Below are positions 1-64,000 of a DNA stretch of 64,000 bases, piece by piece. The notes below the pieces were generated by a model. It was not told the DNA's origin and ran no database searches. It saw nothing but the letters and a program-made list of their open reading frames with translations. A program made the translations under genes and the position numbers. The first letter of the stretch is position 1, and each line of letters starts with the position of its first letter. The stretch comes from Chloroflexia bacterium SDU3-3 (GTDB lineage Bacteria > Chloroflexota > Chloroflexia > Chloroflexales > Roseiflexaceae): the NCBI GenBank assembly GCA_009268125.1, contig WBOU01000010.1, forward strand, positions 1 to 64,000, in the 5' to 3' direction.

Positions 1-105
1 CGATCATGGGTTGAGGCGGATTGCTTGCTGGGAGCGCAACTGGTGGTGTGCATAGTCTGGCACGCATGATTGCGGGTCTTGCCGCATCCTGACGCCCTGG
101 CTAAG

Positions 106-242
106 AAAGTGACACCATGTGAGGGGCGTTGCCCCCTTGGAACCCCCAATTTCGGGCGTTCCTATGCTGAAAACAGGTGGCTGGTGTTCGTGCATATGGC
201 CAGTTCGCACGAGCGGCACCTTCGCCGCATGGGCCGGGTGGG
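106..242 (+). repeat. Dispersed long repeat, copy A
   Basis: A stretch of about 137 bases that recurs almost unchanged at 557-692 and, inverted and more diverged, near 19600-19730. It starts AAAGTGACACCATG and ends GGGCCGGGTGGG. Reading frames run through all copies, but they differ by one-base gaps, so I treat it as non-coding. It may be a mobile or recombination-derived element; no transposase is nearby. Confidence 0.85.
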
Positions 243-313
243 CAGGCAGCGACGATAATCACACATTGCGGTCATCGTGTCGGGGGCGATGACCGCAATG
301 CTCTACACCGGGT

Positions 314-486
314 GTAGGGGCGGATCTGGTGTCCGCCCCATCGCCATGCACCGCAGGCATCGAGGCCCGATCCGATGCTTACGGCGAGTTCCGATGCGCT
401 CCACGCCAACCGCATCGCTCACATCGAAGGTGTGTTCGATGACGACAATGACATGCGGCGTGGGCGGACACCAGGTCCGCCCCTAC
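314..486. repeat. Inverted pair of GTAGGGGCGGA repeat elements
   Basis: A 25-base element at 314-338 recurs inverted at 462-486 with one mismatch, separated by about 123 bases. Each arm is itself nearly palindromic, with GGGCGGAC facing GTCCGCCC around a short ACCAG-like loop, so each can fold as a small hairpin and the pair as a cruciform. From memory, elements of this look are common in Chloroflexota and cyanobacterial genomes. It lies between copies A and B of the long repeat. Confidence 0.7.
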
Positions 487-556
487 GGCGATGATGGCAT
501 CGCGCGCACGCCCGGCACATCAGATCGCCCCGTGTACCGCATCCCGATGCCCGAAC

Positions 557-692
557 AAAGTGACACCATGGGAGGGCGTTGCCCCCTTGGAACCCCCAAT
601 TTCGGGCGTTCCTATGCTGAAAACAGGCGGCTGGTGTTCGTGCATGTGGCCAGTTCGCACGAGCGGCACCTTCGCCGCATGGGCCGGGTGGG
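557..692 (+). repeat. Dispersed long repeat, copy B
   Basis: Near-identical direct copy of the repeat at 106-242. Differences are scattered single substitutions and one missing base near the start, which shifts the apparent reading frame. The rest of 1-830 holds no gene I can support. Confidence 0.85.
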
Positions 693-732
693 GAGGGTTG
701 GCTTCTCGCCCTATTCCACTATCATTTCTTGC

Positions 733-786
733 CCTTGGTGCCTTGGCGTCTTGGTGGTAAAACCGTTCTTTTGTCTTCGTGGCAAA
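733..786 (-). repeat. CCAAGAC-type dispersed repeat
   Basis: Read on the minus strand this is a run of CCAAG/CGAAG units introduced by TTTACCAC, the same family seen near 2655, 19455, 22346, 42070 and 63053. Its 9-base rhythm (CCAAGACNC) is clear. It lies just beyond the ettA terminator. Confidence 0.7.
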
Positions 787-816
787 AAAAACCCGCCGCC
801 CATGCGGGGCGGCGGG
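784..816 (-). terminator. Rho-independent terminator of ettA
   Basis: On the minus strand, a GC stem CCCGCCGCCC / GGGCGGCGGG with a five-base loop is followed by eight T residues (A run 784-791 on the plus strand). It lies about 14 bases beyond the ettA stop. Confidence 0.9.
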
Positions 817-829
817 GGGAGCGTGCGAG

Positions 830-2509
830 CTAGTCGCGGGTGAGCTTGCGGTACACGATGCGGTGCGGGGTGTCGGCGGCCTTGCCCAGGCGCTTGCGGC
901 GGTCCTCGGCGTAGTCGGAGTAGTTGCCGGGGTACCACACCACCTGGCTCTCGCCCTCGAAGGCCAGGATGTGCGTGGCCACGCGGTCGAGGAACCAGCG
1001 GTCGTGGGAGATGATCACGGCGCAGCCGCCGAAGTTCTGCAGGCCCTCCTCCAGCGCGCGCAGGGTGTGCACATCCAGGTCGTTGGTCGGCTCGTCGAGC
1101 AGCAGCACGTTCGCGCCGCTCTTCAGCACCTTGGCCAGGTGCACGCGGTTGCGCTCGCCGCCGGAGAGCGCGCCGACCTTCTTCTGCTGATCCGACCCGG
1201 CGAAGTTGAAGCGCGCCACATAGGCCCGCGAGTTCACCTGGCGGCTGCCCAGCTGGATGATCTCCGCGCCCTCGCTGATCTCCTCCCACACGGTGTTGTC
1301 GGGGTTGAGCGTGGCACGGCTCTGGTCCACATAGCCCAGCTGCACCGTCGAGCCGACCGCCAGCTCGCCGGAGTCGGGGGTCTCCTGCCCGGTGATCATG
1401 CGGAACAGCGTGGTCTTACCAGCGCCGTTCGGCCCCACGATGCCCACGATCCCGCCAGCGGGCAGCTCGAAGTTCAGGTTCTCGTAGAGCAGCCTATCGC
1501 CGTAGCCCTTGGCCACGCCTTTGGCCTGCACCACCACATTGCCCAGGCGCGGCCCCGGCGGGATGAAGATCTCAAGCTCGCGCTCGCCCTTCTCGGCGCT
1601 CTGGTTCAGCAGCGACTCGTAGGCGGTGATGCGGGCCTTGTTCTTGGTGGTGCGGGCCTTGGGGCTCATGCCCACCCACTCAAGCTCGCGCTTGAGCGTC
1701 TTCTGGCGCTGAGACTCGTCCTTCTCCTGCTTGGCCAGCTGCTCCTGCTTCTGGCCCAGCCAGGATGAGTAGTTGCCGCGCCAGGGGATGCCGCGCCCGC
1801 GGTCTAGCTCCAAGATCCAGCCCGCGATGTTGTTGAGGAAGGCGCGGTCGTGGGTGACGGTGATGACGGTGCCCTTGTAGTCTTGCAGGTGGCGCTCCAG
1901 CCAGGCCACCGAGTCGGCATCGAGGTGGTTGGTCGGCTCGTCCAGCAGCAGGATGTCCGGCTCCTGCAGCAGCAGCTTGGTGAGCGCCACGCGCCGCCGC
2001 TCGCCGCCGGAGAGCACCGCCACCGAGGTGTCGGCGGGCGGGCAGCGCAGCGCGTCCATGGCCAGCTCAAGGCGGCTGTCCAGATCCCAGGCGTTGGTGG
2101 CGTCCAGCTTGTCCTGCACCTCGGCCTGCTCGGCCAGCAGCGCGTCCATATCGACATCTGGCTCGGCGAACCTCTCGTTGATCTCGTCAAACTTGCGCAG
2201 CAGATCGACGATCGGCTGCACGGCCTGCTCGACCACCTGCCGCACGGTCAGGGTATCATCCAGCTGCGGCTCCTGCTCAAGGTAGCCGATGGTGTAGCCG
2301 GGCGAGATGGTGATCTGGCCGTTGTAGGACTGATCGACCCCGGCCATGATCCGCAGCAGGGTGGATTTACCCGCGCCGTTCAGGCCGATCACGCCGATCT
2401 TCGCGCCGTAGAAGTAGGAGAGCGAGATGTCCTTGATCACCTCTTTGTTGGGCGGCACCACCTTGCTCACCCCGATCATAGAGTAGATGACCTTCTGCGT
2501 ATCCGTCAC
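830..2509 (-). CDS. ettA: Energy-dependent translational throttle protein EttA (ABC-F ATPase)
   Basis: An ABC-F ATPase of 559 residues that acts on the ribosome; EttA binds the E site and gates the first peptide bond according to ATP/ADP. Two ABC domains are complete: Walker A GLNGAGKST at 42-50 and GPNGAGKTT at 359-367, signatures LSGGE at 166-170 and 448-452, and Walker B with catalytic Glu in LLLDEPTNHLD (about 187-197) and LLLDEPTNDLD (469-479). The linker near residues 240-300 with the WVGMSPKAR motif is typical of EttA rather than Uup or drug-resistance ABC-F proteins. There are no membrane segments. The start is GTG at 2507-2509, with AGAGG eight bases upstream. It is a single gene with its own terminator. 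Confidence 0.95.
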   Translation of the reverse strand: MTDTQKVIYSMIGVSKVVPPNKEVIKDISLSYFYGAKIGVIGLNGAGKSTLLRIMAGVDQSYNGQITISPGYTIGYLEQEPQLDDTLTVRQVVEQAVQPIVDLLRKFDEINERFAEPDVDMDALLAEQAEVQDKLDATNAWDLDSRLELAMDALRCPPADTSVAVLSGGERRRVALTKLLLQEPDILLLDEPTNHLDADSVAWLERHLQDYKGTVITVTHDRAFLNNIAGWILELDRGRGIPWRGNYSSWLGQKQEQLAKQEKDESQRQKTLKRELEWVGMSPKARTTKNKARITAYESLLNQSAEKGERELEIFIPPGPRLGNVVVQAKGVAKGYGDRLLYENLNFELPAGGIVGIVGPNGAGKTTLFRMITGQETPDSGELAVGSTVQLGYVDQSRATLNPDNTVWEEISEGAEIIQLGSRQVNSRAYVARFNFAGSDQQKKVGALSGGERNRVHLAKVLKSGANVLLLDEPTNDLDVHTLRALEEGLQNFGGCAVIISHDRWFLDRVATHILAFEGESQVVWYPGNYSDYAEDRRKRLGKAADTPHRIVYRKLTRD

Positions 2510-2654
2510 TCAGAACCTCTCTTGCTTGCATGAATACAGGCGCTCGCCGATAATAGCGGCGCTCGGGCTACACAGTGTAGCACAAGAATCCGCCGCGCTA
2601 GCGCGCCCCGCCCCGCCAGGCATGGTCTAGGTGTTCGCAGGCAGAACGCAGATT

Positions 2655-2726
2655 CTTTTGCCACCAAGACTCCAAGGCTCCAAGGAGCAACAAGAACACC
2701 TTTACCACAAAGGCACAAAGACGCGC
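2655..2726 (+). repeat. CCAAGACTCCAAGG-type dispersed repeat
   Basis: CCACCAAGACTCCAAGGCTC followed by ACAAAGGCACAAAG, a member of the CCAAG family scattered through the window. It sits in the spacer between the divergent ettA and the gene starting at 2796. Confidence 0.7.
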
Positions 2727-2795
2727 AGCATCATGCTGCGCGATACAGCAATCGCCCCCCGCCATCCCACAGCAAAAAAGGCAGCCACCAACACT

Positions 2796-3557
2796 ATGAA
2801 GCTCGGCACTATGCTACCCAAGCCACCCCAGCGCGCCGCCTCGCGCTACTGGGAGATCGACGCGGCCCGCGGGCTAGCCGTCATCCTCATGGTCTACTTC
2901 CACCTGATGTGGAACCTGTACTACTTCGGCGTGTCGCAGGTGAATGTGTTCATCGCGGGCTGGCAGGGCTTTGCGCGCGGCATCGGCTCGGCATTTATGC
3001 TGCTGCTGGGGCTGTCGCTGGCCATCCGGCGCGAGAAGGTGACGGGCGAGCTGGTGCCCTACCTGCGGCGGGCGGCGCAGATCTTCGGCTGCGGGCTGCT
3101 GGTCACAGCGGTGACATTTGTGGCCATGCCGCAGGAGTACATCGTCTTCGGCATCCTGCACCTGCAGGGTGTGGCGCTGCTGATCGCCTACGCCAGCGCG
3201 CGGCTGCCCGCCTGGGCCAACGTGCTGGCGGGCGTGGTGGCGGTGGCCATCGGCGCGGCGGTGGCCAATGTGTTCAGCCCCGACCCGTGGCTCATCCCCT
3301 TCGGCGTGCAGCAGTACGACCGCGCCATGGCCGACTACTACCCGCTGTTCCCGTGGCTGGCCCCGGCGCTGTTCGGCGTGGCAGCGGGCAAGCTCTTCTA
3401 CCCCGGCGGCCAGCGCAGCTTCGCCCTGCCCGAGCTGGGCGGGGCCGCCCCGCTGCGCTGGCTGCGCTTCCTCGGCAGGCACTCGCTGATCATCTACCTG
3501 CTGCACCAGCCGCTGATCTTCGCGGCGCTGGCCCTGCTGGGCCTGGGGTCGCTCTAG
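2796..3557 (+). CDS. DUF1624 / heparan-alpha-glucosaminide N-acetyltransferase-like membrane protein
   Basis: An integral membrane protein of about 253 residues. It opens with the family hallmark RYWEIDAARGLAVILMVYFH, a conserved Arg-Gly then a His in the first membrane helix, as in the DUF1624/HGSNAT catalytic family that transfers acetyl groups across membranes. About seven hydrophobic helices follow, ending near residue 250 with a short GRHSLIIYLLHQPLI stretch resembling the last helix of acyltransferase-3-type proteins. The start is uncertain: the frame is open back to 2631, but that part is the CCAAG repeat, so ATG at 2796 is preferred (ATG 2811 also possible). The stop lies 3 bases from the convergent HAD gene. 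The substrate cannot be told from sequence. Confidence 0.75.
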   Translation: MKLGTMLPKPPQRAASRYWEIDAARGLAVILMVYFHLMWNLYYFGVSQVNVFIAGWQGFARGIGSAFMLLLGLSLAIRREKVTGELVPYLRRAAQIFGCGLLVTAVTFVAMPQEYIVFGILHLQGVALLIAYASARLPAWANVLAGVVAVAIGAAVANVFSPDPWLIPFGVQQYDRAMADYYPLFPWLAPALFGVAAGKLFYPGGQRSFALPELGGAAPLRWLRFLGRHSLIIYLLHQPLIFAALALLGLGSL

Positions 3558-3560
3558 CGG

Positions 3561-4316
3561 CTAGGCCGTGCGCGCATCGCCTAGCAGGGTGTCGATAGGC
3601 AGATCATCCAGGCTGGCCAGCGCCTGGGGCGAGCCGCCGCCGCGATCGAGCGCCACCGCGCCCATGCCCGCCGCCCGCGCCGCCGCCGCGCCCGCCGGGC
3701 TGGCCAGCACCAGGCAGCGCTCGGGCGGGATGCCCAGCAGCCGCGCCGCAGCCGCGGCCATGTCGGCAGCGCCCGCGCTGGCCGGGGAGCCGCCCACGTC
3801 GGCGTCGAGCATGTCGAGCAGCGACACGCCTGCGGGCAGCGCGATGCCCAGCGCCTCGCCCATCAGGCCGCCGCCCTCCACAAAGGCGCTCACATCCACC
3901 CCGCCCAGCACCGCCCCCGCGTGGGGCAAGGACGAGGCCGCCGCCAGCTTCAGGCCCTGGTCTTTCATGCGCAGCAGGAAGCGCAGCGTGTCGGGGTAGA
4001 CTGTGAACTCGCCGCGCTGGACCAGCTCCTCCAGCATGGCATCTTTCTGCACGCGGTAGAGGGTGGCGCGGCTGCCGTCCGGGTCGGGGATGTGAAAGAC
4101 ATCCAGCAGCGCCTGGGCGACGCGCTCGGGCGACTGGCCGTCGACCAGCGCCAGGTAGCGCTCGCGGGTGAAGGCCTGCGGGTTGTAGTGGATCTCGGGC
4201 TGGATGGGCAGCCACTCGCCCATCATCAGGCGGGCCAGCGCCTCGCGCCAGGCCTGCTCGTGGGGCAGCGCGGCCAGCACGCCATCGATATCGAGGATCA
4301 CTGCCTGGTAGCGCAT
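3561..4316 (-). CDS. HAD-superfamily protein, beta-phosphoglucomutase-like, with degenerate active site
   Basis: A 251-residue protein with the HAD fold of beta-phosphoglucomutase-type enzymes. Motif I is intact (ILDIDGVLA, Asp9 and Asp11), a helical cap follows, and motif II is AAASS. The later motifs are not: where relatives have KPAPD the sequence reads GSPASAG, so the motif III Lys is lost, and where they have LEDS it reads LASP, so both magnesium-binding acids of motif IV are lost. Catalysis by the usual mechanism looks doubtful. The start at 4316 has AAGGAG eight bases upstream; a frame open further upstream is not needed. It may be a regulatory or binding relic, or act with altered chemistry. 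Confidence 0.75.
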   Translation of the reverse strand: MRYQAVILDIDGVLAALPHEQAWREALARLMMGEWLPIQPEIHYNPQAFTRERYLALVDGQSPERVAQALLDVFHIPDPDGSRATLYRVQKDAMLEELVQRGEFTVYPDTLRFLLRMKDQGLKLAAASSLPHAGAVLGGVDVSAFVEGGGLMGEALGIALPAGVSLLDMLDADVGGSPASAGAADMAAAAARLLGIPPERCLVLASPAGAAAARAAGMGAVALDRGGGSPQALASLDDLPIDTLLGDARTA

Positions 4317-4436
4317 GGGGTTGCTCCTTTTCTTCGCGCCGCCGCTGCGCGGCACCATGGGCGACGCCGCACCACCTGCGCGGCCAGTGGCCGGGGTGGC
4401 GCGGCGTCGCTTTTGATCACACACCTGTGGGGCGGG

Positions 4437-5042
4437 CTACTTCCCCGTCACATCGCGCTCCCAGGCCTGCTGGGTGTTCTTCACGGCCTGCTCGCCCACG
4501 CCGGTGTCGACCTGCTCGCCCTCATCGATAAGCTCGCGCACCACCGAAAGCGGGATGTGCTCGCTGATATCGATCAGGATGGGCGTGATCTCCTTCAGCG
4601 TGCGCTGGGCCAGCTCGGCGGTGGAGGGGTGCTTTAGCGCCAGGCCGGTGGTGTGCAGCATGGTGTGGGCCATGGCCAGCAGCGAGAGGGCGGTGTAGTC
4701 GTCGCGCAGCATCTTCGAGACGGGGTCGCCGCGCACCTTATCGGTCAGGCCCGCAAACACGCCGGCCACCGCGCTCACCACCTCTTTCACTGGCGATGTG
4801 GCGCTCTCGCCCAGGTGCTTCAGGTGCGCCTCATACGAGCTGATCTGGCTTTCGAGCACGGCATCCAGCCGCGTGATGATCGGGTAGGCCGCCGTATCGG
4901 CCTTGGCGCGATCGTCGTGCAGCTGGCGCTCGACAGCCTCGTGGATATGTTTGGTCAGCGCAATCGTGTCGCCCACATAGCGGGTCAGCGCGTCGTTTGC
5001 CTTGCTGCCCTTCTCGTGGGCGGCTCGCTGGGTTCCTGTCAT
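4437..5042 (-). CDS. Hypothetical helical protein
   Basis: A 201-residue protein that I do not recognise. It has no signal peptide, no membrane segment and no cysteine. The composition (many Ala, Leu, Glu, Lys, regular hydrophobic spacing) suggests an all-alpha bundle: a first pair of long helices around residues 15-90, a second around 110-165, and an acidic C-terminal third. It somewhat resembles ferritin-like or four-helix proteins in layout, but I see no iron-ligand pattern. The start at 5042 is supported by AAGGAGAG about seven bases upstream. It lies between two minus-strand genes with its own spacing of about 120 bases on the HAD side. Confidence 0.7.
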   Translation of the reverse strand: MTGTQRAAHEKGSKANDALTRYVGDTIALTKHIHEAVERQLHDDRAKADTAAYPIITRLDAVLESQISSYEAHLKHLGESATSPVKEVVSAVAGVFAGLTDKVRGDPVSKMLRDDYTALSLLAMAHTMLHTTGLALKHPSTAELAQRTLKEITPILIDISEHIPLSVVRELIDEGEQVDTGVGEQAVKNTQQAWERDVTGK

Positions 5043-5169
5043 TGTATCTCTCCTTCTTCATCGAATGAGCCTGACAATCCATCCAGGGCGGTGGGAAGCG
5101 GGCCAGGCAGCCACACCTTCCACCATACGGCCAATAGAAGCAAGCCATGTGCCAGCGCCGCACAGCAAA

Positions 5170-5191
5170 GGCACCGCCAGCTGGCGGTGCC
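5170..5191. terminator. Perfect 22-base palindrome, possible terminator
   Basis: Arms GGCACCGCCAG and CTGGCGGTGCC meet with no spacer. It lies in the 180-base gap between the start of the helical protein at 5042 and the stop of the hydrolase at 5223. On the minus strand it is followed by TTTGC, a weak T tract, so it could end transcription of the hydrolase gene; a dimeric protein site is the alternative. Confidence 0.5.
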
Positions 5192-5222
5192 CAGGGTGCG
5201 GGGGCCTGATCTGCGCATGTGG

Positions 5223-6599
5223 CTAGGGCGAATCGGCCAGCGCGTCGGGGGCGGGCTGGGCGGCGCTGGCGGCACGCCAGTTCTGGGTGCGCAGCCGCCG
5301 CCCCAGCGAGACGGCCAGATTCTGCATCATATGCATGCCCATGCGCGGGTCGTCCTCGGCCAGGGTGTCCAGCGTCTGCTGCGAGAGCGTGAGCACCACC
5401 GCGCCATCGGGGCCAGCCAGCAGATCGGCGCTGCGCGGCGCGCGGTCGAGCAGGGCCAGCTCGCCCACTACGTCGCCGCTGTGGGCCACCGCCAGCTTGG
5501 TGGGGCTGCCGTGGCGGCCTAGCTCGGCGTCGGGGCGCAGCCACACCTCCAGCGTGCCATCCTGCACGATGTACATCTCGTCGCCGATCGTGTCGGCCCG
5601 CGCCACCATCTCGCCAGCGCCGTAGCTGTGGGTCTGCACCAGCGAGGCCAGCCGCAGCCGCTGGGCGTCGCCCAGCATGCCGCCCAGCTCGCAGCTGCGC
5701 AGGAACTGCGCGGTGGCCTGGATATCGGCCACATCCTGGTGCTCGGGCGCGGGGCCATCGGTCTCGGGCGGCAGGCCCAGGAACTGGGCGATGTGGCGCA
5801 GGGTCGGCACCGTCTGCTCGAACTGCGGCCAGTGGCCCGCATTTGGCACCAGGCGCAGGTCGGCGCGCGGCCACTCGTCGGCCACCGCGCCAGCGTCGCG
5901 CAGCGGCACGATATCATCCTCTGCACCCCAGATCACCAGCGCGGGCGGCTCGATCCGGCCCAGCTTGCCACGCAGGTCGCCGTGCTTCATCGCGCGAAAG
6001 CAGATCGCGCGGATCTTGCCCTGGCCGCGCCTGCGGGCGTCGGCGCGGATGCGCTGGTAGTCGTCGGCGTTCAGCTGGGCGCGCTCGGCGAAGTTGGATG
6101 GCTTGAGCAGATAGTCGGTGTAGTCCAGCGGGGTCTGGGCCAGAATGTAGATCAGCCATTCGAGAAAGGGGAAGCGCTCGACCAGCACGTGCGGCGCGAT
6201 CAGCATGTTCACGCGCTTGGAGAGCCTGCCGCTGAGCGCGGGGTTGAGCAGCACCATGCGCTCGATCACCATCGGGTTGCGCAGCGCCAGGGTGGCGGCG
6301 ATCTGCCCGCCCATCGAGTGCCCCAGCACCAGGATGGGTCGGTCGCTCAGCTGCTCGATGATCTGCCCGGCCAGATCGGCGTAGCCATCGATGGTGGGCG
6401 GCGTGGCGGGCGCGGGCGACTTGCCGAAGCCCGGCAGGTCGATCGCGTAGCAGCGGTAGCGCTTGCGCAGCGAGGGCAGGATAGGTGCCCACGTGAACGA
6501 CGAGCTTGACCAGCCGTGGATGAGCAGGGCGCGCGGCGCATTGATCGGGCCATCTTCCTCGATATGCACGCGCTGGCCGTTGAAGGAGTACATCGGCAT
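5223..6599 (-). CDS. Alpha/beta-hydrolase fused to a cyclic-nucleotide-binding domain
   Basis: A two-domain soluble protein of 458 residues. Residues 1-275 form an alpha/beta-hydrolase: oxyanion strand HGW at 28-30, nucleophile elbow GHSMGG with Ser95, acid Asp228 in WGAEDDIVP and His256 in NAGHWP, so the triad is complete. Residues 295-440 are a cAMP/CRP-type cupin with the phosphate-cassette region GDVVGELALLDRAPRSA at 375-391, including Gly-Glu and Arg389. This suggests hydrolysis gated by a cyclic nucleotide, or allosteric sensing without a DNA-binding domain; the ligand is not known. ATG at 6599 has AGGAG nine bases upstream; the longer frame to 6665 lacks a site. Confidence 0.85.
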   Translation of the reverse strand: MPMYSFNGQRVHIEEDGPINAPRALLIHGWSSSSFTWAPILPSLRKRYRCYAIDLPGFGKSPAPATPPTIDGYADLAGQIIEQLSDRPILVLGHSMGGQIAATLALRNPMVIERMVLLNPALSGRLSKRVNMLIAPHVLVERFPFLEWLIYILAQTPLDYTDYLLKPSNFAERAQLNADDYQRIRADARRRGQGKIRAICFRAMKHGDLRGKLGRIEPPALVIWGAEDDIVPLRDAGAVADEWPRADLRLVPNAGHWPQFEQTVPTLRHIAQFLGLPPETDGPAPEHQDVADIQATAQFLRSCELGGMLGDAQRLRLASLVQTHSYGAGEMVARADTIGDEMYIVQDGTLEVWLRPDAELGRHGSPTKLAVAHSGDVVGELALLDRAPRSADLLAGPDGAVVLTLSQQTLDTLAEDDPRMGMHMMQNLAVSLGRRLRTQNWRAASAAQPAPDALADSP

Positions 6600-6675
6600 C
6601 GTTTTGCTCCTGGTGCGGCGTCGGGGGGCATATGCGGCCACCGAGGCAGGCAGCCGCCGTAGCAACAGGCAGGCC

Positions 6676-6707
6676 CGCGCGCCAGGGCAGGGTGGCCCAG
6701 GCGCGCG
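6676..6707 (-). terminator. GC-rich hairpin after the S33 peptidase gene
   Basis: Outer stem CGCGCGCC / GGCGCGCG, one mismatch, then GGGC / GCCC around a short loop, 11 bases beyond the stop at 6718 on the minus strand. No long T run, so termination is plausible but not certain. Confidence 0.55.
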
Positions 6708-6717
6708 ACAGGGTGCG

Positions 6718-8718
6718 CTACTTCAGCGGCTCAAGCGCATCCAGCGCAGGGATGAACAGGCTGCTGTAGATCTCGTCGTGCGAGGCCTTGGGGCTGACCA
6801 CCAGCACCACGTAGGTCTCGCCGCCATCCTCGGCCAGGGCCAGGTCGCCGATCTCACCCTGGATGTTCAGCGTGTAGAGCTTCCAGGTGAGCTTCGCGCT
6901 GGTGTGGTCGCCCGAGGAGGCCACGTCATCGGTGATGCTGAACTGCTGCTTGAGCAGGTCGAGCGTCTGTTCGGCGCTCTGGGCGGCGCGGAACTGCAGG
7001 ATGGCCAGGTCGCCGGTCTTGTTGGCGTAGGCCACGTCGCTCACCTGCTCCCAGCCCTCGGGCACCACGCTCTTCACGTGGCCGTCGGTGATCTCCACGC
7101 TCTTCAGCGTGATCGGCCCCTCGGGCACGGCGAACTCGGGGCCTTTCAGGTCGGCGATGCAGGCCGAGTCAGGCTGCTTGGTCGGGTCATCCAGAAAGGC
7201 GGTGGTGATGTCGGTGGCGCAGCCGCCATCCACACTCTGGCCGTGGCCATAGCCGGGGAAGTTGAAGTAGAAGCTCTTCGTGAGCGTCTTGGCGGCCTCC
7301 TCGGCGTCGGCGGGCGGCGTGGCGGGGTCGTACTCGCCCGAGAGCACCAGGGTGGGCAGGTCGCTACTCACGGCCTGGTTCTCGTCGGCCGGGGCCTTGC
7401 CCGCATCCCAGGCGTTACAGATCGGGGTGTAGTTGCCCGCATCGAACAGGCCGCGCTGCTCGGGGTAGGCATCGTCGGCGGCGGCCAGCTGCTCGGAGGT
7501 GTCGAAGGGGATCTCCTCGTTGCAGCGCACGGTGTAGAGCATGCCCACACTGATGTCTTTGTTCTGCATGGTGCTCAGGTAGGCCAGCCGCACCAGCAGC
7601 GAGTAGTCCTTGCCCGCCGCCGCATCGGCGATCGCGCGCGGCATCAGCGGGATGGCGCTGGTCTGGTAGAGCGCGAAGAACAGCGTGCCGATCACGCTAT
7701 CGCCGCTCAGCAGCACCTTGTAGGTCTTGCCGTCATCCGGGTCGGTGGCCTCCTCGGTCACCGGGTTGGCGTTCAGCTGGTCGACCAGCTTGTAGAAGGT
7801 GTCCTTCAGGTTGGGGTAGGCCGTGTTGCAGGCCTCGTCCTTGGCGCAGCCCTCGAAGAAGGTGGTAAACGAGCGATTGGCATCCACCGGGGTCTCGGCC
7901 TCGCTCGACTGCAGCGGCACGACAGAGTCGAGGATCACGCTGCGGATGCCATCGGGGTGCTCGCGCATGGCCGTGAGCGCGAGGCGCGTGCCATACGAGA
8001 TGCCGTAGACGTTCCACTCCTTGTAGCCCAGCGCCTGGCGCAGGTCGTCCAGGTCGGCGGCGCTCTCCACGCTGTTGTAGGCGGTGAAGTCCACCCCCTC
8101 TTTGGCCAGCCGGTCGTGGCACTTGAACAGCGCATCGTTGATCCGCTTGGTCGACTCCTCCAGCGTGTAGTGCTTATCCAGCTGGTAGTAGGCCTCGTCG
8201 GTATACTCCTGGCAGGCCAGGCTTGGCTCCGAGTAGCCGGTACCGCGCTGATCGAAGATGATAAAGTCGCGGTCGCCCGCGATCGGCGCGAAGATCCGCT
8301 CGAAGTTCTTCGACCAGCCCGAGAGCGCGTTGCCGCCGGGGCCGCCCTCCAGGTACACGATCGGGTCGGGCTTGGGGTTCTTGCTGGCGGTCTTGAAGAT
8401 GCCGACGGCGATCTTCACCGTGCGCCCGTTATCCTTGGTGCGGTTCTCGGGCACGGTCAGGAAGCCGCACTCGACATCCAGGCCGCTGGGAACCTCGAAC
8501 ATGCACTTGGCACTGGCGTAGTTGCCATTGCCCTGGGCTGCGGCGGTGGCGCTTGGCTCGCCGCCTGCGGTGGCCTCGGGCGAGGCGGCTGGCGCGGCGG
8601 TCTGGCCAGCCGCCACCGTGGCCTGGGGCTGCGGGGTGGCCTGCCCAGCCGAGGGGCCGAGCGAGCATGCAGAGAGCAGCGTGCCGATAAGCAGCGCGCC
8701 GAAAAAGCGAGAACGCAT
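6718..8718 (-). CDS. S33 tripeptidyl-aminopeptidase-like lipoprotein
   Basis: An exported serine hydrolase of 666 residues. Residues 1-18 are a lipoprotein signal ending in the lipobox LLSAC (Cys18), followed by a low-complexity Ala/Thr/Pro linker to about residue 64. The catalytic domain shows oxyanion GGPGG (125-129), DQRGTGYS (156-163), nucleophile Ser241 in GISYG, Asp464 in GEYDPATPP and His492 in GYGHG, the pattern of prolyl tripeptidyl peptidases with a TAP-like C-terminal lobe. Residues from about 545 form an extra domain that I do not recognise. ATG 8718 has AAGGAG somewhat far upstream (12-base gap); GTG at 8754 would spoil the signal peptide. Probable role: trimming of peptides outside the cell. 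Confidence 0.88.
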   Translation of the reverse strand: MRSRFFGALLIGTLLSACSLGPSAGQATPQPQATVAAGQTAAPAASPEATAGGEPSATAAAQGNGNYASAKCMFEVPSGLDVECGFLTVPENRTKDNGRTVKIAVGIFKTASKNPKPDPIVYLEGGPGGNALSGWSKNFERIFAPIAGDRDFIIFDQRGTGYSEPSLACQEYTDEAYYQLDKHYTLEESTKRINDALFKCHDRLAKEGVDFTAYNSVESAADLDDLRQALGYKEWNVYGISYGTRLALTAMREHPDGIRSVILDSVVPLQSSEAETPVDANRSFTTFFEGCAKDEACNTAYPNLKDTFYKLVDQLNANPVTEEATDPDDGKTYKVLLSGDSVIGTLFFALYQTSAIPLMPRAIADAAAGKDYSLLVRLAYLSTMQNKDISVGMLYTVRCNEEIPFDTSEQLAAADDAYPEQRGLFDAGNYTPICNAWDAGKAPADENQAVSSDLPTLVLSGEYDPATPPADAEEAAKTLTKSFYFNFPGYGHGQSVDGGCATDITTAFLDDPTKQPDSACIADLKGPEFAVPEGPITLKSVEITDGHVKSVVPEGWEQVSDVAYANKTGDLAILQFRAAQSAEQTLDLLKQQFSITDDVASSGDHTSAKLTWKLYTLNIQGEIGDLALAEDGGETYVVLVVSPKASHDEIYSSLFIPALDALEPLK

Positions 8719-9689
8719 AGTGATCAGAGGCTCCTTCCTGGCGATGGGTAGCACCCCACCGCGTACAATCTGACAGGCACATCATACCATTTTCAGCCGC
8801 CCGACGTCGGCCATGGCGCGCGCACCAGCAGCGCCAAAGCATTCTCGTTCGGGGGTGGGTAAAAAAACATGGCAGAATCAGGGAAGTGCAAGCATCTCAC
8901 GTCTAGGCGCGGCAAGATGTTGCGATCGCGCCAGGCGACCATGCGGGTTGCAAAAACCATTATCGACGCGATATACAGGCTGCCGAGGTTCCGCTAGGAA
9001 AAAGCAGCCAGCCTGCGCTAAAGGCGGCGTTCTTGCTACGGTGAGGATTATGGCCAGTTGGCATCTCGGTACGCCTTCGCCGGATGGGCGAGGCCGACAT
9101 GATGCTTGCACAGCTCGACATGACGCTTGCACAGCTCGACATGATGCTTGCACGGCTCAACATGATGCTTGCACAGCTCAACATGATGCTTGCACGGCTC
9201 AACATGACGCTTGCACGGCTCAACATGATGCTTGCACAGCTCGACATGATGCTTGCACGACTCAACATGACGCTTGCACAGCTCGACATGATGCTTGCAC
9301 GGCTCGACATGATGCTTGCACGGCTCGACATGATGCTTGCACGGCTCGACATGATGCTTGCGCCGCATCCAAATGCCCATAGCCAGTTCACCGGCCCGCC
9401 ACACAAAACCGCTGGCCCCTGGTGCGCGCCTTCCGGCGGCATAGCGCCAGCAGAGCACAGGAACATCTGCTTGTCCCACTGGCAGATTGATGGCTTGGCG
9501 GTATGCGCTCCCGTTTTCTTCCCTGCGTATGCTCGCGCCTTCATGGTATTCGTATTCTTTTGCTCCCTTGGTGGATTGGCAGCTTGATGGTAAACCATGT
9601 GACAGCGCAGCCATCCTAACCCGCACGCAAAACATCCCCGCGCTACGCATAACCATGGTATGATAGAGCATCGTTTGCAGCTGTACCAT
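8719..9689. other. Non-coding region with tandem repeat
   Basis: Nearly 1 kb between two divergent genes without a convincing gene. It contains the 21-base tandem array at 9096-9362 and, at 9033-9043, TTGCTACGGTG, which also begins the second array at 63162. Long frames on both strands exist only because the repeat length is a multiple of three. A TATGAT hexamer at 9659-9664 might serve the PH-domain gene. Confidence 0.7.
9096..9362 (+). repeat. 21-base tandem repeat array, 12 full units
   Basis: Twelve complete 21-base units begin at 9096 and a partial thirteenth runs to about 9362. The unit contains ACATGATGCTTGCAC and CTC. Units differ only at four positions (unit positions 1, 8, 17 and 18), and every difference is a transition (G/A or C/T). 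There are no spacers, so it is not a CRISPR array. Confidence 0.95.
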
Positions 9690-10238
9690 ATGACACCCAG
9701 ATCCGTACCGACATTTGAAGCGGCACCGCTCGACAGCTACGCCGAGCGGATCACCACCGGGGTCGCCATGCTCGGCGGCATCCTGATGCTGCCCGCGCTC
9801 TTCTCCTACCTCAGCCGCATCCCGATCCCGGCGGCGGTGGTGGCGGTCGGCATCGCGGCGGCCCTGGCGATCTTCCTGCTGCTCAACTACGCCATCCAGC
9901 CCACCCGCTACGAGATCGGCGCGACCGAGCTGATCATCCGGCGGCGGCTATGGCGGCGGGTGCGGCTGCCCTACAAGCAGCTGCTGGGGGTCTCCGAGGC
10001 GGCGGCCATGGCCGAGGTGCCGCGCGTTGGGCTGCGCTCGGCCTTCAACGCCGGGGTGTTCGGCTACGAGGGGCCATTCCAGCTGCAGCCCTACGGCAAG
10101 ATCGCGCTCTCGGCCACCAACCGCGAGCGGCTGGTAGCGCTGGCGCGGATCGACCACATGCCGCTGCTGATCAGCCCGGCCAAGCCGCGCGACTTCGTGG
10201 CGGCGCTGCGCGAGGCGCTGCAGCGGGCCGACCCATAG
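9690..10238 (+). CDS. Membrane protein with bacterial PH-like domain
   Basis: A protein of 182 residues. Two hydrophobic helices fill residues 25-75 (GVAMLGGILMLPALFSYL and a second Ala/Val-rich segment), then a soluble part follows that begins YEIGATELIIRRRLWRRVRL. This strand pattern, two membrane helices followed by a beta-rich domain with a tryptophan/arginine hairpin, is that of the bPH family of membrane-anchored bacterial PH domains. No enzymatic motif is seen. The start is uncertain: ATG 9690 or ATG 9660, neither with a good Shine-Dalgarno. The next gene starts 57 bases downstream on the same strand, so the two may be co-transcribed. Confidence 0.7.
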   Translation: MTPRSVPTFEAAPLDSYAERITTGVAMLGGILMLPALFSYLSRIPIPAAVVAVGIAAALAIFLLLNYAIQPTRYEIGATELIIRRRLWRRVRLPYKQLLGVSEAAAMAEVPRVGLRSAFNAGVFGYEGPFQLQPYGKIALSATNRERLVALARIDHMPLLISPAKPRDFVAALREALQRADP

Positions 10239-10294
10239 CGCGCGGCGGCGGCCACGCGGGGCGGTGGCCAGCAGCCCGCAGACCGGACAAAGCT

Positions 10295-10864
10295 ATGCCG
10301 CAGTTCCCACAAGCCAGCCAGCTAAGCCTGCCCTGCCGATTCGCACAGGTGGTGCCCGGCGCGCTCCACGCCGACGGGCGGCGCTACCTGCCGCTGCTGA
10401 TCTTCAGCCTGCCCGGCGGCCTGCAGCTGGGCGTGGTCGACCGCCACCACCGCGTCGATCTGACCCAGGCGGGCCGCGAGGGCAGCGCCCAGCTGGTATT
10501 CCTGCTCAGCACCATCCGCATGCAGCAGGGCGAGCGCCACGCAGGCCTGCAGGCCGAGCCAGATCTGGGCGGCAGGCCCAGCACCCAGCCCACCGCCAGC
10601 GGGCGCGTGCTGGCCGTGCCATCGTGGGAGACCGAGAAAGAGCACCTGCCTTACGAGATGATGTACACCGAGCTGCTGCTCGATGTGGGCCTGGGGGTGA
10701 TCGGGGTGCGCACCCATATGACGGCCCAGCGGCTCGATGAGGCGCTGGGCCAGCCGCAGCTTGCGGCTGGCGACTGGATCGATGTCGGGCGCTCGCGGAT
10801 CGATATTCTGGCATTCCTGCCCAGCGCGGGGGGCCAGCAGGGCGCAAGCGCCACATCACCCTAG
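10295..10864 (+). CDS. Hypothetical protein
   Basis: A 189-residue protein that I do not recognise. There is no signal peptide or membrane helix. Alternating hydrophobic residues in GRRYLPLLIFSLPGGLQLGV and later VGLGVIGVRTHM suggest a beta-rich core; the C-terminal tail is Gly/Ala/Ser-rich. The codon pattern is strongly G/C-ending like its neighbours, which supports a real gene over the overlapping frames. The start is ATG 10295, without a clear ribosome-binding site. It sits between the PH-domain gene and the formiminotransferase, all on the plus strand with short gaps. Confidence 0.6.
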   Translation: MPQFPQASQLSLPCRFAQVVPGALHADGRRYLPLLIFSLPGGLQLGVVDRHHRVDLTQAGREGSAQLVFLLSTIRMQQGERHAGLQAEPDLGGRPSTQPTASGRVLAVPSWETEKEHLPYEMMYTELLLDVGLGVIGVRTHMTAQRLDEALGQPQLAAGDWIDVGRSRIDILAFLPSAGGQQGASATSP

Positions 10865-10906
10865 GGAACTAGCTGGTTCAGCCATCTTAGTCTGCATCAC
10901 AAAACC

Positions 10907-12346
10907 ATGATCGAATGCATCCCTAACTTCAGCGAGGGCCGCCGCCCCGAGATCATCCACGCCATCGCCGACGCCGTGCGCGCCGTCTCGGGCGCATATG
11001 TCCTCGACATCCACATCGACCCCGACCACAACCGCAGCGTCATCACCTTCGCAGGCGAGTTCGACGCGCTGGCCGAGGCCGCCTTCCGCGCCGCCGAGGC
11101 CGCCACACTGCTGATCGACATGAACCAGCACAAGGGCCAGCACCCCCGCATCGGCGCGACCGATGTGATGCCCTTCGTGCCTCTGCGCGGCGCGACCATG
11201 AACCAGTGCATCGAGCTGGCCCGCCTGGTCGGCAAGCGCATCGGGGCCATGCTCGACATCCCGGTGTATCTCTACAGCGCCGCCGCCACCACGCCCGAGC
11301 GCCGCGAGCTGCCCAACCTGAGAAAAGGCGAGTACGAGGGCCTGCGCGACAGCATCCAGCACGACCCCGCCCGCGCCCCCGACTACGGCCCGGCCCGCAT
11401 GGGCACCGCCGGCGCCACCGTGATCGGCGCGCGCGAGCCGCTGATCGCCTACAACCTCTTCCTCAATACCAGCGACGTGTCGATCGCCAAGCATGTGGCG
11501 CGCGCGGTGCGCGGCTCCTCGGGCGGGCTGCGCGGCGTGCGCGCCCTAGGCATGCTGGTGGGCGGGCGCGCCCAGGTCTCCATGAACCTAGTGGACTACC
11601 GCCACACGCCCATCCACCGCGCGGTGGACATGGTGGCCCGCGAGGCGGCGGCCTACGGCGCGCAGGTGACGGCGGGCGAGCTGGTGGGGCTCATCCCCGA
11701 GGACGCGCTGATCGAGGCGGGCAAGGTGGTGCTGCGCCTGCCGCACCTGGCCGACGCCCAGATCCTTGAGCGCAGGCTGGCCCAGGCGATCGAGATCGAC
11801 AACGAGCGCAAGAACGCCAAGACCCTGCGCGCCCGGCTGGCGGCGCGGCGGGCCGAGCAGCGGTCGAACCACAACGGGGCCGCCAGCAACGGCACTGGCA
11901 GTCCGCCCTTCCCGCTCGAATCGCAGATGGACACGCTCTGGTCGCACTCGGTGCAGGCCCTGGCCGCCGCCGTGCAGGAGCTGACATCGGCTGGCATCCA
12001 AGAGCGGGTGCGCGCCATGCTGCGGGTGCTCGGGCGCGAGCTGATCGAGCTGACCGAGGAGGAGCGCTCGCCCAACGTCACGGTGCGCGCCCAGGCCCTG
12101 CTGCTGATCGCCCGCCGCGCGGTCAAGGCCACCGAGTCGCTGGCCTCGCTGGCCGCCAGCGACGAGACCTCGCGATCGATCATCGTAGTGCATCTGGCCC
12201 ACTCGGTGGCCACCACCGCCCGCCTGCGCGCGCTGGACATCCTGCCCCAGCTTGAAGAGCAGCAGCGCCAGCTGCTCGACCAAGAGTTTGCTATCTACAC
12301 CCAGCGCGCCCGCGATTTGCTCGCGCGGATCGACCCCCTGGCCTAG
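10907..12346 (+). CDS. Glutamate formimidoyltransferase with an unrecognised C-terminal helical extension
   Basis: Residues 1-310 match glutamate formiminotransferase, which moves the formimino group of formiminoglutamate to tetrahydrofolate in histidine breakdown. It starts MIECIPNFSEGRR and has GQHPRIGATDVMPFVPL with the likely catalytic His79; the middle part around residues 190-290 is also conserved. Classical FTCD enzymes continue into a cyclodeaminase domain; this one does not. Instead residues about 315-479 are a linker (SNHNGAASNGTGS) and a long helical domain, rich in Leu, Ala, Glu and Arg, that resembles no cyclodeaminase motif. No other hut gene is nearby, so the pathway role is inferred only from the family. 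Confidence 0.85.
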   Translation: MIECIPNFSEGRRPEIIHAIADAVRAVSGAYVLDIHIDPDHNRSVITFAGEFDALAEAAFRAAEAATLLIDMNQHKGQHPRIGATDVMPFVPLRGATMNQCIELARLVGKRIGAMLDIPVYLYSAAATTPERRELPNLRKGEYEGLRDSIQHDPARAPDYGPARMGTAGATVIGAREPLIAYNLFLNTSDVSIAKHVARAVRGSSGGLRGVRALGMLVGGRAQVSMNLVDYRHTPIHRAVDMVAREAAAYGAQVTAGELVGLIPEDALIEAGKVVLRLPHLADAQILERRLAQAIEIDNERKNAKTLRARLAARRAEQRSNHNGAASNGTGSPPFPLESQMDTLWSHSVQALAAAVQELTSAGIQERVRAMLRVLGRELIELTEEERSPNVTVRAQALLLIARRAVKATESLASLAASDETSRSIIVVHLAHSVATTARLRALDILPQLEEQQRQLLDQEFAIYTQRARDLLARIDPLA

Positions 12347-12430
12347 TACGGTGGCATACCATGTGCAGAAGCCAAAGCGGCACCATAACACCACCTATCA
12401 CGATCCAAGAGCGCATTCTAGCGCACTGTT

Positions 12431-12459
12431 TTGACGCTCGCCTTTGATTGTGATAAGAT
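12431..12459 (+). promoter_or_regulatory. Sigma-70-type promoter of the blue copper protein
   Basis: TTGACG at 12431-12436, a 17-base spacer, then TAAGAT at 12454-12459, 44 bases before the start codon at 12503. Confidence 0.75.
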
Positions 12460-12502
12460 ACACAGGTGCCTACGAAGGCACAAAGTGAAGAAAGGACAGA
12501 AA

Positions 12503-12955
12503 ATGTTCTCGAAGGTTCGTACCCTGATGGCGGGCGTCGCGGTTGTTGGCGCATTCGCCCTTTCGGCATGCGGCGGCGGTGGCGGCGGCGGTGGCGGCGG
12601 CGGCCTGACCCTCGACACCGGCGACGCGATCTCCTTCAAGGAGACCAGCCTGAGCGCTGCTGCAAACACCCCCGTCACCCTGACATACAACAACAAGTCG
12701 GCTGGCCTGCAGCACAACTTTGTGCTGGTCAAGGGCGGCGACGATGTGGCTGCCGAGGTCAACACGGCGGGCCAGGGCGAGGCCGACTACGTGCCGAAGG
12801 GCAACGAGAACGTGCTTGCCGCAGGCACCGTGCTCGACAGCGGCAAGAGCGAGACGATCAACATCCCGGCGCTTCCGGCGGGCACCTACACCTACATCTG
12901 CACCTTCCCCGCGCACTACGACGCCGGCATGAAGGGCACGCTCACCGTCAAGTAA
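12503..12955 (+). CDS. Auracyanin-like blue copper lipoprotein
   Basis: A small cupredoxin of 150 residues. Residues 1-23 are a lipoprotein signal with lipobox ALSAC (Cys23), followed by eleven glycines (24-34) as a flexible tether. The type 1 copper ligands are all present: His71 in LQHNF, Cys133, His138 and Met143 in CTFPAHYDAGM. The Cys-x4-His-x4-Met spacing is that of auracyanins, the membrane-tethered electron carriers of Chloroflexota between alternative complex III and its acceptors. It is predicted to sit outside the cytoplasmic membrane. Start ATG 12503 follows GAAAGGA. It is monocistronic, with its own promoter (12431) and terminator (12982). Azurin/plastocyanin-type carriers are the alternative naming. 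Confidence 0.88.
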   Translation: MFSKVRTLMAGVAVVGAFALSACGGGGGGGGGGGLTLDTGDAISFKETSLSAAANTPVTLTYNNKSAGLQHNFVLVKGGDDVAAEVNTAGQGEADYVPKGNENVLAAGTVLDSGKSETINIPALPAGTYTYICTFPAHYDAGMKGTLTVK

Positions 12956-12981
12956 GCGCGCCCAACGCCACAGGCACACCC

Positions 12982-13028
12982 AAGGCAGAAGGCTCGGCCG
13001 CCAAGGCCGCCGCCATCTGCCTTTTCTT
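12982..13028 (+). terminator. Terminator of the blue copper gene
   Basis: AAGGCAGA pairs with TCTGCCTT and an inner CGGCC/GGCCG stem stacks above it; TTTTCTT follows. It overlaps the stop codon of the convergent small gene. Confidence 0.8.
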
Positions 13029-13239
13029 ATGTCAGCTCCGGCATCTCCACCGGATCCTCGCGCGGCTCGCACACCCCGCAGAACAGCGCCCGCGCCGTCA
13101 CCACCGCCTTCTGCTTGCCCTTCACATCGGCATAGAGCGCCACAATATGCGGTAGCTCGCGGGCGTGATCCTTGCACACCGCCCGACCGCAGAACACACA
13201 CGCCCCATGCGCCGGGCGCTCGCAATGCCAGCAGTTCAT
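13027..13239 (-). CDS. Small zinc-ribbon / B-box-like protein
   Basis: A 70-residue protein, too small to judge by length alone, but with a clear metal-site pattern: CWHC at 3-6, CVFC at 14-17, then Cys and His in VCKDH, and a C-terminal FCGVC pair. This order (C-x2-C-x7-C-x2-C then C-x2-H) is like the B-box-type zinc fingers found in small bacterial and archaeal proteins. Start ATG 13239 is preceded by AGAGGGG at good distance; the longer frame upstream has no such site. The function is unknown; binding to protein or nucleic acid is plausible. Confidence 0.75.
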   Translation of the reverse strand: MNCWHCERPAHGACVFCGRAVCKDHARELPHIVALYADVKGKQKAVVTARALFCGVCEPREDPVEMPELT

Positions 13240-13372
13240 TCTATCCCCTCTTACAGCCGAATCTCGCCCTGAGCAAATCGTCAGGAAAAGCGAAGAAAGC
13301 AATACTTCACAGGAACCCTGCCCGATAGTAGTATAACGCCGATCTTTTCTTTTATTGGAAAGGTATGCGACT

Positions 13373-15028
13373 ATGAAGGCGTCTTGGCACTGGAAGCTCA
13401 CCATTCTTGGCAGCACGATCGCCTGCGCAGCCATGATGGGCATGCAGGCGGCCCAGGCCACCCCCCCCAGCAGCGCAGCGGAGACACTGGCCGCCCAGGG
13501 TGCGGCGGCACAGGGCAGCGAGTATGCCTTCACCATCGACCACGAGGATGGCGCAGGCATGTACCGTGTGGCCACCGGCAAGCTGGTGCGCAACCTGATG
13601 CCGGGCGATGATCTGCGCCCAACATGCTCGATCGCCGCCGGTGATGACAATGTGGTGTCGATCGCCAAGGCCTACAGCGGCAGCCGCGCTCAGATCTTCC
13701 GTTTCAACGCATCGACAGGCCGCTATATCACCACCCTGTCCCCTGACGCCGAGCTGGGCTGCCCCAAGCTGCTAGCTGGCGAGGGCCGCACGCTCTACGC
13801 GCTCAGCACCAAGCTGAAGCTCTACCAGATCGACCCCAAGACCGGCGATGTGATCGGCACGCTGTTTGATCTTTCCAGCGCCTACCCCGATCCTTCCACG
13901 CCTTCGTTTACGGCGAGCGATGTGAAGATCGGGCCACATGGCTATATCTATCTGCTTGATAATCTCAACAAGGTAATCGTGCGCTTCGACCCGCGCGCCA
14001 AGGCATTTCTCAGCCCGGTTCGGCTGGATGCGGCAGGCCAGGCGCTCGGCTGGGAAATGGCCTTTGCCCCTGATGGCAGCTTCATCACCATCGAAGATCC
14101 GGTCAATCGCACCGGCACATCTGGCCCCTACAAGGGGAAGATCTTTCATTTCTCCACCAGCGGCGCGCTGCTGAGGGCGGTTGAGACCGACATCGAGCTG
14201 GCAAACTGCATCACCTACGGCCCCAAAGATACGCTGTATGTCTGCGACCAGCACGACATCAAGCGCTTCTCGTGGCCGGATGGCAAGCCATCGGGCAGCT
14301 TCCTGAAGAAAGATCTGACGACCGATCTGGTCTTCGCGGGGCACGGCAAGAGCCGCCACCACCACCGCGCCACCATGGGCGTGGTGCAGCGCGCCCAGCC
14401 CAGCGGCGCGGTTCGGACGGGCGAGCAGCTGACCTACACGATCGTGGTGCGCAACCACGGGCAGGGCAGCAGCCAGACCACCCGCGCCACGCTGGGGCTG
14501 GACCCCGCGCTGGTGCAGCTGCTCAGCGCCAGCTTCAGCCGGGGCGACTCGTGGGTGCGCGAGGCCTCGGCCAGCCAGGTCACGCTTAGCTTCGGCCCCA
14601 TGCGCCCCGGCGACACCCTGACCGCCACCGTGGTGCTGCAGGTGCTGCCCACCGCGCCCGTGGGCGCCACCATCGGCGGGCGGCTGACCACATCGTGGGA
14701 TGATGCGGCGGACGGCGGCGCGGGCCAGAGCAACCTGGCCCAGGTGACGGTGGCCGAGCAGGCCGCCAGCGCCCCCGCCGCCACCCTGGCCATCGCCACG
14801 GCGGACGGCGGCCTGCGCATCCGCGCCCAGGGCTTCATCCCGGGCGAGCCGGTGGCGCTGTGGGCCAACACCACGGGTGGCGCGGTCGCCGAGCTGCCCC
14901 GCACCGCCGCCGACGATGAGGGCGCGCTCGACGCCACGCTGGCCCCGGCAACCCTGGCCCCTGGCAGCTTCGCCTCGCTGGTCGCCCACGGCGTCTGGAG
15001 CGGCACCGAGCTGGTGGGCGCACCGTAG
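13373..15028 (+). CDS. Secreted beta-propeller protein with DUF11-like C-terminal domain
   Basis: A 551-residue exported protein. Residues 1-29 are a signal peptide ending QAAQA. Residues 45-330 form a propeller-like region with repeated strands such as GYIYLLDNLNKVIVRFDP and DTLYVCDQHDIKRFSWPDG, resembling NHL/SMP-30-type repeats. A short His-rich hinge (SRHHHRA, about 343-349) leads to a domain of the DUF11 type (GEQLTYTIVVRNHGQGSSQT, near 366-385), an Ig-like fold common in cell-surface proteins. The start ATG 13373 follows AAAGG; a TTG at 13355 is in frame. A strong terminator lies 43 bases downstream. No enzymatic motif is seen; surface or matrix role inferred. Confidence 0.7.
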   Translation: MKASWHWKLTILGSTIACAAMMGMQAAQATPPSSAAETLAAQGAAAQGSEYAFTIDHEDGAGMYRVATGKLVRNLMPGDDLRPTCSIAAGDDNVVSIAKAYSGSRAQIFRFNASTGRYITTLSPDAELGCPKLLAGEGRTLYALSTKLKLYQIDPKTGDVIGTLFDLSSAYPDPSTPSFTASDVKIGPHGYIYLLDNLNKVIVRFDPRAKAFLSPVRLDAAGQALGWEMAFAPDGSFITIEDPVNRTGTSGPYKGKIFHFSTSGALLRAVETDIELANCITYGPKDTLYVCDQHDIKRFSWPDGKPSGSFLKKDLTTDLVFAGHGKSRHHHRATMGVVQRAQPSGAVRTGEQLTYTIVVRNHGQGSSQTTRATLGLDPALVQLLSASFSRGDSWVREASASQVTLSFGPMRPGDTLTATVVLQVLPTAPVGATIGGRLTTSWDDAADGGAGQSNLAQVTVAEQAASAPAATLAIATADGGLRIRAQGFIPGEPVALWANTTGGAVAELPRTAADDEGALDATLAPATLAPGSFASLVAHGVWSGTELVGAP

Positions 15029-15071
15029 CGCCTGCCACAAATCCATCGGGCCAACCATTTCTGGAAGGTCG

Positions 15072-15113
15072 AAAAAGAGCCACTCAATATTGGGTGGCTC
15101 TTTTTATTTTATT
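15072..15113 (+). terminator. Strong rho-independent terminator
   Basis: AAAAAGAGCCAC pairs with GTGGCTCTTTTT around a short AT-rich loop (ends TTTTTATTTTATTT). It closes the secreted propeller gene; the flanking A run makes it work in both directions. Confidence 0.92.
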
Positions 15114-15378
15114 TTAGCACACAAGCACATATAGCATAGACATATCCAAAATAATAAACACCATGCTATTTCTACGCATATTATTCACAACTATACGCTA
15201 TTTTGTACGCAATATTAATAATATCATCCAATTTCCAGAATACCTTCTCTCTATTTACATTATCTAACCATACCTTTTGCATTCATCCGGATAAAATCAC
15301 ATAAAATAGTGGAAGCACACCTAGTAAAACACTACACTATTCTCATATAAGAAGTGCTTTACTACAAAGGATGTGTCT
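15114..15378. other. AT-rich non-coding island
   Basis: About 265 bases with a base composition unlike the rest of the window, with many TATA-like stretches (for example ATATTATTC, AATATTAATAATAT) and no gene. It separates a terminator from the small gene at 15379 and probably holds the promoter for the 15379-17093 pair, but no single hexamer pair stands out. Confidence 0.7.
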
Positions 15379-15618
15379 ATGTTTTCCTCCATCGCTCGCT
15401 GGAAGACCGCCATAGCCGCTATCGCCATCGCATCAATGGCCCGCCGCCAGCTACAAGGCCTGTTCGAGGGCACATACATTGCCGCTAGCGCGTTCCTGAC
15501 AAAAAAAGCAGAAAGCTGTCAGTCTATGCGTTTCTTTTCGCCATCTCATTCGGCTATGCTAGATCAACATGAACTTGTCACTCTTTTTCCTGAAATGAAA
15601 GCGGTCCAAGTCCAATGA
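15379..15618 (+). CDS. Small ORF translationally coupled to the propeller gene
   Basis: A 79-residue frame that I do not recognise. The first 20 residues (RWKTAIAAIAIASMA) look like a membrane or signal segment; the remainder is polar and unlike a conserved domain. It has AAAGGA before ATG 15379 and its stop overlaps the next start as ATGA at 15615-15618, the arrangement of coupled genes. Against it: it begins in an AT-rich island, has atypical codon use, and an inverted repeat (CTGACA/TGTCAG, 15496-15522) lies inside. It could be a degraded N-terminus of a secreted protein. Confidence 0.45.
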   Translation: MFSSIARWKTAIAAIAIASMARRQLQGLFEGTYIAASAFLTKKAESCQSMRFFSPSHSAMLDQHELVTLFPEMKAVQVQ

Positions 15619-17093
15619 TCAAACGAAACACCCAAGCGCTAGCGCTCCTGGCCTGCACCGCGCTCCTGGCCGGGGCTGCCCCGCTGGCGGCCAATGCCTC
15701 AACCCAGCCCGCCGAGGGCCAAATCTACAGCGTCTACTTCCCCTATGTGCGCAGCCCCAACAACCACCGGCTCCTCAGCTCATTGGCCAAGACCTATACG
15801 AGCCAGTGCTGCAACAGCCTCGGCGTGAGCAGCCTCGATGGTAGCAAGACACAATCGCTGCCCCTGCCGATCGAGGTCGAAGCACCCATTATGCACGGCA
15901 CCTACGGCGGCAGCTGGGCGCCCGAGGGCGATCAGATCGCCTACTACTCCACCATCAGCGACACCATCTCGCTGCACACTATCGACAGCGGCATCACCAG
16001 CATGATCACGATCACCACCGACCTGCCCACCGCCAGCACCTACGAGTGGGCACCAGTGGGCACCAAGCTGGCCTACACCGCAGCAGACGGCACCTATGTG
16101 AGCGACAGCCACGGAGGCACGCCCACCAAACTGCTCGACACCACCGGCCAGCGCCTGCTGTGGTCGCCCGATGCGCGGGGCCTGGTGGTGGCCTCGGCAA
16201 GCGCCACGGTGACAGACACCGAAGATCTGGTATTTGCGGATGTGGCCGGAGGCGGCAGCGCCAGCATAGCCGAGGCCGCGCTCTCGAATACGGCGCGCTG
16301 GTCGCCCAAGGGCGGCGTGGTCGCCTTCGCCACCGCCAGCCAGGTGGCGCTCTTCACCACCGCCGACCGCAGCCTCGCCAGCATCAGCGCCGATGTGGGC
16401 AGCGCCGATAGCTACGCGGGCGAGTGGTCGCCCGATGGGGCGCATTTCGCCTTCCTGCACGGCCAGAAGCTCTCGGTCTACACCCTGGCCGACAAGAGCA
16501 CCAAGGAGATCGCCGCAAACGCCAGCAGCTTCTCGTGGTCGGCCACGGGCAGGCTGGGCTATGTGACTAATGTAAACAGCGAGACGGAGCAGGGCACGCT
16601 GAAGGTAAGCAGCGGCGATGGCAGCAGCGCGGTAGATGTGGCTACCAAAGTCTACAGGTGGAATTCGACGTGGTCTTGGTCGCCCGATGGTGCACAGCTG
16701 GCGTTTTACGGCGTACCCGCAGTGGCCGGTGCCAGCAGCAGCGCACAAGGAATCTACATCGCAGCGGCGGATGGCTCGCAGCCCAAATTCATTGATGCGG
16801 GGTTTTCACAAATAGCCTGGTCGCCTGACAGCAATGCGCTGGCAATCTCGACGAACAGCGGGCTACCGCCAAGCATAGAGCAAACCCAGATCGTCCATAC
16901 CGACGGCACCAAAAGCGGCAGCGCCGCCGGAAACTGGCCCGAGTGGTCCCCCGATGGGGCATATGTGATCACATACGATGGGATGTCAAAGGGGCCACAC
17001 GTAGCGGTGTTCACCATCCTCGACCAAAATGGCTCGACGATCCGGTCGATTGATGCCACCATGGGCAGCGGCTACACCTGGTCGCCCGACTAG
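15615..17093 (+). CDS. Secreted TolB-like PD40 beta-propeller protein
   Basis: A 492-residue exported protein. Residues 1-28 are a signal peptide ending LAANA. The remainder repeats the PD40 signature WSPDG or close variants (WAPEGD, WSPDAR, WSPKGG, WSPDGAHF, WSPDGAQLAF, WSPDSN, WSPDGAY), at least seven times at roughly 50-residue spacing, which gives a six- or seven-bladed TolB-like propeller. The paired cysteines CC near residues 64-65 are unusual. No TonB/Pal partners are nearby, so a TolB role is not implied; this is a generic extracellular binding propeller. Its stop overlaps the stop of the convergent Lon-like gene (CTAG shared, 17090-17093). Confidence 0.8.
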   Translation: MIKRNTQALALLACTALLAGAAPLAANASTQPAEGQIYSVYFPYVRSPNNHRLLSSLAKTYTSQCCNSLGVSSLDGSKTQSLPLPIEVEAPIMHGTYGGSWAPEGDQIAYYSTISDTISLHTIDSGITSMITITTDLPTASTYEWAPVGTKLAYTAADGTYVSDSHGGTPTKLLDTTGQRLLWSPDARGLVVASASATVTDTEDLVFADVAGGGSASIAEAALSNTARWSPKGGVVAFATASQVALFTTADRSLASISADVGSADSYAGEWSPDGAHFAFLHGQKLSVYTLADKSTKEIAANASSFSWSATGRLGYVTNVNSETEQGTLKVSSGDGSSAVDVATKVYRWNSTWSWSPDGAQLAFYGVPAVAGASSSAQGIYIAAADGSQPKFIDAGFSQIAWSPDSNALAISTNSGLPPSIEQTQIVHTDGTKSGSAAGNWPEWSPDGAYVITYDGMSKGPHVAVFTILDQNGSTIRSIDATMGSGYTWSPD

Positions 17094-19378
17094 GCCAGCG
17101 CCGCCGCCAGCGCCACATCGGCGCGCTGCGCGGCCACCAGCCGGATGCTGCCGCGCAGCTCGGCGGGCAGCGCCGCCAGCTCGGCGGCGGTGGCGGCGGG
17201 CAGCACCACGCTGGCGGCCCCGGCCCGCTGGGCCGCCAGCAGCCGCTCGCGCAGCCCCGGCGCGGGCAGCAGCCGCCCGCCCACGGTGAGCGCCCCGGCC
17301 AGCGCCAGCCGCGCCTGCGGCGGCCTGCCTCTGGCCAGCGAGGCCAGCGCCGCCGCCACCGCCAGCCCCAGCGCGGGCGTGTCCGAGGCCAGCGCGCCGC
17401 TGGGGATGTGGATGTGGATGTCGTGCGCGGCGAAGAAGCCCGCATCCAGCCCCAGCGCGGCGGCCTCGGCCCGCACCCACGAGAGCGCGGCCTGCGCCAC
17501 CTCGTACACCGCATCGCCCGCGTGGCCAGTGAGCATGAAGCCCAGCCCGCCCGGCATGGCCGTGGCCTCCACCAGCAGCATGTCGCCGCCCTCGGGCGTG
17601 AGCAGCAGCGCGGGCACGGTGCCGGGGCGCGGCGGGGCCGCCAGCTCGTCGGGGGCGTGGCGCTGGCGGCCCAGGTAGGCCCGGGCCGCATCCTCATCCA
17701 CCAGCCGCATGGCCAGGGCGCGGCCCTCGGCCACCTCCGCCGCCAGCTTGCGGCAGATCGTGCCCAGCGCGCGGTCGAGGCCGCGCAGCCCCGGCTCGCG
17801 GGTGTACTCGGCCACCGCCACCCGCAGCGCCCCATCGGTCACGCGCAGCTGGTCGGGGTGCAGGCCATGGGCCTGCAGCTGCGCGGGCAGCAGGTGGCGG
17901 CGCGCGATAGCCAGCTTCTCGCCCAGCGCGTAGCCCGCCAGCGCCACCGGCTCCAGCCGCGCCGCCACGGCGGGCGGCACGTGCTCCCACACCTGCGCGC
18001 TGGCCACCACCAGCGCGGGCGCGAGATCCCAGGCCACCCCATAGTAGCCGTCGCGCAGGCTGCGCGGCGCATCCAGCGCGGCCAGCAGCGCCTGTGCTGC
18101 CTCGGCGCGCGCCGCTGGTGCCAGCGCATCCACATCTTCCAGCAGCAGCACCGCATCGCTGGCCCCGGCCCGCGCCAGCGCCGCCATGATCAGGCCAGGG
18201 CCAGCCGGGCCGCCCAGCAGATCAGCGGGGCTGCGCGCGGCGGCCAGCGACACGCGGGCCAGCGGGCGGCCCAGCGCGGCGGCCAAGGCCCGCGCCAGGT
18301 GCGAGCGCCCCACGCCAGGCGGCCCCACCAGGCAGGGCACCGTCTCGGGCAGGGACTCGCCCCGCCGCAGCGCCAGGTGGTCTACCAGCAGGGCCTTGGC
18401 CTCATCCAGCCCGTAGGCCGCCGCATCCAGCGCCTGCCGCAGCTGCCCCAGGTCGGCGGGCGGCCCGGCCCGCTGGCCCCACGGCAGCGCCAGCAGCCCC
18501 TCCACATACGCCGCCGCCGCGCGCGGGTCGGCAGCGCCCTGGCGGATCTGGCCCAGCGCGCGGCTGGCCGCAGCCTTGGCCTCGGCGCTCATCGCCGAGG
18601 CCCGCACCCGCGCCAGCAGCTGCTCGCCATCGGCGAGCGGCGGCTCGGCAGGCTGGGCCGACAGGGCGTGGGCGCGCTGCGCGAACCGCCCCACCTCGCG
18701 CGAGAGGATGTCGCGCAGCAGCTGCAGCTTGGCCTGGGCCGTAGGGGCCGAGAGGATCGACTCGCGCTCGTCGGTGGGGCTGCGGAACAGCATGTGGCTG
18801 GCCACCAGGTAGGCTAGCCGCAGCGCGTCGTGCTCGGACGCCAGCTGGGCGGGCAGATCGTCGCTGGGCGCGGCCAGCTGGGCCAGCATACGCTGGGCCA
18901 GCATGCGCACCTCGGCCACCAGCGCCGCGCTGGCCTGGGCGTCGCCCAGCTGCTCGGGCACGATCTGGAAGCGCGCCCGCAGGTAGGGCGTGTGCTGCGT
19001 GATCTCCTCGATCTGGATGCGGTCGATGCCCTCGATCGCCACGCGCAGCGTGCCATCTGGCAGGCGCAGCAGCCGATGCACCACCGCCAGCGTGCCCATG
19101 GGGAAGAGCGCGGCGGCCTGGATCTGCTGCGGGCGGCTGGGCGTGCGCAGCGTCGAGCAGGCCACCAGCTCGCCCGCCGCCAGCGCCTCGTCGACCAGCT
19201 GCACCGATGAGGGGTGGCTTACCGCCAGCGGCGTGACCATGGTGGGGTAGGCCAGCAGGCCGGCCAGCGGCAGCAGCGCGATCTCGCTGGGCAGCGCGGG
19301 GCGAAAATCGCCAAGCGCATCATCGGGCAGCATGGGATCGTAGGTCGGCGGTTCGCTCACGGTGGCCTCCTCGAACAT
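17090..19378 (-). CDS. Lon-family protein with lost ATPase and protease residues (pseudo-Lon)
   Basis: A 762-residue protein with the full LonA layout: N-terminal substrate-binding domain (about 31-235, LLPLAGLLAYPTMVTPLAV), helical linker, AAA+ module (about 325-560) and Lon protease domain (about 590-762). Key residues are changed. Walker A reads GPPGVGRS (352-359), Arg for the invariant Lys; Walker B ends LLLEDVD (411-417) in place of DE; the catalytic Ser position reads DTPALG, Ala669; the catalytic Lys position reads PGLRER, Arg710. It is therefore predicted to bind substrates but not hydrolyse ATP or peptides. GTG at 19360 has a better ribosome site (AGGAGG, 5-base gap) than ATG 19378, so the first six residues may not be made; numbering here is from the ATG. 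Confidence 0.88.
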   Translation of the reverse strand: MFEEATVSEPPTYDPMLPDDALGDFRPALPSEIALLPLAGLLAYPTMVTPLAVSHPSSVQLVDEALAAGELVACSTLRTPSRPQQIQAAALFPMGTLAVVHRLLRLPDGTLRVAIEGIDRIQIEEITQHTPYLRARFQIVPEQLGDAQASAALVAEVRMLAQRMLAQLAAPSDDLPAQLASEHDALRLAYLVASHMLFRSPTDERESILSAPTAQAKLQLLRDILSREVGRFAQRAHALSAQPAEPPLADGEQLLARVRASAMSAEAKAAASRALGQIRQGAADPRAAAAYVEGLLALPWGQRAGPPADLGQLRQALDAAAYGLDEAKALLVDHLALRRGESLPETVPCLVGPPGVGRSHLARALAAALGRPLARVSLAAARSPADLLGGPAGPGLIMAALARAGASDAVLLLEDVDALAPAARAEAAQALLAALDAPRSLRDGYYGVAWDLAPALVVASAQVWEHVPPAVAARLEPVALAGYALGEKLAIARRHLLPAQLQAHGLHPDQLRVTDGALRVAVAEYTREPGLRGLDRALGTICRKLAAEVAEGRALAMRLVDEDAARAYLGRQRHAPDELAAPPRPGTVPALLLTPEGGDMLLVEATAMPGGLGFMLTGHAGDAVYEVAQAALSWVRAEAAALGLDAGFFAAHDIHIHIPSGALASDTPALGLAVAAALASLARGRPPQARLALAGALTVGGRLLPAPGLRERLLAAQRAGAASVVLPAATAAELAALPAELRGSIRLVAAQRADVALAAALA

Positions 19379-19454
19379 CGCTCCACGGCATACGAATGCG
19401 TTACACCTGCGCGGCTGCTAGGATTATAGCATTCTCTGCAAGCGGGCAATCTGT

Positions 19455-19565
19455 TTACCACGAAGACCCGAAGGCACGAGAATTTTCACCACCAAGACTC
19501 CAAGAGCAACAAGAACCATATACCACCAAGACTCCAAGGCTCCAAGGGTAACAAGAACCATGTAC
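19455..19565 (+). repeat. CCAAGACTCC repeats, multiple units
   Basis: Three consecutive blocks of the ACCACCAAGACTCCAAGG family, separated by AGCAACAAGAACC-type joins that themselves repeat. Confidence 0.75.
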
Positions 19566-19599
19566 CAGCGAACCAAGTGAACGCTCGACCAAGGCAAAC

Positions 19600-19730
19600 C
19601 CCACCCACCAGGCCCATGCGGCGAAGGTGCCGCTCGTGCAAACTGGCCATATGCACGAACACCAGCCGCCAGCGAGCAGCATAGGAACGCTCAAAATTAG
19701 GGGTTCGCAGGGCACACACCCACCAACCAC
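19600..19730 (-). repeat. Dispersed long repeat, copy C (inverted, diverged)
   Basis: Reverse complement of the 106-242 repeat: GGCCCATGCGGCGAAGGTGC, then GAACACCAGCC and ATAGGAACGCTC are recognisable, with more substitutions than between copies A and B. Confidence 0.75.
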
Positions 19731-19956
19731 GAGGAACCGCCAACATGATCGAAGCCGCCAATGATCAAACCTGCTGATTCACCCGCCCGCCTTTACCAGC
19801 GGCGCAAGCAATTTTCACTCCGGCGCAAGCCGTTTTCGCAGCGGCGCTCCCTTTTTCACCCCGCCCAGCCCCCACCAGCGGCGCACCCGACTTATTCAAT
19901 AGACGAACCTTCACAGCAGGCCCACAGGCCACAACAGCCCGTGGCATACGGTGCGC

Positions 19957-19962
19957 TATAAT
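19957..19962 (+). promoter_or_regulatory. -10 element before adk
   Basis: A perfect TATAAT 34 bases before the adk start codon. No good -35 hexamer is seen at the right distance. Confidence 0.5.
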
Positions 19963-19996
19963 GGGGGGAAGTATTTTGGCACAGTGGGAGAGAACC

Positions 19997-20653
19997 ATGA
20001 ACCTTGTGCTCCTTGGCCCGCCCGGCTCAGGGAAGAGCACAGTCGCCAAGCCGCTGGTCGAGCGGCACGGTCTGACGCTCATCGCCACGGGGCAGCGGCT
20101 CCGTGATGAAATGGCCGCCCGCACCCCGATCGGGCTAGAGGTCGAGCCGCTGCTAGAGCGCGGCGAGTTTGCGCCCGACGAGCTGATGGCACGGCTCATC
20201 CGCGATGTGCTCGGCAAGCTGGCCCCCGACCAAGGCTTTCTGATGGATGGCTACCCGCGCACCCAGTTCCAGGCCGTCACGCTTGAGCAGCTGCTTGCTG
20301 GCCTGGGCCGCAGCCTCACCGCCGTGATCAACCTAGAGGTTCCCGACGCCGAGGTCATCCGCCGTATGAGCGGGCGCAGAACATGCATCATCCCCGGCGA
20401 GGCACCCTGGCCCATCCATATCGAGGACGAGGCCGCCGTGGCCCAGTGCCAGGCGCGGGGCGGCACGCTCACCCAGCGCGACGACGACTCGCCCGAGCTG
20501 GTGCGCCAGCGCCTGGCGGTCTACCACGAGCGCACCCAGCCGCTGATCAGCTTCTACCGCGAGCGCGGCAGGCTGCTGGTGATCGATGCCAGCGCCCCGC
20601 CCGACACGGTGATCGAGCGCGCTACCGCCGCCCTTGCGCCATTGGTCCGATAG
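19997..20653 (+). CDS. adk: Adenylate kinase-family nucleoside monophosphate kinase
   Basis: A 218-residue kinase that interconverts AMP and ATP with ADP (or a related NMP). P-loop GPPGSGKST at 7-15, NMP-binding region with TGQRLRDEMA, the Arg of DGYPRT, and the LID ending in QRDDDSPE. The LID is longer than in E. coli and retains only two cysteines (in RTCII and AQCQARG) where the zinc type has four, so the metal site is probably lost. ATG 19997 has GGGAG seven bases upstream. It is not in a ribosomal-protein operon as adk often is; glgA follows 141 bases downstream. A paralogue of the housekeeping adk elsewhere in the genome is possible. Confidence 0.85.
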   Translation: MNLVLLGPPGSGKSTVAKPLVERHGLTLIATGQRLRDEMAARTPIGLEVEPLLERGEFAPDELMARLIRDVLGKLAPDQGFLMDGYPRTQFQAVTLEQLLAGLGRSLTAVINLEVPDAEVIRRMSGRRTCIIPGEAPWPIHIEDEAAVAQCQARGGTLTQRDDDSPELVRQRLAVYHERTQPLISFYRERGRLLVIDASAPPDTVIERATAALAPLVR

Positions 20654-20659
20654 CCCGCA

Positions 20660-20681
20660 AGCGCCGCAGTGTGGCGGCGCT
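20660..20681 (+). terminator. Hairpin between adk and glgA
   Basis: AGCGCCGC / GCGGCGCT stem with a six-base loop, seven bases beyond the adk stop; no T run. Could attenuate read-through into glgA. Confidence 0.45.
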
Positions 20682-20794
20682 GCCCCCGAGCCTGGCAGCG
20701 TCCCCCCACACCTACATCGCAGCGCCTCACGCATAGCCCATGGTCCACACTCAAGCCAACAAACAAGCCGACACACGATGAAACGAGGCGTCGT

Positions 20795-22273
20795 ATGGCA
20801 GATCACCCGCTAAAGATATTGATGGTTTCCGCCGAGATGGTGCCGTTCGCCAAGACCGGCGGGCTGGCCGATGTGGTCGGCGCGCTGCCCAAGGCCCTGA
20901 AGGAGCAGGGGCACGATGTGCGCGTGGCCATGCCGCGCTACGGGCGCGTGCGGCGCGACCGCTTCGGCCTGGCCGAGTTCATCCCCAGCTTCAGCGTGCC
21001 GCTGGATGACCGCATGGTGGATGTGAGCATCCTGCAGACCAGCATCGCCTCGCACGGCGGCGATGTGCCGGTGTACATGGTGGAGAACGCCCGCTACTTC
21101 GACCGCGAGGGCATCTACATGTACGAGGATGATGCCGACCGCTTCATCCTGTTCTGCCGCGCCGCGATCGAGGCCACCCGCCAGATCGGCTGGCAGCCCG
21201 ACATCATCCACTGCCACGACTGGCAGACCGCGATCATCCCCAACTGGCTGAAGACGGTGTACAAGGATGATCCGTTCTTCGCCAGCACCGCCAGCGTCTA
21301 CACCATCCACAACCTGGCCTACCAGGGCGTGTTCGGCAACCGCGTGCTGGAGATCGCCGGGGTGGATGAGTACGGCTACATCGCCCAGCCCGCCCTGCCG
21401 CACCTGGGCGACGCGGTGGACTTTATGGGGCGCGGCATCTACTACGCCGACATCATCAACACCGTGAGCGAGACCTACGCCCGCGAGATCCTGGAGCCGG
21501 AGTACGGCGAGGGGCTTGACCCCGTGCTGCGCGAGCGCAGCGACCACCTGTTCGGCGTGCTGAACGGGATCGACACCGACGTGAACGACCCGCAGACCGA
21601 TACCCACCTGGCCGCCAACTTCAGCCTGGCCGACCAGGCCGGCAAGCGGCTGTGCAAGGCCGACATCCAGCGCGAGGCCCGCCTGCCCGAGAACCCGCAC
21701 ACCCCGCTGGTGGGCGTGATCTCGCGGCTGTCGAACCAGAAGGGCTTCGACCTGATCGACAGCATCCTAGAGCCGCTGCTGCGCAACCACGACATCCAGG
21801 TGGTGGTGCTAGGCACCGGCGACCAGCGCTACCACGATCGCCTGACCGAGTTCCAGGGCCGCTTCCCGCAGCAGGTCAAGGCCTTCCTCACCTTCAACGC
21901 CACGCTGACGCAGAAGATCTACGCCGGGTCGGACATGTTCCTCATGCCCTCGCGGTTCGAGCCATGCGGCCTGGGCCAGATGATCGCGCTGCGCTACGGG
22001 GCCATCCCGATCGTGCGCAGCACCGGCGGCCTGGCCGACACCGTGCGCGACTACGACGCCAGCAGCGGCGATGGCAATGGCTTCACCTTCGCCAGCTACG
22101 ACCCCGCCGCGCTCTACGATGCGATCGCGCGCGCGGTGGCCAGCTACGGCGATCGCGATCGCTGGCAGCAGCTGGTGACACGGGCCATGGCGTCCGACCA
22201 CTCGTGGTCGGCCAGCGCGCGACGCTATGTCGAGCTGTACCGCAGGGCGCTGGAGGCGCAATCGCAGGGCTAG
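20795..22273 (+). CDS. glgA: Glycogen synthase (GT5)
   Basis: A 492-residue GT5 starch/glycogen synthase that adds glucose from ADP-glucose (or UDP-glucose) to the non-reducing end of alpha-1,4-glucan. The N-terminal KTGGL loop (Lys20) that binds the nucleotide sugar is present, as are HCHDWQT, TIHNLAYQG, the start of the second Rossmann domain GVISRLSNQKGFDL, and the C-terminal FEPCGLGQM / STGGLADTV motifs, so the active site looks complete. ATG 20795 is preceded by CGAGG. No branching enzyme or glgC is in the window. Confidence 0.95.
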   Translation: MADHPLKILMVSAEMVPFAKTGGLADVVGALPKALKEQGHDVRVAMPRYGRVRRDRFGLAEFIPSFSVPLDDRMVDVSILQTSIASHGGDVPVYMVENARYFDREGIYMYEDDADRFILFCRAAIEATRQIGWQPDIIHCHDWQTAIIPNWLKTVYKDDPFFASTASVYTIHNLAYQGVFGNRVLEIAGVDEYGYIAQPALPHLGDAVDFMGRGIYYADIINTVSETYAREILEPEYGEGLDPVLRERSDHLFGVLNGIDTDVNDPQTDTHLAANFSLADQAGKRLCKADIQREARLPENPHTPLVGVISRLSNQKGFDLIDSILEPLLRNHDIQVVVLGTGDQRYHDRLTEFQGRFPQQVKAFLTFNATLTQKIYAGSDMFLMPSRFEPCGLGQMIALRYGAIPIVRSTGGLADTVRDYDASSGDGNGFTFASYDPAALYDAIARAVASYGDRDRWQQLVTRAMASDHSWSASARRYVELYRRALEAQSQG

Positions 22274-22285
22274 GCGGGCAGCACC

Positions 22286-22317
22286 AAGGGCCGGCGGGGC
22301 GCACCCGTCGGCCCTTT
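22286..22317 (+). terminator. Terminator of glgA
   Basis: A 13-base-pair stem with one G-T pair (AAGGGCCGGCGGG against CCCGTCGGCCCTT), five-base loop and TTT, 13 bases beyond the stop. Confidence 0.75.
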
Positions 22318-22345
22318 GCTGTGCCGTAGGGCCGGGGCCAGTTTT

Positions 22346-22386
22346 CTACCACCAAGACACCAAGGCACCAAGGGAACGAATGGGAA
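22346..22386 (+). repeat. CCAAGACACC-type repeat
   Basis: ACCACCAAGACACCAAGGCA followed by CCAAGGGAACG, another member of the dispersed CCAAG family. Confidence 0.75.
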
Positions 22387-22450
22387 CAAGTGCCGTGAAA
22401 GCGCAAAGGGACGGCCGACATGACGCCTAGACCCTGATCAAATTGAAGGC

Positions 22451-22478
22451 TTGACAATTACCGATATATCGATATACT
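22451..22478 (+). promoter_or_regulatory. Promoter P1 of the MarR-ABC operon
   Basis: TTGACA at 22451-22456, a 16-base spacer, TATACT at 22473-22478. The spacer is filled by the left arm of the operator below, so a bound repressor would block RNA polymerase directly. Confidence 0.85.
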
Positions 22479-22501
22479 ATGCGTTGTCGATATATCGGTA
22501 A
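22458..22501. promoter_or_regulatory. Inverted-repeat operator over P1
   Basis: Perfect 15-base arms TTACCGATATATCGA (22458-22472) and TCGATATATCGGTAA (22487-22501), 14 bases apart. Each arm contains the 10-base palindrome CGATATATCG, so this is a pair of dimer sites with centres 26 bases apart. The right site covers the probable transcription start. Confidence 0.88.
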
Positions 22502-22527
22502 CTTCTACACTCAGGCAAAAGACGATC

Positions 22528-22556
22528 TTGACAAGCCGTGGCGGGCGGCGTATCAT
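22528..22556 (+). promoter_or_regulatory. Promoter P2 of the MarR-ABC operon
   Basis: TTGACA at 22528-22533, a 17-base spacer, TATCAT at 22551-22556, 49 bases before the MarR start codon. Confidence 0.8.
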
Positions 22557-22565
22557 ACCGTTCAG

Positions 22566-22582
22566 TTAGTTCATCTAACTAA
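22566..22582. promoter_or_regulatory. Palindromic operator downstream of P2
   Basis: TTAGTT and AACTAA arms around a five-base spacer, at about the transcription start of P2. Size and shape fit a MarR-dimer site for autoregulation; it differs in sequence from the P1 operator. Confidence 0.75.
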
Positions 22583-22604
22583 TTTGTGTGAAATGATAGT
22601 GCCC

Positions 22605-23084
22605 ATGACACAGCCAACCAACGCCCAGCGCCTCGTACGCGTGCTGTTCCAGATCCGCCACCTGAAAACGGGCAAAGCCAGCCGCGCCATGAGCGAACTC
22701 GGGCTTTCCGCATCGCACATCCGCGTGCTCTACACGCTGGCCCATACCGACAGAGCCATCCCCATGAAAGAGCTGGCCAGCGCGCTCGACCTCACGCCGC
22801 CCTCGGTCACGTCGCTCATCCGGCGGCTGGACGAGGCGGGCCTGATCAGCCGCAGCGCCGACACCAGCGACAGCCGCGTGGCCCTGATCACGCTCACCGA
22901 CGAGGGCCAGGCGCTGCTGCGCGCCTTCTACGAGCAGCAGGTGTCGCATATGGATGCGCTGCTCAGCACGCTCAGCGACGACGAGCAGGCCCAGGTGCTG
23001 CGCCTACTAGAGCGGGCCGCAGCCGCGCTGACCGACGCCAGCGACAGCGCTAGCGAGCACTGCCCAGCGCGCCGCAGCAGCTAG
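22605..23084 (+). CDS. MarR-family transcriptional regulator
   Basis: A 159-residue winged-helix repressor. It shows the MarR core: helices around residues 10-50, helix-turn-helix MKELASALDLTPPSVTSLIR, then the wing RSADTSDSRVALITLTDEG with the conserved Asp-x-Arg. It has no cysteine in the sensor region, so ligand binding rather than oxidation is the likely signal. It is the first gene of a unit with two ABC half-transporters, and the palindromes at 22458 and 22566 are likely its targets. ATG 22605 is chosen; ATG 22593 is in frame four codons upstream. The C-terminal tail is Ala/Ser-rich. Confidence 0.9.
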   Translation: MTQPTNAQRLVRVLFQIRHLKTGKASRAMSELGLSASHIRVLYTLAHTDRAIPMKELASALDLTPPSVTSLIRRLDEAGLISRSADTSDSRVALITLTDEGQALLRAFYEQQVSHMDALLSTLSDDEQAQVLRLLERAAAALTDASDSASEHCPARRSS

Positions 23085-23173
23085 CGCGGCAGCAGAACCA
23101 ACGTTACCAGCCGAGCGCCCGCGCGGAGCCGCACGCGGTGCCAGTTCCCCTTGTGTCGAAAAAGGAGCAAACC

Positions 23174-25105
23174 TTGCACGCACAGACCCGAACCCAGCCC
23201 GGCCCGGCGCGCGGCCCCGGCAGGCCCGCCCCCGACCCGGCCACGCGCGGCGCGCTCACCCGCGCCCTAGCCTACCTGCGCCTACAGATGGGCAGCGCCG
23301 CTACCGCCCTGGTGGCCCTGCTGATCGCCACCGTGGCCCAGATGGCCGTGCCCCAGCTGGTGCAGAACATGATCAACGCGGTGACGACCAGCGCCACCGC
23401 GCACGAGATCCTCACCACCGTGCCGCCCGAGCAGCAGGCCGCAGCGGCCCAGCGCGCGGGCACCACGCTGGAGGCCGTGCAGCACGCCTCCGCCACCGCC
23501 GAGCAGGCGCTCACATCCGCCGCGCTGATCATCCTGGCCTTCGCGGTGATGCGCGGCATCTTCTCCTTCCTGCAGGCGTATATGACCGAGAAGACCTCGC
23601 AGGGCATCGCCTTCGACCTGCGCAACGCCATCTTCGCCAAGATCCAGCGGCTCTCGTTCAGCTACTACGACCAGAACCAGACCGGCCAGCTGATGATCCG
23701 CGCCACCGACGACGTCGAGAAGGTGCGCCAGTTTATGTCGCAGGGCCTGCTGCTCAGCATCCAGTCGCTGCTGCTGCTGGTCGGCACGCTGGTCATCCTG
23801 TTCGCCACCAACTGGCAGCTGGCGCTGTGGGTGCTGCCGCTGCTGCCGCTGGCCATCGGCCTGTTCATGGGCTTCGGCATCCTCACCAGGCCGCTGTTCG
23901 GCGAGATCCAGCGCAGGCTCTCCAAGCTCAACACCATCCTCCAGGAGAATCTGGCGGGCATCAAGGTGGTCAAGGCCTTCACCCGCGAGCCGCACGAGAC
24001 CACGCGCTTCAACGCCGCCGCGCTGAGCGTGATGGAGCAGCAGCTGAAGGTCGGGCGCACCTTCGCCACACTCTTCCCGTTGATCTTCCTGATCTCGCAG
24101 CTGGGCCAGGCGCTCATCCTCTACTTCGGCGGCAGCCAGATCCTGGGCGGCACGCTGCAGCTGGGCGAGTACCAGAAGTTCAGCCTCTACCTGATCTACA
24201 TCTTCTTCCCGCTGGGCCAGCTGGGCATGATCATCTCGCTGATGTCGCAGGCCAGCGCCTCGGCGGCCCGCATCTTCGAGATCCTGGATGCCAAGAGCGA
24301 GATCGCCAACAAGCCCGACGCCGCCGAGCTGCCCGCGATCAGCGGCACCGTGGAATTTCGCGATGTGACCTTCCGCTACCTGGGCAACCAGCAGCCGGTG
24401 CTGAAAAACGTGAGCTTCACGGCCCGGCCAGGGCAGACCATCGCGCTGCTGGGCGCGACCGGCAGCGGCAAGACCTCGATCATCAACCTCATCCCGCGCT
24501 TCTACGATGTGGCCGAGGGCGCGGTGCTGATCGACGGCCACGACGTGCGCGACGTGACCATCGACAGCCTGCGCAGCCAGATCGGCATCGTGCTGCAGGA
24601 GACCAACCTGTTCTCGGGCAGCATCCGCGACAACATCGCCTTCGGGCGGCCCGAGGCCAGCCAGCAGGATGTGGAGGCGGCGGCCCGCGCGGCCTCGGCC
24701 CACGACTTCATTATGTCGTTCCCGCAGGGCTACGACACGCCGGTGGGCGAGCGCGGTACCACGCTCTCGGGCGGGCAGAAGCAGCGCATCGCTATCGCCC
24801 GCGCCCTGCTGCTCAACCCGCGCCTGCTCATCCTCGACGACTCGACATCCAGCGTCGACCTGGCCACCGAGGCCCACATCCAGCACGCGCTGGACAACCT
24901 GATGCACGGGCGCACCAGCTTCGTGATCGCCCAGCGCATCAGCACCGTGCTGAACGCCGACGTGATCCTGGTGCTTGAGAAGGGCGAGATCGTGGCCAGC
25001 GGCCAGCACGAGGATCTGATGGAGAGCAGCCCGATCTACGCCGAGATCTACACATCGCAGCTGGTGGGTGACGCCGAGGCGGTGGAGAGCGGCCAGGCCG
25101 CATAG
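23174..25105 (+). CDS. ABC exporter half-transporter with degenerate ATP site
   Basis: A 643-residue type IV ABC exporter subunit: six membrane helices to about residue 345, then the nucleotide-binding domain. Walker A is GATGSGKTS and the signature is LSGGQ, but the Walker B ends LLILDDSTSSVD (Asp in place of the catalytic Glu) and the H-loop reads IAQRIST (Gln for His). This is the pattern of the catalytically impaired half of heterodimeric exporters such as TM287/288 and BmrCD, so it pairs with the next gene. An extra Gln/Ala-rich loop sits between helices 1 and 2 (PPEQQAAAAQRAG). The start is TTG 23174, decided by AAAGGAG six bases upstream; GTG 23138 has none. Confidence 0.92.
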   Translation: MHAQTRTQPGPARGPGRPAPDPATRGALTRALAYLRLQMGSAATALVALLIATVAQMAVPQLVQNMINAVTTSATAHEILTTVPPEQQAAAAQRAGTTLEAVQHASATAEQALTSAALIILAFAVMRGIFSFLQAYMTEKTSQGIAFDLRNAIFAKIQRLSFSYYDQNQTGQLMIRATDDVEKVRQFMSQGLLLSIQSLLLLVGTLVILFATNWQLALWVLPLLPLAIGLFMGFGILTRPLFGEIQRRLSKLNTILQENLAGIKVVKAFTREPHETTRFNAAALSVMEQQLKVGRTFATLFPLIFLISQLGQALILYFGGSQILGGTLQLGEYQKFSLYLIYIFFPLGQLGMIISLMSQASASAARIFEILDAKSEIANKPDAAELPAISGTVEFRDVTFRYLGNQQPVLKNVSFTARPGQTIALLGATGSGKTSIINLIPRFYDVAEGAVLIDGHDVRDVTIDSLRSQIGIVLQETNLFSGSIRDNIAFGRPEASQQDVEAAARAASAHDFIMSFPQGYDTPVGERGTTLSGGQKQRIAIARALLLNPRLLILDDSTSSVDLATEAHIQHALDNLMHGRTSFVIAQRISTVLNADVILVLEKGEIVASGQHEDLMESSPIYAEIYTSQLVGDAEAVESGQAA

Positions 25106-25120
25106 CAAGGAGCCAAACCT

Positions 25121-27022
25121 ATGATGGGACACCCCGGCGGCCCGCGCCACCTGCTGGAGCGCGAGGTCCAGAAGCCGATAGACACCGGCACCACCCTGCG
25201 CCGCTTCTGGCAATACCTAGGCCGCTACTGGTACGGCGTGGTGCTGGCGATCACCTGCGTAGCCCTGAACACATGGGTGCAGGTGGCCACACCCGACCTG
25301 CTGGCCCAGGCCGTGGACTGCTACCTCTACCCCGAGCCGCAGAGCTGCTGGTACACCACCGTGAGCGCCAGCGCCACCCTCGATCAGAAGCTGGCCGGGC
25401 TGGGCGGCCTGGTGCTGCTGCTGGTGGGCATCTACATCGCGGGCGCGCTGCTGGGCGGCGTGGCCTTCTACACCATGAACTGGACCGGCCAGCACGCCCT
25501 GGTGGACATCCGCAAGGATCTATTCGCCCAGATCCACCGCCTCTCGCTGGGCTACTACTCGCGCAACGAGGCGGGCAATATCATGAGCCGGATCACATCC
25601 GACACCGACACCATCCAGCAGGTCATGGGCTTCGCGCTGATGAACGTGCTCTCCGGCGCGGTGCTGATCGTGTGGATCAGCTTCAAGATGATGAGCGACA
25701 ACCTGCCCTACGCCCTGCTGAGCCTGAGCATGGTGCCGCTGATGGCCGTGGCCACCTGGTTCTTCTCCTCGCAGGCGCGCAAGGCCTACCGCGCCAGCCG
25801 CCAGGAGATGGGCAACGTGAACGCGGGCCTGCAGGAGAGCATCGCCGGGGCGCGCGAGGTGCAGGCCTTCAACCGCGAGGACGAGAGCATCGACCAGTTC
25901 CGGCGCACCAACGCGGCCAACCGCGACGCCAACGTGCGCGCGGCCAGCTACACCAGCGCGCTCAACCCCGTGCTGGAGGCGCTGGGCTACCTGGCGATCG
26001 CCATCGTGGTGGTGGTGGGTGGCCTGAGCGTGATCCGTGGCCAGCCGCTGCTGGGCGGCAGCGCGATCTCGCTGGGCATGGTCTTCGCCTTCCTACAGTA
26101 CGTGCAGCGCTTCAACCAGCCCATCCAGCAGATCGCCGTGATGTGGACCACGGTGCAGAGCGCGATCGCTGGCGGCGAGCGGATCTTCGGCCTGCTGGAT
26201 GAGCAGCCCGAGGTGGCCGACAAACCCAGCGCCACTGCGCTCGCGCCCATCCAGGGCACCGTCGAGTTCCGCCACGTGTCCGCCGAGTACAAGCCGGGCG
26301 AGCCGGTGCTGCGCGACGTGAGCTTCACCGCCCAGCCTGGCCAGACCATCGCGATCGTCGGGCCGACCGGCGCGGGCAAGACCACGATCATCAACCTCAT
26401 CCCGCGCTTCTACGACGTGACTGCGGGCGCGGTGCTGATCGACGGCGCGGACGTGCGCGACGTGACCGCCGAGAGCCTGCGCGGCCAGATCGGCATCGTG
26501 CTGCAGGACAGCTTCCTGTTCTCCGACACGGTGATGGAGAACATCCGCTACGGTCGGCTGGATGCCAGCGACGACGAGGTGGTGGCCGCCGCCAAGCTGG
26601 CCTCGGCCCACGGCTTCATCGAGCGGCTGCCCGACGGCTATGCCACCGTGCTGGGCGAGCGCGGTGGCGGCCTGAGCCAGGGCCAGCGCCAGCTGATCGC
26701 CATCGCCCGCGCGGCGCTAGCCAACCCGCGCATCCTCATCCTCGATGAGGCCACATCCAGCGTGGACACGCGCACCGAGCGGGTCATCCAGCAGGCCTTC
26801 GACCGGCTGCTGCAGGGCCGCACCAGCTTCGTGATCGCCCACCGCCTCTCCACCATCCGCAACGCCGACATGGTGCTGATGGTCAAGCAGGGCCAGATCA
26901 TCGAGCGCGGCAGCCACACCGAGCTGCTGGCCCAGCGCGGGGCCTACTACGACCTGTACATGAGCCAGTTCCGCCGCGAGGAGCCAGATGCGCTGCCCGC
27001 CGAGGCGCTGGCCGCCAACTAG
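25121..27022 (+). CDS. ABC exporter half-transporter, catalytically competent half
   Basis: A 633-residue partner of the preceding subunit, 15 bases downstream with AAGGAG before ATG 25121. Six membrane helices precede the ATPase. Here Walker A (GPTGAGKTT), Walker B with Glu (ILILDEATSSVD) and the H-loop (IAHRLST) are all canonical, but the signature reads LSQGQ. In the heterodimer the good site is therefore formed by this Walker A/B with LSGGQ of the partner, and the poor site by the partner's Walker A/B with this LSQGQ. An extracytoplasmic loop between helices 1 and 2 carries two cysteines (CYLYPEPQSC). Role: export of hydrophobic compounds or lipids, likely induced through the MarR protein. 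Confidence 0.93.
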   Translation: MMGHPGGPRHLLEREVQKPIDTGTTLRRFWQYLGRYWYGVVLAITCVALNTWVQVATPDLLAQAVDCYLYPEPQSCWYTTVSASATLDQKLAGLGGLVLLLVGIYIAGALLGGVAFYTMNWTGQHALVDIRKDLFAQIHRLSLGYYSRNEAGNIMSRITSDTDTIQQVMGFALMNVLSGAVLIVWISFKMMSDNLPYALLSLSMVPLMAVATWFFSSQARKAYRASRQEMGNVNAGLQESIAGAREVQAFNREDESIDQFRRTNAANRDANVRAASYTSALNPVLEALGYLAIAIVVVVGGLSVIRGQPLLGGSAISLGMVFAFLQYVQRFNQPIQQIAVMWTTVQSAIAGGERIFGLLDEQPEVADKPSATALAPIQGTVEFRHVSAEYKPGEPVLRDVSFTAQPGQTIAIVGPTGAGKTTIINLIPRFYDVTAGAVLIDGADVRDVTAESLRGQIGIVLQDSFLFSDTVMENIRYGRLDASDDEVVAAAKLASAHGFIERLPDGYATVLGERGGGLSQGQRQLIAIARAALANPRILILDEATSSVDTRTERVIQQAFDRLLQGRTSFVIAHRLSTIRNADMVLMVKQGQIIERGSHTELLAQRGAYYDLYMSQFRREEPDALPAEALAAN

Positions 27023-27029
27023 CCTGATA

Positions 27030-27073
27030 CTGCGGCACACACAGCGCCCAGAGCGCTATCAGGTGTGCCGCAG
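27030..27073 (+). terminator. Long hairpin after the ABC operon
   Basis: CTGCGGCACAC pairs with GTGTGCCGCAG, with an inner AGCGC/GCGCT stem. No T run. It starts eight bases beyond the stop. Confidence 0.6.
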
Positions 27074-27169
27074 CGCCACATCAGGGCCATGAAAGCGCTG
27101 CCTCGTTCATCTGCAACCTTTTGGCTGCTACACTCGTCATTAAGGCTAGATACAACGAGGAGGCACACC

Positions 27170-27568
27170 ATGGTTCTTGGCAACATGTTCTTGATCGCGG
27201 CCCTGATCGCCGCCACATGCGCCATCGCCTTTATGCTGATGCGCAAACCATCCGACTCGGGCCTGAACAGCGGCATCGGCGCGCGCTTCGGGGCGCTCTT
27301 CGCAGGCTTCTACCTGCTGCTCGGCACGGCGCTGATGCTGATCGGGCTGCTGGCTGGCGGGGGCCTCTCTTCCAATATGCTGATGCTGCTGGGCATCCCG
27401 TGGACTTCGCTCGGCGCGCTGCTGGCTAGCGACGGCCTGCAGGCCAGCGCCAACGCCTGGCAGCCCGAGATGCTGGCGCTGGGCGTGGTGGGCGTGATGA
27501 TCAACACCAGCATCCTCTACCGGCTGGGCCAGCGCATCGCGCTCTCGCTCCGCGAGCCGCAGCTCTAG
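27170..27568 (+). CDS. Small four-helix membrane protein, unknown
   Basis: A 132-residue protein with about four hydrophobic helices: LGNMFLIAALIAATCAIAFM near the start, FAGFYLLLGTALMLIGLLAG, a third around residues 65-85, and the C-terminal LGVVGVMINTSILYRLG. No charged motif or known domain is recognised. ATG 27170 has a strong GAGGAGG seven bases upstream, and a perfect terminator lies 17 bases beyond the stop, so this is a genuine single gene. It could belong functionally with the exporter operon upstream, but its own signals argue for separate expression. Confidence 0.75.
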   Translation: MVLGNMFLIAALIAATCAIAFMLMRKPSDSGLNSGIGARFGALFAGFYLLLGTALMLIGLLAGGGLSSNMLMLLGIPWTSLGALLASDGLQASANAWQPEMLALGVVGVMINTSILYRLGQRIALSLREPQL

Positions 27569-27585
27569 CCTCGCCACCCAGGCGC

Positions 27586-27620
27586 GGCGGGCGTGGAACA
27601 ATCCACGCCCGCCTTTTTTT
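27586..27620 (+). terminator. Strong rho-independent terminator
   Basis: Perfect 12-base-pair stem (GGCGGGCGTGGA / TCCACGCCCGCC), four-base loop, seven T residues. Confidence 0.95.
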
Positions 27621-27683
27621 GCTCAGCGAGAAATACGAACAACGGCGGATTGCAGCCCATCCAGCGCTCATCTATCATTCAGG

Positions 27684-27697
27684 TGAAAGCGCTATCA
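27684..27697. promoter_or_regulatory. LacI-type operator candidate O1
   Basis: TGAAAGCGCTATCA, a near-palindrome with central GCGC, close to the LacI/GalR-family consensus TGAAANCGNTTNCA. Ninety bases upstream of the similar O2. Confidence 0.5.
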
Positions 27698-27736
27698 GGG
27701 CTACGCGAGACCATAGGCAGCGCCACAGTGCAGATT

Positions 27737-27765
27737 TTGCACACAATCGCAAACTATGGTACCGT
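27737..27765 (+). promoter_or_regulatory. Probable promoter of the oxidoreductase gene
   Basis: TTGCAC at 27737-27742, 17 bases, TACCGT at 27760-27765; O2 begins nine bases downstream, over the probable start of transcription. Confidence 0.5.
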
Positions 27766-27773
27766 GTCTCTAG

Positions 27774-27787
27774 TGAAACCGCTCTCA
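27774..27787. promoter_or_regulatory. LacI-type operator candidate O2
   Basis: TGAAACCGCTCTCA, related to O1 and placed where a repressor would block the promoter at 27737. O1 and O2 could be looped together. No LacI-family gene is in the window. Confidence 0.5.
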
Positions 27788-27943
27788 GGAGCACTACCAG
27801 CGACGAAGCTTGTGCGATGATGCAGCCAGAACAACCGCCACACACCCGCCCCGCAGCGCCCATCGCCCCGCTGCCGATCGCGCTGGCCATGCCCGCCACA
27901 GCCGCAACCAGCCACAACATACCAACCCACAAAAGGAACCGCT

Positions 27944-29038
27944 ATGAAGCAGACAAACGTCGGGATCATCGGCACAGGAAACATCAGCGGCATCTACCTT
28001 GAGTCGCCGCAGAAGTTCCCCAACATCACCATCCGCGCCTGCGCCGACATCGACCTGGCCCGCGCCCAGGCCCAGGCCGAAAAGTACGGCGTGCCCAAGG
28101 CCTGCTCGGTCGAAGATCTGCTGGCCGACCCCGAGATCGACATCGTGATCAACCTGACCATCCCCGCCGCCCACGGCTCGGTGGCCATCCAGGCGATCGA
28201 GTCGGGCAAGCACGTGTACAACGAGAAGCCCCTGGCGATCGAGCGCGACGAGGCCAAGCGCATGCTGGGCCTGGCCGCCCAGAAAGGCCTGCGCGTGGGC
28301 TGCGCGCCCGACACCTTCCTGGGCGCGGGCCTGCAGACATGCCGCAAGCTGATCGACGACGGCGCGATCGGCGAGCCGGTGGGCGCGACCGCGTTCATGA
28401 TGTCGCGCGGCCCCGAGCGCTGGCACCCCAACCCCGACTTCTTCTACCAGCCCGGCGCTGGCCCGATGTTCGACATGGGGCCGTACTACCTCACCGCCCT
28501 GGTCTCGCTGCTGGGGCCGGTGCGCCGCGTCACCGGCGCGACCCGCGTCACCTGGGCCGAGCGCATGATCACCAGCCAGCCGCTGAACGGCACCATGATG
28601 AAGGTCAACACCCCCACCTACATCGCGGGCCTGCTCGACTTCGCCAGCGGCCCGGTGGGCACGATCATCACGGTGTTCGACGTGTACGCCAGCCGCCTGC
28701 CGCGCATCGAGATCTACGGCAGCACCGGCACCCTGAGCGTGCCCGACCCCAACACCTTCGGCGGGCCGGTGCAGCTGTGGACCAACGAGACCAACGAGTG
28801 GCGCGATGTGGAGCTGACCCACGGCTACGCCGAGAACAGCCGTGGCATCGGCGTGGCCGACATGGCCGAGGCCATCCACACCGGGCGCACGCACCGCGCC
28901 AGCGGCGAGCTGGCCTACCACGTGCTCGACCTGATGCACTCGTTCCACGACGCATCGAACCAAGAGCAGCACATCCAGATGCAGAGCACCTGCGCCCGCC
29001 CCGAGGCGCTGCCCGCAGGCTGGGTGCCGCAGGCCTAG
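27944..29038 (+). CDS. Gfo/Idh/MocA-family NAD(P)-dependent oxidoreductase
   Basis: A 364-residue dehydrogenase, probably acting on a sugar or sugar acid. The N-terminal Rossmann fold has [10 protein letters not shown] (about 8-17), the conserved EKPLA with its catalytic-region Lys lies near residue 95, and the C-terminal GFO_IDH_MocA alpha/beta domain follows with [19 protein letters not shown] carrying the substrate-binding Asp. The DMG-xY-H pattern has Tyr where many relatives have His. ATG 27944 has AAAAGGAA at good distance. It ends in a bidirectional terminator shared with the alpha-galactosidase, and its LacI-type operators suggest control by a sugar repressor. Confidence 0.92.
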
Positions 29039-29048
29039 CCGCTTTTTG

Positions 29049-29093
29049 CACAAAACGCCCTGGGCCACCACAATGGCCCAGGGCGTTTTTGTG
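29049..29093. terminator. Bidirectional terminator
   Basis: AACGCCCTGGGCCA pairs with TGGCCCAGGGCGTT, flanked by A residues on the left and TTTTT on the right, between two convergent genes. Confidence 0.95.
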
Positions 29094-29144
29094 TACCGAA
29101 TGTACGCAGCGTATCACAGATCGCGTAGAGCGAGCGGGCTGGAA

Positions 29145-31229
29145 CTACGCCTCCACCCGCACGATCTTCAGCATCACGCTGGAGAAGTCGCCGGGCAGCT
29201 CGACGCGCAGGCCCGCCTGCATCCAGGCCGCGCCCGATCGCACCCCGTGGCCCTCCACCTCGTAGCGCTCGGTCGGGTCGAGGCCGCGCAGGTAGAGCGG
29301 CGGCAGCTCGGCGGGGCGGGCGATGTGGGTGCGGAAGGCGAACAGCACGCCCTCGGCCCGATCCTTCGACACATACTGCACCGCCGAGAACGGCTCGGCG
29401 TGCGGCGAGCGTAGCCGGTACATGTCGCCCAGCTGGATGACATGCCGCACCTGCTTGTAGGCCGCGATCAGGCGCGTGGCCTCGGCCCGCTCCGCGTCAT
29501 CCCAGTGCAGCAGGTGGCCGCCCACACCCAGCGAGCCGCACATGCTCACGTGGAAGCGGAACTCCAGCGGCAGTCTGCCACGGTCGGCGTCTGTCACCCA
29601 GGCCTCCATGGTGATGGCCGGGAACAGCTGCGAGAAGCCCTCCTGGATGGGCAGGCGCGGCGCGGCGGCGGTGTTGTCGCTCACCCAGATCTGGTCGGCC
29701 AGCCGCAGGATGGCCAGGTCGGCGCGCCCGCCGCCGCCCGAGCAGCTCTGCCACACCACGTGGGGGTGGCGGGCGCGCAGCGTGCCCCACACGTGGTAGA
29801 GGCCCTGCACATAGCGCACCCACAGCTCGCGCTGCTCGCCCTCATAGGCGGGCCAGCCTGGCTCGCTCACATTGCGGTTCATATCCCACTTGATAAAGCG
29901 GATGTCGTTCTCGCTCAGCAGCGTATCGAGCAGCCCGATCAGGTGGTCCTGCACCTCGGCCAGAGCCAGGTTGAGGATGAGCTGGCCGCGCGCCTCGGTG
30001 CGCTCGCGGGTGGGGAAGTGGATGACCCACTCGGGGTGGGCGCGGTAGAGGTCGCTGTTGGGGTTCACCATCTCCGGCTCGACCCACAGGCCGAACTCCA
30101 TGCCCAGCTCCTTCACGCGGTCGATCAGCGGGGTCAGACCGTCGGGGAACTTGGCCGGGTCGGGCCACCAGTCGCCCAGGCCCGCGTTGTCGCTGGAGCG
30201 ACCGGGGAACCAGCCGTCATCCATCACAAACAGCTCGACGCCCAGCGCGGCGGCATGCTCGGCCAGGGCCATCTGCGAGGGCGCATCCACGTTGAAGAAG
30301 GTCGCCTCCCACGAGTTGTACAGCACCTTGTGCAGCTCCGCGCCATGCGGCAGCACCTGTGCCCGCACGAAGTCGTGGAACATGCGGCTGGCCGCGCCGA
30401 AGCCGTGGGCGGTGTAGCCCGCCAGGCTGGCTGGCGTGGTGAAGCTCGCGCCAGCGCCCAGCTGCCACGCGAAGTCCCAGTCGTTCAGGCCGATGCTCAC
30501 GCGGGTCGAGCCGAAGTCGGTCACCTCGGCCAACATCTTCCAGTTGCCGCTCCAGGCCAGCGCGCCAAACCATACCTCGCCCGTATCCTCATCCGCCGCG
30601 CCACGGTCGAGCGCGAACCACGGGTTGCTATGGTGGCTGGTAGTCAGGCGGCGGCTCTCCAGCAGCTTTACACCGCGCACCAGCGGCTCGCGCCGCAGCT
30701 GGAACTCATCGGCCCAGCGCCCAGTGAGGTACGAGAGGCGGTAGTCGCCACCCCAGGGCACGTGCCACTGCGCGCTCAGCGCCCGCTCGATCGTGATCGG
30801 CTGCTCGCCCTCGTTGGTCAGCACGGCGTAGCGCTCGATTAGGTCGCTGCCGGGGTGCAGGCGGTAGTAGAGCGAGACCTTGAGCGGGTAGGCGGTGTCG
30901 CGCAGGTGGATGGCCAGCGTCTCGCCGCTGACCTCGGCCCCGGCGAAAGCCAGCACGGTGTCGCGCACGCCATCGGCGAAGCGCACCGCCAGACACGGCT
31001 CATGGTACTTGGTGCCTCCATAGGCCGGGTACTCGTGCAGCACCCGCTGGGCCGTACTATTGAACGACGTCCACTCGGGCGGCTCGACCGGCGCGGGGTA
31101 GTCCTCGGGGTAGGGCAGGCGCGCGCCCCAGTAGCGCTGGGCCAGCAGGCCGTGGGAAGTGAGACCAAACGCGTAGGCAGTGTTCTGGGTCTCAAGCACC
31201 CAGCCATCGGATGTGGTGTGGATTGGCAT
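29145..31229 (-). CDS. Alpha-galactosidase, GH36
   Basis: A 694-residue GH36 enzyme that removes terminal alpha-1,6-galactose from melibiose, raffinose and galactomannan. An N-terminal beta-sandwich (about 1-310) precedes the TIM barrel. The nucleophile is Asp449 in FIKWDMNR and the acid/base Asp518 in WVSDNTAA; CSGGGGRAD (496-504) and VMDDGWFPGRSSDNAGLGDW (336-355) complete the active site. A C-terminal beta domain follows. There is no signal peptide, so it acts inside the cell on imported oligosaccharide, which fits the MFS carrier encoded 63 bases upstream on the same strand. ATG 31229 has a modest AAGAGA site. Acting on aryl or glycolipid galactosides is possible. Confidence 0.95.
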   Translation of the reverse strand: MPIHTTSDGWVLETQNTAYAFGLTSHGLLAQRYWGARLPYPEDYPAPVEPPEWTSFNSTAQRVLHEYPAYGGTKYHEPCLAVRFADGVRDTVLAFAGAEVSGETLAIHLRDTAYPLKVSLYYRLHPGSDLIERYAVLTNEGEQPITIERALSAQWHVPWGGDYRLSYLTGRWADEFQLRREPLVRGVKLLESRRLTTSHHSNPWFALDRGAADEDTGEVWFGALAWSGNWKMLAEVTDFGSTRVSIGLNDWDFAWQLGAGASFTTPASLAGYTAHGFGAASRMFHDFVRAQVLPHGAELHKVLYNSWEATFFNVDAPSQMALAEHAAALGVELFVMDDGWFPGRSSDNAGLGDWWPDPAKFPDGLTPLIDRVKELGMEFGLWVEPEMVNPNSDLYRAHPEWVIHFPTRERTEARGQLILNLALAEVQDHLIGLLDTLLSENDIRFIKWDMNRNVSEPGWPAYEGEQRELWVRYVQGLYHVWGTLRARHPHVVWQSCSGGGGRADLAILRLADQIWVSDNTAAAPRLPIQEGFSQLFPAITMEAWVTDADRGRLPLEFRFHVSMCGSLGVGGHLLHWDDAERAEATRLIAAYKQVRHVIQLGDMYRLRSPHAEPFSAVQYVSKDRAEGVLFAFRTHIARPAELPPLYLRGLDPTERYEVEGHGVRSGAAWMQAGLRVELPGDFSSVMLKIVRVEA

Positions 31230-31292
31230 AGAAATCTCTTATGTCAGATTGCGCACGGTCGCGCCAAAGAAAAAGCATGCGTACGGGCGCGG

Positions 31293-32555
31293 CTAGTCAT
31301 TCAGCTCGGCCACATGCGGCACGCGCACCCACAGCTGCAGCGCCAGCATGCCCGCCACGCCGATCACAGTCAGCACGCCGAACAGCAGCTCGTAGCCCGC
31401 CACGGCGGCCACCGCCCCGGCCAGCAGCGGCCCCAGCGCGGCGGCGGGGGCCAGCGCCGTGTTGGCCACGCCAATGTAGGTCGGGCGCAGCGCGGGCGTG
31501 CTGAACGAGAAGATCAGCGTGAAGCCCGAGAGCGTGTAGCCCGCCTGGGCCGCGCCCATCAGCGCGAAGATCAGGTAGTACCACGAGGCGTCGGGGGCAA
31601 CCACCGCCAGCACCAGCGTGACCATACCCAGCAGCGTGGAGAGCACCAGCACCTGCTTGTGGCCCCAGCGGTCGGCCAGCGCGCCCATCAGCACGTGGGC
31701 CACCGCCTGCGCCCCGATCAGCACGCCCGTGATCACGCCGATCTCGGCGTCGGCCACCTGGAAGCGGGCCAGCAGCGCGGCGGTCAGGAAGTTGTGCCCC
31801 ACGAAGCCCAGCGCGATCGCCGCGCGGCAGAACAGGTAGCGCCGGAACGCCGCATCGCGCCGCAGCAGCGGCATGATCCCACCCATAAACTCGCGCCAGG
31901 GCGTGCGCGGCTGGGCATCCTGCGGCGGCTCCACCGACAGCGCCAGGCAGCCGTAGGAGATAGCCTGGCCCACAAAGCACAGCAGCGCCAGCACGCCCAC
32001 GCTCTGTGGGAAGGGCATGTCGCGCAGCAGCGTGGTGGCCACCCACGCGCTGGCCACGCCAAAGATGCCACCGACGCCATTCTGCATGCCAAAGAAGATC
32101 CCCCAGCGGCGCTTGGGGATGATCCGGGCCACAAAATCTTGCCACGCGGTCGAGGTGAAGCCCGATCCGAAGGCGTAGACCGTAAAGAGTATAAAGAAGA
32201 GGACAAGGATCGTCGGGTGGGGGAGATCCGGCGCAGAAAGCAGCAGGATGCCGAGGATGAGGAAGACAACGCGCTCGAAGATCGTGGCGAACAGAATATA
32301 CGGCTTACGCCGCGCCATGCTCGCGACCACCGGGGCCATGAACAGGCTCGGCATCAGCCAGCCAATGTAGTAGATCGTGGGCAGCAGGCCCTGCACCAGC
32401 GCATTGCCGCCCAGCTTCTCCACAAACAGCGGCATCACCGTGAGCCGCGAGATCATGCTGATCCCAAAGATATAGGAGACCCCATCTCCCACATTCACCC
32501 AGAAGTTGCGCGCCGCGTGCCGTCTCAGCACGGCATCGGCGTGTTCTGTCGCCAT
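31293..32555 (-). CDS. MFS transporter
   Basis: A 420-residue carrier with about twelve membrane helices in two halves joined by a loop near residue 200 (EPPQDAQPRTPW). The N-terminal soluble stretch ends RNFWVNVGDG, and a polar segment after helix 2 (ASMARRKPY) matches the MFS loop 2-3 basic motif; the second-half counterpart is GALADRWGHKQ. The substrate cannot be read directly, but position just before the alpha-galactosidase on the same strand suggests import of galactosides. The frame is open upstream through the RNase Z gene region, but ATG 32555 has AGGGGG near and gives a normal MFS N-terminus. No internal signal for separate transcription of the galactosidase is seen. Confidence 0.9.
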   Translation of the reverse strand: MATEHADAVLRRHAARNFWVNVGDGVSYIFGISMISRLTVMPLFVEKLGGNALVQGLLPTIYYIGWLMPSLFMAPVVASMARRKPYILFATIFERVVFLILGILLLSAPDLPHPTILVLFFILFTVYAFGSGFTSTAWQDFVARIIPKRRWGIFFGMQNGVGGIFGVASAWVATTLLRDMPFPQSVGVLALLCFVGQAISYGCLALSVEPPQDAQPRTPWREFMGGIMPLLRRDAAFRRYLFCRAAIALGFVGHNFLTAALLARFQVADAEIGVITGVLIGAQAVAHVLMGALADRWGHKQVLVLSTLLGMVTLVLAVVAPDASWYYLIFALMGAAQAGYTLSGFTLIFSFSTPALRPTYIGVANTALAPAAALGPLLAGAVAAVAGYELLFGVLTVIGVAGMLALQLWVRVPHVAELND

Positions 32556-32614
32556 GGAGGCCCCCTGTGCTCGCTTCCGCCCTCGCCCCATCATACCACG
32601 GCTGCGCCTGCGGG

Positions 32615-33619
32615 CTATCCGTCGATAGCCCAGTGCGCGGGGAAGCGCGCCGCCGGAAAGATCGCCCGCACCTCGGCCAGCATCCCGGCCAGATCGTCGC
32701 GGCGGTAGCGGTCGGACACGTGGAAGAGGATGAGGTCGGCCACGCCCGCCCGCCGCGCCAGCTCGGCCACCTGCGGCGCGGTCATGTGGAAGTTGCGCGC
32801 GGCCAGCTCGGCGTCGGCGGCGCGGTACTGGCACTCGCACACCAGCGTGTCGCAGCCCGCCAGCGCGGGGGCCAGCCGCTCCAGCGCCGCCGCATCCAGC
32901 AGGAAATCGGTGCAGTACGCGAACGACTGGCCCTGCTCCACCACGATCAGCTCGGCGCGCAGGCTGGCCAGCTCGAAGCTGCGCCCGCCGATGGCGATCT
33001 CGCCCTCGCCCGGCTGCTTCAGGCGCTGCAGCCACGGCCCGGGCGCAAGGCCCAGCTCCGGCAGGCGCTCGGCGCGCACATGCAGCCGGGGCCGCTCGCG
33101 CAGCACATAGGCCAGCGAGGCCGTGCGGTGGTCCAGCTGCAGCGCCTCAAGGCGCAGCGAGGGCGTCTGCCACACCAGCGCGCCCTGGCGCGGCTGCGCG
33201 GGCTGGGGGTAGCGCTGGGCAAATGCCTCGCCCAGCCGCATGCGCGCACGCTCCAGGCGGTCGGGCAGCACATCCACCACATCCCACACGGCGGGGTCGC
33301 CCTCCTCCAGGTTCCACAGGAAGCCGCGCATGCGGTGCTGCATGATCTCGGCGGTGCCCGCCGGGCCGTAGATGATATTCGGCCTACCGGTGCGGCTGTA
33401 GACCATGCGGAAGAAGCTGTCGAAGCCGGCCACATGATCCATATGCAAATGCGAGAACAGCAGCGCATCCACCGCCTGGGCCTCGGCGCGGCCCAGCTGC
33501 GCGGCCGTGCCCTCGCCGCAGTCGAACAGCAGCCGCACCAGCTCGCGCCCGCTGTCGGCGCGCACATAGGCCGCGTTGTCGCGCCCAGGCTCGCCCAGCA
33601 CCTCTACCGTCAGCGCCAT
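32615..33619 (-). CDS. RNase Z-like metallo-beta-lactamase-fold hydrolase
   Basis: A 334-residue zinc hydrolase of the RNase Z/ElaC branch. The metal motif HLHMDH (57-62) is intact, followed by FDCGEGT upstream at 32-38, an exosite-like arm region around residues 90-200 that is longer and more Arg-rich than in ElaC, a metal-ligand Asp in CTDF, and the C-terminal FHVSDRY His. RNase Z matures tRNA 3' ends; some relatives are phosphodiesterases or arylsulfatases, so the substrate is uncertain. ATG 33619 is chosen; ATG 33631 directly abuts the T run of the upstream terminator. A hairpin GGGCTATC / GATAGCCC spans the stop codon. Confidence 0.85.
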   Translation of the reverse strand: MALTVEVLGEPGRDNAAYVRADSGRELVRLLFDCGEGTAAQLGRAEAQAVDALLFSHLHMDHVAGFDSFFRMVYSRTGRPNIIYGPAGTAEIMQHRMRGFLWNLEEGDPAVWDVVDVLPDRLERARMRLGEAFAQRYPQPAQPRQGALVWQTPSLRLEALQLDHRTASLAYVLRERPRLHVRAERLPELGLAPGPWLQRLKQPGEGEIAIGGRSFELASLRAELIVVEQGQSFAYCTDFLLDAAALERLAPALAGCDTLVCECQYRAADAELAARNFHMTAPQVAELARRAGVADLILFHVSDRYRRDDLAGMLAEVRAIFPAARFPAHWAIDG

Positions 33620-33631
33620 ACAGCACCCCAT

Positions 33632-33662
33632 AAAAAAAGGGCTGGCATACGCATGCCAGCCC
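33632..33662 (-). terminator. Terminator of the nucleotidyltransferase gene
   Basis: Minus-strand stem GGGCTGGCAT / ATGCCAGCCC, four-base loop, seven T residues. The T run ends at the first possible start codon of the RNase Z-like gene, so that gene needs its own promoter or read-through. Confidence 0.9.
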
Positions 33663-33685
33663 GCCTCTCACCGCAGCGACAAACG

Positions 33686-34753
33686 CTACAGCACGCCCAC
33701 CGTCGAGTGGTCGCCCAGCACCAGCCGGTACGACTTGGGCCGCAGCGGCGAGCGCCGCACCTCGACATAGCGCCCGATCAGGCTATCCTCCAGGCGGCTG
33801 GGCAGATCGCGGATGACGCTGTGCTCCAGCACGATCGAGTGCTCGACCTCGCTGTTCTCGATCAGGCAGTGGTGGTAGATCGAAGTGAACGGCCCAACGT
33901 AGGCGTTCACCAGCCGCGTGCCCTCGCCGATGATCGCCGGACCGCGGATCGTGCTGTTCACGATCTCCGCGCCCTGCTCGATGATCACCTTACCGATCAC
34001 GTGCGAGTCGCGGTCCACATAGCCATCCACGCGCGGCTGCATCTCGTCCAGCACCAGGCGGTTGGCCTCCAGCATATCGTCCTTCTTGCCGGTGTCGATC
34101 CACCAGCCCTCGTGGACATAGGGGAACACCTTGCGGCCATGCTCGACCAGCCACTGGATGGCGTCGGTGATCTCCAGCTCGCCGCGCCAAGAGGGCTTGA
34201 TCGACTCGACCGCCTCCCAGATGCTCTCGTCGAACATATAGATGCCCACCAGCGCCAGGTCCGACTTCGGCTCGCGGGGCTTCTCGGTCAGCTGCAGGAT
34301 CTGGCCGCGCTCATCCAGCTCGGCCACGCCGTAGGACTGCGGGTTGGGCACACGCTTCAGCACGATCTGCGCGTTGTAGCTGCTGGAGCCGAACTGCTCG
34401 ATCAGCGGTGAGATCCCGCCCTGGATGCAGTTATCGCCCAGGAACATCACGAAGCGGTCGTCGCCCAGGAAGTCGCGGCTGATCTTCACCGCGTGGGCCA
34501 GGCCAGCGGGCGAGTCCTGGGGGATGTACTCGATGCGCACGCCCCAGCGCTTGCCATCGCCCACCGCCGCGCGCACCTCGGGGCCAGTGTCGCCGATCAC
34601 GATGCCGATCTCATCGATGCCAGCATCGCGGATGGACTCGATCACGCGGAACAGCACCGGGGTATTGGCGACCGGCACCAGCTGCTTGGCGCTCGTGTAG
34701 GTGATCGGGCGCAGGCGAGTGCCCTTCCCGCCGCTCAGAATGAGACCCTTCAT
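33686..34753 (-). CDS. Glucose-1-phosphate thymidylyltransferase, long RmlA type
   Basis: A 355-residue sugar nucleotidyltransferase that makes dTDP-glucose (or a related NDP-sugar) from sugar-1-phosphate and NTP, the entry to deoxysugars. The N-terminal domain has GGKGTRLRP (8-16), SAKQLVPVAN with Lys23, and the metal-binding GDN in FLGDNCIQGG. From about residue 245 a left-handed beta-helix domain follows (repeats such as SHVIGKVIIEQGAEIVNSTI), which marks the long RmlA group rather than classical RmlA. ATG 34753 has GAGGAG twelve bases upstream. Other rml genes are not in the window. The likely use is a cell-surface polysaccharide, consistent with neighbouring envelope genes. Confidence 0.9.
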   Translation of the reverse strand: MKGLILSGGKGTRLRPITYTSAKQLVPVANTPVLFRVIESIRDAGIDEIGIVIGDTGPEVRAAVGDGKRWGVRIEYIPQDSPAGLAHAVKISRDFLGDDRFVMFLGDNCIQGGISPLIEQFGSSSYNAQIVLKRVPNPQSYGVAELDERGQILQLTEKPREPKSDLALVGIYMFDESIWEAVESIKPSWRGELEITDAIQWLVEHGRKVFPYVHEGWWIDTGKKDDMLEANRLVLDEMQPRVDGYVDRDSHVIGKVIIEQGAEIVNSTIRGPAIIGEGTRLVNAYVGPFTSIYHHCLIENSEVEHSIVLEHSVIRDLPSRLEDSLIGRYVEVRRSPLRPKSYRLVLGDHSTVGVL

Positions 34754-34864
34754 GAAAGTGTATGCTCCTCTATCGTTGTAGCCGAACTCAGCATGGAGAA
34801 GGCGGATGTCGTGGCCAGATCCAGCCCGCACTGCCCCCGCCAGAATTGCACCATCATAACACAC

Positions 34865-34898
34865 AAAAAAGGCCGGGGTGCAGCAGATGCACCCCGGC
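34865..34898 (-). terminator. Terminator of the NlpC/P60 gene
   Basis: Perfect 11-base-pair stem (GCCGGGGTGCA / TGCACCCCGGC), five-base loop, and a T run on the minus strand. Confidence 0.95.
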
Positions 34899-34928
34899 GA
34901 TCTTCCGGGCGATGCCCAGGCGCACGGG

Positions 34929-36530
34929 CTAGCGCGGGCGAACCGCGCCGTAGTAGTGCGACTGGTAGTACGAGCTGTTCAGGCTCGACACCTGCACGCC
35001 GTAGCGCGGGGTCGAGGCGTGAACCATCTTGCCGCCGCCGATGTAGATGCCCACGTGGGTGATGCCGCGCTTGGCCGCAGTGCCGGTGAAGAACACCAGG
35101 TCGCCGGGCTGCAGCTCGCCGGGGCCAACCTTGGTGCCAGCGCCGTACTGCGAGGCCGCCGTGCGAGGCAGGCGCACGCCGTACTTGGCATACACATACG
35201 AGGTCAGGCCGCTGCAGTCGAAGCCGCTGGGCGAGGTGCCGCCGTAGCGGTAGCGTGCGCCCACGAAGTTCAGCGCGTACGAGGCCAGGTCGCCGCTCAC
35301 CGGCACGTTCGAGAAGTTGATCGTGCCGCCGCTCTTGCCCGACTTAGTGGTGGTCTTCGCCACCGCCTTGGGCAGCGCCGGGAAGTCCTTGGTCACGCCC
35401 ACGCGGCGGGCCACGCGCTCGGTCACATCCAGGTAGTCGCGGAAGACCCAGGCGGCCTTGCCATCGGCAAGCTTCACCTTGTACCAGTCGTTGTACTTGC
35501 CCACCAGGTCAAGCTGCGCGCCGGCGTTGATCATCGCCACCTTGGCATACTTGGAGTCCGGCCCCTGGCGAAGGTTGATCTGATCCTCGCGGGTGCGGCC
35601 CACCAGCGCCGGGTTCGGGTCGGGGATGCTGATCGCATCGAGCAGACGGTTGTTGATCGCCGCGTCGATGTTCAAAAACTCGCCCTTCACCCAGCCATCG
35701 GCACCGCCGGGGATACCCACGTGGTACCAATCCTGGTAGCGCTCCAGCAGCTCGATCTGCTGCCCAGCGCTGAACTTGCTCATCGAGACATAGTTCGTGC
35801 CGGGGCCATCGCGCATCTGCAGGCCCTCTTCGCGCACGGTGGCCACCTTGGGCGGCGGCGGCGCGGGGATGGCCGACTGCTCGATCTGGAACACTGTGTA
35901 CTGCGCGCCATCGGCCATGTCAAGCAGCGCGCCCGAGACCCAGTAGACCGGCTTGCCCGGGGCCTCGCGGATCTGATACCAGTCGTTATATGTGCCGATC
36001 ACCTCGACAGGCGTGTCTTTCGCCATGCGGGCGACCGCATCGTAATCAGTGCCAGGGCCATTTCGCAGGTAGATCATGTCGCCTGCGATCATGGCATCCA
36101 CCACCACCGGCGCGAACGCCTCCGAGCGCGAGACCAACGAATCTGGCGCGGGGATCTCGGCATCATCCAGCGGTGGGTCGCCGACCAGCGTATCATCCAT
36201 GCCCAACGGTGAGGCAGGGACGGCCAGATCGGCGCTGCCCTGAGTCACAATCGGCTGGGCCGTGGGCAGCATCACGCCCGGGCGGATCTGGCTGAGCGCC
36301 ACCGCAACAGGGAGGGCAAGCATAACTGCGCCATGGAGGAAGTACCGCGTGGGGATGCGCGAAAGGGTGCGAAGTGGGGAGCGGAGTGCTTGCTGGAGCT
36401 GTTGCCACTGGAGAGTGGACGAACCGTTAACACGCTGGTAGCGCACACGTCCGCGATTCGCCCGCCGCTGCAAGCTATCGAGATCTTGTAATCCCGTAGG
36501 CAACAGGGGCCGATGACTCTGCTCAATCAT
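34929..36530 (-). CDS. NlpC/P60 peptidoglycan hydrolase with three SH3 domains
   Basis: A 533-residue cell-wall hydrolase. A single membrane helix at about 64-80 follows an Arg-rich cytoplasmic N-terminus, so it is probably anchored in the membrane and faces outward. Three bacterial SH3 domains follow (about 146-205, 228-290, 313-370), each with the RxGPGTxY/RQGPDSKY and DWY signatures that bind wall peptides. The NlpC/P60 domain (about 412-533) has Cys439 in FDCSGLTSYVY, His492 in ITHVGIYIG and a third polar residue, probably His504, so it should cleave gamma-D-Glu-mDAP type bonds. ATG 36530 has AGGAG nine bases upstream. The length is typical of SH3-rich members. Confidence 0.93.
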   Translation of the reverse strand: MIEQSHRPLLPTGLQDLDSLQRRANRGRVRYQRVNGSSTLQWQQLQQALRSPLRTLSRIPTRYFLHGAVMLALPVAVALSQIRPGVMLPTAQPIVTQGSADLAVPASPLGMDDTLVGDPPLDDAEIPAPDSLVSRSEAFAPVVVDAMIAGDMIYLRNGPGTDYDAVARMAKDTPVEVIGTYNDWYQIREAPGKPVYWVSGALLDMADGAQYTVFQIEQSAIPAPPPPKVATVREEGLQMRDGPGTNYVSMSKFSAGQQIELLERYQDWYHVGIPGGADGWVKGEFLNIDAAINNRLLDAISIPDPNPALVGRTREDQINLRQGPDSKYAKVAMINAGAQLDLVGKYNDWYKVKLADGKAAWVFRDYLDVTERVARRVGVTKDFPALPKAVAKTTTKSGKSGGTINFSNVPVSGDLASYALNFVGARYRYGGTSPSGFDCSGLTSYVYAKYGVRLPRTAASQYGAGTKVGPGELQPGDLVFFTGTAAKRGITHVGIYIGGGKMVHASTPRYGVQVSSLNSSYYQSHYYGAVRPR

Positions 36531-37042
36531 GGAGCATCTCCTCATGCTTGTGTCTGCGGCGTAGCGTGGCCGTCTTACCCAAACGATTATGCATAGTGTG
36601 TGGATAAAAACGCCATTGAATATTGCTGCAAACTTGGCCGACTATACCATAGGTTCGCCAGCTGCGCAAAAAGCGCTGGCGGCTATGGAAACAAAGCGCT
36701 GTTGCAAACCCATGCGCCCAAAAATCCGTGGCGCTGCAAGACGCTATCGACTGTGGATGCAACAATAGGCCCGCCGTAACAACGGTTGCTGCAGCTGCGC
36801 GACCGCAGCCTCAGAAACGCGTCGCTGAATGGATGCTGAGAGCCTTCTGAAAGGCATCTCACACATGGAAGAGATATAAAGCTACAACCATGCGATTAAC
36901 GCCATATTAATTTATGTTTGGCCGTTTGTCAATACAACGATTATTCGGCTTTGTGACGGTATATAATCAAATCTTGCAACAAAAAGAACAAGCAAACAAA
37001 ATGACAGTTGGATTAAAACGGGACGTAAGTGGAAAGCCTTTC
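36531..37042. other. Non-coding region, partly AT-rich
   Basis: About 510 bases between two minus-strand genes. The left part is ordinary; 36840-37020 is markedly AT-rich. It must carry the promoter of the NlpC/P60 gene near 36540-36700; CATAGTGTGTGGATAA-like motifs are present but no clear hexamer pair. No terminator for the LCP gene is visible and no gene is supported. Confidence 0.6.
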
Positions 37043-38401
37043 CTATTTCAGCATTTTCTCAGGATCGCCCTCAAGCAGGCGCTTCGCCACCAGATCAAAG
37101 GCCCCATCCACAGGCTGCTCGGCCCAGCGGTCATCGCCCACGCCAAACGTTACCAGGCTTTGATCCAGGGTGTAGCGCTCGATCTGCGCGGGGGTCAGGT
37201 CGCGCATGGCCCAGGCCAGGCCCAGCAGCCGCTCCTCGGGCAGATCGGTGTGGACATAGGCGCGCAGCGCGGTGGTGACCGCGTCGAGCTGGGCGATATT
37301 CTCGTGCAGGCCCTGCTCGCGGAAGCGGCCAAGCACGGCGGTGAGTACGATCTGCTGTCGTTTCATGCGCGCGAAGTCGCTATCGGGGTGGCGGATGCGA
37401 CTGTAGATCAGCGCGGTCTCACCATCGAAGTGCTGGTCGCCCTGCGGGAAGTGCACCTTGGCGTAGCCATAGTCCATGGTGGGAAATTTGTTATCGTGAA
37501 GCTCGCGGTCGACATGCACGGTCACGCCGCCGATCGCGTCGATTGCATCGATAAAGCCCTGAAAGTCGATAGTCATCGTATAGTCGATCGGCGTACCAAG
37601 CGCGTGCTCCAGGGTGTCTTTGGCGATCGCAGCGCCCGCCGCCACATCGCCCCGGCCATACATCATGGCGCTATTGATCCGGCTGTAGCCATAGCCGGGG
37701 ATCTTGACATACAGGTCGCGCGGCAGCGAGAGCATGGCCACCCGCCTGCGCTCGGGGTCGATGCGCAGCACGATGATCGCATCGCTGCGCGCGCCGCCGG
37801 TCTCGCCGGGGCGCTGGTCGGTGCCCAGCAGCGCGATGGTGATCGGGCCGCTGGGGGCGGGCGTGGGCACCAGGGTGGCGGTGGGCACCAGGGTGGCGGT
37901 GGCGGTGGGCAGCGGTGCGGCGGTAGCAGCAGCCTGGGTGGGCGCGGCCTCAGTCGGCGCGGCCTGGGTGGGCGCGGCGGTCGGTGCCACCAGCGCCACC
38001 TGCTGCGGGGCGCGCGGCGAGGTCATGGCCTGCACATTCTGGTGGATGTGCAGCAGCCGCAGCAGATCTGGCCCCACCATGCTGGCGGCCACCAGCACGC
38101 CCAGCACTACCAGCGAGGCCAGCACCGCCTTGGTGGGGAACAGGCCCATGGGGCGCGGCGATGGGGTGGCGAGCATAGCTGGGCTGGGCGGCGGCGGCGG
38201 CAGAACAGGCTGCTCGGCGCGCGGCGGCGGTGCGGCTGGCATGCTCAGCAGCGCATCGAGCAGCCGGGCCTCGATCGCGGCGCTGTAGGCCCGGCACGAG
38301 GCGCACTGGGCCAGGTGAAAACCGAGCTGGGCGCGCTCGGGGGATTGCGAGCCGGGGGTCAGGCCCCGGTCAAGAAGGTGGCGAGAAGCATCGCAGTTCA
38401 T
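37043..38401 (-). CDS. LytR-CpsA-Psr protein with cytoplasmic zinc-finger head
   Basis: A 452-residue envelope protein. Residues 1-40 form a zinc-finger-like head, Cys3, His29, Cys33, Cys36 (H-x3-C-x2-C), the pattern of anti-sigma (ZAS) domains. A Pro-rich stretch leads to a membrane helix at about 90-110, then an extracellular Ala/Thr/Pro linker and the LCP domain from about residue 185 (ITIALLGTDQRP, with DAIIVLRIDPERRRVAMLSL and the conserved RIRHPDSDFARMKRQQ). LCP enzymes attach glycopolymers from lipid-pyrophosphate carriers to the wall. A head of this kind is not part of ordinary LCP proteins. It is paralogous to 53112-54548. The start at 38401 is supported by that alignment. Confidence 0.9.
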   Translation of the reverse strand: MNCDASRHLLDRGLTPGSQSPERAQLGFHLAQCASCRAYSAAIEARLLDALLSMPAAPPPRAEQPVLPPPPPSPAMLATPSPRPMGLFPTKAVLASLVVLGVLVAASMVGPDLLRLLHIHQNVQAMTSPRAPQQVALVAPTAAPTQAAPTEAAPTQAAATAAPLPTATATLVPTATLVPTPAPSGPITIALLGTDQRPGETGGARSDAIIVLRIDPERRRVAMLSLPRDLYVKIPGYGYSRINSAMMYGRGDVAAGAAIAKDTLEHALGTPIDYTMTIDFQGFIDAIDAIGGVTVHVDRELHDNKFPTMDYGYAKVHFPQGDQHFDGETALIYSRIRHPDSDFARMKRQQIVLTAVLGRFREQGLHENIAQLDAVTTALRAYVHTDLPEERLLGLAWAMRDLTPAQIERYTLDQSLVTFGVGDDRWAEQPVDGAFDLVAKRLLEGDPEKMLK

Positions 38402-39003
38402 TGACGTATTCCTAGGATGTCTTTGCAGCTAGTTCGGCGCAAACCCCTAACTATGGTAGCATGCCCGTCAAGTTCTAGCGCTTTATCTGCCTTCAAAATT
38501 GTAAATATTTTTTTGTTTAATTCATTCAAAGAATAGCTTACCCTTCGCATCAGTGCCCGCCTCACGCCTGGTCATTTTTGGCTTTGTGATGCAGATCGCT
38601 GCTGCCTTACGACGCAAGGCAGGGCGGTGAAATCCGCATGAAAACGATACAAGCAAAAGGTAGAGATATGAAAGTTGTTCAGGTAATCCTTACATCTCTC
38701 TACCGTTACTTTCCTTACAGGGCAATACACGTGACAAATAGTTGACGCCCAAAAATATCGATGTAAAGATTTTATGTTCTTCTGAAGCATTCTAGCGACG
38801 CCGCGCATTCACTCGGCCTGATCGATCTGTCAAGTAATAGGATTTTTTGCAAAAAATTGCGCATTGACATGCAGCGTATACCTTGATACGATAGGCCCGC
38901 ACCAAAATTCGCTGGTGTAAAACTCCGTTTCCTTAACCCGTCCTGAACTCTGTTTCTATCAATCCACTATCAGACGTAGCCCCCTGTGGGAAGAAGGTTG
39001 TGT
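38402..39003. other. Non-coding region between divergent LCP and MarR genes
   Basis: About 600 bases, AT-rich relative to the coding flanks, with short inverted stretches around 38660-38770. The promoter at 38864 belongs to the MarR gene. A 78-residue frame on the minus strand (38572-38808) has codon use unlike the neighbours and no supported start. Confidence 0.6.
38864..38892 (+). promoter_or_regulatory. Promoter of the second MarR gene
   Basis: TTGACA at 38864-38869, 17-base spacer, TACGAT at 38887-38892. An AT-rich TTTTTTGCAAAAAATTGC stretch just upstream, itself partly palindromic (TTTTGCAAAA-like), may act as an UP element or operator. Confidence 0.8.
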
Positions 39004-39474
39004 ATGAACTCACCTGTCGCCCGTACCAGCCAGATCGGCATGATCGACCAGATGATGTACGCCATTGTGTGGCATAGTCAGAAGCAGATCACACATACCC
39101 TCACCCAGCCCGAGATCGACCTCACGCTGCCCCAGCTGATGACGCTATTTGCCGTGCAGAACAGCGGCCCCTGCCGCATGAGCCTGCTGGCCGACCTGAC
39201 ACGCCAATCGGCGGGCACGCTCACCGGGATCGTGGATCGGCTGATCGCCGACGGGCTGCTGGAGCGGGCGCGCAATGTCAACGACCGCCGCGTGATCGAG
39301 GTGGCGCTCACCGCCGAGGGCGAGCGACGGCTCAATGGGGCCGTGGGCGCGCGCCGCGAGGAGATGCAAAAAGCGCTCAATATGTTCACCGACACCGACC
39401 TATCTGAATTCGCCCAGTTCCTCCAGCGCTTCCTGGACCGGCTCCACCACAATACACCGATCACCAACGACTAA
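39004..39474 (+). CDS. MarR-family transcriptional regulator
   Basis: A 156-residue MarR protein unrelated in detail to the one at 22605. It has the dimerisation helices (MIDQMMYAIVWHSQKQITHT), the helix-turn-helix around MSLLADLTRQSAGTLTGIVD and the wing RARNVNDRRVIEVALTAEG with DRR. There is one cysteine (GPCRM) near the start of the DNA-binding helix region. ATG 39004 follows AAGAAGG. It is monocistronic, with a strong promoter upstream and the PPK2 gene 300 bases away with its own -10. Its targets are not evident; autoregulation through the region near 38850-38890 is plausible. Confidence 0.88.
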   Translation: MNSPVARTSQIGMIDQMMYAIVWHSQKQITHTLTQPEIDLTLPQLMTLFAVQNSGPCRMSLLADLTRQSAGTLTGIVDRLIADGLLERARNVNDRRVIEVALTAEGERRLNGAVGARREEMQKALNMFTDTDLSEFAQFLQRFLDRLHHNTPITND

Positions 39475-39776
39475 ATACAAAAGCGTTGTTTTCTACTCTA
39501 TTGTAAAACACCCTGTAACACGAGTAATAGCAGTTTCTGGCAATGACCGCCACTTCTACCAGAGAAACGATAGATAGGTAGCTCTTTTGCGCATCGCACA
39601 CCTACTGCCGAGTATCGCACGCCCATAGCCAAAAGACGACAGCAGAGGGCGAGCAGTTCTCATCGAACATCACACCTAAATGGAGCTATCGCAACCACCT
39701 ATGAATGCGCCACATAGCTGCCAATGGTATAATTCCTCATCGTAGCACAAGCGTCTATGCATCATGAGGTTCAGCT
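39475..39776. other. Short non-coding region
   Basis: About 300 bases. TTTCTGG and CCAGAGAAA near 39534-39570 may pair as a weak terminator; the PPK2 promoter lies at its right end. No gene is seen. Confidence 0.5.
39725..39733 (+). promoter_or_regulatory. Extended -10 promoter of the PPK2 gene
   Basis: TGGTATAAT, a perfect -10 with the extended TG, 43 bases before the start codon. No -35 is needed for this promoter class. Confidence 0.7.
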
Positions 39777-41297
39777 ATGCTAGACCGCGTCGATCTTGAC
39801 CGAACGGTCGGCAAAGAAACGTATCAGCGGCAGCTACCAAAACTGCAGCAGCGGCTGTACGATCTCGAAGTTGAGATCATCGCTTCCAAGATACCGATCG
39901 CGATTATTTTTGAAGGGTGGGCTGGCACATCGAAGATCGGCACAATCGGGGCGCTGAGCCGACGGCTCGACCCGCGCGGCCTGCGCATCCACCCGATCAC
40001 CCCGCCCACCACGGTGGATAGCGAATACCCCTGGCTCAAGCGCTTCTGGCAGCGCATCCCCGCCTATGGCGAGATCGGCATCTTCGACCGCTCGTGGTAC
40101 CGCGAGGTCATCAACGGGCGCGCGCAGAAGAATCTCTCGCAGGCCGACTATATCCAGCAGTGCGAAGACATCGTCTCGTTCGAGCGCATGCTCAACGACG
40201 ATGGCGTGATCTTGCTCAAGTTTCTGCTACACATCTCGAAAAAAGAGCAGCAGAAGCGCTTCGAGGAGATCTTGGCCAACCGCGTCACCGCCATCCAGGT
40301 GACGCCCGACGACCTCTGGCAGCACAAGCACTACGACCGCTTCTGGCATGTGACCGAGGATCTGCTGGCCCGCACCACCACGCCCAACGCGCCCTGGACG
40401 ATCATCCCCGCCAACGACAAGAGCTACGCTCAGCTGACCGTGCTGGAGCAGATCATCGCCAAGATCGAGCAGCGCGTGCAGCCCCACGAGGGCGCGACCA
40501 TGCCCCTGGCCGCCCGCCCCGCGCCACCCGCGCCGCCCGCCCCCGCCAGCACGCCGCCCGCCTACGACGCGGCCAGCGTGCTGCGCTCGCTGGACCTGAG
40601 CAAGCGGCTGGATGAGCAGGACTACAACCACAAGCTGGCCAAACTGCAGGCCAAGCTCTACCTGCTGGGGCTGGCGGCCTACAAGCAGAAGCGCCCGGTG
40701 GTGCTGGTGTTCGAGGGCTGGGATGCGGCGGGCAAGGGCGGCACGATCAAGCGGATCACCGAGCCGATGGATCCGCGCGCCTATGTGGTGCACGCAATCG
40801 CCAAGCCCGACGGCGAGGACAAGCAGCACCACTACCTCTACCGCTTCTGGCGGCGGCTGCCCCAGCGCGGCCAGATCGCCATCTTCGACCGCTCGTGGTA
40901 TGGCCGCGTGCTGGTCGAGCGCATCGAGGGCTTCGCCCGCACCGACGAGTGGCAGCGCGCCTACGCCGAGATCAACGAGTTCGAGCGCCAGCTGGTGGAT
41001 TTCGGCACGATCATCTGCAAGTTCTGGATGCACGTCAGCCCCGGCGAGCAGCTGCGCCGCTTCGAGGAGCGCAAGGCGGTGCGCTACAAGGCCTGGAAGC
41101 TGACCGACGAGGACTGGCGCAACCGCGAGCGCTGGCACGAGTACGAGGATGCGGTGGAGGACATGGTGCGCTTCACCAGCACGCCGCGCGCGCCCTGGCA
41201 CGTGGTCGCCTCCGAGGACAAGCTATACGGTCGCATCCGCACCATCCGCACCATCGTGCGGCAGCTTGAGGATGAGCTAGGCAAGGTCAAGCTCTAG
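39777..41297 (+). CDS. Two-domain PPK2 (polyphosphate:AMP phosphotransferase type)
   Basis: A 506-residue fusion of two PPK2 domains joined by a Pro/Ala linker (about 240-262). PPK2 class II enzymes use polyphosphate to phosphorylate AMP to ADP. The C-terminal domain has a complete P-loop, FEGWDAAGKGGTI with Lys320, and Walker B/lid FDRSWYGRVLVERIEGF. The N-terminal domain keeps FDRSWY but its P-loop is altered to FEGWAGTSKIGTI (Ala49 for Asp, Lys53 kept), so it is probably inactive or regulatory. This one-good-one-poor arrangement is known for two-domain PPK2 proteins. It provides a way to recharge AMP independent of adenylate kinase. ATG 39777 follows GAGG. Confidence 0.92.
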   Translation: MLDRVDLDRTVGKETYQRQLPKLQQRLYDLEVEIIASKIPIAIIFEGWAGTSKIGTIGALSRRLDPRGLRIHPITPPTTVDSEYPWLKRFWQRIPAYGEIGIFDRSWYREVINGRAQKNLSQADYIQQCEDIVSFERMLNDDGVILLKFLLHISKKEQQKRFEEILANRVTAIQVTPDDLWQHKHYDRFWHVTEDLLARTTTPNAPWTIIPANDKSYAQLTVLEQIIAKIEQRVQPHEGATMPLAARPAPPAPPAPASTPPAYDAASVLRSLDLSKRLDEQDYNHKLAKLQAKLYLLGLAAYKQKRPVVLVFEGWDAAGKGGTIKRITEPMDPRAYVVHAIAKPDGEDKQHHYLYRFWRRLPQRGQIAIFDRSWYGRVLVERIEGFARTDEWQRAYAEINEFERQLVDFGTIICKFWMHVSPGEQLRRFEERKAVRYKAWKLTDEDWRNRERWHEYEDAVEDMVRFTSTPRAPWHVVASEDKLYGRIRTIRTIVRQLEDELGKVKL

Positions 41298-41326
41298 GCC
41301 GTAATCGAAAGCAGCACGCGCACAAG

Positions 41327-41352
41327 AGCAGCCTCAGGGCTGCTTCTTTTTT
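41327..41352 (+). terminator. Terminator of the PPK2 gene
   Basis: AGCAGCC / GGCTGCT stem, four-base loop and TCTTTTTT, 30 bases beyond the stop. Confidence 0.92.
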
Positions 41353-41412
41353 GGCGCGACGATTGCTATAGCGGCGGTAGCGCATTTTTCTCTACATATA
41401 AAGGATACCGCT

Positions 41413-42036
41413 ATGCTGCACACCAACTGGAAGGGCTACCGCACGATCGCGTGGTTCGGGCAGGGCCTGCTGGCCAGCGCCACGCTGCTGATGCTCTTCC
41501 GTGCCAACTGGCTGGCCGCCGCCGCGCTGGGCGGCTTTCTGCTGGCCTCATTCGCATTCATGAAGCTTGAGCACCGGCTGCCCACGCTGTTCGACATGCT
41601 GTTCGTGCTGGCCGCGCTGATCAATGCGGGCGGCTGGGCCTGGGATCTGTACAACCAGCCCGGCCTCTATGACGAGATCGCCCACTGCTTCACGATCTTC
41701 GCGTTTACGCTGGCCTTCGGCTACCTGCTGTTCGAGCGCATGATGGCCAGCTTCTACGACCACCGTGTGCTGTTTATCGTGGTGATCGCCAGCCTGGGCA
41801 TCGCGCTGGGCGCACTGTGGGAGGTCGGCGAGTGGCTGTCCGATTTCGTGGTCGCCAAGCAGATCGTCTCGGGGCTGGATGATACGATCAGCGACCTGAT
41901 CCTGGACAGCGCGGGGGCGGTGGTGGCGGCGTGGATGAACATCGCCGTGCTAGAGGAGCGCTCGCGGGCCGAGCTGGCCCAGAAGGAGCGCGAGGAGCAG
42001 GGCATGGCCGCGCAGCCCAGCATGCGACGGGCCTAG
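41413..42036 (+). CDS. YjdF/DUF2238-like membrane protein
   Basis: A 207-residue protein with about six membrane helices. The motifs DEIAHCFTIFAF, GALWEVGEW and DDTISDLILDSAGA in the membrane, with conserved acidic residues and a His, match the YjdF (DUF2238) family of bacterial membrane proteins, whose function is not established. The C-terminal 25 residues are a charged cytoplasmic tail (EERSRAELAQKEREEQ). ATG 41413 has AAAGGA at good distance. It is the second plus-strand gene after PPK2 but separated from it by a terminator, so it has separate transcription; it ends at a bidirectional terminator. Confidence 0.82.
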   Translation: MLHTNWKGYRTIAWFGQGLLASATLLMLFRANWLAAAALGGFLLASFAFMKLEHRLPTLFDMLFVLAALINAGGWAWDLYNQPGLYDEIAHCFTIFAFTLAFGYLLFERMMASFYDHRVLFIVVIASLGIALGALWEVGEWLSDFVVAKQIVSGLDDTISDLILDSAGAVVAAWMNIAVLEERSRAELAQKEREEQGMAAQPSMRRA

Positions 42037-42069
42037 CGAGCCTGTGCGTTCTCGTTTGGCAGCGATTCT

Positions 42070-42103
42070 TTACCACGAAGACTCGAAGACTCGAAGATTC
42101 GGA
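42070..42103 (+). repeat. CGAAGACTCGAAG-type repeat
   Basis: TTTACCACGAAGACTCGAAG followed by ACTCGAAGATTCGG, a CGAAG variant of the dispersed family. Confidence 0.7.
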
Positions 42104-42150
42104 AGGGGCGAAAATGAGCAAGCACGGCTCGCACTTTTTCTCTACTATAT

Positions 42151-42216
42151 AAAAGATGATCACCGCCTGTTTGTTTATCAGTATCGATCAAACAAACTGC
42201 GGTGATCATCTTTTTT
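42151..42216. terminator. Long bidirectional hairpin terminator
   Basis: AAAAGATGATCACCGC pairs with GCGGTGATCATCTTTT, then a bulge, then GTTTGTTT pairs with AAACAAAC. A and T runs on the two sides make it usable by both convergent genes. Confidence 0.92.
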
Positions 42217-42246
42217 CTGCCAAATCACCGATCAGGCAGATCGCGC

Positions 42247-45200
42247 CTACTCGGCCACCAGCTCCTCCAGGCGCACGCTCAGCACGCGCGATGCGCCGTC
42301 GTCGCCCATCGAGACGCCGTAGATAGTGCTGGCCACCTCGATAGTGCCACGGTTGTGCGTCACCAGCAGGAACTGGGTCTGCTCGCCCAGGTCGCTGATC
42401 ATGGCGCGGAACCGCCCCACGTTGGCCTCGTCCAGCGCGGCGTCGACCTCATCCAGGATGCAGAAGGGCGTGGGGTTGACCGCCAGGATGGCGAACAGCA
42501 GCGCCGAGGCCGTGAGCGCCCGCTCGCCGCCGGAGAGCAGCGCGATGTTCTGCTGGCGCTTGCCGGGCGGGCGCACGGTTATGTCCACCCCATAGTCATC
42601 GATGCTGGCCGCGCCATCGGCCTGATCGCCCCCGCCGGTGGTGAGAAACAGCTTGGCCTCGCCGCCGCCAAACAGCCGCACGAAGCACTTCTCGAACTCC
42701 ACCGCGATGGCCGCGAAGGTGCGCTCGAAGCGGTCGCGCATGGCCGCATCCAGCTCGGCGATCAGCTCGCGCAGCGACTGGGCGGCCTGCTGCAGGTCGC
42801 CTATCTGCGTGGTCATAAACTCGTAGCGCTGGTTGGCCTGCTCGTACTCCTCCAGGGCCAGCGGGTTCACCGCGCCCAGCCGCGCCATGCGCCCGCGCAT
42901 GGCGGCGATCTGCTCGGCCATGTCGGCGGGGGCCTCGGCAGCATCCTCGGGCGGCGGCAGGGTCTCCACGTCCACATCGTCGGCGGCGGCGCGCTCCCAG
43001 ATGGTATCCTGGCGATCCTTGGCGCGCTGGGCCTCCACCGAGGCGCGGCCATGGGCCGACTCGGCCTCCAGCAGGGCCTTGGTCTGGCCGGCCTCGCGCT
43101 GCTCCAGCTCGGCGCGGCGCTGCTCCAGCTCCTCCAGCTCGTGCTCGGCGGGGCCGATCAGGGTGCGCAGCTGGTCGATCTGGGCCAGCAGGGCGGCGTG
43201 GGTCTGCTCCAGCGCGGCCAGCTGCTGCTGCGAGGCCACGCGCTCGCGCCCGATGTCGGCGATGCGCTGCTCGGCCTCGCGCTGCTGCTGGGCCTGCCGC
43301 GCCAGCTGCTGGTCGTGCGACTGGAGTAGGGCGCGCTCGGCGCGCAGCTCGCCCTCGACGGCGGCGGCGGCGGCACGCAGCTCGGCCAGGCGGGCCTGGG
43401 CGGCGCGCTCGCGCTCGGCGCGGGCCGCGTCGGCCTCGCGCAGGGCGGCCAGCGCGGCGGATGCGGCCTGCTCGCGCTCGGCCAGGCGGGCGCGCTCCTC
43501 GGCCAGGGACTGCTCCTGAGCGTCGAGCGCGGCCAGGTCGGCGGCCACCTGCTCGGCGCGGCGGCGCTGCAGCTCGGCAGCACCCTCGGCGCGCTCTAGC
43601 TCGCGCCGCGCCCGCGCCTCGGCCTCGCGCTGCTGCTCTAGCTCCTGCCCGGCGCGGCGGCGGGCGGCCTCGGCCTCGCGCGCGGCCCGCTCGGCGGCGG
43701 CGATGCCGCCCTCAAGCGCAGCGCGGGCCTGCTGCTGCTCGGCGGCGGCGGCGCGGGCCTGCTCCACCTGCTCGGGCAGCTCGCGCAGCTCGCGCTCGCG
43801 GCGCAGCACGCCGGACTCCTTGATCTGCGCGCCGCCCGTCACCGCGCCGCCGCCGCTCACCTGCTCGCCCGCCAGCGTCACCAGCGACCAGCCGCCACCC
43901 AGGCCGCGCAGCACGCGGCGGGCGGTGGGCAGATCCTCAACCACGATCGTGCGGCCCAGCATGCTCCAGATCACGTCGCGGTAGTGCTCGTCGTAGTCCA
44001 CCAGCTCGGCGGCCACGCCCAGCACGCCGCGCTCGTCATCCAGGCGCGGGCGGCCATCGCCGCGCTGCTGGCGGATGGTGTCCAGTGGCAGGAAGGTGGC
44101 GCGGCCTGCGCCGCTCTTCTTCAGCGCCGCGATCGCATCCTCGGCGTCGCCCCACTGCTCCACCACGATGTTCTGCAGGCGCGACCCCAGCGCCACCTCC
44201 ACCGCCGTCTCCAGGTGGCTGGGCGTGCGCACCAGCGAGGAGACCAGCGCGAAGCCCTCGCGCCGCTGCGCCTCGGCCCACTGCATGGCGGCCTTCACGC
44301 CCGCGAAGGTGCCCGCGTAGCTGCGCTGCAGCCGCGTGAGGCTCTCCAGCCGCGCGTCGAGGTCGGCCAGGATGCGGCGGGCCTGCGAGAGCGACTCCTC
44401 GGCCCTGGCGCGCTCGCCGCGCAGGCGATCCAGCTCGGCGCGGGCTTGCTCCTCGGCCTGCTGCGCGTCGGCGCGGGCCTGCTGCGCGGCCTGCAGGCGC
44501 TGCTCCAGGCTGGCCGCGCCATCGCGCAGCTTCTGAGCCGCATCCTCGGCCTGCCGCAGCGCATCGGCCTGGCGCTGGTGCTCGCTGCCCAGCGTGGCGC
44601 GGCGCTGGCCCAGCTGGCTGGCGCGCTGCCCGGCCTGGGCCAGCGCGGCCTGGGCGGCGGCCTCCTCGCGCTGGGCCGCATCCAGCTGCTGGCGCGCGGC
44701 CCGCAGCTCGCGCTCGGCGTGGGCCTGCGCCTCGGCGTGGGCCTGCGCCTCGGCGCGGGCCGTGGCCAGCCGGGCCTCGGCCTCGGCACCGCGCTGGGCG
44801 ATGGCGGCGCGCTCTAGCTCTAGCTCCTCGTGGCGCAGCCCCAGCTCGCGCAGGCTGCGCTCGGCCTCCTCCTCGCGGCGGGCCAGCGCGGCCAGGCGCT
44901 CGGTGCCCACGGCCAGGTTGCGCTGGGCCAGCTCGGCCTGGCTGTGCAGCCCGCTGCTCTCGGTGTGCAGCTCGCCCAGCCGGTCGCGCAGCTCCTTCAG
45001 CGCGGCGCGCGCGCTGGCCAGCTCGGCGCTGGCGGCGGCCTGGTGGGCGCGGCGCGCATTCAGCTCGCCCGCCAGCGCGGACTCGGCGGCCTCGGCCTCG
45101 GCCAGGGTGCGGCGGGCCGTCGCCCAGGCCGCCGTGTAGTGGCGCAGCAGCAGCCCGCGCAGCTCGCCGTTCAGCTCGTGGTAGCTGCGCGCGAGGCTGG

Positions 45201-45816
45201 CCTGCCGCTTCAGCGAGCGCAGGCGCGGCTCCAGCTCGGAGAGCACATCGGCGCAGCGCTCCATGTTCGCGCCGGTCTCGCGCAGCTTCGACTCGGCATC
45301 CGACTTGCGCGACACGAAGGTGCCGATCTCGGCGGCGTCCTCGAACATGCGGCGGCGCTCCTCGGGGCGCAGCGTCAGCACCGCATCCACCAAGCCCTGG
45401 TTGATAATGGTGTACGAGCCGCCTAGCGGCCCCACCGCCTCCTGCACATCGCGCAGGCGCACCCGGCTGCGGTTCAGGTAGTACTCGTTGTCGCCAGCGC
45501 GCGTGGCCTTGCGGGTGATCGTCACCTCGTTGTAGGGCAGCGGCAGCACGCGGTCGCTGTTATCTATGGTTAGGGAAACCTCGGCATAGCCCGAGGGCGC
45601 GCGCCTGCCGCCGCCGCTGAAGATCATGTCCTCGGTGCGCTTCGAGCGCAGCGCCGCCTGGCTCTGCTCGCCCAGCACCCAGCGCACGGCGTCATTAATA
45701 TTGCTTTTGCCAGAGCCATTGGGGCCGATCACGGCGGTGATGCCGGGGCGAAATTCGAGCACGGTGTGCGCGGCGAAGGTCTTAAACCCGTGGATTTCTA
45801 GCCGTTTGAGGTGCAT
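42247..45816 (-). CDS. smc: Chromosome segregation protein SMC
   Basis: The 1189-residue SMC subunit of the bacterial condensin. The N-terminal ATPase half has GPNGSGKSN at 32-40; long coiled coils (about 170-490 and 670-1020), unusually rich in Ala, Arg and Gln and thus encoded by very GC-rich DNA, flank a hinge at about 500-660 (FLPLDTIRQQ and SGGGAVTGG). The C-terminal half has the signature LLSGGERALTA and Walker B CILDEVDAALDEANV. The length equals typical bacterial SMC. The partners ScpA and ScpB are not in the window. ATG 45816 is supported by the canonical MHLKRLEIHGFKTFA start. A minus-strand extended -10 lies near 45908. Confidence 0.97.
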   Translation of the reverse strand: MHLKRLEIHGFKTFAAHTVLEFRPGITAVIGPNGSGKSNINDAVRWVLGEQSQAALRSKRTEDMIFSGGGRRAPSGYAEVSLTIDNSDRVLPLPYNEVTITRKATRAGDNEYYLNRSRVRLRDVQEAVGPLGGSYTIINQGLVDAVLTLRPEERRRMFEDAAEIGTFVSRKSDAESKLRETGANMERCADVLSELEPRLRSLKRQASLARSYHELNGELRGLLLRHYTAAWATARRTLAEAEAAESALAGELNARRAHQAAASAELASARAALKELRDRLGELHTESSGLHSQAELAQRNLAVGTERLAALARREEEAERSLRELGLRHEELELERAAIAQRGAEAEARLATARAEAQAHAEAQAHAERELRAARQQLDAAQREEAAAQAALAQAGQRASQLGQRRATLGSEHQRQADALRQAEDAAQKLRDGAASLEQRLQAAQQARADAQQAEEQARAELDRLRGERARAEESLSQARRILADLDARLESLTRLQRSYAGTFAGVKAAMQWAEAQRREGFALVSSLVRTPSHLETAVEVALGSRLQNIVVEQWGDAEDAIAALKKSGAGRATFLPLDTIRQQRGDGRPRLDDERGVLGVAAELVDYDEHYRDVIWSMLGRTIVVEDLPTARRVLRGLGGGWSLVTLAGEQVSGGGAVTGGAQIKESGVLRRERELRELPEQVEQARAAAAEQQQARAALEGGIAAAERAAREAEAARRRAGQELEQQREAEARARRELERAEGAAELQRRRAEQVAADLAALDAQEQSLAEERARLAEREQAASAALAALREADAARAERERAAQARLAELRAAAAAVEGELRAERALLQSHDQQLARQAQQQREAEQRIADIGRERVASQQQLAALEQTHAALLAQIDQLRTLIGPAEHELEELEQRRAELEQREAGQTKALLEAESAHGRASVEAQRAKDRQDTIWERAAADDVDVETLPPPEDAAEAPADMAEQIAAMRGRMARLGAVNPLALEEYEQANQRYEFMTTQIGDLQQAAQSLRELIAELDAAMRDRFERTFAAIAVEFEKCFVRLFGGGEAKLFLTTGGGDQADGAASIDDYGVDITVRPPGKRQQNIALLSGGERALTASALLFAILAVNPTPFCILDEVDAALDEANVGRFRAMISDLGEQTQFLLVTHNRGTIEVASTIYGVSMGDDGASRVLSVRLEELVAE

Positions 45817-45907
45817 GCGATCTGTGGCCGACTATCTTCAAAGCCGCGTGCGAGAATCGCTCGTACGCAGCACAATACTGCATTAGAGAGGGATGAGACT
45901 TGGCCGC

Positions 45908-45916
45908 ATTATAGCA
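45908..45916 (-). promoter_or_regulatory. Extended -10 promoter of smc
   Basis: On the minus strand TGCTATAAT, about 92 bases upstream of the smc start codon. Confidence 0.6.
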
Positions 45917-46195
45917 TAGAAGGTTGACAAGCCCAGCCGAACTCCCCATCATGACAGAGCATAGTTTGCTCGCCTTGCGCCCGCCTAGGGCCGCAGGGCG
46001 AGGAGAAAACGGGCGGCGGCACTGGGCTGGGCCTTCCCGCTACGGGATGGATCATGGCCAGCGCCAGCGATCTGGCACCTTCGCTGGATGGGCCAGGCGC
46101 CAGCGGCCCAGCCCACCAGCCCTCGGCCTTCCAGCGACCCAACTCACGAGCGGCCAGGATGCCCAACAGTGCATCGTGACGCTCCCCCTTGGCAC
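45917..46195. other. Non-coding region between divergent smc and sigma-like gene
   Basis: The divergent gap 45817-46195 is about 380 bases. Apart from the smc promoter it holds GC-rich sequence with GGGCTGGGCC-like short inverted motifs (46025-46110) and no clear promoter for the plus-strand gene. Small frames overlap on both strands; none is supported. Confidence 0.5.
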
Positions 46196-48175
46196 ATGAC
46201 ACACCCCATGCCCTCGATAGATGATCTTGTGGAGGCCAGCTACGACCAGCTGTTCCGCCTCGCGCTGCTGCTCACCGGCGACATGCGGCGCGCCGCGCTG
46301 CACATCCAGCAGGCCGTGCGGCAGGCCGCCAGCGCCCCGGGCCAGCCCGAGCAGGCGCTGCTGCGCGCCATGCTGCCACGCGCCGCGCGCTATGGCCGCT
46401 GGCGGCCCGGCCCGACCCAGCGCCAGCGCGCCGCCCTGCCCAGGCCCCAGGCCGATGCGCTGCTACGGCTGCTGGCCGAACTGCCGCCCGCCACCCGGCT
46501 GGCGGTGGGGCTGCACTACCTGCGCGGCCTCGCCCCCGACGAGCTAGCCGCGATCGCTGGCGAGGGTGCCGAGGCCGCGCTGGCCAGCTTCCGCGCCACG
46601 GCGGCGCTGCGCCTGGGTATCGCCCCCGCCGACACACCCCCGCCCGACCTGGTGCAAATGGACGCGTGGCTGCGCGGCAGGCTGGGGGCCGACGAGGCCA
46701 CCGCGTTGCGCGGCCAGATCTTCGCCGACGAGGAGACCCGCGCCCAGCGCGACGCCATGCAGCGCGTGGCCGAGCTGCTGCCCATAGCCATCGCCGGCCT
46801 GTTCGCCATCGACCCGCCCGCCGCGCCACAGCCCGCCCCCGCCGCGCCAAGGCCGCAGCGCCCCCGCCGCGCCAAGGCGCTGGCCGCGCTGGTGGCTGGC
46901 GTGCTGCTGGCCAGCGCGCTGATCATGGTGGTGCCAGGGCTGTTCAGCCCGCCCGCCGCGCCTGCGCTAGCGCTCAGCGCGGCGGATGTGCTCGATGCCG
47001 CCATCCACCGCTTCGACCAGGGCCAGCGCGGCAGCGGCACCCTACACGAGCGCTACCGCGCCGCCATGCCAAACGGCGACGACATCACCATCGAGCGCTG
47101 GTACGACTTCGCCAGCCCCAACCGGCTATCGGTCGACGTGCATAGCACCCGACGCGCCATGTTCGCCCTGCGCGCCGACGGCACTGGCAACATCCAGTAC
47201 TACGGCAGCCCGCGCTGGGCGCGCTTTGCCCCCGACCAGGCCCGCAACCTGGTCTACCAGATGCCCCCAGCCGAGGCCCAGGCAGCCATGCCCGTGCTGC
47301 GCAGCGCGCTGGTGGCCGACAGCCCGCACATCAGCGAGCGCAGCATCAAGCCCGACATCGGCGCGCTCTACCTGGCCCAGGCCCGCACCCAGGGCGCGGG
47401 GCTGCTGGGCAACACCCAGATGCTCGGGCGCGATGCGCTGCTGCTGCGCTACACCACCACCATGCTCCCCGGCGAGCAGGCGGATGGCGAGCAGCGCCAG
47501 GTGCTGCTCGCCATCGACCGCGAGCTGCACGCCCTGCTGGATGTCACGGTGCTAACCGAGCGCGGCGGCGAGTCGGCCAGCCAGCGGCCATGGTACGCCG
47601 AGCAGATCGAGCTGGTGGAGAACGCCCCGGTCGGCCAGTTCAGCATCGCCAACACCATGGATGCCATCCAGATCACCGGCGTGCGCAGCCTCAGCCTGCC
47701 CAACATCCCCAGCGAGCTGTTCACGACCCTTGAGGAGGCCCAGCGCAGCAGCACCAGCGCGCTGCTGGTGCCCACCGCCCTGCCCGAGCCGATGCGCGGG
47801 CTGCTGATCGACCGCAACACCAGCGGGCTGCGCCCGGCCTACACGCTGCTCTACGAGGGCGAGTTCCGCACCATCACGCTCTCGCAGGGCGGCGACGTGC
47901 TGCAGTACGGCCAGCTCGACCCCGCCGAGCATAGCGCGGGCGCGTACCGCTACAGCCTCGGCAGCACCCCAGGCAGCAGCATCGCCGTGGTCAGCAGCAT
48001 CGCTGGGCAGGGCCAGCCGATCAGCATCCAGTTCGATGACATCTACAGCACCCCCGAGGAGCGCGCGGCGGCGCTGGAAAACATCATCACATCGCTCACC
48101 CCGGTGACGCGCGACAATGTCCAGGCGCTCCAGCAGACCCTGGTGCCAATGGCCGTGGCGGGCGGCGCACCCTAA
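46196..48175 (+). CDS. Membrane-tethered sigma-70-like protein with extracellular LolA/MucB-like domain
   Basis: A 659-residue protein of mixed architecture. Residues 6-45 resemble ECF sigma region 2 (SYDQLFRLALLLTGD) and 88-140 resemble region 4 (LAELPPATRLAVGLHYLRGL followed by an HTH-like stretch), but both are degenerate: the usual AEDLVQETF motif is replaced and the recognition helix is Ala-rich. A helical segment (151-205) and a Pro-rich linker lead to one membrane helix at 228-250. The remainder (about 260-659) is extracytoplasmic and has the look of LolA/MucB-type lipoprotein-sorting or sensing folds (ERWYDFASPNRLSVDV). ATG 46196 or 46208 is the start; neither has a good ribosome site. 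I infer a sensor derived from a sigma/anti-sigma fusion; DNA binding is unproven. Confidence 0.7.
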   Translation: MTHPMPSIDDLVEASYDQLFRLALLLTGDMRRAALHIQQAVRQAASAPGQPEQALLRAMLPRAARYGRWRPGPTQRQRAALPRPQADALLRLLAELPPATRLAVGLHYLRGLAPDELAAIAGEGAEAALASFRATAALRLGIAPADTPPPDLVQMDAWLRGRLGADEATALRGQIFADEETRAQRDAMQRVAELLPIAIAGLFAIDPPAAPQPAPAAPRPQRPRRAKALAALVAGVLLASALIMVVPGLFSPPAAPALALSAADVLDAAIHRFDQGQRGSGTLHERYRAAMPNGDDITIERWYDFASPNRLSVDVHSTRRAMFALRADGTGNIQYYGSPRWARFAPDQARNLVYQMPPAEAQAAMPVLRSALVADSPHISERSIKPDIGALYLAQARTQGAGLLGNTQMLGRDALLLRYTTTMLPGEQADGEQRQVLLAIDRELHALLDVTVLTERGGESASQRPWYAEQIELVENAPVGQFSIANTMDAIQITGVRSLSLPNIPSELFTTLEEAQRSSTSALLVPTALPEPMRGLLIDRNTSGLRPAYTLLYEGEFRTITLSQGGDVLQYGQLDPAEHSAGAYRYSLGSTPGSSIAVVSSIAGQGQPISIQFDDIYSTPEERAAALENIITSLTPVTRDNVQALQQTLVPMAVAGGAP

Positions 48176-48280
48176 ACGTGCTGCCCCATCCTCACAGCAA
48201 TTGCAGTCGCCAATCTTTCCCCGATGGCTCGTTCATGCTCATAAGCAAGAAGAGCGTCCGGGCCGCCCCAGCGCGCTGCT

Positions 48281-48315
48281 GCGCGTGAGGCCCGCCTCTG
48301 GCGGGCCTCACGCGC
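48281..48315. terminator. Perfect 16-base-pair hairpin
   Basis: GCGCGTGAGGCCCGCC and its exact complement around TCT. No T run follows, so it may terminate the upstream gene imperfectly or protect mRNA ends. Confidence 0.65.
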
Positions 48316-48365
48316 ACATCACAGACACATAAGCCACTACATAGGCATGTTGGCGGCATCCGGCG

Positions 48366-48371
48366 TATAAT
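48366..48371 (+). promoter_or_regulatory. -10 element before the L,D-transpeptidase gene
   Basis: Perfect TATAAT 48 bases before the start codon; no convincing -35. Confidence 0.5.
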
Positions 48372-48419
48372 AGAGCGGCAGAGCAAACAGATAGCCACGC
48401 CATCTCCTAAAGGCCGACC

Positions 48420-49676
48420 ATGAGCAGAATCCAACGAATCACCCTTCTCGGCACACTCGCCCTGATCGCCACGGTGGGGGCGCTCGCGGCGCACGCGGTC
48501 GCGCCGCTGGTGGCCCAGGCCATCCCCAGCGGCACCCCCACCCTGCAGCCCGTCCCGGCCAGCGGCGCTTCCGACTTCACGCCCAGTATGAGCCAGCAGC
48601 AGGCCGCCGATGCCGTCACCGCCGCGCAGCAGCAGGATATGGCCCGCCGCGCCAACCTGGGGCCGACCCCGCTGGAAGGGCTACCTAGCTTCTCGACGGT
48701 CTACATCCCTTCCAGCAGGCACCACCTGAGCGACCGCGCGGGCTTCCTGAGCTTCTGGCGAGAAAACGGCGGCCAGCTCATCTTCGGCGATCCAGTGACC
48801 GACGAGCTGGTCGAGGATGGCAAGGTGGTACAGTACTTCAGCCAGGCCAAGTTCGAGTACAACCCCGAGTCGGGCAGCATCCAGCTGGCCCTGCTGGGCA
48901 GCCAGCTGGCGGCAGGCCGCAGCTTCGCGCCGGGCAGCCCCGACGGCGGCGACATGTACTTCCGCGAGACCGGGCACACGCTCAGCGGCGCATTCCTGAT
49001 CTTCTGGCAGAAGCGCGGCGGGCTGCAGATCTTCGGCTACCCGATCAGCGAGCCGCTGCAGGAGACCAGCAGCATCGACGGCCAGCTGCGCACCGTGCAG
49101 TACTTCGAGCGCGCCAAGTTCGAGCACTTCCCCGACGAGCTGTACCCGCTCTACCGCCAGCAGGTGGCCGCGCGAGGCCTCAAGCTGGCCGCCCTGCACG
49201 AGGTTCGGCTGGCCGCCCTGGGCCAGCAGGCCGCTCGCCTGCGCGGCGCGCCCACCGCCGAGGTGCAGCCCTTCAGCGGCGCGGTGGCCTGGTCGCCCAA
49301 AAACTACGAGCGCCGCATCGAGGTCAACCTCACCACCCAGAGCCTGATCGCCTACGAGGGTAGCGTGCCGGTGTACCACGCGCTGGTGGCCAGCGGCCAG
49401 GATGGCATGAACACACCCACCGGCAGCTTCGCCATCTACGACAAGCTCCCGATCCAGGACATGGTCGGTTCGATAGGCAGCGAGTCGTGGTATGTGCCCT
49501 CGGTGCCATGGGTGCAATACGTGGTGGGCGGCGTGGCGCTGCACGGCACCTACTGGCACGACAAGTGGGGCACCGGCACGCGCATGTCGCACGGCTGTAT
49601 CAACCTCAACATCGACGACGCCCAGTGGCTCTACGAATGGGCCGACATCGGCACCAGCGTGAATATCAGCTATTAG
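48420..49676 (+). CDS. L,D-transpeptidase (YkuD) with N-terminal repeat domain
   Basis: A 418-residue exported enzyme. Residues 1-34 are a signal peptide or anchor (RITLLGTLALIATVGALAAH). The YkuD domain (about 298-418) carries the catalytic set His375 in LHGTYWH, and SHGCINL with Cys393, so it can make 3-3 cross-links or attach proteins to peptidoglycan. Before it, two copies of a motif (FWRENGGQLIFGDPVTDEL then VVQYFSQAKFEY; FWQKRGGLQIFGYPISEPL then TVQYFERAKFEHFPDE) form a wall-associated repeat that I know from secreted Chloroflexota proteins. It lies between the membrane-tethered sigma-like gene and a two-component pair, all on one strand, with a separate -10. Confidence 0.92.
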   Translation: MSRIQRITLLGTLALIATVGALAAHAVAPLVAQAIPSGTPTLQPVPASGASDFTPSMSQQQAADAVTAAQQQDMARRANLGPTPLEGLPSFSTVYIPSSRHHLSDRAGFLSFWRENGGQLIFGDPVTDELVEDGKVVQYFSQAKFEYNPESGSIQLALLGSQLAAGRSFAPGSPDGGDMYFRETGHTLSGAFLIFWQKRGGLQIFGYPISEPLQETSSIDGQLRTVQYFERAKFEHFPDELYPLYRQQVAARGLKLAALHEVRLAALGQQAARLRGAPTAEVQPFSGAVAWSPKNYERRIEVNLTTQSLIAYEGSVPVYHALVASGQDGMNTPTGSFAIYDKLPIQDMVGSIGSESWYVPSVPWVQYVVGGVALHGTYWHDKWGTGTRMSHGCINLNIDDAQWLYEWADIGTSVNISY

Positions 49677-49887
49677 CCGAGGCCGCCTACGCAGGGGGTG
49701 AATCTCGACAATTGCCAATTGCAGATTCTTATGGCACAATCAGCCCTAACACTATACGGGGTATACACAGCACCACCAAGCATATCGGCAGAGGCCCAAC
49801 CAAACGGCCCGCCAGCCAACCCAGCCCACCCCGGCCAGACGTCCCTCGGACGAGGGCTAGCGCACTTGCGGCGGCACCTAGGCACCT

Positions 49888-52245
49888 ATGGAATCGACCA
49901 CCCAACAGCCCGCTCTCGCGGTGACGGCGCTCTCGGCATGCTACGCCATACAGGCCGCCGCCGACCAGGCGCAGGTCGAACGCGCCCTGCTCGACGCCAT
50001 AGCCCTGCTTGATGACGCCCCCGGCGCCACGATCATCCGCCGCAGCCGGATCGGCTGGCACGCCGCTGATGGAGAGCGGCGCACCCCGACCGACTGGCTC
50101 GACCGCGTGGCCCAGCGCCGCGAGCCGCACGCCACCGGCCCTGGCACCCCCCCTGCTGGCCTCTACGCCCCGCTCGCCGACGACCTCATGCTCTTCCTGC
50201 CCGCACCCGCCATCGCCAGCGACGATCAGCACGAGCCAGCCCGGCTGCTGGTAGAACATGCCGCGCTGGCCATCGCCCGCCTGCGCAACGCCCAGGCCCA
50301 GGCGGGCGCGGATAGACCGCCCTTCCCCCACCTGATCGGGGCGGTCAGCGAGCGCTACAAGGTGCTCACCGAGCACACCATCAACGCCGTGCTGATCTCG
50401 AACGACGACGGTATCATCTTCCAGGCCAACAAGGCCGCCGCAGCGATCTTCGGCTACCCCCCCGAGCAGCTTGTCAACCTGAACATCTCGCACGCGCTGG
50501 GGATCAGCACGCAGTACCTTCGCGACAGCCTAAGTGACTACTACGATGATGGCTACGGCGGCGGGATCGCCCGCATCCGCCGACCAGACGGCGAGACCCG
50601 CGAGGTCGAGTATGTGATCTGCCGGATCGAGGACAACCTGCACATCAGCATCCTGCACGACATCACCTACCCTCAGGAGCAGTCGCGCCCGCCCAGATCC
50701 AGCCAGTCGGTCGAGATCCACTACGGCCTGCCCCAGAGCCTCACGCGCTGGCCCCACAGCGAAGAGCGCTACCGCATGCTCATGGACACCTCGCCAAGCG
50801 CCATCCTGCTTGCCGCCGCCGATGGCACGATCAATTTCTGCAATAGCCAGGCGGCCACGCTCTTCGGGTATGCTCCCGTCGAGGCGATCCATGGCATGAA
50901 CATCAGCGCGCTGATCGACGGCGAGCCAGGCAGCGGCGGGCAGATCATCGCCGACATCCAGAGCGGCCACAGCATCGAGTATGTCATGCGGCGAAAGGAT
51001 AGCCAGCGCTTCTACGCCGACGTGAGCTGCACGCCGATGCCGCTGCCCCCCGAGGCGACGCCCACGCTCATCATCGTGGTGCACGACATCAGCATCCGCA
51101 AGCAGGCCGAGCGGCTGCTGACCGCCGCCTACAACGACGTGGCCTCGCGAAACCGCCACCTCAACCACACCCAGCGGCTGCTGCAGGATCTGTTCAACGG
51201 GCTGGAGGATGGCCTGCTGCTGCTCGATCGGCACGGCCAGGTGCAGGTGATCAACCGCACCCTGGCCAACCTGCTTGGCATCGCCCCCGAGCTGGCGCTC
51301 GATCGCCCCTGGCCCGAGGTCTATCAGCAGGCGTCACCGAGCTTCCCCGGCCACCTAGCACAGCAGCTGTCTACCGTCGGGCGGCAGCGCGCTCAGCACA
51401 ACCGCTACACCGCCCCCGACGGGGTCACCCGCATCCTCGACATCCGCGTCACCGCGATCGGCCAGGCCCGCCAGATCAACCACATCATCATGCATGTGAT
51501 TGACGAGACCGAGACCGTGCGCCTGCAGGAGCAGCTGATCCGCACCGAGCACTTCGCTGCCAGCGGCAAGCTGGCCGCCAGCGTGGCCCACGAGATCAAC
51601 ACCCCGCTGCAGACTATCCAGACCAACCTCAAGCTGATGCAGCGCATGGCCCCCAAGGACAGCCAGGGCTTTCTGGATGATGCGCTTGAGGAGATCCGGC
51701 GGCTGGGGCGGATCGTGCGACAGCTGCTCGATTTCTACCGCCCCACCACCATGCTCGTCGCACCGGTCGATGTCGCCGCGCTGATCGACCGCGTGATGCT
51801 GATGCTCGGGAAAACTATCCGCGACCAGCATATCGTGATCGAGCGCCAGATCGACAGCGACCTGCCCTTCATCTACGGCCGGGCCGACGAGCTGACCCAG
51901 ATCGTGATCAACCTGATCATCAACGCGCTGGATGTCATGCCGCAAGGCGGGCGGCTGGGGGTGCGGGTCGAGCTGGCCCCCGACGCGGATAGCGCGGGGG
52001 CCGAGCGCATGGTGATCGCTATCACCGATAGCGGCCCTGGGCTGCCTCAAGGCCTGCGCGAGCAGATCTTCGAGCCGTTTATCACCACCAAAGAGCAGGG
52101 GACGGGCCTCGGCCTGTGGATCAGCAGGCAGCTTGTGCAGCAGCACGGCGGTACGCTCTGGGCCACCGACAGGCCAGGCCAGGGCAGCACCTTCTGGGTC
52201 GCGCTACCGATCAGCACCACGCCCACACGACGAGGAGGTACCTAG
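49888..52245 (+). CDS. Cytoplasmic PAS sensor histidine kinase
   Basis: A 785-residue kinase without membrane helices. A GAF-like N-terminal part (about 15-140) is followed by three PAS domains (about 155-265, 290-410, 435-540), shown by the repeated NDDGIIFQANKAAAAIFGY, ADGTINFCNSQAATLFGY and RHGQVQVINRTLANLLGI. The HisKA domain has the phospho-acceptor His568 in VAHEINTPLQ, and the HATPase has INLIINALDVM, TDSGPGLPQG and GTGLGLWIS (N, G1, G2 boxes), so the kinase looks active. It senses an intracellular signal, perhaps redox or a ligand; no haem or flavin residue set is evident. The response regulator follows 79 bases downstream. Confidence 0.9.
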   Translation: MESTTQQPALAVTALSACYAIQAAADQAQVERALLDAIALLDDAPGATIIRRSRIGWHAADGERRTPTDWLDRVAQRREPHATGPGTPPAGLYAPLADDLMLFLPAPAIASDDQHEPARLLVEHAALAIARLRNAQAQAGADRPPFPHLIGAVSERYKVLTEHTINAVLISNDDGIIFQANKAAAAIFGYPPEQLVNLNISHALGISTQYLRDSLSDYYDDGYGGGIARIRRPDGETREVEYVICRIEDNLHISILHDITYPQEQSRPPRSSQSVEIHYGLPQSLTRWPHSEERYRMLMDTSPSAILLAAADGTINFCNSQAATLFGYAPVEAIHGMNISALIDGEPGSGGQIIADIQSGHSIEYVMRRKDSQRFYADVSCTPMPLPPEATPTLIIVVHDISIRKQAERLLTAAYNDVASRNRHLNHTQRLLQDLFNGLEDGLLLLDRHGQVQVINRTLANLLGIAPELALDRPWPEVYQQASPSFPGHLAQQLSTVGRQRAQHNRYTAPDGVTRILDIRVTAIGQARQINHIIMHVIDETETVRLQEQLIRTEHFAASGKLAASVAHEINTPLQTIQTNLKLMQRMAPKDSQGFLDDALEEIRRLGRIVRQLLDFYRPTTMLVAPVDVAALIDRVMLMLGKTIRDQHIVIERQIDSDLPFIYGRADELTQIVINLIINALDVMPQGGRLGVRVELAPDADSAGAERMVIAITDSGPGLPQGLREQIFEPFITTKEQGTGLGLWISRQLVQQHGGTLWATDRPGQGSTFWVALPISTTPTRRGGT

Positions 52246-52324
52246 GTTGTATCGGTGAGGGAAAAGGCCGTTCAGGTGGGCGGGCTTCGGTGCCGCCTAA
52301 ACTTTATTGTTCAAAGGCTCGATT

Positions 52325-53110
52325 ATGACAGCAGACATCTTGCTTGTAGACGACGACAATACCATGCGCCGCGCCCTGGCATCATGGCTCACCCTCGCCG
52401 GGTACCGTGTGACCCAGGCCCCCGATGGCGAGGCCGCCATCGATCATCTCGAGCAGACGCACTTTGCCGTTGTGATCACCGATATCGTGATGGGCGATAT
52501 CGATGGCATCGAGGTGCTGCACACCGCCCGCTGCCTCACACGGCGGCCTGCGGTCATCCTGCTCACCGGCCACGGCTCGCTCGAATCGGCGGTGGCCGCG
52601 GTGCGATCTGGGGCGCACGACTACCTGCTGAAGCCATGCGACGAGGAGTACCTGCTCAACTCGGTGGCCGATGCCGTGCAGCGCTACCAGTCCGAGCAGC
52701 GCCTGCGCGACGCGGCCCAGATCCTCACCGACTTCCTGCACGTGGGCGCGCCCAACACCGGCGCAGCGATCGCCACCAGCCCGCCTGCCAACCTGCGCGT
52801 GGGCGAGATCAGCATCGGCACCTCGCGCAAGCAGGTGTGGATCGGCAGCCGCCAGGTGCAGCTGACCCCGATCGAGTACGCGCTGCTGTGCTACCTGGCC
52901 GAGCGCCCCGAGCAGGTGCACCGCTACAGCGCGATCGTGCGCTCGACCCACCAGCTCAACCTCGACGAGTTCGAGGCCAAGGGGCTGCTGCGCACCCACT
53001 TTCTGAATCTGCGCAAGAAGCTCGGCTCGGCCTACTTCGCCACCGACCGCGGGATTGGCTATATGCTGACTATCCCGCGCAGCGAGGCCGAGCTAGAGGC
53101 CAGCAAGTAG
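52325..53110 (+). CDS. OmpR-type response regulator
   Basis: A 261-residue regulator. The receiver domain (1-125) has acidic pocket DDD at 9-11, phospho-acceptor Asp53 in ITDIVMGD, Thr81 and Lys103 in LLKPCDE, all in place. The C-terminal half (about 160-255) is a winged helix of the Trans_reg_C type (LTPIEYALLCYLAERPEQV and a final RGIGYML wing), though the middle helix contains an unusual VRSTHQLNLDEFEAKGLL stretch. It is the likely partner of the upstream kinase. ATG 52325 is chosen; an earlier in-frame TTG exists. It is convergent with the LCP gene, one base between their stops. Confidence 0.9.
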   Translation: MTADILLVDDDNTMRRALASWLTLAGYRVTQAPDGEAAIDHLEQTHFAVVITDIVMGDIDGIEVLHTARCLTRRPAVILLTGHGSLESAVAAVRSGAHDYLLKPCDEEYLLNSVADAVQRYQSEQRLRDAAQILTDFLHVGAPNTGAAIATSPPANLRVGEISIGTSRKQVWIGSRQVQLTPIEYALLCYLAERPEQVHRYSAIVRSTHQLNLDEFEAKGLLRTHFLNLRKKLGSAYFATDRGIGYMLTIPRSEAELEASK

Positions 53111-53111
53111 C

Positions 53112-54548
53112 CTAGCGCGCCTGGGCGGCCACGCCGTGCAGCAGCAGCTGGGTGAGACGCGCGATCGCCCCAGGCGCGGCGGTGAGAGCGTAGGGATCCT
53201 CGGGGTTGGTGCCTTCCACAATATCGGCACCGCTGAGCGAGTAGCGCTCGACCGCGCTCGGCGCGAGGCTGCGAAACCCCCACGCGAGGCTGGCCATCTT
53301 CTGCTCGGAGATGTCGGTCTGGATGTAGCTGCGCATGGCCTCGCTGATGTCGGCGATGCTCTGCAGCTGCTGGAATGAGTTCTTCGCACGCATGTTGTCG
53401 AGCACGCCCATCAGCACCTGCTGCTGGCGATCCATCCGGCGGAAGTCGCTATCGGCGTGGCGGGTGCGGGCATACATCAGCGCTCGCTCGCCATCCATGT
53501 GCTGCTCGCCGGGCAGAAAGTGCGCCACGGTGTAGCCGTAGTCCATGGTCGGGTACTCGGGGTCGTAGATCTCGCTCGGCACATTGATATCGATCCCGCC
53601 GATCGAATCGATCGCCCCAACGAACCCGGCAAAATCGATCTCGGCAACATAGTCGATAGGCACCCCCAGCAGACCGCTCACTGTCCTGCGCATCAGCGCC
53701 AGCCCGCCACCAGCGCCATCCTGATCGCCGTAGGCGTGGGCCGCGTTGATCCGCGCGTAGCCATAGCCGGGGATGGAGACGACGAGATCGCGCGGCAGCG
53801 AGAGCATGGCCACGCGCTGCGCGTCGGGGTCGAGCCGCACCACGATCACGGTGTCGGCGCGGGTGCCGCCGCCCTCGTGCGGCCTGCGATCCACCCCCAG
53901 CAGCAGCATCGTGACCGCGCCGTCGCGGTCGGGCGCGACCTGCAGCACCCCGCGCCCGCCGCCCTGCTGGGGCGCGGGGGTGGCGCGGCTGGCCGCCAGG
54001 ATGGTGTCAAGCGGCACGGGCGTGATCGTCTGCGTGGGCAGGGCCAGCGGCGGGGCGGTGGGCAGCGATGCTACCGCCGCTGTGGTGGGCGCGGCGGTGG
54101 GCGCGCGCGCCGCCGCCATGGGCGTGCTCGCCACCACCGGCAGCACCGGGGCCAGCGCCGCGCTGGTGGGCGTGGCGGGGATGGTGGTGGCGATCTGATA
54201 GGCCTGCGCGCTGCGGTGGATGCGCCCGAGCGTAAACACCACCCAGCCCACCAGGGCCAGCGCGGCCAGCAGCGCCACCGCCCCCGCGCCCATGGCCAGC
54301 CACCGCCATCTGCTAGCGCGGCGCGGCAGCGGCGGCGGCGCGACAGCAGCAGGCAGCGGCGCGGCTGGGGCCGGGTCGGCATCCATGGCGAGCAGCGAGG
54401 CGAGCAGCTGGTCGTGGGTCTGCTCGTCGTAGTAGGAGCGGCACGCCGCACATGTGGAGAGGTGAAAGCCTAGCTGGGCGCGGGCGGGGTGGCCGCTGCC
54501 AGGGCGGGTGCCACGTTCGATCAATCGGCGGGCGGTGTCGCAGTTCAT
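53112..54548 (-). CDS. LytR-CpsA-Psr protein with cytoplasmic zinc-finger head, second copy
   Basis: A 478-residue paralogue of the protein at 37043-38401. The head is again Cys3, His29, Cys33, Cys36 in MNCDTAR...RAQLGFHLSTCAACRSY. A Pro/Ala linker, a membrane helix at about 75-97 (MGAGAVALLAALALVGWVVF) and a long Thr/Ala/Pro extracellular linker follow, then the LCP domain (MLLLGVDRRP, TVIVVRLDPDAQRVAMLSL, ARTRHADSDFRRMDRQQ) in the C-terminal 270 residues. The active-site Arg/Asp set of LCP proteins is kept. The start at 54548 aligns with the paralogue. The linker differs most between copies. It diverges from the next gene by 87 bases. Confidence 0.9.
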   Translation of the reverse strand: MNCDTARRLIERGTRPGSGHPARAQLGFHLSTCAACRSYYDEQTHDQLLASLLAMDADPAPAAPLPAAVAPPPLPRRASRWRWLAMGAGAVALLAALALVGWVVFTLGRIHRSAQAYQIATTIPATPTSAALAPVLPVVASTPMAAARAPTAAPTTAAVASLPTAPPLALPTQTITPVPLDTILAASRATPAPQQGGGRGVLQVAPDRDGAVTMLLLGVDRRPHEGGGTRADTVIVVRLDPDAQRVAMLSLPRDLVVSIPGYGYARINAAHAYGDQDGAGGGLALMRRTVSGLLGVPIDYVAEIDFAGFVGAIDSIGGIDINVPSEIYDPEYPTMDYGYTVAHFLPGEQHMDGERALMYARTRHADSDFRRMDRQQQVLMGVLDNMRAKNSFQQLQSIADISEAMRSYIQTDISEQKMASLAWGFRSLAPSAVERYSLSGADIVEGTNPEDPYALTAAPGAIARLTQLLLHGVAAQAR

Positions 54549-54635
54549 AGGGCGGCGATCTGAGGGCGCAGCGCCCTCGTAGAAAAGTCCATTCCTCGAA
54601 ATATGGCTATCAGTGTAGCACAAAAGGAACAGGCT

Positions 54636-55133
54636 ATGTCGCACACCAAACTGATCGCGGGCGTATTCAGCGGCGCGGGGTCCGAGGCCAGCGCCGCCGC
54701 CGCCGCCCGCGCCATCCGGCAGCATGTGGGCCAGGTGCACGCGCACAATGTGGCGCTGCTGACGCGCGACGCCAGCGGCGCCCTGCAGATCGACGAGAGC
54801 GCCGAGCGCGACGAGATCCGCCGCGACGCGACGGCGGGCGCGGTGCTGGGCTGGCTGGTCGGCTTCGCCAACACGCTGGCGGGCGGCCCGCTCGGCCCCG
54901 CCGAGGGTGGCCCGCTCGGCCAGGCCATGGGCCAGCAGATCAGCGCCGGGCGCGACGCGGGCTTCGCGCAGGACTTCCTGCGCCAGCTGGGCGCGACCCT
55001 GGCCCAAGGCGACGCCGCGCTGCTGGCCGCCATCCCCGCGCGCGAGGCCGAGGCGGCGCTGGCGCTGCTGGCCCAGCACCAGGCCGTGGCGCACGCCTAC
55101 GATCTCGACCCTCGGCTGCTGGCCAGCGGCTAG
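54636..55133 (+). CDS. DUF1269-like glycine-rich protein
   Basis: A 165-residue protein that starts MSHTKLIAGVFSG with AAAGGA before ATG 54636. The first 60 residues have a beta-alpha-beta look (AHNVALLTRDASGALQIDES), and a Gly-rich hydrophobic hairpin follows (GAVLGWLVGFANTLAGGP, then GPLGQAMGQQISAG), typical of small DUF1269-type proteins thought to touch the membrane. The C-terminal third (DFLRQLGATLAQGDAALLAA) is helical. The function is unknown in the family. It is monocistronic and divergent from the LCP gene; the 87-base gap must carry both promoters. Confidence 0.75.
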   Translation: MSHTKLIAGVFSGAGSEASAAAAARAIRQHVGQVHAHNVALLTRDASGALQIDESAERDEIRRDATAGAVLGWLVGFANTLAGGPLGPAEGGPLGQAMGQQISAGRDAGFAQDFLRQLGATLAQGDAALLAAIPAREAEAALALLAQHQAVAHAYDLDPRLLASG

Positions 55134-55232
55134 CGACGGGCGGCCAGGGGATGGAGCGGCGCTTCATCCCCTGGCCCCAGCGATACCACGCGAACATCGG
55201 CCAAAAGTAGCATCGAGTTTCGCCAGGGTCTC

Positions 55233-55241
55233 TGGTACAAT
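55233..55241 (+). promoter_or_regulatory. Extended -10 promoter of the acetyltransferase cluster
   Basis: TGGTACAAT, matching the TGnTAnAAT class; no -35 pair is obvious. Confidence 0.5.
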
Positions 55242-55365
55242 CAATCCTGTTGACTTTCCACCCACGACCAACGACCACCAGCAGAAGCACTGCTTCTTCC
55301 GCCCCAGCGGCACCCGAAGAAGCGCCCAGGTACCGCGCTGTTGCAGCGGATGAGGAGAAACGCCA

Positions 55366-55422
55366 ATGTCCAACACAGCAGAAATCACAATCGCCTGGGC
55401 ACAGCTGCGCCTCGCTCGCTGA
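55366..55422 (+). CDS. Possible 18-residue leader peptide (uORF)
   Basis: ATG at 55366 with GAGGAG eight bases upstream opens a frame of 18 codons ending TGA, encoding MSNTAEITIAWAQLRLAR. The ribosome site is as strong as those of the acetyltransferase genes. Its end, QLRLAR, is basic. In resistance genes, upstream peptides of this size stall ribosomes in the presence of drugs; that is only an analogy here. It could equally be a chance ORF or the remnant of a lost gene. Confidence 0.45.
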   Translation: MSNTAEITIAWAQLRLAR

Positions 55423-55631
55423 CACCCCGCTGGTGCGCATGCCGCACGACAGCCTCGATCAGCTCATCAGGACGCCCGTAAGACCGTACGTATAACGACG
55501 CGCTGTGCCACCCGTATCGGTGTGGCCTTGCTGCGTGTCTTTCTCGACTCTTGCGCCCCCGCATATGGGTGCAGCGCCTTGGTTAAGTGCGCACTCAAGA
55601 GCCAGGAAATGCACGTTCTCTTGCCATCCAC

Positions 55632-55658
55632 CGCACGCCTGCGCGGCGCGGGCGTGCG
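55632..55658 (+). promoter_or_regulatory. Hairpin in the leader
   Basis: CGCACGCC pairs with GGCGTGCG around 11 bases, 22 bases before the TAAGGAGG ribosome site of the first acetyltransferase. Confidence 0.5.
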
Positions 55659-55696
55659 CGCCACCCATAAAGACCAAAAGTAAGGAGGAACACCCG

Positions 55697-56677
55697 ATGA
55701 GCACGACCGCCTATGCCAGCCGCACCTACGCCGGAGAGCACGACCTTCAGCCAATCGTCGATCTGCTCAACCTGTGCGACTCCGTGGACAAGCTGGATGA
55801 TAGCTACGGCGTAGACGACCTGCGCAACGAGTTGACCCGCCCCCACTTCAACCCCGAGCGCGACATCCAGCTCTGGGAGGAGGATGAGGGCCAGCTGATC
55901 GCCTACGCCGAGACGCCTATCCGCAACCCGACCGAGGATTCGGCGCACACCGAGGTGTCGCTCTACATCCGCATCCACCCCGAGCACCGCACGCCCGAGC
56001 TGGCCCAGCAGGTGCTGGCCTGGGCCGATGCGCGCCTCCACGAGCTGCTGCAGGAGCGGCAGAAGCCGGTGGAGGTGCGGTCGTGGGCACCCGACTACTA
56101 CACCTACATGCAGGGCCTGCTTGAGGGCTATGGGATGCAGCCGGTGCGCTACTTCTTCAGCATGGATCGCGACCTCACCCAGCCCATCCCGGCGGTCAGC
56201 CTGCCCGAGGGCTACACGCTGCGCCACGTGGAGAACGCCGAGGATGAGGAGAAGTGGGTCGACGCCTACAACTGGTCGTTCATCGACCACTACAATTTCC
56301 ACCCGCGCGCGATCGAGTCGCACCGCCACCTGCTGACCGACAAGAGCTACCGCCGCGAGCGCGACCTGATCGCCGTGGCCGCCGATGGCAGCGTCGCCGC
56401 CATCGCGTTCTGCTGGATCGACGAGGACTACAACCAGCGCAACCGTGCCGAGCACGGCTGGGTGTACATGCTGGGCGTGCGGCGCGGCCACCGCAAGCTG
56501 GGCCTGGGCCGCAGCATGCTGCTGGCCGGCATCACCAAGCTGCACCAGGACGGCATGAAGGTGGCCCGCCTGAACGTGGACGCCGAGAACCCCAGCGGCG
56601 CGCTCCAGCTCTACCAGTCGGCGGGGTTCGTGCAGGCCAAGCGCAGCATCGACTACTGGAAGCGGCTCGACAAGTAG
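55697..56677 (+). CDS. Double-GNAT acetyltransferase, first paralogue
   Basis: A 326-residue protein with two GNAT folds, of the kind related to mycothiol-synthase-like enzymes. Residues 1-150 are the N-terminal, less conserved fold; the C-terminal fold has the acetyl-CoA loop GVRRGHRKLGLGRSMLLAGI and ends NVDAENPSGALQLYQSAGF, a classic GNAT finish. It should transfer an acetyl group to an amine, substrate unknown. TAAGGAGG eight bases before ATG 55697 makes this the best ribosome site of the cluster. It is paralogous to the next gene (large stretches identical), so recent duplication is clear. First structural gene of the six-acetyltransferase run. Confidence 0.88.
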   Translation: MSTTAYASRTYAGEHDLQPIVDLLNLCDSVDKLDDSYGVDDLRNELTRPHFNPERDIQLWEEDEGQLIAYAETPIRNPTEDSAHTEVSLYIRIHPEHRTPELAQQVLAWADARLHELLQERQKPVEVRSWAPDYYTYMQGLLEGYGMQPVRYFFSMDRDLTQPIPAVSLPEGYTLRHVENAEDEEKWVDAYNWSFIDHYNFHPRAIESHRHLLTDKSYRRERDLIAVAADGSVAAIAFCWIDEDYNQRNRAEHGWVYMLGVRRGHRKLGLGRSMLLAGITKLHQDGMKVARLNVDAENPSGALQLYQSAGFVQAKRSIDYWKRLDK

Positions 56678-56751
56678 CAGCCGCCCTCGCCGCAAGGCAA
56701 ACGTGCGGCGTGAAGAACTGCACGCGATGCGCAGCAATAAGGAGAAGCAGA

Positions 56752-57732
56752 ATGAGCCTGACCGCCTATCGTACCCGCGCCCACGCCGGAGAGCACGACC
56801 TTCAGTCGATCGCCGATCTCTTCAACCTGTGCGACGCGACCGACCACCTGGACGACAGCTACAGCGTCGAGGATCTGCGCACCGAGCTGACGCGGCCCGG
56901 CTTCGACCCGGCGCGCGATACCCAGCTCTGGGAGGATGAGGGCGGCCAGCTGATCGCCTACGCCGAGACGCCCACCCGCGCGGCGGATGACCACGCCGCA
57001 TTTGTGGAGGTATCGCTCTACTTCCACATCCACCCCCAGCACCGCACGCCCGAGCTGGCCCAGCAGGTGCTGGAATGGGTCGATGCGCGCATCGGCGCTA
57101 TGCGCAGCGAGAAGCACAAGCCCGTGGAGCTGCGCGCCGGAGCGCCCGACCACTACCAGTTTCAGATCGACCTGCTGGAGGGCTTTGGGATGCGCGGGGT
57201 GCGCTACTTCTTCACCATGGAGTGCGATCTCACCCAGCCCATCCCGGCCTTCGCGCTGCCCGAGGGCTACGCGCTGCGCCACGTGGAGAACGCCGAGGAT
57301 GAGGTGAGGTGGGTGGAGGCCTACAACCTGTCGTTCATCGACCACTACAACTTCCACCCGCGCACCATCGAGCGGCACCGCCACTGGCTGAGCAACAAGG
57401 ACTACCGCCGCGAGCACGACCTGATCGCCGTGGCCCCCGATGGCGCGGTGGCGGCCTTCGCCTTCTGCCTGATCGACACAGACTACAACCAGCGCAACGG
57501 CACCCACCAGGGCTGGGTCTGCATCCTGGGCGTGCGGCGTGGCCACCGCAAGCTGGGCCTGGGCCGCAGCATGCTGCTGGCCGGTATCACCAAGCTGCGC
57601 GAGGACGGCGCGACCGTAGCCCGCCTGAACGTGGACGCCGAGAACCCCAGCGGCGCGCTCCAGCTCTACCAGTCGGCGGGGTTCGTGCAGGACAGACGCC
57701 ACATCAGCTTCTGGAAGCGCTACGAGTACTAG
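56752..57732 (+). CDS. Double-GNAT acetyltransferase, second paralogue
   Basis: A 326-residue paralogue of the gene before, with the same architecture and near-identical C-terminal fold (GVRRGHRKLGLGRSMLLAGI and the NVDAENPSGALQLYQSAGF finish). The greatest divergence is in residues 85-150, the part that would line the acceptor pocket, which suggests altered substrate choice after duplication. AAGGAG precedes ATG 56752; the spacer of 74 bases has no terminator, so co-transcription with the first copy is likely. No membrane or signal sequence is present. Confidence 0.88.
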   Translation: MSLTAYRTRAHAGEHDLQSIADLFNLCDATDHLDDSYSVEDLRTELTRPGFDPARDTQLWEDEGGQLIAYAETPTRAADDHAAFVEVSLYFHIHPQHRTPELAQQVLEWVDARIGAMRSEKHKPVELRAGAPDHYQFQIDLLEGFGMRGVRYFFTMECDLTQPIPAFALPEGYALRHVENAEDEVRWVEAYNLSFIDHYNFHPRTIERHRHWLSNKDYRREHDLIAVAPDGAVAAFAFCLIDTDYNQRNGTHQGWVCILGVRRGHRKLGLGRSMLLAGITKLREDGATVARLNVDAENPSGALQLYQSAGFVQDRRHISFWKRYEY

Positions 57733-57745
57733 AGAGGTCTGACTG

Positions 57746-58279
57746 ATGCTGCAAGGCCCCCGCGTGACGCTCCGACCAACCGAGAAAGACGATATGGAGG
57801 CGCTGCACGCGCTCGCCCGCAATGTCGAGCTGGTGCAGCTGACAGGCTTTAGCTGGAGACCCGAGTCGCTGGCCCGCTGGCAGCGCGAGTTCGAGCAGCA
57901 TGCCGAAGATCCCACCGAGGATCTTTTCACCATCGTGGCCGATGGTCTGGTCATCGGCTTCTGCACGCTACACCAGCGCAACCGCCGCGACTCGGCCACC
58001 CAGCTGGGCATCGGCATCTACCACCCCGGCTACGTGGGCCATGGCTACGGGCGCGAGGCCATCGGCCTGCTGCTCGACTGGGCCTTCTACGATCAGGGCT
58101 GGCGGCGCGTCTGGCTGCGGGCGATTTCGGTGAACGAGCGCGCGCTCAAGGCCTATCGCAAGATCGGCTTTGTGGAAGAAGGGCGGCTGCGCCAGCAAGC
58201 CTTCTTCCAAGGCCAGTACGTCGACATCATCACCATGGGCATGCTCCGCGAGGAGTGGGACGCCATTCGCAGCAGCTAG
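57746..58279 (+). CDS. RimJ/RimL-type GNAT acetyltransferase, copy 1
   Basis: A 177-residue single-domain GNAT. It starts MLQGPRVTLRPTEKDDMEAL, the usual opening of the RimJ/RimL/SpeG group, has the acetyl-CoA loop GYVGHGYGREAIGLLLDWAF and the C-terminal KAYRKIGFVEEGRLR. Such enzymes acetylate ribosomal protein termini, aminoglycosides or polyamines; the substrate is not readable here. It starts 13 bases beyond the previous stop, with only GAGAGG as a ribosome site, so coupled translation is plausible. It is paralogous to the next two genes. Confidence 0.9.
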   Translation: MLQGPRVTLRPTEKDDMEALHALARNVELVQLTGFSWRPESLARWQREFEQHAEDPTEDLFTIVADGLVIGFCTLHQRNRRDSATQLGIGIYHPGYVGHGYGREAIGLLLDWAFYDQGWRRVWLRAISVNERALKAYRKIGFVEEGRLRQQAFFQGQYVDIITMGMLREEWDAIRSS

Positions 58280-58334
58280 CGCTGGAGCGCCGCACCTGCG
58301 TACTGCGCGCAACACAGGACATGAGGAAGCAACT

Positions 58335-58904
58335 ATGCTGCAGGGAACGCGGGTGACGCTCCGCCCAGCCGAGCAGGAAGACCTGAAGGCGCTGCACGCC
58401 ATGCGCAGCAACGTGGATCTGGTGCAGCTTGGCAACGGCTGCTGGGAGCCAGAGCCGCTGGCCCGCTGGCAGATGTTCTTCGACAAAAGCCTAGAGGGCC
58501 AGCCCAGCGCCTGGATGGTGATCGAGGTGGCGGGCACGGTGATCGGCAGCTGCACGCTGCACCACAGCCAGCGCCGCGACGGTTCCACCCAGCTCGGCAT
58601 CGGCATCTACCACCCCCAGTACGTCGGCCAGGGCTACGGGCGCGAGGCCATCGGCCTGCTGCTCGACTGGGCCTTCTACGACCAGGGCTGGCGGCGCGTC
58701 TGGCTGGAGGCATTCGCGCTGAACGAGCGCGCGCTCCGGCTCTACCGCAGGCTCGGCTTTGTGGAGGAGGGGCGGCTGCGCCAGCACACCTTCTTCCGTG
58801 GACAGTACATCGACATCATCCATATGGGCCTGCTCCGCGAGGAGTGGGACCAAGCCCGCAACCACGAGATCCGAAGCGCCGCATCAGAATGCCGCGCACC
58901 ATAG
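58335..58904 (+). CDS. RimJ/RimL-type GNAT acetyltransferase, copy 2
   Basis: A 189-residue paralogue of copy 1 with the same core (GYGREAIGLLLDWAFYDQGW, GFVEEGRLRQHTFFRGQYID) and a C-terminal tail about ten residues longer (NHEIRSAASECRAP) that looks like read-through into former spacer. Differences concentrate in residues 25-65, over the acceptor side. ATG 58335 has GAGGA upstream. Spacing of 55 bases to copy 1, no terminator. Confidence 0.9.
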   Translation: MLQGTRVTLRPAEQEDLKALHAMRSNVDLVQLGNGCWEPEPLARWQMFFDKSLEGQPSAWMVIEVAGTVIGSCTLHHSQRRDGSTQLGIGIYHPQYVGQGYGREAIGLLLDWAFYDQGWRRVWLEAFALNERALRLYRRLGFVEEGRLRQHTFFRGQYIDIIHMGLLREEWDQARNHEIRSAASECRAP

Positions 58905-58923
58905 AGCAAAAGAGGAACCGACC

Positions 58924-59472
58924 ATGCTGAAAGGCAAGCTTGTCTCGCTCCGCCCCGTGGAAAAGGACGACCTGAAAGCCCTGCACGCGCTCACCCGCAA
59001 CGTCGAGCTGATCCAGTACGGCAATGGCAACTGGGAGCCGGAATCGCTGGCCCGCTGGGAGAAGAGCTTCGAGAAGCACCTCGAAGACAAAGAGCCGTCC
59101 TTCTTGGCCATCGAGGCCGACGGCCAGATCATCGGCGACTGCGGGCTGCACCACAGCCACCGCCGCGACTCATCCACCCAGTTCGGCATCGGCATCTACC
59201 ACCCCGAGTACGTGGGGCGCGGCTACGGGCGCGAGGCCATCGCGCTGCTGCTCGACTGGGCCTTCTACGACCAGAACTGGCGGCGCGTGTACCTTGAGGC
59301 GCTGGCGGTGAACGAGCGCGCGCTCAAGGCCTACCGCAAGATCGGCTTTGTAGAGGAGGGGCGGCTGCGCCAGCACACCTTCTTCCGCGGCCAGTACGTC
59401 GATATCGTGCATATGGGCATGCTCCGCGACGAGTGGACATCCCTACGAGAAAAACAGCTCACACACCCGTAG
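58924..59472 (+). CDS. RimJ/RimL-type GNAT acetyltransferase, copy 3
   Basis: A 182-residue third paralogue, closest to copy 2 (VELIQYGNGNWEPESLARWE versus VDLVQLGNGCWEPEPLARWQ). The acetyl-CoA loop GRGYGREAIALLLDWAFYDQ and the ending GFVEEGRLRQHTFFRGQYVD are conserved. ATG 58924 follows GAGGA; only 19 bases separate it from copy 2. The three copies in a row point to tandem duplication with diversification. Confidence 0.9.
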   Translation: MLKGKLVSLRPVEKDDLKALHALTRNVELIQYGNGNWEPESLARWEKSFEKHLEDKEPSFLAIEADGQIIGDCGLHHSHRRDSSTQFGIGIYHPEYVGRGYGREAIALLLDWAFYDQNWRRVYLEALAVNERALKAYRKIGFVEEGRLRQHTFFRGQYVDIVHMGMLRDEWTSLREKQLTHP

Positions 59473-59510
59473 TCTTGGCCGCAGCTGGCCCAGATAGCGG
59501 GAGGAGAACA

Positions 59511-59747
59511 ATGATGTATACATCCGACCAAGAAGATCTTATCTGTGCCAAATACACCCAGCAGGCCTGGGTCGCCCAAGCCCAGCAGCGCCAGCTGCTG
59601 CAGCAGATCGGCGGGCCGAGCCTGACCCAGCAGACCGCACAGGCCCTCGGGGCCGCGCTGGTGGCCTTCGGCAGGTGGCTCCAGTGCCACGCGCGCAGGC
59701 AGCAGCCCATATCGATCGCCAACGATCTGATGCCCACCCAACGGTAG
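59511..59747 (+). CDS. Small hypothetical protein
   Basis: A 78-residue protein, Gln-rich (QQAWVAQAQQRQLLQQIGG), with a mildly hydrophobic middle (LGAALVAFGRWLQ) and a basic end. It is not recognised. A very strong GGAGGAG precedes ATG 59511 and the frame lies 38 bases after the third RimJ/L-like gene, so it belongs to the same transcription unit and is likely translated. A role with the acetyltransferases is only contextual. Confidence 0.6.
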   Translation: MMYTSDQEDLICAKYTQQAWVAQAQQRQLLQQIGGPSLTQQTAQALGAALVAFGRWLQCHARRQQPISIANDLMPTQR

Positions 59748-59753
59748 CCCCGC

Positions 59754-59793
59754 CCGTGGGGCGCTCGGCCCACGCAGGCCAAGCGCCCCACGG
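59754..59793 (+). terminator. Long GC hairpin before the Eis-like gene
   Basis: CCGTGGGGCGCT pairs with AGCGCCCCACGG, one mismatch, then GGCC/GGCC, six-base loop. No T run; could be an attenuator. Confidence 0.55.
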
Positions 59794-59821
59794 CCATTGA
59801 TAGAAAAAGGCAAGGCCAGCC

Positions 59822-61201
59822 ATGACAACGCTACCCCCCCACGACCACGCCTATCGCCGCGAGCTTGGCGATGGGCTGGTGCTCCGCTGGGCCACCCCCG
59901 CCGACACCGAGAAGATCGCCGACCTCTACGGCTTCGTGTTCCGCAGAACCGCCGACGAGCCGCTCAACATCTACCTTCAGCACTGGACGCGCGAGCTGAT
60001 GGCGGGCACCCACCCGCTGATCGACCTAGGCGACATCGCCATCGTCGAGGACACCACCACCGGCACGATCGCCGCATCCACCTGCCTGCTCAAGCAGGAG
60101 TGGCGCTACGAGGAGATCGCCTTCCCGGTGGGGCGGCCCGAGATCGTGGCCAGCATGCCCCAGTACCGCCAGCGCGGCCTCATCCGCGCGGTCTTCGAGC
60201 TGATCCACGCCCGCAGCGATCAGCGCGGCGACCTGGCCCAGGGCATCACCGGCATCCCCTACTACTACCGCCAGTTCGGCTACGAGTTCGCGCTCGACCT
60301 GCACGGCGACCGCTTCATCCCGCTGGCCAACATCCCCAAGCTGAAGGAGGGCGAGGCCGAGCCATACACCATGCGGGCCGCCGAAGCAGACGACCTGCCC
60401 TTCATCCAGGAGCTGTACGCCCAGGAGAGCCGCCGCCTATGCGACGGCCAGCCGCTGGCGGTGGCATCCAACGTGCCCGCCGACTACTGGCCCTTCGCGC
60501 TGGCCAGCGGCGAGCGCCAGTCGGGCGAGGGCCTGCTGCTGCACGTGCTGACCGACGCCGAGGGCCAGCGCCTAGCCTACGCGGCGCTTGTGCCGCTGCG
60601 CTGGGGCGAGGTGATCTTCGTGCGCAGCGCCTGGGTCGCCGAGGGCGTCAACATGCGCCAGATCCTGCCCTCGCTGCTGCGCGGCATCCAGTCCGTCGCC
60701 GCGCCGCGCCAGATCCAGAAGGACAAGGCCCCCGAGGCCTCGGTGATCGCGCTGGCCTTCGGGGCCTCGCACCCCTTCTACCAAGCGGCGGGCGGCATGA
60801 TCAAGAACGAGGACAAGCCCTACGCCTGGTACGTGCGCGTGGCCGACCTGCCCGCGTTCATCCGGCACATCCAGCCCGTGCTGGAGCGCCGCCTGGCCGA
60901 GTCGCCGGTGGTGCGCGGCCACAGCGGCGAGCTGCGGATCTCGTTCTACCGTGGCGGGCTGCGCATGGCCTTCGAGCAGGGCAGGCTGACCGCCGTGGAG
61001 CCGTGGAAGCAGGGCCACAACTGGGAGCCTGGCCCGATGGCGGCCTTCCCGCCGCTGGTCTTCAGCCACGTGCTGATGGGCCACCGCAGCATCGACGAGC
61101 TGCGCATCGTGTACCCCGATGTCTGGGCCGACGACGAGGGCCGCCCCCTGATCGAGGCGCTGTTCCCCAAGCGCACATCCTGGGTGCTCAGCCTCGAATA
61201 G
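59822..61201 (+). CDS. Eis-like GNAT acetyltransferase with SCP2-like C-terminal domain
   Basis: A 459-residue three-part enzyme of the Eis class: N-terminal GNAT (about 10-165) with the acetyl-CoA loop PQYRQRGLIRAVFELIHA, a second GNAT-like part (about 175-320) and a C-terminal sterol-carrier-like domain (about 330-459). In Mycobacterium, Eis acetylates several amines of aminoglycosides and uses its C-terminal carboxylate in catalysis; here the chain ends WVLSLE, so a comparable end is available. It is not closely similar to the five other acetyltransferases in the cluster. ATG 59822 has a weak AAGGCAAGG site. Predicted cytosolic. Confidence 0.85.
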   Translation: MTTLPPHDHAYRRELGDGLVLRWATPADTEKIADLYGFVFRRTADEPLNIYLQHWTRELMAGTHPLIDLGDIAIVEDTTTGTIAASTCLLKQEWRYEEIAFPVGRPEIVASMPQYRQRGLIRAVFELIHARSDQRGDLAQGITGIPYYYRQFGYEFALDLHGDRFIPLANIPKLKEGEAEPYTMRAAEADDLPFIQELYAQESRRLCDGQPLAVASNVPADYWPFALASGERQSGEGLLLHVLTDAEGQRLAYAALVPLRWGEVIFVRSAWVAEGVNMRQILPSLLRGIQSVAAPRQIQKDKAPEASVIALAFGASHPFYQAAGGMIKNEDKPYAWYVRVADLPAFIRHIQPVLERRLAESPVVRGHSGELRISFYRGGLRMAFEQGRLTAVEPWKQGHNWEPGPMAAFPPLVFSHVLMGHRSIDELRIVYPDVWADDEGRPLIEALFPKRTSWVLSLE

Positions 61202-61291
61202 CGCACGCCCATACCCCAGCGACCCAGCCCACCCGCCGAGGAGCGCACCGCGCGGCGCGCCCTCGGCCAGCCTTATGGAATAGGTGACACC

Positions 61292-63049
61292 ATGCTCAAC
61301 CATCTTCGCAGCTACTGGAACCTGCTGGCAACCTACCTTCAGCCCTACCGCCGCCAGGTCATCCTGCTGGCCGTGCTGCTGCTCTCCAGCATCGCGATGC
61401 AGCTGCTCAACCCCCAGCTGCTGCGGCTCTTCATCGACACCGCCCAGCAGCCCGCCAGCCCGCTCGGCGCGCTGTTTGGGGTGGCGGGCCTCTTCATCAC
61501 CATCGCGCTGCTGGCGCAGGGCCTCTCGCTCTGGGCCTCCTACATCAGCGAGAACCTGGCATGGAGCGCCACCAACGGCCTGCGCGCCGACCTGACCTTC
61601 CACTGCCTCAAGCTCGACATGACCTTCCACAAGGGCCGCACCCCCGGCGAGCTAATCGAGCGGATCGACGGCGATGTGACCGCCATGGCCAACTTCTTCT
61701 CGCAGTTCGTCATCCGCGTGCTGGGCAACGTGCTGCTGATGCTGGGCGTGCTGGTGGTGCTCTGGCTGGAGGACTGGCGGATCGGCGGTGGCATGACGCT
61801 GCTGGCGGTGGCGCTGTTCTTCACGCTGCTGAAGGTGCAGCAGCTCACTGTGCCGTTCTGGGCCAAGGCCCGCGAGGCCAGCGCCGCCCTGTTCGGCCTG
61901 ATCGAGGAGCGCCTGTCGGGCACCGAGGACATCCGCTCCAGCGGGGCGATCGACCACACCATGCGCCGCCTGGCCGAGCGCAGCGCCAGCCGCCTGCACT
62001 TCGAGCGCCGCGCGGCGGTGATCGGCTCGCTGACATGGCTGACGCCTATGCTGTTCTTCGCGGTGGCCAGCGCCCTGAGCTACTGGCTGGGCCACACCTC
62101 GTTCTACGCTGGCACCATGACGCTGGGCACGGTCTACCTGCTGTTCTTCTACACCGACGCGCTGCTGCGCCCCGTCATCCAGATCACGCGCCAGATCGAA
62201 GATCTGCAGAAGGCTGGCGCGGGCGTGGTGCGCGTGGGCGAGCTGTACGGCTTCAGCAGCGCCCTGGCCGATGGCCCGGACGCCCTGCCCGCAGGCCCGC
62301 TGGATGTGGCCTTCGAGGCGGTGGGCTTCGCCTACGACGACGGCGATGGCGCGCGCGACACCGTGCTGCACGACCTGAACCTGCGGATCGCCGCCGGGCG
62401 CACCCTGGGCATCCTGGGCCGCACCGGCAGCGGCAAGACCACGCTCACCCGCCTGCTGTTCCGGCTCTACGATGTGACCGATGGCCGGATCGCCCTGGCC
62501 GGGCGCGACATCCGCACGATCAGCATCGACAACCTGCGCCAGCGCGTGGGCATGGTGACGCAGGAGGTGCAGCTGTTCCACGCCACCGTGCGCGAGAACC
62601 TGACCTTCTTCGACCCCACCATCACCGATGCGCAGATCATGGCGGTGCTGCAGGATCTGGAGCTGCTGCCCTGGTTCCAGACCCTGCCCGATGGCCTAGA
62701 CACGGTGCTGGCCGCTGGCAACGGCGGGCTTTCGGCGGGCGAGGCCCAGGTGCTGGCCTTCACACGGGTGTTCCTGCGCGACCCTGGCCTGATCATCCTA
62801 GATGAGGCCTCCTCGCGGCTCGACCCGGCCACCGAGCGCATGATCGAGCGGGCGGTGGACCGCCTGCTGGCCAAGCGCACCGGCATCATCATCGCCCATC
62901 GCCTGGCCACGGTGCTGCGCGCCGACGACATCCTGATCCTAGAGGACGGGCGGATCTGCGAGTACGGCCCCACCGAGGTGCTGCGTGCCAACCCCGACTC
63001 GCGCTTCGCCAAGCTGCTGCACAAGGGCCTCGACGACGTGCTGGTGTAG
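61292..63049 (+). CDS. ABC exporter half-transporter
   Basis: A 585-residue type IV ABC subunit. Six membrane helices (about 20-310) precede the ATPase, which has Walker A GRTGSGKTT, Q-loop VTQEVQLF, Walker B with Glu in LIILDEASSRLD and H-loop IAHRLAT. The signature is LSAGE rather than LSGGQ, a known variant in this subgroup. Transport of lipids, peptides or modified metabolites out of the cell is likely. ATG 61292 lacks a strong ribosome site. The next gene, cut by the window end, is another half-transporter on the same strand, so the two probably form a heterodimer. Confidence 0.93.
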   Translation: MLNHLRSYWNLLATYLQPYRRQVILLAVLLLSSIAMQLLNPQLLRLFIDTAQQPASPLGALFGVAGLFITIALLAQGLSLWASYISENLAWSATNGLRADLTFHCLKLDMTFHKGRTPGELIERIDGDVTAMANFFSQFVIRVLGNVLLMLGVLVVLWLEDWRIGGGMTLLAVALFFTLLKVQQLTVPFWAKAREASAALFGLIEERLSGTEDIRSSGAIDHTMRRLAERSASRLHFERRAAVIGSLTWLTPMLFFAVASALSYWLGHTSFYAGTMTLGTVYLLFFYTDALLRPVIQITRQIEDLQKAGAGVVRVGELYGFSSALADGPDALPAGPLDVAFEAVGFAYDDGDGARDTVLHDLNLRIAAGRTLGILGRTGSGKTTLTRLLFRLYDVTDGRIALAGRDIRTISIDNLRQRVGMVTQEVQLFHATVRENLTFFDPTITDAQIMAVLQDLELLPWFQTLPDGLDTVLAAGNGGLSAGEAQVLAFTRVFLRDPGLIILDEASSRLDPATERMIERAVDRLLAKRTGIIIAHRLATVLRADDILILEDGRICEYGPTEVLRANPDSRFAKLLHKGLDDVLV

Positions 63050-63052
63050 GTT

Positions 63053-63152
63053 TTCTACCACTAGGTTTACCACGAAGACACGAAGACGCGAGTGACTGTT
63101 TACACGAAGGCACGGGGAACCGTTTACCACCAAGGCTCCAAGACTCCAAGAA
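63053..63152 (+). repeat. CCAAG/CGAAG-type repeats
   Basis: Several blocks of the dispersed family in one place: TTTACCACGAAGACACGAAG, then ACACGAAGGCACGG and ACCACCAAGGCTCCAAGACT, directly before the second tandem array. Confidence 0.75.
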
Positions 63153-63162
63153 TCTGAAGTTT

Positions 63163-63246
63163 TGCTACGGTGCAAGCCCGACATGCCACGGTGCAAGCCC
63201 GACATGCCACGGTGCAAGCCCGACATGCCACGGTGCAAGCCCGACA
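63163..63246 (+). repeat. Second 21-base tandem repeat array, 4 units
   Basis: Four 21-base units containing TGCCACGGTGCAAGCCCGAC, the first with TGCTACGG, and a decayed fifth. The period equals that of the 9096 array, and read inverted the unit shares GCTTGCAC and a nearby CATG with it. The array starts with the same TTGCTACGGTG that precedes the first array. Confidence 0.9.
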
Positions 63247-63324
63247 TGCCATAGTGCCTTGGTGGTAAACCATCATAGATCGATCAGCGTTCGCGCACCC
63301 GTGTGGTGCACAAGGAAAAAAGGG

Positions 63325-64000
63325 ATGAAACCCTGGCAATACTATGTGCGGCTGATCCGCTTCCAGCCGCTGTTCTACGCCTTCAACCTGAGCGGGATCA
63401 TCGGGGCCATCCTGATCGAGATGGTGCCCGGCCTGCTCTCGCGCGAGTTCTTCAACGCGCTCAGCGGCAGCGCGCCCGCGCGATTCAGCCTAGAGGCGCT
63501 GATCGCGCTGGTGTTCGCCTGCGCGCTGGGGCGCATGATGTGCTACTTCGTGCTGCCGCTGACCAACACCAGCTTTGTGTATAGCTGCGGCGCGCTCATC
63601 CGCAAGAACCTGCTGGCCCGCATCCTCCAGCGCCCCGGCGCAAAGGCCCTGCCCGCCTCCTCGGGCGAGGCGATCAGCCGGTTCCGCGACGACATCGACG
63701 AGACGCTGTGGAGCGTGATGTACTTCAACGATCTGGTCTCGCTGATCTGCTTTGCGCTGGTGGGGCTGGGCGTGATGATCAGCATCAACGCGCCGATCAC
63801 GCTGGTGGTGCTGCTGCCGCTGGCGCTGATCGTGGTGGTGACCCAGCGGCTGGCGCACCGGATCGAGGAGTACCGCAAGGCCAGCCGCGAGGCGGCGGGC
63901 GCGGTCACGGGCTTCCTGGGCGAGATCTTCGGGGCGGTCCAGGCGATCAAGGTGGCCGGTGCCGAGCGCCAGATCCTGGGCCGCTTCCAGGCCCTGAACG
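63325..64000 (+). CDS. ABC exporter half-transporter, partial (cut by window end)
   Basis: The frame starts at ATG 63325 (AAGGAAAAAAGGG before it) and runs open to the last base. The visible 225 residues are the transmembrane part of a type IV ABC exporter: MKPWQYYVRLIRFQPLFYAF, then a first helix pair, RIEEYRKASREAAGAVTGFL and EIFGAVQAIKVAGAE, the coupling region typical of these proteins. Cysteines occur in helix 2 and 3 (FACALGRMMCYFV). It follows the 61292 gene after 275 bases of repeats and is the probable partner subunit. The ATPase domain lies outside the window. Confidence 0.85.
   Translation, partial: MKPWQYYVRLIRFQPLFYAFNLSGIIGAILIEMVPGLLSREFFNALSGSAPARFSLEALIALVFACALGRMMCYFVLPLTNTSFVYSCGALIRKNLLARILQRPGAKALPASSGEAISRFRDDIDETLWSVMYFNDLVSLICFALVGLGVMISINAPITLVVLLPLALIVVVTQRLAHRIEEYRKASREAAGAVTGFLGEIFGAVQAIKVAGAERQILGRFQALN

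Follow-up and report, generated by a model that had tools for sequence, protein, structure and literature searches.

In the ECF52, ECF53 and ECF48 proteins (e.g. SCO4117 of Streptomyces coelicolor), a sigma domain, a zinc-finger anti-sigma domain, a membrane helix and an outside extension are joined in one chain (PMC5826349, PMC8999054), and the outside part of ECF52 is proline-rich and carbohydrate-binding (PMC5826349). IutY of Pseudomonas putida (ECF243) is a sigma factor fused to a membrane anti-sigma factor, from which the functional sigma is freed by Prc and RseP in a siderophore cell-surface signalling system (PMC5411451). All of these proteins are known or presumed to function as sigma factors (PMC8999054, PMC5826349, PMC5411451). 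PhyR belongs to the alphaproteobacterial general stress response; its sigma-like domain shows an ECF fold in which the promoter and RNAP regions are degenerate, and it titrates NepR (PMC8103513).

Here we analyzed a stretch of 64,000 nucleotides from Chloroflexia bacterium SDU3-3 (hereafter the window), one gene of which belongs to a Chloroflexales family of membrane proteins that is sigma, anti-sigma and RseB-type sensor in one chain, parts that are separate proteins in other bacteria. The RpoE-RseA-RseB and AlgU-MucA-MucB systems contain the same three kinds of part, and the outside part of the fusion is RseB/MucB-like in both domains, but those systems have a working sigma factor and make each part as a protein of its own, whereas the fusion is a single chain with a degenerate sigma part. 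With ECF52, ECF53 and ECF48 the family shares the sigma part, anti-sigma domain, helix and outside part in one chain, and with IutY the joining of a sigma to a membrane anti-sigma; in contrast to the sigma-active ECF52/53/48 proteins of Actinobacteria, its sigma domain is not intact and its outside part is RseB-like. The likeness to PhyR (PDB 9cb6, 2lfw, 3t0y) lies in an ECF fold that has lost RNAP and promoter contacts, and PhyR is the best PDB profile match. However, PhyR is a soluble protein whose gating depends on a receiver domain and on phosphorylation and whose target is NepR, whereas the fusion carries an anti-sigma domain, a helix and an RseB-like part, and a domain search of the window protein found no receiver domain. 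In the papers that were searchable, we found neither a description of the Chloroflexales family nor the combination of an RseB-type sensor with a contact-less sigma part.

The gene (Table 1) has two possible in-frame starts, of which the later ATG is favoured because homologues begin near it. The 659-aa protein begins with an ECF-sigma-like head (regions 2 and 4), followed by a class-I anti-sigma domain; a single membrane helix then leads to an outside part made of two RseB/MucB-like domains. Because the anti-sigma domain sits between the sigma part and the helix, the chain corresponds to sigma plus anti-sigma plus RseB. The original prediction, made from this sequence alone, had described a sigma-like part joined through a membrane helix to a LolA/MucB-like domain; that observation was confirmed and extended by the anti-sigma domain, which it had overlooked, and its interpretation stands in part. 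The proposed membrane helix corresponds to a hydrophobic stretch in the sequence, and the low-confidence AF2 model has a helix at residues 228-243.

Table 1. Features of the fusion gene, with positions in the window and the basis of each assignment.
Feature	Positions	Strand	Basis and remarks
Whole gene, 659 aa	46196..48175	+	open frame; 695 aa if started from another in-frame ATG at 46088
Part resembling sigma region 2 (residues 8-70), without the RNAP-clamp and -10 positions	46217..46405	+	profile matches, alignment with ECFs
Part resembling sigma region 4 (residues 83-147), without the recognition-helix positions	46442..46636	+	profile matches, alignment with ECFs
Class-I anti-sigma domain, residues 148-205; four zinc ligands lost here, present in 37/41	46637..46810	+	NCBIfam, profile, alignment
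Single membrane helix, about residues 226-252, after basic RPQRPRRAK; N-terminus inside	46871..46951	+	read from sequence
RseB-N/LolA-like outside domain, residues 258-500	46967..47695	+	fold comparison (RseB, LolA, LolB rows); sequence weak
RseB-C/DUF4367-like outside domain, residues 505-645	47708..48130	+	fold comparison (RseB, MucB rows over 504-639); hhalign E 0.0025
Perfect 17-bp inverted repeat behind the gene; transcription unit probably ends here	48280..48316	.	no T-run, so unscored as terminator

Profile comparisons place the origin of the head among the ECF sigma factors. A profile of 41 family members had the PhyR-type response regulator 9cb6 as its top PDB match (E 5e-8) and also matched SigE (E 3e-7), SigL and others, in each case over both sigma regions. 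Additionally, the sigma slice of these members aligned over 142 columns with ECFs of their own genomes, which had been picked independently by Pfam search (hhalign 97.4%, E 1.2e-11); E. coli RpoE alone gave E 6e-4 against this slice in profile-profile comparison, and unrelated or mismatched controls for the sigma and middle slices gave hhalign E values of at least 0.13. Members of the 41 scanned singly also match NCBIfam sigma models. The window protein alone weakly matched the TIGR02983 SigE family (E 2e-5, residues 8-124) and, under the cut-off, Pfam Sigma70_r4_2 (E 0.0047), and ECF sigma chains lead the fold comparison of the modelled cytoplasmic part, weakly (E 0.05). The original claim of sigma regions 2 and 4 in the right order was thus borne out by the family profile and hhalign matches, and the HMM comparison, on which the sigma assignment had been said to stand or fall, did find sigma similarity.

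Although the fold is related, the residues with which a sigma factor works have been lost. In an alignment of the 41 members with 13 true ECFs (12 own-genome ECFs and E. coli RpoE), the conserved RNAP-clamp, -10 and -35 contact positions are missing from the family: D35 of region 2.2 is kept in 0/41 and F41 in 3/41, W58 and N65 are each kept in 0/41, and in region 4.2 R131 is kept in 1/41 and R134 in 0/41. The core positions A33 and R101 are kept in 41/41, and L59, L93 and L96 mostly. Ten positions of the RNAP/DNA contact regions are kept at 75% in the true ECFs (97/130 cells) and at 3.7% in the family (15/410); at twelve core positions the corresponding values are 80% and 69%. This grouping was chosen after seeing the table, which makes the single positions the safer evidence. 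Furthermore, the mean net charge of region 4.2 goes from +1.8 in true ECFs to -1.0 in the family. For ten pairs, dN/dS in the sigma parts was 0.05-0.47, similar to the rest of the protein. The degeneracy suspected from the single sequence therefore extends to all 41 aligned members, and ECF homology with degenerate RNAP/DNA regions is the combination known from PhyR. The idea of a decoy is supported by the lost RNAP/DNA positions together with the kept fold positions and purifying selection: judging from these alignments, the head is probably a membrane-anchored decoy whose polymerase- and DNA-binding residues are gone and which selection still preserves. Core polymerase, which had been proposed as a partner, does not hold up as well; since an anti-sigma domain was found between head and helix, such a domain, its own or another, is the likelier partner. 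Overall, we consider it likely that the head is a sigma mimic working via anti-sigma binding.

Many full-length relatives have a C...H-x3-C-x2-C motif, the mark of a zinc anti-sigma domain, after the sigma-like part and ahead of the membrane helix, and in the alignment the window protein has the same segment minus the ligands. NCBIfam anti-sigma models were matched by 15/41 and 6/41 members; the window protein itself matched none of them, and its assignment to class I comes from the aligned relatives. The middle slice also aligned with stand-alone anti-sigmas (hhalign E 6e-11), a comparison that is partly circular because the stand-alone set was gathered with the family profile itself, which does not apply to the NCBIfam result. 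In the PDB, the middle part of the family profile weakly matched the anti-sigma ChrR (E 0.09). The ligands are absent from the window protein and three relatives, and one event in the window's subclade (tree support 100/99) would suffice to explain why all four are gone. In this regard, zinc-free class-I anti-sigma domains are common (PMC7406223).

The outside part, as modelled, resembles RseB/MucB in both domains. Confidence is low in both AF2 models, which were built from three and two sequences (mean pLDDT 47 and 46). In Foldseek, the three-sequence model had four MucB chains at the top (E 1e-6 to 6.5e-5) and the next row at 1e-3. In the VIA list, E. coli RseB came first (Z 8.0, rmsd 4.7, 160 residues, model 280-638, covering both domains), with MucB, LolA and LolB further down. 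A Z of such size alone could reflect a common arrangement, and the weight lies in the same family leading both lists with the right domain order, a LolA-like N domain followed by an RseB C domain. In sequence searches the outside part matched no known family: no Pfam match to LolA or MucB_RseB was found in the window protein, nor one to LolA among relatives in 60 genomes, and the sequence of this part, when compared on its own with the PDB, gave no match. LolA plus DUF4367 lipoproteins aligned collinearly with the outside part, weakly overall (hhalign E 0.014) and with E 0.0025 for the C-terminal domain. The structure prediction that had been suggested as a check thus puts MucB/RseB first and supports a LolA/MucB-like outside domain, from a low-confidence model and with weak similarity in sequence. 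Free LolA plus DUF4367 lipoproteins also occur in Chloroflexales (L135-L148), with an RseB-like layout and without sigma or anti-sigma part.

The search for the same fusion in relatives, likewise suggested at the outset, gave full-length or near full-length copies in 45 of the 82 Chloroflexales genomes, so the fusion is not a chance event. An initial search had already given full-length relatives from the window's own family and order, and a narrower alignment search two named loci, in Chloroflexi bacterium AL-N1 and Roseiflexaceae bacterium ES-bin-105. The fusion was not seen in other orders of the class, where no match was better than 8.6e-12; a scan of the phylum scored two candidates per genome and is therefore not exhaustive. 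The tree has two fully supported paralogous branches; the window's genome and two others (G006, G436) each hold one copy of both, and therefore the fusion predates the split. In another order of the class (L160), unfused sigma and anti-sigma genes abut in the same order as in the fusion. Several variants were observed. A long subfamily of about 1070-1100 aa (L090:5544-12097, L091:4956-8171, L156:1167-4391, L011) has about 400 additional C-terminal residues without Pfam match, and L090 has two tandem copies. In a shortened member from the small-genome genus g8 (L158:1140-2624, G016:C52), region 2 is eroded and region 4, the zinc anti-sigma domain, the helix and part of the sensor are kept. A different single-chain fusion occurs in another order of the class (L164:2256-4322, G448:C67), where a sigma region 4 (Pfam E 1.9e-9) is followed by a hydrophobic helix and a WD40-like propeller. 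In G012 (L009), what looks like a sigma mimic standing alone is cut off by the contig end and is uninformative.

An SMC gene lies upstream and divergent, and a YkuD L,D-transpeptidase, a PAS histidine kinase and a response regulator follow downstream. Only the SMC and transpeptidase genes recur beside the nearest relatives, and across the family the neighbours vary. Joint transcription with the transpeptidase is unlikely, because the 17-bp hairpin and a promoter-like TAGGCA-18-TATAAT lie between the two genes, and a joint operon was rejected on these grounds. The transpeptidase and the two-component pair, from which a link to envelope stress had been read, are thus real neighbours with the identities given originally, but the sequence suggests that they are probably separate transcription units, and the functional link is not supported by the transpeptidase's own promoter-like site and the varying neighbours. 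A MoxR-type AAA gene lies directly upstream of the fusion in about 12 loci, sometimes overlapping it, an arrangement present in many genomes that we read as Chloroflexaceae; it is absent next to the window gene and in Roseiflexus-type loci. In G029 (L083:2724-8968), the fusion gene forms a dense run with genes encoding a MoxR ATPase, a DUF2079 membrane protein and a PP2C phosphatase. Across the loci compared, the family has no conserved sigma or anti-sigma partner among its neighbours. Site-2-type (M50) proteases are encoded in the genome. Elsewhere in the window, positions 39777-41297 encode what, on visual inspection of the translation, we take to be a protein of two tandem polyphosphate-kinase-2-like halves.

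The explanation that we find best overall, at somewhat better than even odds, is a membrane-anchored sigma mimic of the PhyR type, kept masked in cis until an envelope signal opens it. Neighbouring genes for a sigma factor, an anti-sigma factor and an RseB-type protein would have fused to give rise to it. In the resting state, the head would be held closed against its own anti-sigma domain, and by analogy with RseB the outside part may read an envelope signal such as a lipid, a lipoprotein or a misfolded protein. This signal would open the head/anti-sigma pair or trigger intramembrane proteolysis, and the exposed head could then bind another system's anti-sigma domain and release the true ECF sigma of that system, much as PhyR acts on NepR. 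We lean, on balance, towards an output in which the head titrates the anti-sigma of another system; that no partner gene is conserved next to the family speaks against it. The wider proposal of a transmembrane partner switch, in which an RseB-type envelope sensor directly exposes a membrane-bound mimic that titrates anti-sigmas, giving an anti-anti-sigma route that needs no phosphorylation and is conserved across Chloroflexales, is tentative, at slightly less than even odds.

The main rival to titration in trans reverses its direction and makes the head a mimic as well: the head would plug its own anti-sigma domain until a signal sensed by the outside part displaces it, and the anti-sigma would then capture a true ECF in trans. 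The zinc ligands kept in most of the family and the match of the domain to known anti-sigmas fit such a gated anti-sigma, as does the g8 lineage, where the head is eroded in region 2 while region 4, anti-sigma and sensor persist. We still regard it as unlikely, since in the window's clade the ligands are lost while the head stays, a point softened by how common zinc-free domains are (PMC7406223), and the loci show no conserved sigma partner close by. Less likely still is a genuine, divergent ECF sigma with unusual contacts, tethered to the membrane and freed by regulated proteolysis like IutY or as put forward for ECF52. Its domain order is that of ECF52 (sigma, zinc finger, helix, outside domain; PMC5826349), and the M50 proteases would suit the logic of IutY (PMC5411451), but the clamp, -10 melting and -35 recognition positions are lost across the 41 members and the Pfam/NCBIfam sigma matches lie far under cut-off.

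It is improbable that the head is a structural relic, serving only as a dimerisation or docking platform (e.g. for the MoxR ATPase) in signalling without sigma or anti-sigma. The adjacent MoxR genes would agree with this, but their absence beside the window gene and in Roseiflexus-type loci does not, and every full-length member retains both the sigma and the anti-sigma domain, which is what binding between the two would predict. Lastly, the degenerate sigma part might suggest a decaying pseudogene fusion. We give this hardly any weight: with two old paralogous branches, copies in 45 genomes, open frames and purifying selection, it is refuted for practical purposes by distribution, tree and dN/dS.

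If the preferred reading of a masked, membrane-anchored mimic is true, the sigma mimicry known for PhyR would have a membrane-embedded counterpart, with sensor, anti-sigma and mimic in one molecule. A sigma-anti-sigma fusion that has been retained after losing its sigma contacts would also make the anti-sigma-binding role separable from the polymerase role for study. The fusion also makes RseB-type sensing testable in bacteria that are generally regarded as lacking a lipopolysaccharide outer membrane.
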